From positions 1 to 36,619 of the forward strand of contig NZ_MTAV01000126.1 of NCBI RefSeq assembly GCF_002154695.1: a stretch of DNA of 36,619 nt, in the 5' to 3' direction. The number at the start of each line of letters is the position of its first letter. Positions within the stretch are counted from its first letter, which is position 1. The translations under genes and the position numbers were made by a program. The DNA comes from Nostoc sp. T09. GTDB lineage: Bacteria > Cyanobacteriota > Cyanobacteriia > Cyanobacteriales > Nostocaceae. Below, piece by piece: positions 1 through 36,619 of the stretch. The notes under the pieces are model-generated. The model was not told the DNA's origin, did not search any database, and saw only the letters and a program-made list of their open reading frames with translations.

Positions 1-10
1 GAGGCAGTCC

Positions 11-95
11 GGTCTTGGGGGTCTCCCCCAGGAGGAACTGCCGAAAGGGTTTCCCGGCTTAAAGCAACTGGCGTTGCATGCGGGGGTTCCCCCCG
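11..95. repeat. Hairpin-rich dispersed repeat at left edge
   Basis: Three small inverted repeats lie close together: TGGGGG 16-21 with CCCCCA 25-30, GCAAC 64-68 with GTTGC 73-77, and CGGGGG 81-86 with CCCCCG 90-95. No coding frame is convincing here. Such G/C-run palindromes are typical of intergenic repeats in Nostoc-like genomes; membership of a named family is not claimed. Confidence 0.5.
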
Positions 96-686
96 TTGAG
101 CAAACTTTTCAAGACGGATTTTGGATTGTGGATTGCCTTCTGTGTATAGCTTCTGCGAATCTATCTGTCGCAATCATTTTTCAAATTGGTATCAGTTATC
201 TGCTTTTGTCTGCTCTTTTTACTGCGTTTCCCTGTGGGACGCTACGCGAACGCGTGTCAGGTGTCAGTTATTAGTTGTCAGTGGTTTTTTATCAGGTTTA
301 ATGCCCTGTCCCCTTTTGAGCAGTCTAAAAATATCTTTGCCAATGACCAATGACAAAATCCTCACCCACAAAAGGATGAGGATTTCTGACTGATTTTGAT
401 TGCTGAATCGGGGTCTTAGCAGTCAAGAGTAGCTGATTTGAAGTACAAAAACCCCTGCTGTACTTAGGCTACTTTGGGGTTGCCGTGAATATATTACAAG
501 GTATTCAAAGCCAACACATATCTATAATTTGTAAAACCCATGCTCTGACATCAGTTTTCCCCAAGTACCCTATGCGCTTTTACATTCGGTTACTGCAATA
601 GCCAGCATCATAGTAGCCAGTGCATGACTTTGGGGATTTCTTCTTAGAGCTTGGGGCGATCGAGATATGATGCTAGAAAAATTAAT
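96..686. other. Non-coding stretch downstream of the IF-3 gene
   Basis: Short open frames exist here but none has a ribosome binding site, a recognisable product or coding-like composition. The stretch holds low-complexity cyanobacterial intergenic motifs, for example GTCAG/TTAGT repeats around 256-285, and the paired hairpin at 428-481 listed separately. No clear terminator for the minus-strand gene ending at 687 was found. Confidence 0.5.
428..481. other. Nested hairpin with possible pseudoknot
   Basis: AGTAGC 428-433 can pair with GCTACT 468-473. Inside it, AAGTAC 441-446 can pair with GTACTT 460-465. The loop contains AACCCC 450-455, complementary to GGGGTT 476-481 immediately after the outer stem, so an H-type pseudoknot is possible. 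Whether it is transcribed is unknown, and it resembles no RNA family I recognise. Confidence 0.3.
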
Positions 687-1178
687 TTAGGCAGGAATAA
701 CTTGAGCAATCAGTGAGCGTTTATCGAGTGATTGAACTTTACCTACTTGACTGAGATCGCTGACAATGCGATCTAGTAGTTCTCCAGCCTTTTCACGATA
801 TTGATGTTCTCGACCTCGTAACCGAATGGCAAACTTCACTGAATCGCCTTTACTCAACCACCCAAGCGCTTGCTCGATGCGTAAATTGTAATCGGCTGCA
901 CCCACGTTTGGACGGAACCGAACTTCCTTTACAGTGGGTCTAGCACTTTGTCCCTGACGCTTTTTCTTTTGATACTGAAGCTTGCCAAAGTTGAGAATCT
1001 TGGCAACTGGAGCCTCTTTACCTTCTGAGACTAGAACTAGGTCAAGCTCTACGCTCTGTGCTAGTTGTAGAGCTTCCTGGGTGTCAGTCAGACCACGATT
1101 GTTATTTTCATGGTCAATCAAGAAGACTTGAGGTGACTTGATTTGCGAGTTAATTAGTTGCTTTTGGACTACGATAAT
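687..1178 (-). CDS. infC: Translation initiation factor IF-3-like protein, ATT start
   Basis: IF-3 binds the 30S subunit and checks start-codon/initiator-tRNA pairing. The predicted 163-residue protein has the IF-3 N-terminal signature (LINSQIKSPQV, then LTDTQEALQLAQ) and the C-terminal domain with TVKEVRFRP and RLRGREHQYREKAGELL. The conserved N-terminus begins upstream of the first conventional start (TTG 1121-1119). The frame is closed by TGA at 1190-1188, and no ATG, GTG or TTG lies between. ATT at 1178-1176, preceded by GAGAGG with a 5-base spacer, is therefore the best start. AUU is the classic autoregulatory start of infC in enterobacteria. The protein lacks the KQHTA-type linker I recall from ordinary cyanobacterial IF-3, so it may be a second, divergent copy. 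No rpmI or rplT follows it. Confidence 0.85.
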   Translation of the reverse strand: MIVVQKQLINSQIKSPQVFLIDHENNNRGLTDTQEALQLAQSVELDLVLVSEGKEAPVAKILNFGKLQYQKKKRQGQSARPTVKEVRFRPNVGAADYNLRIEQALGWLSKGDSVKFAIRLRGREHQYREKAGELLDRIVSDLSQVGKVQSLDKRSLIAQVIPA

Positions 1179-1183
1179 GGTTT

Positions 1184-1189
1184 CCTCTC
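1184..1189 (-). promoter_or_regulatory. Ribosome binding site that fixes the ATT start
   Basis: On the minus strand GAGAGG (1189-1184) lies 5 bases before ATT at 1178. It overlaps the in-frame TGA at 1190-1188 that closes the frame, so no longer N-terminus is possible. This is the strongest Shine-Dalgarno sequence near the start of the reading frame. Confidence 0.7.
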
Positions 1190-1612
1190 AATTTTTCAAT
1201 ACTTCGCGAGTGCAAGTAATGTCAATGTAACACAACCTAACTATGAATTGATGTGTAGAAACAATACTCTCTTACTTGGTTAGACAAACGCATATATCAT
1301 TAGTGTAGAGTTTTTCTCAGCTAACATAAAGCTATTCCTTGCCACAACGTAATTTAAGAACTCAAAGCCCGATTAACCATCCCCAACATTTTCAGCAGTA
1401 CCTACTCAAATTGCGTACTATGCAAATTTGCAATGAGAATAGCTAAGACTCGCTGCTAATAAGCTTCACAAGCAATATTATCTGTAACTTTGCTTGTAAA
1501 TACTTCTGAAGATTTTGATTGCAAGGGTGTTTAAACTGAGCGAACTAATATTTTTCATCACAGGTGTGGAAGACTTACGGTTATTTGCCATTAGTTATTT
1601 TTTCCTTGTCTT

Positions 1613-1656
1613 CCCGAAGTCATGAGCGCTAGCTGTCGACGATCAGACTTCTCTGC
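1613..1656. repeat. Dispersed palindromic repeat, copy 1
   Basis: GAAGTC 1616-1621 pairs with GACTTC 1646-1651. The flanks and arms match a second copy at about 36150-36192: both read CCGAAGT, then TGAGC, then CAGACTTCTC, with different central loops. Confidence 0.5.
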
Positions 1657-1739
1657 GTTATTTGCTTTTCAAGTCAGCCATTTACGAGAAAATCTAATTC
1701 ACCCTGTCTTCCTGTCTCATTGTACCCGCGTCTATTTTC

Positions 1740-2045
1740 AAGCTAATAGCTGTGGAAATTGTGGATAACTTTTCCTTGATTTATTTTTTGGGTAGTTACG
1801 TCACTTACTATCTGTGGAAAACTTGTGGAAAAACCCCCTAACTTTTCCACAGGGTAATTATACTTAATTTAAGTTTTTACTCAAAACTCTCAACTTTTCC
1901 CCAAAATTTTCCACAAAAAATAATTTTCTTCCAAAAGCTAATTAAATTTTAATATATTTTTATACTTAGCTTAATATTCTTGGTAAATTACTCGACTGTA
2001 AAGACGAATGCCAATAGTGACGGCTGTGGAAAACGGAAAGTTAAT
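1740..2045. other. Probable chromosomal replication origin (oriC)
   Basis: Eight DnaA-box-like 9-mers crowd into under 300 bases directly downstream of dnaA. TGTGGAAAT is at 1751-1759 and TGTGGATAA (the classical box) at 1760-1768. TGTGGAAAA is at 1813-1821, 1824-1832 and 2025-2033. TTTTCCACA is at 1843-1851 and 1907-1915, and TTTTCCCCA (one mismatch) at 1895-1903. A very A/T-rich segment at about 1916-1985 lies between the last two boxes and could be the unwinding element. TTTTCCACA is the box form I know from cyanobacterial origins. dnaN, often next to oriC, is not in the window. Confidence 0.8.
1916..1985. other. A/T-rich candidate unwinding element of oriC
   Basis: About 70 bases made almost wholly of A and T sit between DnaA boxes at 1907-1915 and 2025-2033. 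Position and composition fit a DNA unwinding element; this is inference. Confidence 0.4.
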
Positions 2046-2059
2046 TATTAAGTTGACTG

Positions 2060-3427
2060 TTAGGAGCGGCTATTCATGTTGATGCGATCGCTCAGTTGAC
2101 GGAGAGTAGTTGCTAAAGTGCGATCGCTTTCTCGCAGTTGGGCAATTTTGTCACAACTGTAAATTACCGTTGTATGATCTTTACCACCAAACTCTTCTCC
2201 AATTCTAGGCAAACTCAGAGCAGTGTGTTGCCGCATGAGATACATTCCTATTTGACGTGCCCAGCTAATTTCTCTACGTCGTGAATTGCTTTTAATGTCT
2301 TCAATTGAGAGATCAAATGTATCAGCTATTACCTTTAAAATTACCTCTGGAGTAGCTGCTGCTTTCTCGCTTGGGGTTTCTAAAACTGGGGCGATACTTT
2401 CCACTGTCATTGGCAAACCCCAAATAGAGATGTAAGCGAGCGCCCGAATTAAAGCTCCTTCCAACTCTCGAATATTAGAAGTGAAGTTAGAGGCAATATA
2501 CTCAATTACATCTTTAGAAAGCCTTATTTGTTCATATTCGGCTTTTTTCTGGAGAATTGCCATCCTAGTTTCTAAATCGGGGGTTTGAATATCGGCAATC
2601 AAACCCATAGAAAACCGCGAACAAAGTCTGTCTTGGAGGCGGGGAATTTGATTAGGAGGGCGATCTGAGGCTATAACAACTTGCTTGCCAGCTTCATGTA
2701 AAGTATTAAAAGTATGAAAAAATTCTTCTTGGGTGTACTCTTTACCTTCAAGAAATTGAATATCATCTACTAACAACACATCAGCAGCCCGATAATGCTC
2801 TCGAAAACTTTGCATACTATCCTTACGGATTGCTGTAATTAAATCATTAGTAAACTGCTCAGTTGAAACATAGAATATTTTAGAATCAGGACAAATTTCC
2901 CAACGATAATGTCCAATAGCTTGCATGAGGTGAGTTTTACCTAAACCGACACCACCGCATAAAAATAAAGGGTTAAACTCTCTACCTGGAGATTCGGCAA
3001 CTGCTAACGAGGCAGCGTGAGCCATACGATTGTTCGCACCAACTACAAATCTTGAAAATACATACTTTACGTTTAATTCAGTAGTTTTTTGTTTTGTTTT
3101 AGCAATACTTTCAGAAACACTACTTTGGGCTGGTATTGCCTGAGAAACTTCTCGTTCATGCAAATGAGATTCATCACCTTTAGCAACAGTAATGTAAATT
3201 TCTACAGGATGGCCTAGAATATCTTGCACAACATTAGCAATGGTGTTGATGTAATATTTCTGTAACCAATTACGTGCAAAAGGATTAGGGGTGCATATCA
3301 CTAAGCAATTATTTTCTAATCGCTCTGCACTAGCAGTTTTAATCCAAGTTTCAAAGGTGGGACGGGATAGTTCTAGCTGCAATCGCTCTAGTACCTGACT
3401 CCACAAATTGTCTATGTGAGTTTCCAT
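2060..3427 (-). CDS. dnaA: Chromosomal replication initiator protein DnaA
   Basis: DnaA binds oriC boxes, forms an ATP-dependent filament and opens the origin. The 455-residue protein has the N-terminal domain ([18 protein letters not shown]), a variable linker, and an AAA+ core with Walker [11 protein letters not shown] and Walker [14 protein letters not shown]. Domain IV carries the box-recognition signature [15 protein letters not shown]. Length is normal for the family. A GTG 9 bases upstream (3436) is in frame, but ATG at 3427 with AGGTGG five bases before it gives the usual cyanobacterial start ([11 protein letters not shown]). The gene reads towards the box cluster at 1751-2033, so the origin lies at its 3' end. 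Confidence 0.98.
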
Positions 3428-3595
3428 TTTTACCACCTTTGCTGCTAATCGTCACAATAGAAGATATAAGCAAGCACCAATTTAGCATTCACATGCTCTA
3501 GACCTGGAACAAGCTTTTAAGTTGTAATCATTTTGGGGCATACCCGGTAGGCAACATCCTACCACCCACTGACTAACACGGAGTAGCAAAGACAC

Positions 3596-4870
3596 ATGAA
3601 GATAAACAACTGTATTTGTGCAACCCAAGATATTGTTACTAAAGGTTTACCTCAGAGGCAGGAAAAAACTAGTATGATGTCGATGCTATTTAAGGTAAGC
3701 GCCGTGGTATGCCTTGGTGGTTGTGCTCTTTTACCCGCCAAGACCTTTGAGACGCAAAAAAATGATGCACAGGCTCAGGTAGAGCCTCAAAACACAACTA
3801 CTCCCAAGGTAGCAATTGCTCCACCGCCCATTCTTTCATCCTCTAGCGATCCTAACTTTGTGGTAAGAGTGGTGCAAAAGGTAGGACCAGCTGTGGTTCG
3901 CATTGATTCTTCCAGAACCGTATCTTCCCAGACACCAGAAGAATTTGAAGATCCATTTTTCCGGCGATTTTTTGGCGATACAGTACCACCGCAACCCAGA
4001 CAACGGGTAGAACGGGGTAGTGGTTCCGGATTTATTATTAACTCCTCTGGTCAAATTTTGACTAATTCGCACGTAGTAGACGGTGCTGACACTGTAACTG
4101 TTACTCTCAAAGATGGTCGGACTTTTAACGGCAAAGTGCTGGGAGAAGATCCAGTAACAGATGTGGCTGTAATTAAAATTGATGCTAATAACCTACCAAC
4201 TCTCTCTGTAGGTAACTCTGATGCTTTGCAACCAGGAGAAGCAGTAATTGCTATTGGTAATCCTTTAGGTTTGAACAATACTGTGACATCTGGAATTATT
4301 AGTGCCACAGGCCGCTCTAGCAGTGATATTGGCGCTAGCGACAAGCGCGTTGATTATATTCAAACTGATGCCGCAATTAACCCCGGTAACTCTGGTGGAC
4401 CACTGTTGAATGTTCGCGGTCAAGTGATCGGAATGAACACAGCTATTATTCGCGGCGCTCAGGGTTTAGGATTTGCGATTCCTGTCAATACTGCACAAAA
4501 AATTGCCCAAGAATTGATCGCTAACGGCAAGGTCGATCACCCTTATTTAGGTATTCAAATGGTGACGCTGACACCAGAAATTAAGGAAAGAATTAATAAT
4601 GAATTAGGCGATCGCATTAATCTCACAACCGATAAAGGCGTTTTATTAGTTAATGTTGTTCCCCGCTCTCCCGCATCTATTGCTGGGCTAAAAAGTGGTG
4701 ATGTGATTCGTAGTATTAATAATCAGTCTGTTAACAAAATAGAAGAAGTGCAAAGGCTTGTGGAAAATAGCAAAATTGGTAATCCTTTGCAAATGCAAGT
4801 TGAACGCAATGGTCAAATTACTCAAGTAGCAGTAAAGCCTGCACCTTTACCAGTGCGGCGTGAAAGCTAA
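3596..4870 (+). CDS. HtrA/DegP-family serine protease (HhoA/HhoB/HtrA type)
   Basis: This is an envelope-quality-control protease. The trypsin-like domain carries the full triad: H159 ([10 protein letters not shown]), D189 ([11 protein letters not shown]) and S266 (NPGNSGGPL). A single PDZ domain follows at about 315-412 ([24 protein letters not shown]). The N-terminal hydrophobic segment at 27-46 ends in LGGC, which could be a signal peptide or weak lipobox; a proline-rich linker follows. Two starts are possible: ATG 3596 (424 aa) or ATG 3674 (398 aa), the latter placing the hydrophobic segment at the very N-terminus. Cyanobacteria usually carry three paralogues (HtrA, HhoA, HhoB), and I cannot say which this is. 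It stands alone, divergent from dnaA. Confidence 0.93.
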
Positions 4871-4900
4871 TTCTACATTCCAGTTGGGAATTGATAATAT

Positions 4901-4922
4901 GTAATTAGCGATGGCTAATTAC
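4901..4922. terminator. Hairpin after the HtrA-type gene
   Basis: GTAATTAGC 4901-4909 and GCTAATTAC 4914-4922 form a perfect 9-bp stem with a GATG loop, 30 bases past the stop codon. There is no strong T-run, so it may end or simply stabilise the transcript. Confidence 0.4.
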
Positions 4923-5176
4923 TGAGAAATAAATTTGTCTTGAAAATAAGGCAAAGTTTTCATCTTTTTTGGTGCTCACGTAGCTTGCGTTTTGCGCTCA
5001 CTTTAGTTAATGGCGTCTGTTGCAAAGGCGAATTTTAAGAAAATGGAACCACAGCAGATAAACACCGATAAAGTATGTGTGTTTATTTGAGGTTTAAAAT
5101 AAAAAATTAGATGTTCGCAAGTTGTCTCATCATTACTAACAACTAATTATTGTTCATTTCCAAAGGAGTTTATCTG
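4923..5176. repeat. Intergenic stretch with a degenerate AACCACAGATAAACAC repeat
   Basis: AACC 5047-5050 and ATAAACAC 5058-5065 are mirrored by GTGTTTAT 5079-5086 and GGTT 5091-5094. This is a shorter, degenerate relative of the inverted repeat at 10434-10501. The rest holds no recognisable gene. A good ribosome binding site for the next gene (AAGGAG 5163-5168) lies at the end. Confidence 0.45.
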
Positions 5177-5710
5177 ATGGCTCAATTAGTGCCAATTATT
5201 CAATTAGGTAACCCCATACTGCGCCAACAAGCCACCTTGATTGATAATATTCAAGACCAGGATATCCAAAACCTGATTGACGATTTATTGGCAACCGTTG
5301 CTCAAGCTAATGGTGTGGGAATTGCTGCGCCACAAATCGCAGAATCATATCGTTTATTTATTGTGGCATCCCGTCCTAATCCTAGGTATCCCAACGCCCC
5401 AGAAATGGCACCGACTGCCATGATTAATCCCAAAATTATTGCCCATTCCACTGAAGTAGTTAAAGGTTGGGAAGGTTGTTTGAGCGTTCCCGGTATTAGG
5501 GGATTCGTTCCCAGGTATCAGGCAATTGAAGTTGAATATACCGATCGCAATGGCAAATTACAACAACAAGAATTAACTGATTTTGTCGCGCGGATTTTTC
5601 AACACGAATATGACCACCTCGATGGCATCGTGTTTGTAGATCGCTTGGAGAGTAATCAGGACATGATTACAGAGCAGGAATACCAACAACGTATAGTTAA
5701 CAATACTTAA
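5177..5710 (+). CDS. def: Peptide deformylase
   Basis: Removes the formyl group from the N-terminal methionine of new proteins, using a metal held by one Cys and two His. The 177-residue protein has all three family motifs: GVGIAAPQ (46-53), EGCLS (99-103, metal ligand C101) and QHEYDHLDG (HEYDH 143-147). ATG 5177 is chosen over the upstream TTG 5150 because AAGGAG (5163-5168) precedes it at normal spacing and the protein then starts MAQLVPIIQLGNPILR, as usual for the family. Cyanobacteria often have more than one deformylase; nothing here tells which copy this is. Confidence 0.95.
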   Translation: MAQLVPIIQLGNPILRQQATLIDNIQDQDIQNLIDDLLATVAQANGVGIAAPQIAESYRLFIVASRPNPRYPNAPEMAPTAMINPKIIAHSTEVVKGWEGCLSVPGIRGFVPRYQAIEVEYTDRNGKLQQQELTDFVARIFQHEYDHLDGIVFVDRLESNQDMITEQEYQQRIVNNT

Positions 5711-5751
5711 CCGAAAATAGTTCTCAAGAATGAAGCTGTAAACCGAAGCTC

Positions 5752-5790
5752 AGGTTATATTTAACCTATTGTTAACCTTTGGCTTAATTC
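5752..5790 (+). promoter_or_regulatory. Pho-box-like triple repeat before the HMA-module cluster
   Basis: TTTAACCT 5760-5767, GTTAACCT 5771-5778 and CTTAATTC 5783-5790 repeat the TTAA core at 11- and 12-base steps. Cyanobacterial Pho boxes (SphR sites) are tandem YTTAAYYW octamers spaced by 3 bases. The first two fit well and the third is looser. AGGTTA 5752-5757 with TAACCT 5762-5767 also makes an inverted repeat. The block ends 13 bases before the ATG at 5804, which is tight for a promoter. Confidence 0.35.
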
Positions 5791-5803
5791 AGCTATCGGG
5801 TAA

Positions 5804-6889
5804 ATGACCAATACTATTAGTAGTCGCGACAGGTTAAGTCCGCAGCCGCAAGAAACTTCTGGCTTAATCTCTGCTCAGAGTGAGAGCGATGAAAGAAAAC
5901 TGAATACTGACAGCAGTGTAACAGAGGCACAGTCAAAAGGGAGAGTTTCTCTGGAGGGATTACGAATAGTTCATGCCAGCAATGGGCGTGTGCGCATCCG
6001 CGCTCAAGAGAGTGGCTTGGAATCCCAACTAGAGGCTATATCCCAATGCTTACAGCAACAGAACGGAGTCAAGGAAATAACTGTTAATCAGCAGACAGGT
6101 AGTTTGGCGATCGCATTTGATCCCCATCAGCTGTCATTACCGCAGATATTAGAGAAACTTGAAGAATTTGGCATTTATCAAATTTCTGCTGATGAGTCAC
6201 TCAGTAAGGAAGATCTGTTTGCTGAATGGAAATCTGTGGATTTTTGGAAACAGCAAACAATTTCCTTGATTCCCTTGATGACAGGGTTAGCAGTCACAGG
6301 CGGACTGGGGATCAGCGGTGTAGCATCAATTCCCGTCTATATGATTGCGGCAAATGCAACTCGTTGGGTAATTGGTTCTATAGAATCCGAAATGTCGGGC
6401 GCAGAAACCAGCACTAGCAAATCTCCACAAGTCTCATCATCAGAAATAGACAGCAAATCAGCATCCTCTGACAAAATTGCTTATAGTGTTGTCCATGCAA
6501 TTCCCGGACGGATTAGACTTCATGTGCCTTCAATCGCCAAAGATCGAGCCTATGGTAGACGACTAGAAAGGCTACTGAAAACGGATGCACAAGTAACCAG
6601 CGTGCGCATAAATTATAGTGCTGCATCGGTAGCGATCGCCTATCAGTCGAGTGAGATTAGCCTAGCCCATTGGGTAAACTTAATGGAATTGGCTTTACAA
6701 ACGCACCCGCCTACCAATCCGATCAAGATAACAGAACCGCAACCTATTCCAGAAGAAGGAATTCAGTCAACTGAAACTCCTGAAGACAAAAGCCTAGAGA
6801 TATCAATATGGGCAAATCTGAAGCCTAACACCTTGTCTTATTCTTTAGCCTTTATGGCGAACTTTCCTTTAGGGACATTTCCAGAATGA
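5804..6889 (+). CDS. Two HMA-like modules with a hydrophobic segment (HMA2-type protein)
   Basis: The function is unknown. The 361-residue protein has an N-terminal module at about 52-128 (RIVHASNGRVRIRA, then VNQQTGSLAIAF) and a hydrophobic stretch at about 154-188 (LIPLMTGLAVTGGLGISG). A second module follows at about 223-285 with the signature AYSVVHAIPGRIRLHVP, a YGRRLERLLKTD helix and a strand VRINYSAASVAIAY. This is the ferredoxin-like fold of the heavy-metal-associated superfamily (the HMA_2 type, as I recall) without the metal-binding CxxC; only one Cys is present, at SQCLQQQ. The same module recurs in the next two genes and at 10541. It follows def by 93 bases and probably begins a new transcript. 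No strong ribosome binding site precedes the ATG. Confidence 0.75.
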   Translation: MTNTISSRDRLSPQPQETSGLISAQSESDERKLNTDSSVTEAQSKGRVSLEGLRIVHASNGRVRIRAQESGLESQLEAISQCLQQQNGVKEITVNQQTGSLAIAFDPHQLSLPQILEKLEEFGIYQISADESLSKEDLFAEWKSVDFWKQQTISLIPLMTGLAVTGGLGISGVASIPVYMIAANATRWVIGSIESEMSGAETSTSKSPQVSSSEIDSKSASSDKIAYSVVHAIPGRIRLHVPSIAKDRAYGRRLERLLKTDAQVTSVRINYSAASVAIAYQSSEISLAHWVNLMELALQTHPPTNPIKITEPQPIPEEGIQSTETPEDKSLEISIWANLKPNTLSYSLAFMANFPLGTFPE

Positions 6890-6904
6890 GAGGGGAGGTA
6901 ACTA

Positions 6905-7600
6905 ATGAAGGGTGCAACATCGCAAATGGGAGCGTACCCCAGCGAAAAATCTATTGATACCAACAACCACGCTGCTAGGGAATTTTACAGCATTACTTAT
7001 GCACTTCCCGGAGAAGTAGGATTTTGTATACCCAGGATTACTGAAGATCTAAACTATCTCCAATGCCTGCTAGAAGTGATAGAAGCAGAACCTTGGGTAG
7101 TTAGCCAGCAAGTGAATTACACTGCTGGGTCAATTGTGATTACCTACAAACCTGGGGTAATATCGGATGTGGAAATGCGATCGCATTTTGCCGATCTGTT
7201 ACAATCTGCCAGAGATACAGAAGTCGTAACAAAGCAAACAGCCAATTACCACCACCAGTCTCAGCCTGATAGTGAGACTCTCCCAACTGAGCAATATCCC
7301 AAAGTAGCCTATACCATTGCCCATGCAATTCCCGGACGGGTACGGTTTCATGTACCTCGAATTGCCTCAGATCCCCAATATGCTCAATCTTTAGAAGCTT
7401 TACTCAAAGCAGATCCGGCAGTAACCAGTGAGCGAGTGAATCGGAATGCGGCATCAATTGTGATTACCTATAAAACTGTCAAGGATTCTCAGAAACGAAT
7501 GCAAAACATCTGGGAAACAATCGTATCCCATTTAGCGAATCTGATTCAATCTGCTAGCGATCGCGCAATGACGAACAAACACGCCTCCAGCAGAATTTGA
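6905..7600 (+). CDS. Protein of two HMA-like modules (HMA2-type)
   Basis: The 231-residue protein consists almost wholly of two copies of the module. The first, about 27-95, is divergent (YSITYALPGEVGFCIP, then VNYTAGSIVITYKPG). The second, about 134-195, is canonical (AYTIAHAIPGRVRFHVP, YAQSLEALLKADPAV, NAASIVITYK). No membrane segment is visible, so it may be soluble or bind a membrane partner. Two cysteines occur, but neither forms CxxC. It starts 15 bases after the previous stop with GGGGAGG in between, so the two are probably co-transcribed and co-translated. The second module is very close at DNA level to the second module of the preceding gene (both contain CATGCAATTCCCGGACGG), which points to recent duplication. 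Confidence 0.75.
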   Translation: MKGATSQMGAYPSEKSIDTNNHAAREFYSITYALPGEVGFCIPRITEDLNYLQCLLEVIEAEPWVVSQQVNYTAGSIVITYKPGVISDVEMRSHFADLLQSARDTEVVTKQTANYHHQSQPDSETLPTEQYPKVAYTIAHAIPGRVRFHVPRIASDPQYAQSLEALLKADPAVTSERVNRNAASIVITYKTVKDSQKRMQNIWETIVSHLANLIQSASDRAMTNKHASSRI

Positions 7601-7618
7601 CACAAAAAAATAACCATC

Positions 7619-7660
7619 AGCCAACCAATCTCATCAGATTGGGGGCTATTTTGCTCTTTT
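7619..7660 (+). terminator. Rho-independent-type terminator
   Basis: AGCC..CCAATCT (7619-7631) pairs with AGATTGG..GGCT (7636-7647) around a short loop, followed by T-rich sequence (ATTTTGCTCTTTT). It lies between the two-module gene and the ATPase gene. The ATPase may therefore be expressed partly by read-through or from its own promoter. Confidence 0.6.
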
Positions 7661-7706
7661 AAGTCAGAGTCATCAAGTTTCATCAACTCTATCTGAGAGA
7701 CAAGGA

Positions 7707-10010
7707 ATGGTAAAACCTAGGGTTCAATTAGCATCACCGCCTACGCCAATAGTGCCTGAGATTGTCGAGAAGCATCACGAGAACGTTGCTTTAGTCAAAG
7801 AACAGAATGGAAAAGTTACGTTCACCGACAACAACGGACACAACCGCAGGCAGATTACCCAAGTTGCTTACAGCATTGTTCATGTCACACGAGGAAGGAT
7901 ACGGTTTCGCGTGCCTCGGTTACGCCACGATCGAGACTATGCTCAACGTCTCCAAGCATTGCTGGAAGCAGATTCTTTAGTTATAAGTGCGCGGATCAAG
8001 CCAGCGGCGGCGTCGCTAGTTGTGACTTATCAACCTAGACAAATGTCAGAGTCCAAGATGCGATCGCATTTGATTCATCTGATCTTGACTACTAGCGATC
8101 CCACAATAGTCATCACAGTTGTAAATAAACCAGCGATTACGCAATCTTCAACCGATACAGAAAATTCCTGGCCTGGTTTACAACTTTCTGCTGTCGCTAC
8201 TGGTTTAGCGGTGCTAGGAGGGCCGTTAGGATTATCGATTCCACCAATTATGGTAGCGGGAACTATTGCTCTAGCAACCTTACCAGTTCTTCAAAGAGCA
8301 TTAGTAGGAATTACAGCACAGCGCAAACTCACGATCGACTTTTTGGATTTAATGGCGATCGCTATTACTACCGTCCAAGGTCATTTTCTCACGCCATCGC
8401 TGATGCTGAGTTTAATTGAAGTTGGGGAGAACATTCGCGATCGCACTGCTCGTTCTTCCAAACTCCAAACTTTGGATTTACTCAATTCTTTAGGGCAGTT
8501 TGTTTGGGTAGAACGCAATGGCGAGAAACAACAAATCCCTATCCAAGATGTACTGCGAGGCGATACAGTTATTGTCTATCCTGGCGAGCAAGTCCCAGTA
8601 GATGGTACTATCTTGCGGGGTAAAGCTTTGCTGGATGAGCAAAAACTCACTGGTGAATCCATGCCAGTTTTGAAAAAGAAGGGACAAACGGTTTTTGCTT
8701 CTACCTTGGTGCGCGAGGGACGGATTTATATTCAAGCTGAATGGGTAGGCAATGATACTCGTGCTGGACAGAGTATTAAATTAATCCAAGAAGCACCTGT
8801 CCACGATACGCGCATGGAAAACTATGCCACAAAAATTGCTGAAAGAGCAGTGGTGCCAACTTTGCTACTAGGAGCAGCCGTATTTGCCGCAACTCGTAAC
8901 CCAATACGGGCAGCTAGTGTACTGACTCTAGACTTTGCTACAGGTATTCGAGTATCTGTACCGACTACAGTTTTAGCAGCACTTACCTATGCAGCCAAGC
9001 ACGGCATTCTCATCCGTAGTGGACGGGCATTAGAACAGCTAGCCGCAGTTGACACGATTGTGTTTGATAAAACAGGCACTCTAACTAAAGGAGAAGTGAC
9101 TGTTATTGGTGTGGAAAGTCTCAATCCAGCAACGTCAACTACGCGAGTACTGGAATTAGCAGCAGCGGCCGAACAACGACTGACGCACCCAGTAGCCGAA
9201 GCCATAATTCGTTATGCCGAAGCTAAGAAAGTGACAATTCCCAACCGCCAGAAATGGAACTATCAACTCGGTTTGGGAGTGCAAGCAGAAATTGACGGCG
9301 AGACTGTTTACGTAGGTAGCGATCGCTTTTTACGTCAGCAAGGCATTGAAATGGCACAGCAAAATGGCCATTCCAAGCGCTCAGCTTCAATGATTTATGT
9401 AGCTAGCAACGGTCAACTTCAAGGTAAAATCAAATATAGTGACATTCTGCGTAAAGAAAGTCGGGAAGTAATTAACCAGTTATTGACAGTCGAAGGTGTA
9501 GAAGTTCATATGCTCACCGGAGACAATAGGCAAACAGCCAATACAGTGGCCGCAGAACTAGGGATACCATCGGCAAATACTCATGCCGAAGCTTTCCCCG
9601 AACAGAAAGCCGCAGTTGTTCGTGCACTACACGAACAAGGTAAGACAGTGGCATTTGTTGGGGATGGGATTAATGATTCGCCAGCTTTAGCCTACGCTGA
9701 TGTTTCCGTGTCCTTTGCCAATGGTTCGGAAATTGCCCGCGAAACCGCAGATGTAGTGCTGATGGAGAATAATTTGCATGGTTTACTAGAGGCGATCGCG
9801 ATCGCGCGCCAAGCCAAGCAATTAATTAACCAAAATACAGGTATTGTTGCTGTTCCTAACTTAGGAGCATTATTCATAGCCGTTATTTTTGGTTTAAATC
9901 CCCTAGCTGCAACCGTAGTCAACAACGGTTCAACCGTAGTCGCAGGCATCAACGGTTTGCGCCCAATTTTAAAACATTCACCAAAGAAAGCTCTACCATC
10001 GGCAAGATGA
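7707..10010 (+). CDS. Cysteine-free P1B-like P-type ATPase with N-terminal HMA-like module
   Basis: A 767-residue membrane pump. One HMA-like module lies at 53-110 (AYSIVHVTRGRIRFRVP). Membrane segments are at about 160-195, 205-235, 380-430 and 712-750. The catalytic parts are all present: LTGES 314-318 (actuator), DKTGT with phospho-acceptor D454, the SHP-like THP at 493-495, TGDN at 604-607 and GDGINDSPA 652-660. In normal P1B heavy-metal pumps the sixth membrane segment has CPC, CPH or SPC; here the equivalent place reads DFATGIRVSVPTT (409-421) with no Cys. I find no Cys anywhere in the protein. It is probably an active ATPase, but metal specificity cannot be read from the usual residues and the substrate is unknown. 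Neighbours share the same N-terminal module. Confidence 0.88.
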   Translation: MVKPRVQLASPPTPIVPEIVEKHHENVALVKEQNGKVTFTDNNGHNRRQITQVAYSIVHVTRGRIRFRVPRLRHDRDYAQRLQALLEADSLVISARIKPAAASLVVTYQPRQMSESKMRSHLIHLILTTSDPTIVITVVNKPAITQSSTDTENSWPGLQLSAVATGLAVLGGPLGLSIPPIMVAGTIALATLPVLQRALVGITAQRKLTIDFLDLMAIAITTVQGHFLTPSLMLSLIEVGENIRDRTARSSKLQTLDLLNSLGQFVWVERNGEKQQIPIQDVLRGDTVIVYPGEQVPVDGTILRGKALLDEQKLTGESMPVLKKKGQTVFASTLVREGRIYIQAEWVGNDTRAGQSIKLIQEAPVHDTRMENYATKIAERAVVPTLLLGAAVFAATRNPIRAASVLTLDFATGIRVSVPTTVLAALTYAAKHGILIRSGRALEQLAAVDTIVFDKTGTLTKGEVTVIGVESLNPATSTTRVLELAAAAEQRLTHPVAEAIIRYAEAKKVTIPNRQKWNYQLGLGVQAEIDGETVYVGSDRFLRQQGIEMAQQNGHSKRSASMIYVASNGQLQGKIKYSDILRKESREVINQLLTVEGVEVHMLTGDNRQTANTVAAELGIPSANTHAEAFPEQKAAVVRALHEQGKTVAFVGDGINDSPALAYADVSVSFANGSEIARETADVVLMENNLHGLLEAIAIARQAKQLINQNTGIVAVPNLGALFIAVIFGLNPLAATVVNNGSTVVAGINGLRPILKHSPKKALPSAR

Positions 10011-10082
10011 ACTAAATATGCTGAGTAGTCTACGGTAGAAAGCTTTCCTACAAGTTTCCACTTTACCAGAGGTAATTTAACT

Positions 10083-10391
10083 ATGGCACCTAAAATCACT
10101 GACTTTGTTGAAGACGCTGGCGCTCCCGGAATTATAGCCGGTATTGGAGCAGTATTGCTGGCACCCGTCCTCCTTCCTGTAGTAGCAGGAATTGGTAAAC
10201 CATTAGCCAAATCATTAATTAAAGGCGGAATTCTTGCTTATGAAAAGAGCAAAGGAGCCTTTGCTGAACTTGGTGAAACCTGGGAAGATATGGTAGCTGA
10301 AGCAAGGGCCGAAATTGCTGAAGATAGAGAAACACCAGCATTTGAAGCTGCTAGCACTCCGGGCGATCGCACTTTGGATAATGGTGGCTAA
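10083..10391 (+). CDS. Small DUF5132-like membrane-associated protein
   Basis: The 102-residue protein has a glycine/alanine-rich hydrophobic segment at about 13-50 (GIIAGIGAVLLAPVLLPVVAG) and a charged C-terminal helix (ETWEDMVAEARAEIAED). It resembles the DUF5132 family, which I recall as accompanying HMA_2-type proteins and P-type ATPases; that link is from memory. AGGTAA precedes the ATG. The gene lies 72 bases after the ATPase and is followed at once by a terminator hairpin. The function is unknown. Confidence 0.7.
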   Translation: MAPKITDFVEDAGAPGIIAGIGAVLLAPVLLPVVAGIGKPLAKSLIKGGILAYEKSKGAFAELGETWEDMVAEARAEIAEDRETPAFEAASTPGDRTLDNGG

Positions 10392-10403
10392 ATCTGTAAG
10401 TAG

Positions 10404-10426
10404 AGGCGCGGCGATCGCGCCTTTTG
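10404..10426 (+). terminator. Rho-independent terminator after the DUF5132-like gene
   Basis: AGGCGCG 10404-10410 and CGCGCCT 10416-10422 form a perfect 7-bp G/C-rich stem with loop GCGAT, followed by TTTT. It contains a HIP1 octamer. Confidence 0.65.
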
Positions 10427-10433
10427 TGAAAAT

Positions 10434-10501
10434 GAAACCATAGATGAACAAAGATAAACACTGATTAGTTATCTGTGTGCATCTGTGTTTATCTGTGGTT
10501 C
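10434..10501. repeat. AACCACAGATAAACAC-type inverted repeat
   Basis: AGATAAACAC 10452-10461 pairs with GTGTTTATCT 10485-10494, and the outer arms GAAACCATAGAT 10434-10445 and ATCTGTGGTTC 10491-10501 are imperfect complements. A degenerate relative lies at 5047-5094. It is probably a dispersed palindromic or miniature element; no coding capacity. Confidence 0.55.
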
Positions 10502-10540
10502 CCAATAATAACTATAGGTAAATTCGTAGGAGGGTAGTTT

Positions 10541-11131
10541 GTGAGTACAAATAATTATGGCAATCTCACCCAAATGCCGAAAATAATAGAGCAAACAGCT
10601 ATAAATAGGCCATCTAAACTTATATCTACCAAAATAATTAGTGATACTCCAGGGCGATTGAGGCTGAGAATTGCACCAGGCGATCGCCAAGCTGGGAAAA
10701 TGCAAAAAATTGCCAATTTACTAGAAGCACAACCTAACGTTAGTCAAGTAAGAACCAATATTGATCGCGGTAGTATTCTCATCAATCATGATCGCGGTGA
10801 TGACAGTTTAGAAAACGTCCTAAGTACACTCAAGGATCTAGGAATTATCTTTGCCGATATTAGTCAGGGTAGCACTGAAGCATCCGCAGGCGTCTCAAAT
10901 GCAGTAGTTGATTTAAATAAACGAGTACAACAAGCAACAAACGGTGCTATGGATCTGCGCTTTTTATTTCCCTTAGGGCTGAGTATCCTTTCCGTCAGGC
11001 AATTGCTGATTAAAGGTCTGCAATTTGAAACGATTCCTTGGTATGTTTTGGGATGGTATGCCTTCGACAGTTTTATCAAATTGAATACTAGCAGACAACC
11101 ACAAACCAACAGCGAGTATGGGAAATCATAA
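10541..11131 (+). CDS. Single HMA-like module with C-terminal hydrophobic helices
   Basis: The 196-residue protein has a module at about 28-100 (TKIISDTPGRLRLRIAP, KMQKIANLLEAQPNVSQV, GSILINHD) and two hydrophobic stretches at about 142-158 and 164-178, so it is probably membrane-attached. It contains no cysteine. Start GTG 10541 is supported by AGGAGG seven bases upstream. It is the sixth copy of the module in the cluster and its last member. As it comes after a terminator and a repeat, it may have its own promoter. The function is unknown; the shared module suggests the four proteins work with the ATPase. Confidence 0.72.
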   Translation: MSTNNYGNLTQMPKIIEQTAINRPSKLISTKIISDTPGRLRLRIAPGDRQAGKMQKIANLLEAQPNVSQVRTNIDRGSILINHDRGDDSLENVLSTLKDLGIIFADISQGSTEASAGVSNAVVDLNKRVQQATNGAMDLRFLFPLGLSILSVRQLLIKGLQFETIPWYVLGWYAFDSFIKLNTSRQPQTNSEYGKS

Positions 11132-11185
11132 CCAGCCTATGCAGATATTTGAGGCTAATAAGGATGATTTCCCACACTAAAAGGC

Positions 11186-11626
11186 CTACGGAATAAAAAT
11201 CCGACCTGCTCCCATGTAGTTTTCGAGATCAAACAGGATTTCGATGAGACGAGTGACACATCTTTCCCGATAGCTACGCTCATCAAAACGATCGGGGTTT
11301 CCAATTGTGAAGATTGGTAGGGAATTAGTTGTATTCTCCTCGCGCATTGTTTGCTCTAAAGAGTCAGATCCTTTCATGTTTCGATTCGCTGTAATCAAGA
11401 TCATCTGGTTTGTTTGCGCAAATCGCCAAACGACACGTAGACGCGTTGGCGAAGCCTCTCGAAGAGAAGCGGCTTGTCGTTAGACATCATCACTATCCAT
11501 TGGTAACCCGACCTCTTCAAACGTAAAGAAACGAATTGGTAATAGGTCAAGCCAACCTTCAGCCGAAAGAGTTCCCCAGAATAGAACAGCATCACCTGTC
11601 AAGTTGTAGTCGATCAAGAAGTTCAT
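11186..11626 (-). pseudogene. PIN-like (DUF5615-type) toxin gene interrupted by a 51-bp repeat
   Basis: The intact protein would start MNFLIDYNLTGDAVLFWG (ATG 11626, overlapping the upstream antitoxin stop as ATGA), run to MDSDDV, and continue VWRFAQTNQMILITANRNM, GSDSLEQ and so on to 11186, about 129 residues. Between V (GTC 11485-11483) and the next V codon lies a 51-base insert (11482-11432) whose first codon is TAA. The insert keeps the frame, so that TAA is the only stop. Translation should give a 48-residue fragment. The family (acidic PIN-like nuclease fold paired with DUF433 antitoxins) is recognised from the pairing and the LITANRNMKG motif. The toxin is probably inactive unless the stop is bypassed. 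Confidence 0.75.
11432..11482 (-). repeat. 51-bp dispersed repeat inserted in the toxin gene
   Basis: On the minus strand the core reads CTTCTCTTCGAGAGGCTTCG then CCAACGCG. This closely matches TTCTCTGCGAGAGGCTTC and GCCAACGCG in the repeat at 30571-30625. GTC is present at both junctions (11485-11483 and 11434-11432), consistent with a 3-base target duplication. Removing 51 bases restores one uninterrupted frame. Confidence 0.7.
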
Positions 11627-11997
11627 GATTGGGATTCAATGCGCTTTTTCCAGGCTTGGAGTTTTGCGCGAAGAGCTTCCTGACCTGGCTTGGGAGGTAT
11701 GGCTGCGATCTTGGCAAACCGTTCGCGGTTTTGCTCTTCCCAATATTGACGAATTTCCTCTGCTGTTTGAAGAAATTCCTGATACTCTGCTTCGACTTCA
11801 TCGCCATGCGACGCAATGTAGTTTAGCGCCGAGTTGACCTGCTCATCATTCAAAGACAGTTTTTCGCGAATCAACCTGGATGGGTATTGAGCTTTCAAAT
11901 AATCCATCACATCATAAATAGTGATGCGTGTACCTGCGATCATTAGTCCACGTTCTGTACGAATGATGCCTGTTTGTCCATTCGATGCCAGAGTCAT
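11623..11997 (-). CDS. DUF433-family antitoxin-like protein
   Basis: The 124-residue protein has the DUF433 N-terminus: RTERGLMIAGTRITIYDVMD (residues about 13-32) followed by LSLNDEQVNSALNYIASH, a small DNA-binding helix-turn-helix fold usual in antitoxins of PIN-like toxins. The C-terminal half is charged and helical (EEIRQYWEEQNRERFAK) and may wrap the toxin. Its stop overlaps the toxin start by ATGA, the normal translational coupling of such pairs. A good ribosome binding site (GGAGG, at 12005-12009) precedes the ATG. As the partner toxin is interrupted, this may be an orphan antitoxin. Confidence 0.8.
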   Translation of the reverse strand: MTLASNGQTGIIRTERGLMIAGTRITIYDVMDYLKAQYPSRLIREKLSLNDEQVNSALNYIASHGDEVEAEYQEFLQTAEEIRQYWEEQNRERFAKIAAIPPKPGQEALRAKLQAWKKRIESQS

Positions 11998-12194
11998 CCC
12001 TTTACCTCCTGGAAGATTGACTCTATATTACCCTGCACATATTGAAGTTTAAGTTTTAAGCAAAAGTAATTTGCGGCTTCTCGTGCTTGCCGCAACAAAT
12101 AATTTTCCTAAACTGAACTTTATTAGCATATATCTATCTAAGTAACATAGTTTTTGATGCTGGGTTATTGCATCTTCTTCAGCAGTAAGGAACT

Positions 12195-13268
12195 ATGAAA
12201 AAACTGATTAACAAGCCAGAAGACTTTGTGCGGGAAAGTTTAGAAGGTATGGCGGCGGCTCATGCGGATTTAATCCAGGTGAGTTACGATCCCACCTTTG
12301 TTTATCGAGCCGATGCACCTATACAGGGGAAAGTCGCAATTATTTCTGGTGGTGGTAGCGGACATGAGCCGATGCACGCTGGTTTTGTTGGTAGGGGAAT
12401 GCTTGATGCAGCTTGTCCAGGAGAGGTGTTCACTTCACCTACCCCTGATCAAATGCTAGCAGCAGCCAAGCAAGTCAATGGTGGGGCTGGTATCCTTTAT
12501 ATCGTCAAAAACTACAGTGGCGATGTGATGAACTTTGAGATGGCAACGGAATTGGCTCAAAGTGAAGGTATCCGCGTGCTGAATATCTTGATTGATGATG
12601 ATGTGGCAGTCAAAGATAGCCTTTATACTCAAGGACGGCGGGGCGTGGGCACAACGGTACTAGCAGAAAAAATTTGTGGCGCAGCAGCAGAGCAAGGTTA
12701 TGATTTGCGGAAAATAGCAGATTTGTGCCGTCGGGTTAATTTGCATGGGCGGAGTATGGGAATTGCTTTGAGTTCTTGCACAGTACCAGCTAAAGGTACA
12801 CCAACATTTGCATTAGGCGATCGCGAATTAGAAATTGGTATTGGGATTCATGGTGAACCTGGTAGGGAACGCATTGCTTTACAAACAGTAGATGAGATTA
12901 CCGAGAGTTTGGCGCGAGCAATTATTGAGGATATAGGCTATAGCCGCACAGTGCGGGAGTGGGATGAAGTCCAAGGGGAATGGGTAGATATAGAACTGAT
13001 AGATCCACCATTACAAACAGGCGATCGCTTGTTAGCTTTTGTTAATAGTATGGGTGGTACTCCTATTTCGGAACTGTATCTTGTCTATCGCAAACTGGCC
13101 CAAATCTGCGAACAAAATGGATTGCAAATTGTTCGCAATCTCATTGGTCCTTACATCACATCTTTGGAAATGCAAGGATGTTCAATTACCCTGTTGAAGC
13201 TAGATGATGAAATGCTACGGCTCTGGGATGCTCCAGTCAAAACGCCGAGCTTACGTTGGGGCTTTTAA
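12195..13268 (+). CDS. dhaK: Dihydroxyacetone kinase, substrate-binding subunit DhaK
   Basis: Binds dihydroxyacetone covalently through a histidine so that DhaL can phosphorylate it. The 357-residue protein starts [18 protein letters not shown] and has the substrate loop [20 protein letters not shown] (51-70), [12 protein letters not shown] (106-117) and the hemiaminal histidine H219 in GIGIHGEPG. The length matches stand-alone DhaK of PTS-type systems. An AAGGA-type site precedes ATG 12195. The partner gene dhaL is on the same strand at 15436, but an opposite-strand gene lies between them. Whether the phosphoryl donor is a PTS protein (DhaM) or ATP cannot be read here; no DhaM gene is in the window. 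Confidence 0.95.
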
Positions 13269-13278
13269 CCCAATTTAA

Positions 13279-15303
13279 TTACTTTGGTAGCTTGTCAAAA
13301 CCTGTATACAACAACATAACTACTCCGTTAGCGGTTGCTCTGCCAGGAATCTTGGCTCTAGTCATTGTTTTGGTAGTATTGCCGCGTGTTTCTTCAACCC
13401 AGATTTGATACGTATCTTGATCAAAAACTGCCTCAGCAACGCCAGCGAAAGAGCAAGAAGAATTGACAATCCGAAAGAGCGGATCTTTTGGATCTTGCTT
13501 ACCAGCAGCATAAATTAAACCACCGAGAAGTTCAGTTAAGCCGCCGTTGATGGTTTCAATTTTTGTTTTACCCTGCTCTGTCTTAAAACCAAGAATCCAA
13601 AGTTTAGCACCACTATTAACTATGTTAGTTTCAGCATTTCCTTCAGGATTTAGCTGGCGTGCCCAAATGTGCTGAGCCGGGTTGAGGAATCTCAGTTTGC
13701 CCATGACAGCATCATCAATAAATAGATCTCCATTTCCTTTGCTTTCTAAGTCAAGATGCGTAACACTACGGTAAACAACAGTACGATTAGAAACGTCTAT
13801 CCATTTCAATTTTGAGCCAAATCCAACAAAAAAGTTTTCAATAATCAAGGTTGGTTGGGTGCCTTTTTCTGCAACGATCTCGCCATTACCTTCAATCCAT
13901 CCCTGCGTTCCTGTAAATCTTCGCACTTTACCTCTGAGTCGCAGAGAGCCATTAATTGTAAATGTCCCAGTTTGTGGCACTAATACTGTGGTTGCACCAG
14001 AATCGATTGCTGCTTGGAAAGCATCTGTATCATCTTTTTGATCGTTTGGTTTTGCGCCAAACTTCTCGACGCTGACCCAGGTTTTTGGGTTACCCCAAGC
14101 TAGCTTAGGAAATTGCTTAATCGGCAGTTGCAGCGATGCCTTCTGCAACCCCTTTGATCTCCGCTTTGGTGAAGGAAAAGCGGAAACAATAGGGTGAGAC
14201 GTAAATTCATTGATTACAGCGTTGTTGAGAGTCTTCGTGGCATTTCGCGCATTACTGGAGAGAACGTTTTTGTAGCCAGAAGATACTACATTTCTGGCAT
14301 AGATGAACCCAACAGAAGTAATTGCTGAGAGAGTTTTTGCTTTACCACGACCGATGAGTTTGGCATTCACCAGCGTTAATGTACTTCCTGGATCGTTACC
14401 TTCATTAGGATTTCTGCCGTTGATAATTGCTGGCACTGAATTAAAACTACTAAAACCCTCAAGGCTGATTACTTGCCCGCCATTGTAGATACCTGCTCGT
14501 TTCTGTTCGCGTACTGTGATGTTCTGCAACGAAACGCCGTTAATACTGTTGTTCGTCAGTATCCCGTTATCGAATCCGACAATCTCAACATCTTCCACCA
14601 GCAAGGGGCCAACTTCACCATGAGTTAGTGCTAGACCAGTTGTTCCCTGCCTGTCAGCAGAGATAATTTTAACGCTACGTACTGCTCCTTGATTATTAGC
14701 GGCAAAATTTAGTCCTTCTGCTCCAGGATTACTCTTGCCAACATTGATAGTGAGATTCCTCACTGAATTATCGAAGCGTTGTGCTACCAGACTCGCCTTG
14801 AAATCTTCAGACTTGGGATTGATATCTGGGTCAAAACCTGTCGAGATAACTGGTCTAGGCTGCTTAGAGTTTTGGAAGTTGGGAGATTTATCCTGGAGTT
14901 GAATAATTACACCATCTTTACTTTGCCCTTGCAAAATTGTTCGCCTGTAGTCGGAGCGATAACGCTCACCTGTGGGCCAATGTAGAGAATTAGAGATGTT
15001 ATACACACCATTGGGTAGATAGATAAATCGTCCCCCACTGGGAAACTTACTCAGTGCTTTTTGAATAGCCTGGGTATCATCCTGACCATCATTGGGTATA
15101 GCCCCAAATTCTGGTGAAGTTACATTGATGACACTTGCATTCTGTGGATAAATAATTTCCTCTTGAGGTTTTGCACTGACAGCACCAAGAGCGACAATCT
15201 GATTTTCACTATTTTTGCTAGGGTCAACGCAAGTAGTAGTTAGGAAAGCTATTAAGAATAATAGAGGGAGTAGTTTTAAGACTAATGCCCGAGAACGGAT
15301 CAT
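13279..15303 (-). CDS. Secreted pectate-lyase-fold (right-handed beta-helix) protein
   Basis: A 674-residue exported protein with two pectate-lyase-superfamily repeats, each opening with the typical motif: SPEFGAIPNDGQDDTQAIQ at about 63-81 and VEKFGAKPNDQKDDTDAFQ at about 408-426. Long beta-helix stretches follow each (ISLEGFSSFNS, LTLVNAKLIGRG, LWILGFKTEQGK). The N-terminus has a hydrophobic signal (LLPLLFLIAF) ending in TTTC at residue 25, so it may be a lipoprotein, though the lipobox is weak. Proteins of this architecture act on or bind polysaccharides. The substrate is unknown and I do not see a certain catalytic set. It lies in reverse between dhaK (ends 11 bases away) and dhaL, suggesting insertion into an older dhaKL operon. 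Confidence 0.8.
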   Translation of the reverse strand: MIRSRALVLKLLPLLFLIAFLTTTCVDPSKNSENQIVALGAVSAKPQEEIIYPQNASVINVTSPEFGAIPNDGQDDTQAIQKALSKFPSGGRFIYLPNGVYNISNSLHWPTGERYRSDYRRTILQGQSKDGVIIQLQDKSPNFQNSKQPRPVISTGFDPDINPKSEDFKASLVAQRFDNSVRNLTINVGKSNPGAEGLNFAANNQGAVRSVKIISADRQGTTGLALTHGEVGPLLVEDVEIVGFDNGILTNNSINGVSLQNITVREQKRAGIYNGGQVISLEGFSSFNSVPAIINGRNPNEGNDPGSTLTLVNAKLIGRGKAKTLSAITSVGFIYARNVVSSGYKNVLSSNARNATKTLNNAVINEFTSHPIVSAFPSPKRRSKGLQKASLQLPIKQFPKLAWGNPKTWVSVEKFGAKPNDQKDDTDAFQAAIDSGATTVLVPQTGTFTINGSLRLRGKVRRFTGTQGWIEGNGEIVAEKGTQPTLIIENFFVGFGSKLKWIDVSNRTVVYRSVTHLDLESKGNGDLFIDDAVMGKLRFLNPAQHIWARQLNPEGNAETNIVNSGAKLWILGFKTEQGKTKIETINGGLTELLGGLIYAAGKQDPKDPLFRIVNSSCSFAGVAEAVFDQDTYQIWVEETRGNTTKTMTRAKIPGRATANGVVMLLYTGFDKLPK

Positions 15304-15435
15304 AAACGCATATTCCCTTGGCTAATTTTTACTTCCTACTCTTACACGAACTAAACAAACGTAGCCGTAAAAATTCGGATATATTGCTACGATACCTTGG
15401 CCAATATTACCAAACTTAGGGATAAGAGGTTACAT

Positions 15436-16065
15436 ATGGTAAGTAAAGAGCAGATTTTGCAATGGTTACAAGCATTTGCTGCCGAAATAGCGCAAAATAA
15501 AGAATATTTGACTGAATTAGATGCAGCGATCGGTGATGCTGACCACGGTATTAATATGGATCGCGGTTTCAAAAAAGTGATTAGTCAGTTACCAAGTGTC
15601 GCAGACAAGGACATCGGCAGTATTTTAAAAGCAGTCAGTATGACCTTGATTTCTAGTATTGGGGGTGCGAGTGGTCCTCTTTATGGGACATGGTTTTTGC
15701 GAGCTAGTGCAGATGTAACTGACAAGCAAGAACTGACTGAGCAGGATTTGCAAAGATTACTTCAGTCTGGTTTGAATGGTGTGCTTCAGCGTGGTAAGGC
15801 GCAACTGGGAGATAAGACAATGGTGGATGCCCTATCTCCAGCAGTGGTGGCGTTTGAACAGGCTGTGATTGGGGGTAAAGGCACAGTGACAGCTTTGCAG
15901 CAAGCAGTAGTAGCCGCTGAACAGGGGATGAAAGATACAACACCAATGTTAGCGAAGAAGGGACGAGCCAGCTATTTGGGAGAGCGGAGTATCGGGCATC
16001 AAGATCCAGGGGCTACTTCTGCTTATTTAATGTTGAAGTGTTTGTTGACAGTAGTACAAAGTTAA
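15436..16065 (+). CDS. dhaL: Dihydroxyacetone kinase, nucleotide-binding subunit DhaL
   Basis: Carries the nucleotide and transfers phosphate to dihydroxyacetone bound by DhaK. The 209-residue protein contains the magnesium-binding aspartates D29, D34 and D36 in ELDAAIGDADHGINMDRGF, the nucleotide loop SSIGGASGPLYGT, and the C-terminal YLGERSIGHQDPGATSAYLM. ATG 15436 is chosen over the upstream TTG 15397 because AGAGG (15425-15429) precedes it with 6 bases between, and because DhaL proteins begin close to the KEQILQWL helix. It is separated from dhaK by the reverse-strand beta-helix gene and so needs its own promoter, probably in 15304-15430. Confidence 0.95.
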   Translation: MVSKEQILQWLQAFAAEIAQNKEYLTELDAAIGDADHGINMDRGFKKVISQLPSVADKDIGSILKAVSMTLISSIGGASGPLYGTWFLRASADVTDKQELTEQDLQRLLQSGLNGVLQRGKAQLGDKTMVDALSPAVVAFEQAVIGGKGTVTALQQAVVAAEQGMKDTTPMLAKKGRASYLGERSIGHQDPGATSAYLMLKCLLTVVQS

Positions 16066-16167
16066 AAAGTCATTTGTCATTAGTTATTGGTCAAGCATTT
16101 CTTCTCCCTGCTCTTTTGTCCCCCTTGTCCTCAGGCTATCCCCTTGTCTCAACAATTAAAATTTTCT

Positions 16168-16191
16168 AGAGACGTTACATCTAACGTCTCT
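16168..16191. terminator. Bidirectional terminator between dhaL and the amidase gene
   Basis: AGAGACGTTA 16168-16177 and TAACGTCTCT 16182-16191 form a perfect 10-bp stem with a 4-base loop. It sits between two convergent genes; on the minus strand it is followed by AGAAAATTTT. Confidence 0.7.
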
Positions 16192-16197
16192 TATTGA

Positions 16198-17013
16198 TTA
16201 ATTGAATATCCGGTGTTGTAAAGAAGGCATTTGACGGCGGACTTGTTCTAGGCGGGTGGGTTTGATTTCTGCGATCGCAATTCCTGGTTGCTCGCCAGCA
16301 TCGGCTAAAATCATCCCCCAAGGGTCGATAATCATGGCGTGTCCGTGGGTTTGGCGTCTGGCGTAATGAGTGCCGGTTTGAGCAGGAGCAATCACGTAAC
16401 AAGTGTTTTCAATAGCTCTGGCTTGTAGTAATGTTTGCCAATGGTCTTTGCCAGTGAAAGCGGTAAAGGCAGCTGGAACAAAAATAACATCGGCTCCTTT
16501 GCCTGCTAGATGTCGGTACAATTCCGGGAAGCGGACATCATAGCAAATAGACAGTCCCAAATTACCCAGTTTTTCTGAGAAATGCACAGGAGGAAGTTGG
16601 GTACCAGCCATGACTGTACTGGATTCTTGATAGGTGTTGCCGTCAGGGACATTAACATCAAATAGATGTACTTTGTAATAGCGAGAAACCTCTTGACCGT
16701 TGGGGTCGATGAGTACAGTTGTGTTATAAAATTTGCCTGTGTTTTCTACAAGCACTGGAAAACTACCGCCGAGGATGGTAACTTGAAAGCGCTGGGCCAT
16801 TTTTTTAAGAAATATTTCGCTTTCACGGGCGATCGCCTCTGCTTGAGCGAGTTTGTCTTTTTCTTCTCCCATAAAAGAAAAGTTTTCTGGCAAACCCACT
16901 AATTCAGCACCTCGACCCACGGCAAGTTCAATTAATTCTTCTGCCTGTGCCAAGTTTTTGTATAAATCGGGCACACTAGTTAATTGGATAGCGGCTGCTA
17001 AATAAGGCTTCAT
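16198..17013 (-). CDS. Carbon-nitrogen hydrolase, Nit1/NitR-like amidase
   Basis: Nitrilase-superfamily enzymes hydrolyse amides or nitriles with a Glu-Lys-Cys triad. All three are visible in the 271-residue protein: E43 (GLPENFSF), K114 (YYKVHLFDV) and C157 (LSICYDVRFPEL). The KVHLFDVNVPDG and CYDVRFPELYRHLA signatures point to the Nit branch, whose best known member removes deaminated glutathione; that substrate is inferred. ATG 17013 (MKPYLAAAIQLTSVPD) is the natural family start. A TTG 18 bases upstream would add only six residues. It is convergent with dhaL and shares the terminator at 16168-16191. Confidence 0.9.
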   Translation of the reverse strand: MKPYLAAAIQLTSVPDLYKNLAQAEELIELAVGRGAELVGLPENFSFMGEEKDKLAQAEAIARESEIFLKKMAQRFQVTILGGSFPVLVENTGKFYNTTVLIDPNGQEVSRYYKVHLFDVNVPDGNTYQESSTVMAGTQLPPVHFSEKLGNLGLSICYDVRFPELYRHLAGKGADVIFVPAAFTAFTGKDHWQTLLQARAIENTCYVIAPAQTGTHYARRQTHGHAMIIDPWGMILADAGEQPGIAIAEIKPTRLEQVRRQMPSLQHRIFN

Positions 17014-17214
17014 AGATTCGACAATAAACAATGAATTGTGTGAGGTAGATTCTCAAATATATCGTTACTTAAAGATCTGTGGAACTCAGTTAGACATACG
17101 TTAGCCTTGCTTTTGTTTAAGAAGCTTGTAATCCTTATGGTCTAAGCTTAATCTTCCTATAGGTGTTAGGAAAATGGGTACTTTTCAAGGTAGGTTGTTA
17201 TCAAATGTTGATAA

Positions 17215-17820
17215 ATGCTATCTGCTGTGGATACCTCTGCTCTCGTTCAAACATTTATTGCTGTATTTGTCCTAGCGGATGCTATAGGTAATATACCGAT
17301 AGTGCTGATTTTAACCAAAGGCATGACACCAGAAGACAGAAACAAAGTCATAGATAAAGCTATTATCGTTGCGATCGCAGTTCTGTTGCTTTTTGCCTTC
17401 ACGGGGCAATTAATTTTGACCTATTTGGAAATCAGCATGGCATCTTTGCGAGTAGCTGGGGGGCTGTTGTTGCTTTTAATTGCTTTGCAAATGTTACGGG
17501 GAGAACTAAATACACCAATTACAGAGGAAGGGCGCGATATCGCAATTACACCTTTGGCTTTGCCATTGTTAGCTGGGCCAGGCACTTTGACAACGGTGAT
17601 GTTATTAACCTCAAGATCTCCCAGCCCACATCTCGGGGTGGTATTAGGTATTGTGGGGGCAATGTTCATTAGCTGGTTGATTTTGCGTCTGGGAACCTAC
17701 ATCGACAAATGGATTGGTGCGGAAGGCGGGGTGATTGTGACTCAGCTTTTCGGTTTTCTGTTGGCGGCGCTGGCGGTGGAAGTGGGTAGTGCAGGAATTC
17801 GAGAGTTGTTCTTTAACTAG
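17215..17820 (+). CDS. MarC-family (UPF0056) integral membrane protein
   Basis: The 201-residue protein has about six hydrophobic segments (roughly 8-30, 45-62, 68-90, 110-130, 138-160 and 178-198) and MarC-family features: FVLADAIGNIPI near the N-terminus, RVAGGLLLLLIALQML, and PLALPLLAGPGTLTTVM. The family is an inner-membrane protein of unknown transport role; despite its name it is not established as an antibiotic efflux pump. It is monocistronic, divergent from the amidase gene. Confidence 0.88.
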   Translation: MLSAVDTSALVQTFIAVFVLADAIGNIPIVLILTKGMTPEDRNKVIDKAIIVAIAVLLLFAFTGQLILTYLEISMASLRVAGGLLLLLIALQMLRGELNTPITEEGRDIAITPLALPLLAGPGTLTTVMLLTSRSPSPHLGVVLGIVGAMFISWLILRLGTYIDKWIGAEGGVIVTQLFGFLLAALAVEVGSAGIRELFFN

Positions 17821-18673
17821 AAAAATTTTTCCTACTACCTCTTTGCGATCGCAATTGGGATTACCTATTTAGCTAATGCAAATTTAAGTTGCATAGTTTT
17901 AATTTTTGAGAAAAAGCATCAATTCTTCTCGCCATATCAGCTGCGCTCTAAATATGCAATTAGCTGTGTAATATCATGTTTGCATAATTGCGATCGCAAA
18001 AATTCCTTGCATCTTTGCGTTATAAGTAACTGGACAAAAATATTTACGGTGATTGCGAGCGTGATGAAATGAAGCGCAGCAATCTCAAACCCGTGTGATT
18101 TTTACTCTGCGGAAAGCTGTGCGCTTAGTTTGCTTCTCTGTAGGGGTAGACGTTTAGGCTCCACTCACAATGATCTATCAAAAGTAATTTGCCGGACATG
18201 ATATCACTGGCTTATATCTAATAACTTAAGTATTCTGCCAGGCTCAACAGCATAGCTGTTATATCCTAAAAAATCCGGGTATTTTCGCTAGCTAGCATAA
18301 TTTTGTCATTTTTAGCATAGCTAAAGGAATAAAACTCTAATTTAATATATTTTTCCTCACAGTTATAAGTAATTAAGCTTCAAATAAAAAAAAATGTGAT
18401 TTTGCTAACAAACTAGTGTGATCAATATTTCTGTCATTGGATAGAAGGTTAAGGTGGGATTAAACTTTAATGTAATCGTTATGTCTCTACTTTCAATCAC
18501 TATTGTATTTCCTGAAAAATTTCTCGTTAATGAGTAATTTAGTGCTTGTAAGCATAGGCATTAGCTTAAACAAATTCGTATTGCACCACAGGGCTGGTCT
18601 TCTAGGAAACTAGAAAACAGATAATCACTTTCAAAGTAGATCAATATCTCCTTTTATTGGCAGATATATCTAT
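17821..18673. other. Long intergenic stretch without a recognisable gene
   Basis: About 850 bases, A/T-rich to the right, hold HIP1-type sites and short repeats. One is GATTGC 18051-18056 paired with GCAATC 18079-18084, a common cyanobacterial stem. No reading frame with a ribosome binding site or family likeness is seen. It probably contains the promoter of the exporter operon that begins at 18760. Confidence 0.5.
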
Positions 18674-18704
18674 ATGTGAAATCTCAGTATTGAGGATTTC
18701 ACAT
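18674..18704 (+). promoter_or_regulatory. Inverted repeat upstream of the exporter operon
   Basis: ATGTGAAAT 18674-18682 and ATTTCACAT 18696-18704 are perfect arms. Inside, CTCA pairs with TGAG, leaving a 4-base loop and one bulged G. It lies 55 bases before ATG 18760. It could be an operator, perhaps for the HTH protein encoded just after it, or an mRNA leader hairpin. Confidence 0.4.
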
Positions 18705-18759
18705 ACTCTTCTGTATATACAATTCCCAGGTTTTTCAGTTAAAAAAACTGATAGTAATT

Positions 18760-19362
18760 ATGTCCAGTTATCTCAGTGAACTCTACGAGTTTGATAGCTA
18801 TGAAAAGGCTGAAAGCAAGTTTCTCACGCCTTTTCAACGAAAAGTTTTAATCAAAAATCTGCAAGTAGATTTGCAACCAGAATATCGCCGTCGCATTGAA
18901 ATTATGTTGCTTGCAGATAGAGGTAAATCTCAAGTTCAAATTTGCCAGATCTTAGGCTGCTCTCCGCATATGGCAAGGTATTGGATTGGAATGGCTAAAT
19001 CAGGTTTAGCTCACAATTGGCACGAACAACCAATAGGCAGACCACGGAGCGTTAACGAGGAATACTTGGAACGATTGAAGGAATTAGTCAACCATAGCCC
19101 ACGTGATTATGGTTATCCATTTCATTGCTGGACGGCTCATTGGTTAAGCAAACATTTAGCAAATGAATTGGGCGTTGAAATTAGCGATCGCCATATCAAT
19201 CGCTTACTCAAACAAATGGGGTTGTCTACGAAACGAAAACATCATATTGCTCAATCAGCAACTGCTAACACCAAGGATTCTGGAATTATCATTGATGACC
19301 TGCAATTACCCTGTGAGTCTAGTTTCCAATGGTCACTTAATCTAAGTGGAACAAATAACTAA
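18760..19362 (+). CDS. IS630-like helix-turn-helix protein, no DDE catalytic domain
   Basis: The 200-residue protein has the DNA-binding half of an IS630/Tc1-type transposase. An HTH lies at about 56-80 (SQVQICQILGCSPHMARYW). After a GRPRS hook (93-97) a second winged helix follows at about 115-155 (RDYGYPFHCWTAHWLSKHL, SDRHINRLLKQMGL). It then stops after a short tail (IIIDDLQLPCES) where a transposase would begin its DDE nuclease domain. It ends 21 bases before the exporter gene, so the two are probably one operon. A domesticated transposase fragment serving as regulator is the most likely role; this is inference. A truncated transposase remnant is the alternative, but the frame is clean. 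Confidence 0.75.
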   Translation: MSSYLSELYEFDSYEKAESKFLTPFQRKVLIKNLQVDLQPEYRRRIEIMLLADRGKSQVQICQILGCSPHMARYWIGMAKSGLAHNWHEQPIGRPRSVNEEYLERLKELVNHSPRDYGYPFHCWTAHWLSKHLANELGVEISDRHINRLLKQMGLSTKRKHHIAQSATANTKDSGIIIDDLQLPCESSFQWSLNLSGTNN

Positions 19363-19383
19363 TTCTGTCTTTTAGGTGAGTTT

Positions 19384-22300
19384 ATGCCTTCAGAATTTTC
19401 CCAAACTAAACTGGCTGAACAACTCACCCAAACCTTGGGTGCAAATCTTTCAGAACAGGAATTACTAGACTCTGTCAAAGCAATAAAAATTCATGAACCA
19501 CAAATCGCCAAATTGTTCTGGCGAACAGCAGGCGCAGAACCGGGAATTTACTTGGTTTTAACAGGTAAAGTCAGATTGCTAGATACATCCGATAATTTAA
19601 TAGCTACCTTTTCAGCAGGAGATTCATTTGGTCATTTGACTCTATTTCCAGAAGCAGAATTTAGCCTTTACAATGCTAGAGCTTCTGCTAATTTAAAGCT
19701 TGGTTATCTTCCAGGCGATGTGTTGCAAGGCTTAATTAGCAGATACCCCCATATTCGGGAGCATCTGTATCACCAAGCAGAAGCATGGGATTTATTTTTG
19801 TTATGTACTCAGAATTCTTCAGATCCTCGCATCGTCTCTGTAGAGGAAATGCTGAAAGTTTTGTCTCTATTTCAACGACATGATCTCGAAATTGGCTACT
19901 TACTACCACCACTTACTCAAGACAGCAAGTTATGGCTGTTACGGCGTGGGGAATTACTGCATTCAGATGGTCGCACCCTGACCCCTGGGATAATTTATAC
20001 CCCTTCCGGTCGCAGTAGTAGAGGCGGTGGTTGGCAAGCAATTCAACCAACAGTAATTTACAGTCTGAGTCATTTAGACTGGCAAACAGCACTACAACAT
20101 CTACCTCAATTAACAGAGTTTGTTACTTCTGATGCCAAGGATTCGGAAGAAGAGGATGAAGAAGATACACTGTCAGAAGATGAGGAAGTTCTCAGATATA
20201 GAGAAAATTTCCCCTTAGATTCTCGTTCTCGTACTCCTACATCTTATTCATTCCCTACTCGATCGCATCAAACACAAAGAAGAGCATCCAGACGCCGGGC
20301 CTACTTTCCCAACCCAACTGTCACCATCAGCCATTGGTGGGGGCGGATTAGCAAGCGTTATCCATTCTTTCAACAGCAAAGTGCTTCTGACTGTGCGGCG
20401 GCTTGTTTGGTAATGATTGGACGCTATTGGGGTAAAAATTTTAGTTTAAATCGCCTACGAGATATAGCTAATACCAGCCGCAGTGGTGCATCATTGCGGG
20501 GTTTAGCAGCAGCCGCAGAGACTATTGGCTTTTCTACACGACCTGTAAGAGCTAGTTTCGACAAATTAGCACAACAACCGCTGCCTGCGATCGCTCATTG
20601 GCAAGGAAAGCATTACATCGTTGTTTATGAAATCACCAAAAAAGGTGTAATTGTAGGTGACCCAGCGATTGGTCAACGTACCCTTACTCCCAGCGAATTC
20701 ATAGCCAACTGGACTGGTTATGCGTTGTTATTACAGCCCACATCTGAACTAAAAGCAACTGAGGAAGCGAATACACCATTTTGGCAATTCTTTGAGTTAG
20801 TCAAACCACATTGGTTAGTCTTGCTAGAAGTGGTGATTGCTTCGGTGTTTATTCAGGTATTTGGGCTAGTGACACCACTATTAACCCAGCTACTTTTGGA
20901 TCGAGTAATTGTGCAAGGTAGTACTCTCACCTTACATGCTGTGGGCTTAGGTTTATTAATTTTTGGGTTGTTCCGAGTTGCTATCAATGGACTGCGGCAA
21001 TATTTGTTAGATCACACGGCAAACCGAATTACTTTGTCGATGATTGTGGGTTTTATTAAACACACTTTCCGGTTACCTTTATCCTTTTTTGAGTCTCGTT
21101 ACGTCGGTGATATTATTTCGCGTCTCCAAGAGAATCACAAGATTCAACGCTTTTTAACTGGTGAATCACTATCAATCTTTCTAGATTTGTTAACAGTGTT
21201 CATCTATATAGCGTTAATGTTTTGGTACAGCTGGAAAATGGCATTGTTGGTATTGGTAATTTTGCCACCTATAATATTGATTACTGTATTAGCAACGCCA
21301 TTTTTACGTCGCATATCTAGAGAAATATTTAATGCGATCGCTGCTGAAAGTAGCTACCTGATTGAAGCTCTGACAGGTATTAGTACTATTAGATCGATGG
21401 CAATTGAGCAGACAGTACGCTGGAAATGGGAGGAACGTTTACATCAGTCTATTAAAAAAGGCTTTTCTGGGCAAATTATTAGTAATCAACTGCAAATTGC
21501 CAGCGCCACTATCGAAACTGTAGCAACTACTAGCTTGCTCTGGTTTGGGGCTTGGCTGGTGATTCAAAATCAACTAACAATTGGGCAGTTAATTGCTTTT
21601 AATATGTTGCTTGGTAATGTAATTCGCCCATTTCAACGTTTAGCTGTGCTATGGAATCAATTGCAAGAAGTGATGATTTCTAGTGAGCGAATTAATGATG
21701 TATTAGAAACCGAACCTGAAGAAGATTTACAAACTTCACCAAAGCAGTTTCTTCCCAGATTGCGCGGTTATATCCGGTTTGAAAACGTCACATTTCGCTA
21801 TCATCCAGAAAGTGAGCTAAATGTTTTACAAAATATCAACTTTGAGGTAAAAGCAGAGCAAATAGTCGCAGTAGTAGGACGTAGCGGTTCTGGTAAAACT
21901 ACCCTTTCTAAGTTAATTTTAGGCCTTTATCCTGCCACCGAAGGCAAAGTTTTAGTTGACAATTACGATTTAACAAGTATAGCTTTAAGGTCGCTGCGTT
22001 CTCAAATCGGTGTTGTGGATCAAGATACCTTTTTGTTTGGCGGTACAATTCGCGAAAACATTAGCATTGCTCATCCAGAAGCCACTTTAGAAGAAATTAT
22101 CGAAGCAGCACATTTAGCAGGAGCAGATGAATTTATTCAGCAATTACCAATGGGGTATGAGACCCCAATTGGTGAAGGTGGTGGACTACTATCTGGTGGA
22201 CAGCGACAGCGTTTAGCAATTGCTCGTGCTTTGTTAGGAAATCCCTCCATCTTATTATTAGATGAAGCCACCAGTCATCTTGATGCTGAATCAGAACGCA

Positions 22301-22503
22301 TCATTCAAAACAACCTGAAAACAATAACTAAAGAACGTACCACACTCATTATTGCTCATCGCCTTTCCACCATCCGCAATGCTGATTTGATTTTAGTTTT
22401 AGACAAGGGTGCATTAGTTGAAAGCGGTTCTCATGAAGAATTAATCAAAACAAAAGGTTATTACTACTACCTCAACCAACAACAATTGGCTCAAACAGTT
22501 TGA
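19384..22503 (+). CDS. Peptidase C39-containing ABC exporter with N-terminal cNMP-binding-like domain
   Basis: A 1039-residue peptide exporter that cuts double-glycine leaders and pumps the product out. Domains in order: a cyclic-nucleotide-binding-like domain at about 45-130 (GIYLVLTGKVRLLD, AGDSFGHLTLFPE); a very acidic linker at 249-268; the C39 peptidase at about 326-450 with C337, H410 and D426; membrane segments at about 475-740; and the ATPase at about 790-1035. The ATPase has Walker A GRSGSGKTT 832-840, signature LSGGQ 936-940, D960-E961 of Walker B and H992. All catalytic residues are present. The architecture is like HetC/SunT-type exporters of filamentous cyanobacteria. No hetP follows, so HetC itself is unlikely. 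Likely substrates are the three double-glycine peptides at 28018-29483. Confidence 0.93.
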   Translation: MPSEFSQTKLAEQLTQTLGANLSEQELLDSVKAIKIHEPQIAKLFWRTAGAEPGIYLVLTGKVRLLDTSDNLIATFSAGDSFGHLTLFPEAEFSLYNARASANLKLGYLPGDVLQGLISRYPHIREHLYHQAEAWDLFLLCTQNSSDPRIVSVEEMLKVLSLFQRHDLEIGYLLPPLTQDSKLWLLRRGELLHSDGRTLTPGIIYTPSGRSSRGGGWQAIQPTVIYSLSHLDWQTALQHLPQLTEFVTSDAKDSEEEDEEDTLSEDEEVLRYRENFPLDSRSRTPTSYSFPTRSHQTQRRASRRRAYFPNPTVTISHWWGRISKRYPFFQQQSASDCAAACLVMIGRYWGKNFSLNRLRDIANTSRSGASLRGLAAAAETIGFSTRPVRASFDKLAQQPLPAIAHWQGKHYIVVYEITKKGVIVGDPAIGQRTLTPSEFIANWTGYALLLQPTSELKATEEANTPFWQFFELVKPHWLVLLEVVIASVFIQVFGLVTPLLTQLLLDRVIVQGSTLTLHAVGLGLLIFGLFRVAINGLRQYLLDHTANRITLSMIVGFIKHTFRLPLSFFESRYVGDIISRLQENHKIQRFLTGESLSIFLDLLTVFIYIALMFWYSWKMALLVLVILPPIILITVLATPFLRRISREIFNAIAAESSYLIEALTGISTIRSMAIEQTVRWKWEERLHQSIKKGFSGQIISNQLQIASATIETVATTSLLWFGAWLVIQNQLTIGQLIAFNMLLGNVIRPFQRLAVLWNQLQEVMISSERINDVLETEPEEDLQTSPKQFLPRLRGYIRFENVTFRYHPESELNVLQNINFEVKAEQIVAVVGRSGSGKTTLSKLILGLYPATEGKVLVDNYDLTSIALRSLRSQIGVVDQDTFLFGGTIRENISIAHPEATLEEIIEAAHLAGADEFIQQLPMGYETPIGEGGGLLSGGQRQRLAIARALLGNPSILLLDEATSHLDAESERIIQNNLKTITKERTTLIIAHRLSTIRNADLILVLDKGALVESGSHEELIKTKGYYYYLNQQQLAQTV

Positions 22504-22549
22504 GCCTGACTTGGGTGACTTGGTTGTTGTCTGGTAACGCATTACAGCC

Positions 22550-22600
22550 GACTCTGCCTTGTGTCCAAAGAGTAATTCACATGAAGCAGAGTCTTTTTTT
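22550..22600 (+). terminator. Terminator between exporter and adaptor genes
   Basis: GACTCTGC 22550-22557 and GCAGAGTC 22586-22593 are perfect arms followed by seven T residues (22594-22600). The loop is long (28 bases). It may cut transcription between the exporter and its adaptor and so set their ratio. Confidence 0.65.
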
Positions 22601-22658
22601 AGCCCTTCTTAGCCAAAGGTTAGGAAGGATATAAAAAGAAAATTAATGGTCAAAAATT

Positions 22659-24197
22659 ATGCCAACTCAATCTTACAATTCGTCGGTTCTTACTACACCA
22701 CAACAACAGCTAGAATCAGCTAGCAATTTTCCGGCAAATCATTATCATAACTTATCAGAAAATGATGCCAAAGATTGGTTTTACGGTACTGAGGAACTGC
22801 TAGATGCTTTACCCAGAGTTTGGACACGCTCTTTACTGTATCTAATTTTAGGCTTTGCGGGAATTGCATTACCTTGGTCGATGCTATCGAAAGTTGATGA
22901 AACAGGAAGCGCTAGAGGACGGATAGAACCCAAAGGATCAGCACAAAGATTGGATGCAGCAGTACCTGGAAACATCATTGCAGTGAAGGTAAAAGAAGGC
23001 CAAACCGTAGCAGCAGGACAGGTGTTAGTAGAACTAGAATCTAATGATTTGCGAACAAATTTGCAGCAGGCGCAAACAAAGCTGGAAGGTGAACAAAGCC
23101 GATTGGCGCAGTTAGATTTAATTAAAAATCAAGTGATGCTGTCGATTAACGTTCAAGAGCAGCAAAACCGCGCTCAAGAGTTAGAAAAAATGTCTCAAGT
23201 TCAACAGGCACAGCAAAATGTTGATGCCAAACAAAGTACCTATAACTTACAAAAATTAGAAAATCAGGCTCAAGTCGATCAAGCTAAACAAAATATTAAT
23301 AGTACGCAAAATGCCTACACATTAAGTAAAACTCGTTTGAGTAGAGATTTAGCAGAAGTTAAACGCTTTCGTCAACTTTGGAAGATGGGAGTAGTACCGC
23401 AAATCAAGGTTGTTGAATTGCAAAAACTTGGCGATGAAAGCCAAAAATTGCAGATTGCAGCTGAATCTGAGCAAAAACAGGCGAATTTGCGCCTAAAAGA
23501 ACAACAAAGCCGTTATCAAGCATTTATTAGTCAAATACAGGCAGATATTAATCAAGCGAAATTGCGTTTACAAGAGCAGCAAAGTAGCTATCAAAGTGTG
23601 ATTCATACTGGTCAATTAGCTTTATTAAAAAATCAAGAACAATTAAAGGATTTACAAACGCAAATTGGTTCTTTAAAATCAGAAATTTCTCAAACTAAAA
23701 GTCAAATTCTAGCTTATAACTTTCAGTTAGATCAACGAATAGTTCGCTCTCCAATTGATGGGATAATTTTTCAATTACCTATTCAAAAACCTGGAGTTGT
23801 TGTCCAACCAGGTCAAATGGTTGCCCAAATTGCGCCTAAAAATTCTGCTTTTATCCTTAAAGCTCAGATGGCTAGCAATCAAAGTGGATTTTTGCGCATT
23901 GGTATGCCAGTGAAAACTAAATTTGACGCCTATCCTTTTCAAGATTATGGAATAGTTACAGGACGAGTAAGCTGGATATCTCCTGACTCAAAAATTCAAG
24001 AAACTAACGCTGGAAAAATTGAAACTTATGAATTGGATATCACTTTAGATAATCCTTATATTCAGGCAGCAAACAAACGTATTACTTTAACACCGGGTCA
24101 GACAGCAACCGCAGAAGTAGTTATTCGACAGCGTCGAATAATCGATTTTATTATAGACCCATTTAAGAAGTTGCAAAAAGGAGGATTAGAACTTTAG
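22659..24197 (+). CDS. HlyD-family membrane fusion protein of the exporter
   Basis: The periplasmic adaptor that links the ABC exporter to an outer-membrane channel. The 512-residue protein has one membrane helix at about 58-77 (LLYLILGFAGIALPWSML) and the biotinyl-like half VPGNIIAVKVKEGQTVAAGQ. A long glutamine-rich coiled coil spans about 125-360, and the second half carries IVRSPIDGIIFQLPI plus a beta-barrel end (ITLTPGQTATAEVVIRQRR). Order and length are typical of HlyD partners of C39 exporters. It lies 155 bases after the exporter gene, beyond a terminator. No TolC-type gene is in the window. Confidence 0.93.
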   Translation: MPTQSYNSSVLTTPQQQLESASNFPANHYHNLSENDAKDWFYGTEELLDALPRVWTRSLLYLILGFAGIALPWSMLSKVDETGSARGRIEPKGSAQRLDAAVPGNIIAVKVKEGQTVAAGQVLVELESNDLRTNLQQAQTKLEGEQSRLAQLDLIKNQVMLSINVQEQQNRAQELEKMSQVQQAQQNVDAKQSTYNLQKLENQAQVDQAKQNINSTQNAYTLSKTRLSRDLAEVKRFRQLWKMGVVPQIKVVELQKLGDESQKLQIAAESEQKQANLRLKEQQSRYQAFISQIQADINQAKLRLQEQQSSYQSVIHTGQLALLKNQEQLKDLQTQIGSLKSEISQTKSQILAYNFQLDQRIVRSPIDGIIFQLPIQKPGVVVQPGQMVAQIAPKNSAFILKAQMASNQSGFLRIGMPVKTKFDAYPFQDYGIVTGRVSWISPDSKIQETNAGKIETYELDITLDNPYIQAANKRITLTPGQTATAEVVIRQRRIIDFIIDPFKKLQKGGLEL

Positions 24198-24267
24198 TTA
24201 ATAGTTATTTAGATTTAGAAAAACCCTATTTTTAAATAACTAATTTTTGTTAATGAGGAATTAAATT

Positions 24268-25035
24268 ATGTCCAAAATCATGAATGTATCTGCTCTAGAG
24301 CTTCTGCATCATATGAAGCTTACCTGTCAAATTCCTAATGTATTGGAAGCAATAGCTACTCGCAGAATTATTGCCGAAGCAGTTAAAAAAGCAGAAATTA
24401 CAGTAGAGCAAAAAGAACTTCAGCAGGCAGCAGATAGTTTGCGGCTAGCTAACCGACTCGTAAAAGCTGATGACACCTGGGCTTGGCTACAAAAACATTA
24501 CCTTTCTCTAGATGATTTTGAAGAAATAGCCCAAACTAACCTGCTTTCTGCAAAGTTAGCAAATCATTTATTTGCAGATCAAGTTGAAAAATTCTTTGTT
24601 GAACATCAACTTGATTTCGTTGGTGCTATCACCTATGAAGTGGTTTTGGATGAAGAAGACTTAGCTTTAGAATTGTTTTATGCCTTGCAAGAAAATGAAA
24701 TTACCTTCCCTGAAATTGCTCGCCAATATATTCAAGAACCAGAGTCACGCCGCACTGGTGGATATCACGGGATACGCTACCGGAGGGATTTTAAACCGGA
24801 AATTGCTGCGGCAGTTTTTGCTGCTCGTCCGCCTCAGGTTCTCAAGCCAATTATTACTCAAACAGGAGTTCATCTAATTTGGGTTGAAGAAGTTATCAAG
24901 CCTCAATTAAATGAGCAGTTGCGCTTAAAGATACTAGGAGATTTGTTTTCTGCTTGGATAAAACAACAACTAGAAGAAGTTAAAGTTATGGCACAGCTTG
25001 AACTTGATACTCAAAAGTTAGCAAAACCTGCTTAA
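24268..25035 (+). CDS. Parvulin-type peptidyl-prolyl isomerase (SurA/PpiC-like)
   Basis: The 255-residue protein has an N-terminal helical part (VLEAIATRRIIAEAVKKAEI, DSLRLANRLVKADDTWAWL) like SurA-type chaperones. A parvulin domain at about 118-212 follows (TYEVVLDEEDLALELFYALQ, TGGYHGIRYRRDF, QTGVHLIWVEEV). No signal peptide is seen, so it may act in the cytoplasm or leave with the exporter. It is 70 bases after hlyD on the same strand. Such isomerases recur next to C39 exporters in cyanobacteria (from memory). A role in folding or presenting the peptide substrate is inferred. Confidence 0.85.
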   Translation: MSKIMNVSALELLHHMKLTCQIPNVLEAIATRRIIAEAVKKAEITVEQKELQQAADSLRLANRLVKADDTWAWLQKHYLSLDDFEEIAQTNLLSAKLANHLFADQVEKFFVEHQLDFVGAITYEVVLDEEDLALELFYALQENEITFPEIARQYIQEPESRRTGGYHGIRYRRDFKPEIAAAVFAARPPQVLKPIITQTGVHLIWVEEVIKPQLNEQLRLKILGDLFSAWIKQQLEEVKVMAQLELDTQKLAKPA

Positions 25036-25399
25036 GTGTTTATTTACATTCAATTAGATAGGTGCGTTAGTAGCAGAGTAAAATCAAATACCAAATTTTA
25101 AACAGATCCATAAATACATGTATAGTGGGCAATGCCTACCAAAACCTGAATATGGTGGGCGGTACCCACCCTAGTAAATTAAAAAATCAAAAAGAAAACA
25201 GGCGATCGCAAAGTGTGTCCAAAAGACATTATCACTTGAAAAATCGCCTGGGTGGATCGTACTGCACCTTTGTTGCTGGCAATGAAATTGGAGAGAATCA
25301 TTGCAATTAGCAATCTTGATTAAGCCGTCATTAGTTTTTTTGTAGATACATCCTGGTGTGTATTTAACTAAAGGCTAATGACTCTGCGAAGCGGCTTGA
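25036..25399. repeat. Intergenic repeats between the convergent cluster halves
   Basis: Two imperfect GTGGGC..GCCTACC / GGTGGGC..GCCCACC-type palindromic units occur at about 25123-25172. A bulged inverted repeat is formed by AAGCCG 25322-25327 plus TCATTAG 25328-25334, matched by CTAATGA 25375-25381 and CGGCTT 25392-25397. The latter may terminate the minus-strand gene ending at 25400 or the plus-strand one ending at 25035. No gene is visible. Confidence 0.45.
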
Positions 25400-26518
25400 T
25401 TACTCTAATGTTGTGTAAATATCCTCTAAGCCAGGATTGAGGTAGGGGCATTGTAATTTAATTTGCTGTTGGGCAAAATGCTTGCGAATTAATAGCATAC
25501 GGTTTTCTGTTGACTCGTTTCCTTGTTCCCATGCTTCTAGCAATCCATTGGTAACAATTTGACAGCGGTTTAATCCAAAACTTTCCTTGTCAGAAAACTT
25601 GTTGTTAGGTTCCTCTGCTAGAGCAAGTCCTGGTGCTAACAATTTTGTAAATAGAGGTACTTCTTCTCCAAAATAAGACTGATGCTCTGCATAAACTGAT
25701 TGCAGCACTGGCCAAAGGTTTGTATAGTAGCCTTTCTCGATGTAAAGTACTGCTGTGTCATAGCGATTATAGCCAGCAGGATTGTATAGCGCCTTAAAGG
25801 TAAAAGGAATAGGAATTTTGTTCAGTTGTTGTGTAAGGCTACCCATAACTGCCACTGCACCCTCAGGGCTTAAATTGAAGTAGACGCGTACTAGTTGGCG
25901 ATCGTGTCCTTTATATATAGAACTGTACTGCCCTGAATTACCAACTGCTATATAAAATCCGTTTTGTGTCAAATTAGAGGGCATTTTGATTGCTACCACA
26001 TCAGCAATAGTTGCATTAACTTGCTGAGGATGAAGATGGCGATCGCGTTCTATATATAAAGTTAATTCGCCGCTTTTTACCGCTAAAGTACCGTCGCTCT
26101 CTTCCCTCAGCACTTGCCAACCATCATCAAAATAGCCTTTACCACTGTTAGCTGAATGCAAGCGATCGTAAAAATCAACATCTACCCCTAAAAAGGTATT
26201 GTTCTCCAAATTATCGAGCATTGTTGTATCAATTTCTGCTGCATCGCGAACCAGAATATTTCGCAAAGCACCGTTATAGTAAATGTGGTAGAGAAAATTA
26301 GTTAAATTCGATTGCAAAATTTTGTACTGTAGTTGCAATGGTAATTGCTGAAAGCGGGTTACAATCTCATCTGGTAATTCTAAAAATTTGTAATCTGGAT
26401 GGCTAATACCAAAGTTAGATTGAATTTCAATCTTAGTAGCGATATCTTGCAGAATATCTAATAGTTGCTTTGTGGAAAAATTTAACGACTCCTGTGGAAG
26501 CGAATCTAGCAATTGCAT
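25400..26518 (-). CDS. HopA1-family protein, candidate phospho-Ser/Thr lyase of a RiPP dehydratase
   Basis: The 372-residue protein matches the HopA1 effector family as I recall it: FLYHIYYNGALRN, FLGVDVDFYDRLHSANSGKG, VRVYFNLSPEGAVAVMGSLT, and KALYNPAGYNRYDTAVLYIE near the middle. HopA1-like proteins are the proposed lyase partner in class V lanthipeptide systems (LxmY with kinase LxmK), removing phosphate from Ser/Thr to leave dehydro residues. ATG 26518, 22 bases after the kinase stop and preceded by AGGCAGG, is preferred to TTG 26581, which would overlap the kinase gene. It is co-oriented with the kinase and three peptide genes. No cyclase gene is near. The biochemical role here is inference from family and neighbours. 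Confidence 0.75.
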   Translation of the reverse strand: MQLLDSLPQESLNFSTKQLLDILQDIATKIEIQSNFGISHPDYKFLELPDEIVTRFQQLPLQLQYKILQSNLTNFLYHIYYNGALRNILVRDAAEIDTTMLDNLENNTFLGVDVDFYDRLHSANSGKGYFDDGWQVLREESDGTLAVKSGELTLYIERDRHLHPQQVNATIADVVAIKMPSNLTQNGFYIAVGNSGQYSSIYKGHDRQLVRVYFNLSPEGAVAVMGSLTQQLNKIPIPFTFKALYNPAGYNRYDTAVLYIEKGYYTNLWPVLQSVYAEHQSYFGEEVPLFTKLLAPGLALAEEPNNKFSDKESFGLNRCQIVTNGLLEAWEQGNESTENRMLLIRKHFAQQQIKLQCPYLNPGLEDIYTTLE

Positions 26519-26540
26519 AATTGCCTGCCTATAACTAAAA

Positions 26541-27716
26541 TTACTTAATTGCACGCAAAGCTGGGCGATGCGCAAGTTCAACGGCTGTTACACCAAATAC
26601 AGTTGGTATTGATTGTTCCGGACGACACAACAAACTTTTAGCAACTTGGAGCATACATATACCTTGATTCCCAAAGGTTTTATGGTGTTGTAGCGTTGCT
26701 ATAATCGTTAAAACCAAGCCTAAACCTGTAAATTGTACGACTCGCGACAAAAAATCAGAGCGTATTTTTAAAATTTCTGGGAAGTTCTTCAAATAAGCTT
26801 TCATCAAAGCCGCAATCGAAGGTTGAACCAATTCCAAAGGTGTTTTAGCGAGGCGTAATGTCTCTTCTAAACTAATAGTTTTACTAGTCATCAAACTCAG
26901 CAACCATGCTTGTAGGTAGCTAGCAATGAGCATTCCTAAATCGTAAGCTGGATCTCCCCAAGTACATTTTTCCCAATCAATCAGACGAACTATATTCTTA
27001 GCTGATGATGCCTGCGAAACTTTTTCCTCCCAATTATTCGCTAGTAAAATATTGTTCAGCTTTAGGTCATTATGGGTAAGACAAAAGCTTTCTATGGTGT
27101 CTATTAACTGTGCGATCGCCTGTCTTAAACTATCGTAGCGCTGATAAACTGCAAAAAATTTCAAAGCATCAGTAGAAAGTGCGCTAAATAGTTCTGGAGT
27201 TAAGCGATTTACACTCTGAACGAACTTTAAATCATTGTTAACAAATAAGCCTGATTTAAATAACTCTTCATATTGATAGTTATCTCTAGTTAAGGAATGA
27301 ATTAAAGCTAAATTTGCTCCAATACTAGCTGCTATCTTGGTGGGAAATATATTCTCCTTAGTGTAGAAATCTGCTAGATCGCGGTAGTCATTGAGATAAT
27401 TGAAAACAATGATTGCGTTTTCAGCATCAAAATAAATAGCCTCAGAGACAGAGAAACGGATGTGGCTTAATTGTGGAAATGTTTGTAACATTGATTGAAT
27501 TTGCCACTCTCTTAAAAACTCACCTGCTGTTTTTCCGTTACTGCTACGTCGCTCTTGCTTAATTAGGAGTTGTCTTCCCTCTGGTAAAGTAAGCAATAAG
27601 TTGAAATTTTTGGCAGGTTTTATCTCAATTTTGCTCATACTTTTATCATCATGAGTACAGATATCTCTATCAATCAGGTACTCAAACAGATTTTGAGGAC
27701 TTAATAAAAGTTCCAT
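26541..27716 (-). CDS. APH-like kinase, candidate Ser/Thr kinase of a RiPP dehydratase
   Basis: The 391-residue protein has the aminoglycoside-phosphotransferase fold. A possible ATP lysine is K53 in LLIKQERR; the Brenner motif is THNDLKLNNILL with D217 and N222; and the metal aspartate is D247 in RLIDWEKCTWGDPAYDLGM. A mostly helical C-terminal part follows (about 265-391). The active-site motifs look intact. Alone it could be an antibiotic or small-molecule kinase. Directly upstream of a HopA1-family gene and beside double-glycine peptides, it matches the kinase half of the split dehydratase of class V lanthipeptides and thioamitides. The pairing is established for those families; its action on these peptides is inferred. 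Confidence 0.78.
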   Translation of the reverse strand: MELLLSPQNLFEYLIDRDICTHDDKSMSKIEIKPAKNFNLLLTLPEGRQLLIKQERRSSNGKTAGEFLREWQIQSMLQTFPQLSHIRFSVSEAIYFDAENAIIVFNYLNDYRDLADFYTKENIFPTKIAASIGANLALIHSLTRDNYQYEELFKSGLFVNNDLKFVQSVNRLTPELFSALSTDALKFFAVYQRYDSLRQAIAQLIDTIESFCLTHNDLKLNNILLANNWEEKVSQASSAKNIVRLIDWEKCTWGDPAYDLGMLIASYLQAWLLSLMTSKTISLEETLRLAKTPLELVQPSIAALMKAYLKNFPEILKIRSDFLSRVVQFTGLGLVLTIIATLQHHKTFGNQGICMLQVAKSLLCRPEQSIPTVFGVTAVELAHRPALRAIK

Positions 27717-28017
27717 AGGTTTGGTAATTACATAATTTTACAAAAATAGTTTTTGTTTGATTGAATAAATATTCACTTAATTTAACTCATATTTGATTTT
27801 TGAAATAAAACGTAGTTCATGCCAAATACAACCTGATAATTAGACTCTTCCAAATATCAAATTTGATTGTTATATTAGCTGTTAAACTATGTTCAGACTT
27901 TTTTGTTAATAGATATAAGAAAACCTGTTATCGGTTAGATAGTTAAATATTTTTCTAAAAATAACTAATAAACAAACCGATACAGGTAGCGTGTTCTTTT
28001 ACAAGTCAAACCTTAAA
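27717..28017. other. A/T-rich intergenic stretch before the kinase gene
   Basis: About 300 bases, strongly A/T-rich, hold no gene I can support. The start codon at 27716 is preceded only by A/T-rich sequence without a strong ribosome binding site. It may contain the promoter of the kinase-HopA1 pair. Confidence 0.4.
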
Positions 28018-28290
28018 TTATAAAGGAGTTGTAGGAGGATACGTCCCAATCTGACGTTGTTGAGGTGCGAGAAACAGCTGAACTAGGGACACAATATTAT
28101 AAATTGCAAATCCCACTAACGCATACTCCAAAACCTTAACACCCAAGTTAAGAAATTCATTGAAATTATAGCCTTCACCTCCATGTACAGACATGGAATC
28201 TATTTCAGTTAAATCATCAAGGAAACTTTCGGAGTTTTCTAGCTTCCTAGAGTTAGAATGGTGCAAATCAAAGATTACGATCCTAGTCAT
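28018..28290 (-). CDS. Double-glycine-leader peptide B (candidate RiPP precursor)
   Basis: A 90-residue peptide. The leader ends ESFLDDLTEIDSMSVHGG (GG 37-38), the C39-type cleavage motif. The predicted core of 52 residues is EGYNFNEFLNLGVKVLEYAL, then a hydrophobic stretch VGFAIYNIVSLVQLF and a tail LAPQQRQIGTYPPTTPL. It has no cysteine; Ser/Thr available for dehydration are S68, T83, T87 and T88. It is exactly the same length as the next peptide (28422) and about 42 of 90 residues match without gaps, but the last 17 differ almost completely. Only a weak ribosome binding site precedes ATG 28290. Substrate status for the exporter is strongly suggested; modification by the kinase/HopA1 pair is inference. 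Confidence 0.8.
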   Translation of the reverse strand: MTRIVIFDLHHSNSRKLENSESFLDDLTEIDSMSVHGGEGYNFNEFLNLGVKVLEYALVGFAIYNIVSLVQLFLAPQQRQIGTYPPTTPL

Positions 28291-28321
28291 TGTCTGTATT
28301 TGAACTCATTATTAGTTTGGG

Positions 28322-28357
28322 TAGCAGAATAAAGTTTTAAATTACTTTATTCTGCTA
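28322..28357. other. 14-bp perfect hairpin between the two precursor genes
   Basis: TAGCAGAATAAAGT 28322-28335 and ACTTTATTCTGCTA 28344-28357 are exact complements around an 8-base loop. No T-run follows on the minus strand, so it looks more like a processing or stability element than a plain terminator. It could set the ratio of the two peptides. Confidence 0.55.
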
Positions 28358-28421
28358 TCTAATCATCCTTCTCAGAATTTAACTTTTGTTTACCTAATAC
28401 TAGGTAATAACTGGCTAGATA

Positions 28422-28694
28422 CTAGAGGGTAATACTGGTACCGCCACCACCATTATTGCCACCACCAGTAGTGCTAAAGGATTTAACTAAAGACACAATG
28501 TTAGTGATTCCAAATCCAACTAAGCCGTACTCAAGAACCTTATAACCCAAGTCAGAAAATTCTGGGAAATATGCACCTTCACCACCATGTACAGCTGTGG
28601 TGTCCACATCGGTTAGATCGTTGAGAAAGCTTTCAGAATCTTGGAATAATTCAGCACCAGCAAGATTTAGTTCAGAAACTTTGATATTAGCCAT
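28422..28694 (-). CDS. Double-glycine-leader peptide A (candidate RiPP precursor)
   Basis: A 90-residue peptide with leader ending ESFLNDLTDVDTTAVHGG (GG 37-38). The core of 52 residues starts EGAYFPEFSDLGYKVLEYGL, continues with hydrophobic VGFGITNIVSLVKSF and ends in a Gly/Ser/Thr tail STTGGGNNGGGGTSITL. It has no cysteine. Nine Ser/Thr lie in the core, six of them in the last 17 residues (74-90), which makes the tail the best target for dehydration. ATG 28694 has AGGAG eight bases upstream, a stronger site than its paralogue at 28018, so it is probably the better expressed of the two. The conserved hydrophobic helix would suit a membrane-active peptide. Confidence 0.82.
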   Translation of the reverse strand: MANIKVSELNLAGAELFQDSESFLNDLTDVDTTAVHGGEGAYFPEFSDLGYKVLEYGLVGFGITNIVSLVKSFSTTGGGNNGGGGTSITL

Positions 28695-29125
28695 GATAGT
28701 TTCTCCTGGGAAATTGGAAGAAGGTTTATTAGCGTGTAAGATTAATCTTTAATTTCTTAACCTTACACTTGCTATTTTTAGCTATCAAAATTCAAAAATC
28801 AAGGCAATTATCTGGTTTGCATAGACACAAAAAGAACAGTTATGTCTTTTCTAAAATAAAAAATTTAATAGATATATCTTTAGTTAAATATCCTTAAAGA
28901 TTTTGCAGCGTTAGCGTAGCTTACCGTAGGTATCGGTCACAAACAACCGGGACTGGAGCAACTCTTGCCTGCTAGTGACTCGACGCTGAAAGAGAAAGAG
29001 CTAGTAGGGACATTAAATTACATTTGTACACAACGAACCCGACTTGCTTCGAGAGGTGCCTGTTCGGGATAAGAGCCGAGGCGCTCGCATTTAAATATTG
29101 ACGACTAAAAATAATTACTTTCAAT

Positions 29126-29153
29126 AAAAAAAGCAAGTTACTAAATAGCTTGC
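29126..29153 (-). terminator. Rho-independent terminator for the third peptide gene
   Basis: On the minus strand GCAAG (29153-29149) and CTTGC (29137-29133) form a stem, followed directly by seven T residues (29132-29126). Confidence 0.55.
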
Positions 29154-29205
29154 CTGATAGGATAGATAATATTTCTCAATATTTTTAGTTCACAAACATT
29201 AAATA

Positions 29206-29239
29206 CATCGTGCTAGCTTTAATTAGCCAAAGCACGATG
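29206..29239 (-). terminator. Hairpin after the third peptide gene
   Basis: CATCGTGCT 29206-29214 and AGCACGATG 29231-29239 are perfect 9-base arms. It lies 32 bases past the stop of the peptide gene at 29271 and upstream of the T-run terminator, so the two may act together. Confidence 0.5.
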
Positions 29240-29270
29240 ATTGAGTAGCACATTTATTTCCCAAAACTGA

Positions 29271-29483
29271 CTAAAAGAATTTAATGGTTATGGGATTTTT
29301 CTCTGGATCTCTGTTTGGGTCTTGAAGAGCTTGTATCAATTGGAATAATTTTATATCCCTCTGAGTCCAGTTGATTTTAACCTGTACCCCCCCAATTACA
29401 TTACTCATTTCTCTAGGCGTTAGCTCATCAAGAGAATTTAGGTTTTCCGTAGGATGAAGGTCTGGAATGGTTATACTCGCCAT
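29271..29483 (-). CDS. Double-glycine-leader peptide C, unrelated core
   Basis: A 70-residue peptide with a typical bacteriocin-type leader, LDELTPREMSNVIGG (GG 31-32), but a leader and core unlike peptides A and B. The predicted 38-residue core is polar: VQVKINWTQRDIKLFQLIQA followed by LQDPNRDPEKNPITIKFF. It has only two threonines, no Ser after the GG and no Cys, so it is a poor dehydratase substrate. It may be exported unmodified or act as a partner or signal. GGAGG precedes ATG 29483 with about 10 bases between. Two hairpins follow the stop codon, so it is probably transcribed alone. Confidence 0.75.
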   Translation of the reverse strand: MASITIPDLHPTENLNSLDELTPREMSNVIGGVQVKINWTQRDIKLFQLIQALQDPNRDPEKNPITIKFF

Positions 29484-29610
29484 TTGCTACAATCCTCCAC
29501 AATTTATGCAAAATACTACTCTTATGGTTTGCGATCGCACTCATAAATTCAAGTTTTCAATCCAATTTTTATAGACAATACTGGTAAAGTTTTGTCCGCG
29601 AAACTTATGA
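29484..29610. other. Upstream region of peptide C
   Basis: It contains the ribosome binding site of peptide C and one HIP1 octamer (about 29530). Nothing else is recognised. Confidence 0.3.
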
Positions 29611-29882
29611 GGATTTCAAAGTTGTATCTTTAGTTACTATAAGTTACGTAGATGAAAGCCAGCGCCTGGCTTATTCTTATATGTATGCAGCTAAAAGTAT
29701 GGAAGTTCAACCTTCATCTAGCACTGTTGTGAAAGATAGCGTTTTGGGTGTACGTGCAGGTTACCGCTAATATGAGAGTTTTAGGGTACACGAATCAAAG
29801 TGAAGCTACTGTACTTGAGGCGTTAGGAGCCAGTGTCTTTCACTCTATGTTTCAATTGCCTTGTTTACTGTCACAGCATTAG
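29611..29882 (+). pseudogene. Decayed HAD-IA hydrolase remnant
   Basis: Translated pieces in shifting frames reassemble the C-terminal part of a HAD-IA phosphatase. They are IFSYYKLRR, a stop, then KPAPGLFLY (29656-29682), then AAKSMEVQPS and VVKDSVLGVRAG (29687-29759), then ANMRVLGYTNQSEATVLEAL and FHSMFQLPCLL to TAG at 29882. Visible damage is TGA at 29653, a 4-base tandem duplication (TATGTATG, 29680-29687) and a 2-base loss near 29761-29766. The N-terminal half with the DxDx catalytic motif is missing. The conserved VxDSxxGVxAG motif makes the family call firm; the original substrate is unknown. Confidence 0.75.
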
Positions 29883-29972
29883 TTTGGGTATTGGGTATGA
29901 AAGACAAGCGATCGCATAGCTCAGTGGCAAAGAGAACAGAAGAATTTTGACGTTTACATAAGGAGTAATCTG

Positions 29973-30566
29973 ATGTCAGACTCACCTACAAACAGAAAGG
30001 CTGCAACTTATACTCGTATGGCAGATGGAACACAAGAAGACTATCTGCTGTTGCGAGAACACTCTCAGCCTTTGTTGAATCAGGTTGGCGATCGCGCCTT
30101 GACACTTTTAGTCGGGTTGCAAGAAAGTTACCCTGGAAATCTCATTGATCGCTATCAACATTCCCTACAAACAGCAACACGAGCTTTTCGGGATGAGGCG
30201 GAAGAAGAAGTTGTAGTAGCTGCACTGCTCCATGATATTGGGGATTTACTAGCACCGGTAAATCATGCCGAACTAGCAGCCGCTATCCTCAAACCCTATG
30301 TCAGTCCCAGTACTCATTGGATGATTGAACATCATGGGATTTTTCAAGGGTATTACTTTTGGCATCACCTAGGAGGCGATCGCTATGCGCGGGAGCAGTT
30401 TCGCGGTCATCCTTATTTTGAGCGTACCGCTGAGTTCTGCCACAACTGGGATCAAGAATCCTTCGATCCAAACTATGATACTTTGCCGTTGACGTTCTTT
30501 GAGCCGATGGTTCGCCGAATCTTTGCTCGCCAACCTTGGGGTGAGCAGACAAAACAGGAATCTTGA
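29973..30566 (+). CDS. HD-domain protein resembling MIOX/PhnZ-type di-iron oxygenases
   Basis: The 197-residue protein has an HD-type metal site: H63 (RYQHSLQTA), H87-D88 (LLHDIGD), H98 (VNHAELAA), H120/H121 (IEHHGIFQGYYFWHH) and a late aspartate, D160, in FCHNWDQESFD. The spacing and the closing NWDxxxFDPxY motif are those of the HD oxygenase branch (inositol oxygenase, PhnZ) rather than nucleotide phosphohydrolases. That branch cleaves C-P or C-C bonds with a mixed-valence di-iron centre. The substrate is unknown. AAGGAG precedes the ATG at normal distance. The gene lies just after a HAD-phosphatase remnant, which could have been a former partner. Confidence 0.72.
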   Translation: MSDSPTNRKAATYTRMADGTQEDYLLLREHSQPLLNQVGDRALTLLVGLQESYPGNLIDRYQHSLQTATRAFRDEAEEEVVVAALLHDIGDLLAPVNHAELAAAILKPYVSPSTHWMIEHHGIFQGYYFWHHLGGDRYAREQFRGHPYFERTAEFCHNWDQESFDPNYDTLPLTFFEPMVRRIFARQPWGEQTKQES

Positions 30567-30570
30567 CGAA

Positions 30571-30720
30571 CCGCCTTCTCTGCGAGAGGCTTCCGCCAAC
30601 GCGCAGCGTCTCGCAGAGAAGACGCAGTGAGACAGCGCTGCGGGAGGATTTCCCTCCGCAGGCGACTGGCGTTAGCGCAGCGTTAGCGACGAAGGAGCGT
30701 CACCCGAAGGGAGGACACAG
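30571..30720. repeat. Short palindromic repeat cluster
   Basis: TTCTCTGCGAGA 30576-30587 and TCTCGCAGAGAA 30609-30620 form a 12-bp perfect inverted repeat around GGCTTCCGCCAACGCG. Related pieces follow (GCGTTAGCGCAGCGTTAGCG, CCCGAAGGGAGG). The left half matches the 51-bp insert in the toxin gene at 11432-11482. Confidence 0.65.
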
Positions 30721-30765
30721 AGGAAGAGAGGCGAAAAAGTTTATTTTTCCTAATCTCCGCGTCTG

Positions 30766-32517
30766 TTAACTCAGTCCCAATTGCTGTTTCAATCCTGCTG
30801 GCACATTTACGGCTTTCTCTAATCCCCTAACAGTTTCCCATTGCTGCTTTTCACCCCAAGTCATTTGTTCTAGGTTGGCTTCTGTAACATCAGCATTGCT
30901 CAAAATGGCATAGCTGAGGTTGGTGTGGCTGAGATCCGCACCATTGAGCAGCGCACCACTCAGGTTACTACCACTGAGGTTGGCTTTGTTGAGGTTGGCA
31001 TAGCTGAGGTCGGTGCCAAAGAGCATAGTATCGCTGAGGTCGGCACCGCTGAGGTCAGCTTCACTGAGCATCACTCCACTAAGATCCGCATCGTTAAGAA
31101 CCACCCCACTCAAATCTACACCGCTGAGGTCAGCCCCTAAGAACATAGCGCCGTTGAGTTTGGCATAGTTGAGCTTGGCTCCGTTGAGTTTGGCATAGCT
31201 GAGGTCGGCGGCGACCAGAATAGCGTCGCTAAGGTTAGTACTGAAAAGAATTGTGTCGCTGAGGTTGGTGCCGTTAAGAATAGCACGACTTAGATCGGCA
31301 CCACTGAGGTCAGCACGGCAGAGGTCGGCATGGCTCAGATTAATGCCACTGAGTTTGGCTTCGCTGAGGTTGGCACCGAAAAGAATAGCGTGGCTGAGGT
31401 CAGCACCGTTGAGGTTAGCATCTTTGAGATTAGTGTTGCTGAGATCGGCACTGCTGAGGTTGGCATTTTTGAGATTGGTGCTGCTCAGGTCGGCACTGCT
31501 GAAGTTAGCACGGCTCAGGTCGGCGCAGTTGAGGTTAGCACCGCAGAGGTTAGCACTGCTGAGGTCGGCGCGGCTGAGGTTGGCATTTTTGAAGTTTGCA
31601 CCACTGAGGTTGGCATCTCCAAAGTTTGCACCACTAAGATCCGCATGACTAAAGTTAGCTCCTATAAGGTTGGCATCTCCTAGGTAAGCATTGCTGAGGT
31701 TAGCACCGCTAAAGTTAGCACCTGTTAAGTTGGCGTTGCCTAAGTAAGCGCCCCGAAAGTTGCCACCTTTCAAGAATTCTCCGACGATGCTACTAAAATT
31801 ACCAATTTCAATGGCATCGCTATAATTCATGATGCGCAGTAGTTGAGATGTGAAAAAACTTTCTGTATCCGGTTGACTTGATGGATAAAAGGTGATTAGC
31901 TGCTGAAGTTCAGCTCGTCCTTGAGCATAGCGATGTAACTCCAAAAGTAAAATTAGTACATTCAGCCCTGTATATATATCTACTTGTCTCAGTCCGATGG
32001 TTATATTTTGTGCTAACATACTTAGCATTTTTTTCTGAGGCAAGTTATGACCAGGTGCAGCATCAAGAAATTCACTCTGACACCAGCGGCGATAAAATTC
32101 CTCTAGACGTTGGAACAGAAGCAGTGGATGAAATTTTTTTCCAGTAGTCAGTAAATTCATTACTTGTTCAACTATGTCTGGTGTCAAGGCTGCATGACCC
32201 AGTACATCGTAAACTTCTTCATAAAATTGGTGATACCTTGCAGCTTCTTGCGGTTGCGCGTTTGGTATCTGTTCTGTAATATCTGGCAAGCTATTACCTG
32301 GTTTTCCCCATTTCTCTAAACTTTTTTGGAGTCTTTGGGATAACGAAGAGTCTTGTAAATTATCTTGAAAAAATTTAAAGTTTTTATCTAAATCTAGAGT
32401 AGGTTTTCCCCCAGGGGAAACAGTTTTGACTTCCAGAGACTTTTTTTGTGTATCTGGTAACTTTGAACCCTTTACGTAATTGCTTAAACGTTGCCAAATT
32501 TGCGACAAATATGACAT
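30766..32517 (-). CDS. Large pentapeptide-repeat protein with helical N-terminal domain
   Basis: The 583-residue protein has a non-repeat, mostly helical N-terminal region (about 1-245; YHQFYEEVYDVLGHAALTP, LLLFQRLEEFYRRWC). About 60 tandem A(D/N)LSX pentapeptides follow at about 250-555 (ANLSGANFSGANLSNAYLG). A short tail ends it (WGEKQQWETVRGLEKAVNVP). The repeats fold as a right-handed quadrilateral beta-helix. No signal or membrane segment is seen, so it is probably cytoplasmic. Pentapeptide proteins are common in cyanobacteria and mostly without known function; DNA-mimic roles (gyrase protection) apply only to some. The repetitive DNA also creates long but meaningless open frames on the opposite strand. 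Confidence 0.9.
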   Translation of the reverse strand: MSYLSQIWQRLSNYVKGSKLPDTQKKSLEVKTVSPGGKPTLDLDKNFKFFQDNLQDSSLSQRLQKSLEKWGKPGNSLPDITEQIPNAQPQEAARYHQFYEEVYDVLGHAALTPDIVEQVMNLLTTGKKFHPLLLFQRLEEFYRRWCQSEFLDAAPGHNLPQKKMLSMLAQNITIGLRQVDIYTGLNVLILLLELHRYAQGRAELQQLITFYPSSQPDTESFFTSQLLRIMNYSDAIEIGNFSSIVGEFLKGGNFRGAYLGNANLTGANFSGANLSNAYLGDANLIGANFSHADLSGANFGDANLSGANFKNANLSRADLSSANLCGANLNCADLSRANFSSADLSSTNLKNANLSSADLSNTNLKDANLNGADLSHAILFGANLSEAKLSGINLSHADLCRADLSGADLSRAILNGTNLSDTILFSTNLSDAILVAADLSYAKLNGAKLNYAKLNGAMFLGADLSGVDLSGVVLNDADLSGVMLSEADLSGADLSDTMLFGTDLSYANLNKANLSGSNLSGALLNGADLSHTNLSYAILSNADVTEANLEQMTWGEKQQWETVRGLEKAVNVPAGLKQQLGLS

Positions 32518-32581
32518 TTTGTATCTTGTATTACTATTTAATTACTGATGTATTAGAGATGATCTCAAGGTTTTTATCGAT

Positions 32582-32911
32582 TCAGATGCTTCTCATCTCA
32601 AAGATGTGCCTGTATAATTTGGAACTATTAAAGTCTAATCCTGTCTCAGTAGGAGCTAACTTATAGGAGCCTGACAATTTTTCTCCGTATAAATCGAAAT
32701 TGGTAGCTTGAGAAGTGATGCATTTTGCAGTAATCTCATTGATTTGTCCGAAATTGTTATACTTTCTTCCCAGCAAGTTTACTAGTTTGAGGTAAAAATA
32801 ATACGTACTCTTTGCTACAGATACAATTGTTAGCAAAAATCCTACAGTAAAACTGTGCAATCGGATTGAAAAATAGTAATGATAACTTAATCGAAAAGTT
32901 TGCTGCTGCAT
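32582..32911 (-). CDS. Possible small hypothetical protein
   Basis: An open frame of 109 codons starting MQQQTFRLSYHYYFS with one hydrophobic segment at about 20-45. I recognise no family, no strong ribosome binding site is seen, and the composition (A/T-rich, many Tyr/Phe) could be that of non-coding DNA. It lies between two divergent genes, in the region expected to hold their promoters. Not certain to be real. Confidence 0.25.
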   Translation of the reverse strand: MQQQTFRLSYHYYFSIRLHSFTVGFLLTIVSVAKSTYYFYLKLVNLLGRKYNNFGQINEITAKCITSQATNFDLYGEKLSGSYKLAPTETGLDFNSSKLYRHIFEMRSI

Positions 32912-33021
32912 ATCAGCGAGCTAATAGTATTTTTAGGTTAGCTCAGTTAGATAACAGCAAAGTTGCTTGACTTTGCAAATAATAAAAAATTAACTAGTGA
33001 TTGTTGTCGGGGATAGATTTG

Positions 33022-36000
33022 ATGAATAGATTAACCTTTTATGTAATTTTGTTGCATGGTTTGTTTTTAGGAGTAACAACCGTTGGTGGCAAGTCAGTGG
33101 CTGCAAACAGACTGCATACTGAGTTACCTATCCAACAGAAAGTAGATAGAGTTGCGCTTAGTATGGTGAAAGCAGGAGTGACAGAGCAATCTGATAGCCG
33201 CCAGCCAACACTGGAAGCCTTAAAGAAGCTGGACACTGATTCTAGAAAACTCGCTTTAAGAGCATCACAGTTAACTGATTCTGTGGGACAAAGTTTAAAG
33301 AAAGTTTGGGTAATTAATCAAAACCAACAGCCACAGCACCAAGGTTTTAAGTGGATAGTTGAAGATCCCAAACAAGCGGGAAGACAACCATTTTTGCAAG
33401 CGGGAAAAACCCCAGAAAAACCAAGTGAAAAGCCCAATTCACCCAGTAAACCATCTAAAAAGGATGATTTAGAGCCGTTTGACGAAGTCGTCAAAGACAC
33501 GCAAAAGCAGCAAGGATTGTTTACCATTTATCGCCAGAAAGAAAAGAATAAAATTTATTTAGAAATTCAGCCAGATCAGCTGAATAAAAATTATCTAGCT
33601 ACATCAACCTTAGAATCTGGCATTGGCGAACAAGGCATTTACAGTGGTATGCCGCTGCAAGATTTTTTGTTTTATTTCAAACGGGTGGATAACAACCTAC
33701 AATTCTCTATCCGTAATGTCAATTTTCGTACCCGTGAAGGAGATCCCCAGGCGCGATCGCTTGTCCGTTCTTTTAGTGATTCTGTACTCTACACTATTTC
33801 CATTAAAAGCATTCATCCCGAACGCAAAACTCTACTCATCGACTTAGGCGATCTTTTACTCACAGACTTAGCTGGCTTATCTTTGAGTTTGGGCATCCCT
33901 GGAAGTACAGACCAATCTTATTTTGGTAATGCTAAAGTCTTTCCAGACAACTTGGAAGTTGAATCGATTTTAAATTTTTCTGGTGCTGGCGGTAGCAGTA
34001 GCGATAAGGAGTCCCTAAACTTTGAGTCGCTACCTGACAGCCGTGGCTTTACTCTCCGCGTTCACTACAGTCTCTCTCAACTGCCAAACAACAAGTACCT
34101 ACCGAGGTTGGCAGACGATCGCGTTGGCTATTTTATCACCGCCTATCAAGACTTATCTAAAGATGATCGTGGCGACCCATTTGTTCGCTATATCAATCGC
34201 TGGAATTTGGAAAAAGAAGACCCCAAGTCCCCAATATCCCGACCCAAAAAACCGATTGTCTTTTGGATTGATAACGCTGTCCCTTATGAGTACCGCGATG
34301 CCATCAAAGAAGGGATATTAATGTGGAATAAAGCTTTTCTGAAGGCAGGATTCAAAGATGCAATCGAAGCCCGCCAAATGCCAGATAATGCCACATGGGA
34401 CCCAGCAGATATTCGCTACAACACAATTCGCTGGATTAACACAATAGATGGATTTTTTGCGAGGGGACCATCCCGTGTTAACCCTATGACTGGGGAAATT
34501 TTGGATGCAGATATTATAGTAGATGGCAGCTTTGTACGTGTACTGAAGAATGAGTATCGTCAAATAGTACAACCTAACCAAACATCAACCCGGACTTCCT
34601 TATCGGCGCTGATGCAAAATAATATGCTTTGCGTCAATAAGTTAGGGGGTAAATCTCAAGACAATCAAGAGCAGCCAAAGCAGAAGCCGATGTTGAGCCG
34701 TCTAGCTCGACTTGCTGGTGAGTCCGATTTGTGCTATGGCATGGAAGCTGCTAATCAGTTTGCTTTGGGTGCAATGGCGATGACACTTCTACAAGACAAC
34801 ACGTCCACCCAAGACCAATTGAAAGAGTATATCAATCAATACTTACGTTTAATTATCGCCCACGAAGTTGGTCATACTTTGGGGTTACGCCACAATTTCC
34901 GTGGCAGTAACTTATTACCACCAGAGGAACTGAATAATAAGCAGATCACTACTAACAGAGGTCTGACTGCTTCGGTGATGGATTACATTCCACCGAATAT
35001 TGCACCCCAAGGTACAAAGCAGGGTGATTATTTTCCAAATATGGTAGGGGCTTATGATGATTGGGCAATTCAGTACGGCTATACGCCAACTCAGGCAACA
35101 ACTCCTATAGCCGAAAAGCCAATTTTGGAGGAAATTGCTGGGCAATCTGACCAACCAGAGTTGACCTACTCCACAGATGAGGATAGGTATGACCTCGATC
35201 CAACATCTAATGCTTGGGATAATAGCGGTAATGTACTGCGCTATTCTCAATGGCAGCTAGATAATTCTCGCCTGATGTGGGATCGACTCACTAGACGTTA
35301 CCCAATTGCTGGAGAGAGTTATAGCGATCTTAGCGATCGCTTTGGCTCAGTATTGGGTAACTATTTTCAAAATATTTTCTATACAACGAAATACATTGGC
35401 GGACAATCTTTCTATCGAATTCATGCCAGTGAAACCCCATCCAGCAAGCAAGGTATTCGCCAACGAAGATTACCATTTGAACCAGTACCAGTGGAACAAC
35501 AACGGCAGGCATTAGAGACTTTGCAAAAGTATGTATTTGCAGAAGATGCTTTTAACTTCTCGCCAGATTTGTTGAATAAATTAGCACCTTCGCGTTGGTA
35601 TCATTGGGGTAGCTATCCTTTGGTTGGGCGTTTAGATTACCCAATTCATGACTTAGTTTTGACCTTGCAAAGTGCAGTATTGGTAGATTTACTTTCAGGC
35701 GATCGCCTTTCCCGTCTCAAGGATATTGAACTCAAGAGTCCCCAAGGAAAAGCACTGAGTATGCCAGAGCTATTTGATACTTTGCAAAGTGGCATTTGGA
35801 CAGAAGTGCTAAAACCCGAAGGCAAAACCCTCAAGATTTCTAGCCTGAGAAGAGGCTTGCAGCGGGAATATGTCAATATCTTAAGCGATATCGTGTTACG
35901 CAAAGAATACGTACCAGAAGATGCACGCACATTAGCTTGGTATAAAATACGGCAGCTAAATGAAAAACTCGCAGGAATTAATTCTGACGATGAGTATACG

Positions 36001-36069
36001 AAAGCGCACATTTTAGAAACACGCGATCGCATTGAAAAAATCTTGAATGCGCCGTTAAGAAGTAATTAG
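33022..36069 (+). CDS. Exported zinc metalloprotease of the DUF5117/DUF4953 type
   Basis: A 1015-residue protein with an N-terminal signal-like helix (LTFYVILLHGLFLGV). A long N-terminal part follows (FTIYRQKEKNKIYLEI, SYFGNAKVFPDNLEV, FTLRVHYSLSQLP), typical of DUF5117/5118 proteins. The catalytic part has zinc motif HEVGHTLGLRH (H614, E615, H618, H624), which is HExxHxxGxxH, and a Met-turn-like ASVMDYIPP about 40 residues later. A C-terminal helical region ends it. These features place it with metzincin-like proteases. ATG 33022 is preferred to TTG 33001 since it begins the signal directly. The substrate is unknown. It stands alone, flanked by two pentapeptide-repeat genes. Confidence 0.88.
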   Translation: MNRLTFYVILLHGLFLGVTTVGGKSVAANRLHTELPIQQKVDRVALSMVKAGVTEQSDSRQPTLEALKKLDTDSRKLALRASQLTDSVGQSLKKVWVINQNQQPQHQGFKWIVEDPKQAGRQPFLQAGKTPEKPSEKPNSPSKPSKKDDLEPFDEVVKDTQKQQGLFTIYRQKEKNKIYLEIQPDQLNKNYLATSTLESGIGEQGIYSGMPLQDFLFYFKRVDNNLQFSIRNVNFRTREGDPQARSLVRSFSDSVLYTISIKSIHPERKTLLIDLGDLLLTDLAGLSLSLGIPGSTDQSYFGNAKVFPDNLEVESILNFSGAGGSSSDKESLNFESLPDSRGFTLRVHYSLSQLPNNKYLPRLADDRVGYFITAYQDLSKDDRGDPFVRYINRWNLEKEDPKSPISRPKKPIVFWIDNAVPYEYRDAIKEGILMWNKAFLKAGFKDAIEARQMPDNATWDPADIRYNTIRWINTIDGFFARGPSRVNPMTGEILDADIIVDGSFVRVLKNEYRQIVQPNQTSTRTSLSALMQNNMLCVNKLGGKSQDNQEQPKQKPMLSRLARLAGESDLCYGMEAANQFALGAMAMTLLQDNTSTQDQLKEYINQYLRLIIAHEVGHTLGLRHNFRGSNLLPPEELNNKQITTNRGLTASVMDYIPPNIAPQGTKQGDYFPNMVGAYDDWAIQYGYTPTQATTPIAEKPILEEIAGQSDQPELTYSTDEDRYDLDPTSNAWDNSGNVLRYSQWQLDNSRLMWDRLTRRYPIAGESYSDLSDRFGSVLGNYFQNIFYTTKYIGGQSFYRIHASETPSSKQGIRQRRLPFEPVPVEQQRQALETLQKYVFAEDAFNFSPDLLNKLAPSRWYHWGSYPLVGRLDYPIHDLVLTLQSAVLVDLLSGDRLSRLKDIELKSPQGKALSMPELFDTLQSGIWTEVLKPEGKTLKISSLRRGLQREYVNILSDIVLRKEYVPEDARTLAWYKIRQLNEKLAGINSDDEYTKAHILETRDRIEKILNAPLRSN

Positions 36070-36230
36070 TAGGCAATTGGGCATGGGGCATGGGGAATTG
36101 GGCATGGAGCATTTGTTATTAGTTATTTCACCTTTGTCCCTCTTGTCCCTCCGAAGTTTTGAGCGGAGGCTTCCTCCAATCAGACTTCTCTCCTTGCCCC
36201 TCTATATAGAGGAAATTATTGTAATCAATT
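36070..36230. repeat. Tandem GGGCATGGGGCATGG motif and palindromic repeat copy 2
   Basis: The sequence GGGCATGG is repeated three times at about 36079-36107. At 36150-36192 lies the second copy of the CCGAAGT..CAGACTTCTC palindrome also present at 1613-1656, with GGAGG/CCTCC forming the inner stem. Confidence 0.5.
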
Positions 36231-36575
36231 ATGGAGATTACTACTGAACAATTACTCACAAAGTATGTTGCTGGAGAAAGAAACTTTGCTGGTATTGACT
36301 TGAAGCGTGCTACTGATACGGCTGGAATAGAGTTGCTTAAAGGTGCTAATTTGAGAGGAATCAACCTGAGAGGTGCTAATTTGCACTCTGCTGATCTGAA
36401 GGGGGTTGATTTGAGTAGAGCTGAGCTAACTGGTGCTAACTTATGTAGTGCCGACTTGAGAGGTGCTAATCTGAGCGAGGCGATTCTGGTTGGTGCTAAC
36501 TTGAGGAGTGCTAGCCTTGGGAGTGCTAATCTCACTTGTGCTTGCTTAGAGAGTGCTAATCTCATACCAATTTAA
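36231..36575 (+). CDS. Small pentapeptide-repeat protein
   Basis: The 114-residue protein has an N-terminal MEITTEQLLTKYVAGERNFA, then about 15 pentapeptides of the A(N/D)Lxx type (GANLRGINLRGANLHSADL) running nearly to the end. The N-terminal helix before the repeats is common in cyanobacterial short pentapeptide proteins. No signal peptide. Start ATG 36231 has only a weak purine-rich region upstream. The stop at 36573-36575 is within CCAATTTAAATTGG, a palindrome that may help termination. The function is unknown. Confidence 0.85.
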   Translation: MEITTEQLLTKYVAGERNFAGIDLKRATDTAGIELLKGANLRGINLRGANLHSADLKGVDLSRAELTGANLCSADLRGANLSEAILVGANLRSASLGSANLTCACLESANLIPI

Positions 36576-36619
36576 ATTGGAGACAGGGCAGATAAGGTAA
36601 ACTGAGAATTGTTGTTTAG

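What the first reader, a model, noticed from the sequence alone, without database searches (positions are those of the whole stretch)
25400..29483. Cyanobacterial kinase/HopA1 pair next to double-glycine peptides: candidate class V-like RiPP locus without cysteines
An APH-like kinase with intact active-site motifs is followed 22 bases later by a HopA1-family protein, on the same strand as three short GG-leader peptides. In class V lanthipeptide (lexapeptide-type) and thioamitide pathways, an APH-like kinase and a HopA1-like lyase together dehydrate Ser/Thr. Here the predicted cores have no Cys, no LanC or LxmX-like cyclase is seen, and export would be by a C39 exporter. If they act together, the product is a dehydrated peptide rather than a lanthipeptide.
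Basis: partly seen in the sequence, partly recalled or inferred. Interest (0 to 1): 0.85.

Follow-up and report, generated by a model that had tools for sequence, protein, structure and literature searches.

The report
Cysteine-free dehydrated-peptide gene cluster
A cyanobacterial gene cluster holds what looks like an intact two-enzyme machine, related to one that strips water from antibiotic peptides, together with small peptides that lack the cysteine normally needed to close rings, so its product is probably an unusual dehydrated peptide.

Summary
The kinase (26541-27716, -) and HopA1 protein (25400-26518, -) are homologues of the two subunits of the lexapeptide dehydratase LxmKY: its chains are the three best PDB fold hits of each model. 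Lyase residues supported by mutagenesis in CaoY (K219, R187, R229) have counterparts here. Peptides A and B share one leader family; C is only weakly related. Among 244 phylum genomes the leader peptides were found in exactly the 30 with this pair type (T1); 19 of these supplied the profile, the other 11 match independently, and 0 of 214 others match. A sister clade (T2) near men-type genes has no such peptides beside it and lacks the lyase Lys in 26 of 26 copies; T1 keeps it in 40 of 40. Peptide A ends in K-S-F-S; both Ser are invariant in 62 A-type peptides: predicted dehydration sites. A and B cores lack Cys and no LanC is near, so a Cys-free dehydropeptide is likely. The cyanobacterial family is in print (Eyles 2021, Family 1A); I found no reported product. 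Cys-free cores are a subfamily trait: 60 of 212 cores in a wider sample hold Cys. No chemistry is shown.

The parts
25400..26518 (-). HopA1-family (LanY-like) phospho-Ser/Thr lyase, 372 aa from ATG at 26518; H40, R211, K242, R252, Y259 present
   Evidence: fold match to LxmY 9dk2_B E=3.4e-18
26541..27716 (-). LanK-like peptide kinase of the APH fold, 391 aa; K53, E70, H215, D217, K219, N222, D247 present
   Evidence: fold match to LxmK 9dk2_A E=2.7e-14
28422..28694 (-). Precursor peptide A, 90 aa; leader ends at Gly37-Gly38; core Cys-free with K71-S72-F73-S74
   Evidence: 99.3 bits to an A profile built without the window
28473..28481 (-). Codons Ser72-Phe73-Ser74 of peptide A: predicted dehydration sites
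   Evidence: Ser at both positions in 62 of 62 A-type peptides, 21 loci; [ST]-[FI]-[ST] in 9 of 9 orthologous loci
28018..28290 (-). Precursor peptide B, 90 aa, the peptide gene nearest the kinase; core Cys-free, Leu-Phe-Leu in place of Ser-Phe-Ser
   Evidence: 69.6 bits to a B profile built without the window
29271..29483 (-). Peptide C, 70 aa, GG-leader peptide of uncertain relation
   Evidence: 18.1 bits, E=0.0016, to the B profile without the window; Pfam type-A lantibiotic leader 16.4 bits, below cut-off
24268..25035 (+). PpiC-type peptidyl-prolyl isomerase, co-conserved with the pair
   Evidence: Pfam Rotamase 4.4e-10; TIGR04500 2.1e-19, below cut-off; in 27 of 40 T1 and 0 of 26 T2 loci as fetched
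22659..24197 (+). HlyD-type adaptor of the exporter
   Evidence: in 20 of 40 T1 and 0 of 26 T2 loci as fetched
19384..22503 (+). C39 peptidase-ABC exporter with an N-terminal cyclic-nucleotide-binding domain; predicted to cut after the GG leader and export
   Evidence: Pfam C39 2.9e-41, ABC 2.1e-35, cNMP 8.2e-08; in 22 of 40 T1 and 2 of 26 T2 loci as fetched
18760..19362 (+). Helix-turn-helix protein of a family found near many T1 pairs; role unknown
   Evidence: Pfam HTH_32 1.1e-10; family in 56 loci of the two T1 sets and no T2 locus in the clustering

Best explanation
This is a RiPP locus whose dehydratase is of the class V lanthipeptide type. The kinase binds the leader of peptide A (and probably B), phosphorylates Ser/Thr in the core, and its HopA1 partner removes the phosphate to give dehydroalanine or dehydrobutyrine. 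The most likely sites in peptide A are Ser72 and Ser74. The C39 exporter then cuts after Gly37-Gly38 and exports the core. Since A and B cores hold no Cys and no LanC is near, the product is a thioether-free dehydropeptide, perhaps acting as an A/B pair. Shown by computation: homology, fold, catalytic residues, co-occurrence, conserved Ser pair. Inferred: the reaction, its sites, leader recognition, cleavage, the A/B partnership.
For: The three best PDB fold hits of each model are chains of LxmKY. Residues matching CaoY K219, R187, R229 and Y236 (PMC9486802; identical in LxmY by the alignment) are present in 40 of 40 Nostocales T1 HopA1 and in 80 of 80 loci of set 2 (that set was fetched with a T1 query). 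T1 kinases keep all eight checked residues in 39 of 39. Leader peptides: 30 of 244 genomes, the same 30 that hold T1. 19 of these gave rows to the profile and match by construction; the other 11 of 11 match too, and 0 of 214 genomes without T1 do, 3 T2-only ones included. By a motif taken from the own-genome peptides, 35 of 40 T1 and 0 of 26 T2 loci have a peptide; by profile 37 of 40 and 0 of 26. T2 lacks the lyase Lys in 26 of 26. Core Ser72 and Ser74: 62 of 62, with Ser/Thr exchange in window orthologues. 18 of 30 T1 genomes have no LanC match.
Against: No mass or activity data. The kinase is far below the LxmK equivalog cut-off (96.7 of 315 bits). Exact co-occurrence can also come from gain and loss of whole clusters. 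23 of 26 T2 genomes also hold T1, so T2 could act on the peptides in trans. Peptide searches scored at most 23 candidates per genome, so absences are not exhaustive. 3 of 40 T1 loci show no leader peptide (L039, with HopA1 close to a contig end, L066, L094). Window peptide B lacks the Ser pair. In set 2 only 29 of 40 motif-defined cores have S-[FY]-S; the others are three S-I-S, one S-V-S and seven B-like. LanM-type genes do lie in 4 T1 loci (L095, L136, L147, L179).
Confidence: 0.7

Rival explanations
1. The peptides are unmodified GG-leader peptides of the two-peptide bacteriocin kind (hydrophobic helix cores, A plus B, C39 exporter), and the kinase/HopA1 pair modifies something else.
For: A and B cores share a conserved, partly hydrophobic stretch and look like homologous partners; C39 exporter in 22 of 40 T1 loci; no modification is shown.
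Against: Match of T1 and peptides across genomes; all 102 motif-set peptides on the kinase strand; a B-type gene within 305 bases upstream of the kinase ORF in 21 of 40 T1 loci; invariant core Ser pair.
Confidence: 0.13
2. Dehydration happens but the product is then closed without Cys, for example as lysinoalanine between the conserved core Lys52 and a dehydroalanine at 72 or 74.
For: Lys52 is present in 61 of 62 A-type peptides and both Ser in 62 of 62.
Against: No enzyme for such a step was looked for or seen; Lys52 may simply be a helix residue; window orthologues with shorter A cores (e.g. L103-L107) lack the K..E stretch.
Confidence: 0.1
3. The pair only phosphorylates the peptides; HopA1 is a structural partner.
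For: This may be the state of the T2 sister clade, with most kinase residues kept and the lyase Lys lost.
Against: The window HopA1 keeps the lyase residues, as do the T1 copies read.
Confidence: 0.05

Closest known systems
Lexapeptide dehydratase LxmKY (PDB 9dk1/9dk2/9dk3), class V lanthipeptides; PMC12141560 section 10 read
   Same: Kinase-lyase pair; best fold hit for both proteins; same lyase residues.
   Different: Lexapeptide-type precursors carry Cys and go on to rings (recalled, and PMC9486802 introduction); here A/B cores lack Cys, leaders are of the GG type and a C39 exporter is present.
Cacaoidin CaoK/CaoY (PMC9486802; parts 1-2 and passages read)
   Same: Counterparts of residues needed in CaoY (K219, R187, R229) are present.
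   Different: Cacaoidin has an AviMeCys ring; A and B have no Cys. That paper's all-cyanobacterial type-B precursors were collected among ORFs containing Cys, so Cys-free A/B peptides would have been passed over.
Family 1A of HopA1/phosphotransferase RiPP loci (Eyles 2021, PMC8153245; passages read)
   Same: Cyanobacteria only; adjacent kinase and HopA1; conserved GG leaders; several non-identical precursors per locus. The window very probably belongs here (inference).
   Different: The paper states that the C-termini have no conserved Ser, Thr or Cys; the A-type subfamily here has an invariant Ser pair. I could not compare with its data sets (supplements not readable).
Thioamitide dehydratases (TsaC/TsaD; PMC8153245, passages)
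   Same: APH-like kinase plus HopA1-like protein required for Thr dehydration.
   Different: Thioamitide clusters carry a YcaO; the genome's only YcaO match is on another contig.

Membership tests
Class V lanthipeptide | LanK-type kinase | tested here: met
   Best NCBIfam model is LxmK, E=1.4e-27, but 96.7 bits against an equivalog cut-off of 315: a relative, not an equivalog. Best fold hit LxmK.
Class V lanthipeptide | LanY/HopA1-type lyase with catalytic residues | tested here: met
Class V lanthipeptide | Core with Ser/Thr and Cys able to form (methyl)lanthionine | tested here: not met
   Cores of A, B and C contain no Cys.
Class V lanthipeptide | LanC-type cyclase in the cluster (in some members) | tested here: not met
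   The genome's only LanC match lies on contig C108 in a 1119-aa ORF.
Class V lanthipeptide | LxmX-like second APH protein | tested here: not met
   The kinase is the only Pfam APH match on contig C72; a very divergent LxmX could be missed.
Class V lanthipeptide | Flavoprotein Cys decarboxylase (for AviMeCys) | tested here: not met
   The two PF02441 matches of the genome are on contigs C177 and C52.
Class V lanthipeptide | Dehydration of the precursor | not testable with these tools
   Needs expression and mass spectrometry.
Cyanobacterial HopA1/phosphotransferase RiPP (Family 1A) | HopA1 beside a phosphotransferase in a cyanobacterium | tested here: met
   Kinase beside HopA1 on one strand in 67 of the 70 HopA1 places read; L066 has no kinase, L098 is a single ORF, L101 a fragment.
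Cyanobacterial HopA1/phosphotransferase RiPP (Family 1A) | Conserved leader with double glycine, several precursors per locus | tested here: met
Cyanobacterial HopA1/phosphotransferase RiPP (Family 1A) | Variable C-termini without conserved Ser, Thr or Cys | tested here: not met
   Ser72 and Ser74 invariant in the A-type subfamily. This describes the whole family in the paper and is not a condition of membership.

The most novel reading that the evidence does not exclude
A two-component (A plus B), thioether-free dehydropeptide made by a class V-type dehydratase: A carries dehydroalanines at a conserved K-S-[FY]-S motif, B in the window's group mostly lacks these sites and acts as a partner not modified there, and the finished product is linear or closed without Cys. 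In a sister clade near men-type genes the same enzyme pair has lost its lyase Lys and become a kinase with a silent lyase partner.
Probability: 0.33. Interest if true: 0.75.

Novelty: new variant of a known kind. Interest (0 to 1): 0.56.

Why it matters
A 2025 review (PMC12328550, passages read) says class V lanthipeptides had been found only in actinobacteria, and the dehydratases of this type that I saw described serve Cys-containing, ring-forming precursors. A cyanobacterial branch with Cys-free cores would show the dehydratase used for dehydro residues in their own right. It gives exact predicted sites to test and a natural control, a paralogue with a lost lyase Lys. It would also mean that genome-mining filters which demand Cys in the core miss a subfamily.

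Tried and rejected
Chance or artefact: rejected by the co-occurrence and by catalytic-residue conservation. Plain small-molecule kinase: thought unlikely for T1, since LxmK is the best NCBIfam model for each kinase scanned and the best fold hit, although methylthioribose kinases follow closely in fold. LanC- or LanM-assisted rings on A/B: thought unlikely, since 18 of 30 T1 genomes have no LanC match. But a LanM-like family lies in 4 T1 loci (L095, L136, L147, L179). In L095, confirmed by Pfam, it is about 150 bases downstream of HopA1 on the same strand, and the peptide there has Cys. Peptide substrate for T2: no leader peptide in 26 of 26 loci. Conserved short frames upstream of the T2 kinase occur on both strands in 15-16 loci, so they look like conserved regulatory DNA. 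Aldo-keto reductase as part of the window system: none among the window proteins I scanned; present in 6 of 40 T1 loci of set 1. Paper searches for a cyanobacterial product listed none that I recognised; most subscription papers and preprints outside PMC are not covered, and I looked inside only the papers named.

Limits. The tree used the quick method with SH-aLRT only, and a faulty row filter kept the very long-branched row L100. The A and B profiles were built from peptides selected partly by K-S-[FY]-S and from the same T1 loci, so T1 loci match them partly by construction; Ser conservation is quoted only from the set, whose selection does not use those positions but does require the helix motif before them. 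Profile A1 took rows from 19 of the 30 peptide genomes, the window's A and B included. Set 2 is the best 80 of 362 relatives of a T1 query, so its lyase count leans to T1; L128 and L129 carry the same stretch; 10 of its 222 peptides had no GG to split at and were dropped before the Cys count. Neighbour counts are limited by about 8 kb of flank and by contig ends.
Full report
What is there. On the minus strand, reading downstream, lie peptide C (29483-29271), peptide A (28694-28422), peptide B (28290-28018), a kinase (27716-26541) and a HopA1 protein (26518-25400). Converging from the plus strand are an HTH protein (18760-19362), a C39 peptidase-ABC exporter with an N-terminal cyclic-nucleotide-binding domain (19384-22503), an HlyD adaptor (22659-24197) and a PpiC-type isomerase (24268-25035).

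The enzymes. HopA1 matches PF17914 at 1.4e-55 and the kinase matches Pfam APH at 7.3e-12. The kinase's best NCBIfam model is LxmK at 1.4e-27, though far below the equivalog cut-off. AlphaFold2 models from alignments of 39 and 37 sequences (mean pLDDT 86.3 and 85.8) were compared with the PDB. The three best hits of the HopA1 model are LxmY chains (E down to 3.4e-18, TM 0.63-0.66 by query length), then P. syringae effector structures, then weakly class III synthetases. The three best hits of the kinase are LxmK chains (E down to 2.7e-14, TM 0.68-0.74), then methylthioribose kinases. In CaoY, K219A gave only phosphorylated peptide, R187A nearly abolished elimination, R229Q made it inefficient, and Y236 matches a catalytic Tyr of SpvC (PMC9486802). 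By spacing and the LxmY alignment these are K242, R211, R252 and Y259 here; all are present. I had no CaoY sequence, so the mapping is inferred; the match of H40 to CaoY His57 is a guess.

Two clades and a natural control. PF17914 was found in 37 of 244 genomes drawn from the phylum. I read 70 HopA1 places, the own-genome three included. In 67 HopA1 has the kinase next to it on the same strand; L066 has none, L098 is one ORF, L101 a fragment. Two of the 67, L099 and L100, are distant pairs from outside the order and were left out of the T1 counts. The rest fall into two groups. T1 (40 HopA1 copies, 30 genomes) includes the window; T2 (26 copies, 26 genomes, one each) forms one side of a branch with SH-aLRT 100. 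A T2 neighbourhood (L005) holds Pfam matches for an AMP-binding ligase, a 4HBT thioesterase, a chorismate-binding enzyme, UbiA and MenC, which I read as men (phylloquinone) genes. The ligase is near 14 of 26 T2 and the thioesterase near 17 of 26, against 0 of 40 T1. T1 HopA1 keep all five checked residues in 40 of 40. T2 lack the Lys in 26 of 26 (Gln 22, Glu 3, His 1) and the Tyr in 15 of 26. T1 kinases keep all eight checked residues in 39 of 39. T2 kinases keep K53, E70, H215, D217 and N222 in 26 of 26 and D247 in 24 of 26, but the Lys of HxDxK in only 6 of 26. So T2 looks like a kinase with a silent lyase.

The peptides. A motif search of these loci, with a motif drawn from the own-genome peptides, gave 102 peptides, all on the strand of the kinase, in 35 of 40 T1 and 0 of 26 T2 loci. 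With profiles built from them, 37 of 40 T1 and 0 of 26 T2 loci have at least one leader peptide; ten weak hits lie on the other strand. Across the same 244 genomes a leader-peptide profile hits 30, the very 30 with T1. Nineteen of these supplied rows of the profile and match by construction; the other 11 match as well. None of the 214 genomes without T1 matches, including three with T2 only and four with other HopA1 forms. That search scored at most 23 candidates per genome. In the window's own genome, with all 42 candidates scored, the eight hits are all at its two T1 loci. Some hits in other genomes lie away from T1 loci, for example on G199 contig 3 and G019 contig 14, in genomes that hold T1.

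The genome's other T1 locus (L004) has six tandem peptides of the same leader family, five of them with Asn/Thr-rich cores, plus an aldo-keto-reductase-like gene and a second PpiC gene.

Peptide types. A-type peptides come in one to several copies. A B-type gene lies within 305 bases upstream of the kinase ORF in 21 of 40 T1 loci. For 62 A-type peptides in 21 loci, the window's included and chosen without using the positions tested, counts in window numbering are Lys52 61 of 62, Glu55 61 of 62, Ser72 62 of 62 and Ser74 62 of 62; no other core position exceeds 0.67 Ser/Thr (locus-weighted). In nine loci orthologous to the window (L103-L110, L112) peptide A has S-I-S, S-F-S, T-F-S or T-F-T: hydroxyls in 9 of 9 (L108 read by eye). 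B-like peptides were seen in 7 of these 9; they have L-F-[LI], as in the window, except L110, which has S-F-I. Exchange of Ser for Thr with the hydroxyl kept is what dehydration sites would show; its absence in most B peptides of this group suggests that B is not modified there.

A second sample. A scan of a collection of 84,980 species genomes gave 362 relatives of a T1 HopA1 query, of which the best 80 were kept. All 80 loci have a HopA1 with the five residues; eight further HopA1 in the same loci, from second tandem pairs, do not have the full set. 78 of 80 loci have a leader-peptide hit at E up to 0.001. Of 40 motif-defined cores 29 have S-[FY]-S; the other 11 are three S-I-S, one S-V-S and seven B-like. 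Cys is present in 60 of 212 cores there against 5 of 102 in the first set, and in 1 of the 40 motif-defined cores. Outside those 40, one A-like core with K-S-F-S (L133) and one B-like core of a window orthologue (L110) also hold Cys. So the absence of Cys is true of the window and usual in the A/B subfamily, not general.

Missing ring-forming enzymes. The genome's one LanC match is in a 1119-aa ORF on contig C108. The kinase is the only APH match on contig C72, and the flavoprotein and YcaO matches are on other contigs. Of the 30 T1 genomes 12 have a LanC match, 17 of the 18 matches in ORFs of 1088-1125 aa.

What it most likely does. Kinase and HopA1 act as one dehydratase on A, and perhaps on other cores, giving dehydro residues at positions 72 and 74; the C39 exporter trims the leader and exports. 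Reaction, sites and export are inferred.

Relation to print. Eyles 2021 (PMC8153245, passages) reports 570 cyanobacterial precursors in 183 clusters with HopA1 and phosphotransferase, GG leaders, and variable C-termini without conserved Ser, Thr or Cys. Liang 2022 (PMC9486802) mentions cyanobacterial type-B precursors, collected among ORFs containing Cys. No product from a cyanobacterial member appeared. What I add: the invariant Ser pair, the A/B arrangement, the genome-level co-occurrence, and the degenerate T2 and T3 pairs. Whether any of these is in the supplements of those papers I could not check.

Noticed in passing
L005:7391-9901 (own genome, contig C183) and 25 related copies: T2 kinase/HopA1 pair, near men-type genes in many genomes: one copy in each of 26 genomes, main kinase residues kept, lyase Lys lost in 26 of 26, no leader peptides beside it. 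It looks like a phosphotransferase with a silent lyase partner; substrate unknown.
   Followed up: partly
L128/L129, L144, L156, L157, L159, L162, L167, L174: T3: a second kinase/HopA1 pair just downstream of a T1 pair; the kinase catalytic Asp is Asn or Gly in all 9 rows and the lyase set is incomplete in all 8 HopA1 read. A tandem pseudoenzyme pair. L128 and L129 hold the same stretch.
   Followed up: partly
L004:3914-4954 and 33 homologous frames of set 2: Aldo-keto-reductase-like protein beside some T1 pairs; its conserved GINYFFYSSDLH segment seems to lack the usual AKR Asp and Tyr (that motif is recalled, not from a call), so it may not be an ordinary reductase.
   Followed up: partly
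L051, L054, L064, L090 and possibly L166, near PpiC: Leader-like peptides with cores such as TVYDGIN...TTYEG; in the first four loci they lie on the strand opposite the kinase. Those of L166 were not read.
   Followed up: no
L095:4544-9089; also L136, L147, L179: A LanM-type synthetase (DUF4135 plus LanC) about 150 bases downstream of a T1 HopA1 on the same strand, with a Cys-containing leader peptide further on; the same protein family is in three set-2 loci. Possible hybrid loci.
   Followed up: partly
L004:8409-10024: Five of the six tandem peptides in the genome's other T1 locus have N-[ST]-x-N-A elements in their cores.
   Followed up: no
upstream of the T2 kinase, e.g. L005:10043-10141: Short frames conserved on both strands in 15-16 T2 loci, which suggests a conserved regulatory DNA or RNA element.
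   Followed up: no
T1 loci, e.g. L154:770-2461: A family with M16 peptidase domains is present in 22 loci of the two T1 sets; an M16 peptidase is also in the pristinin cluster (PMC7794033, passages).
   Followed up: no
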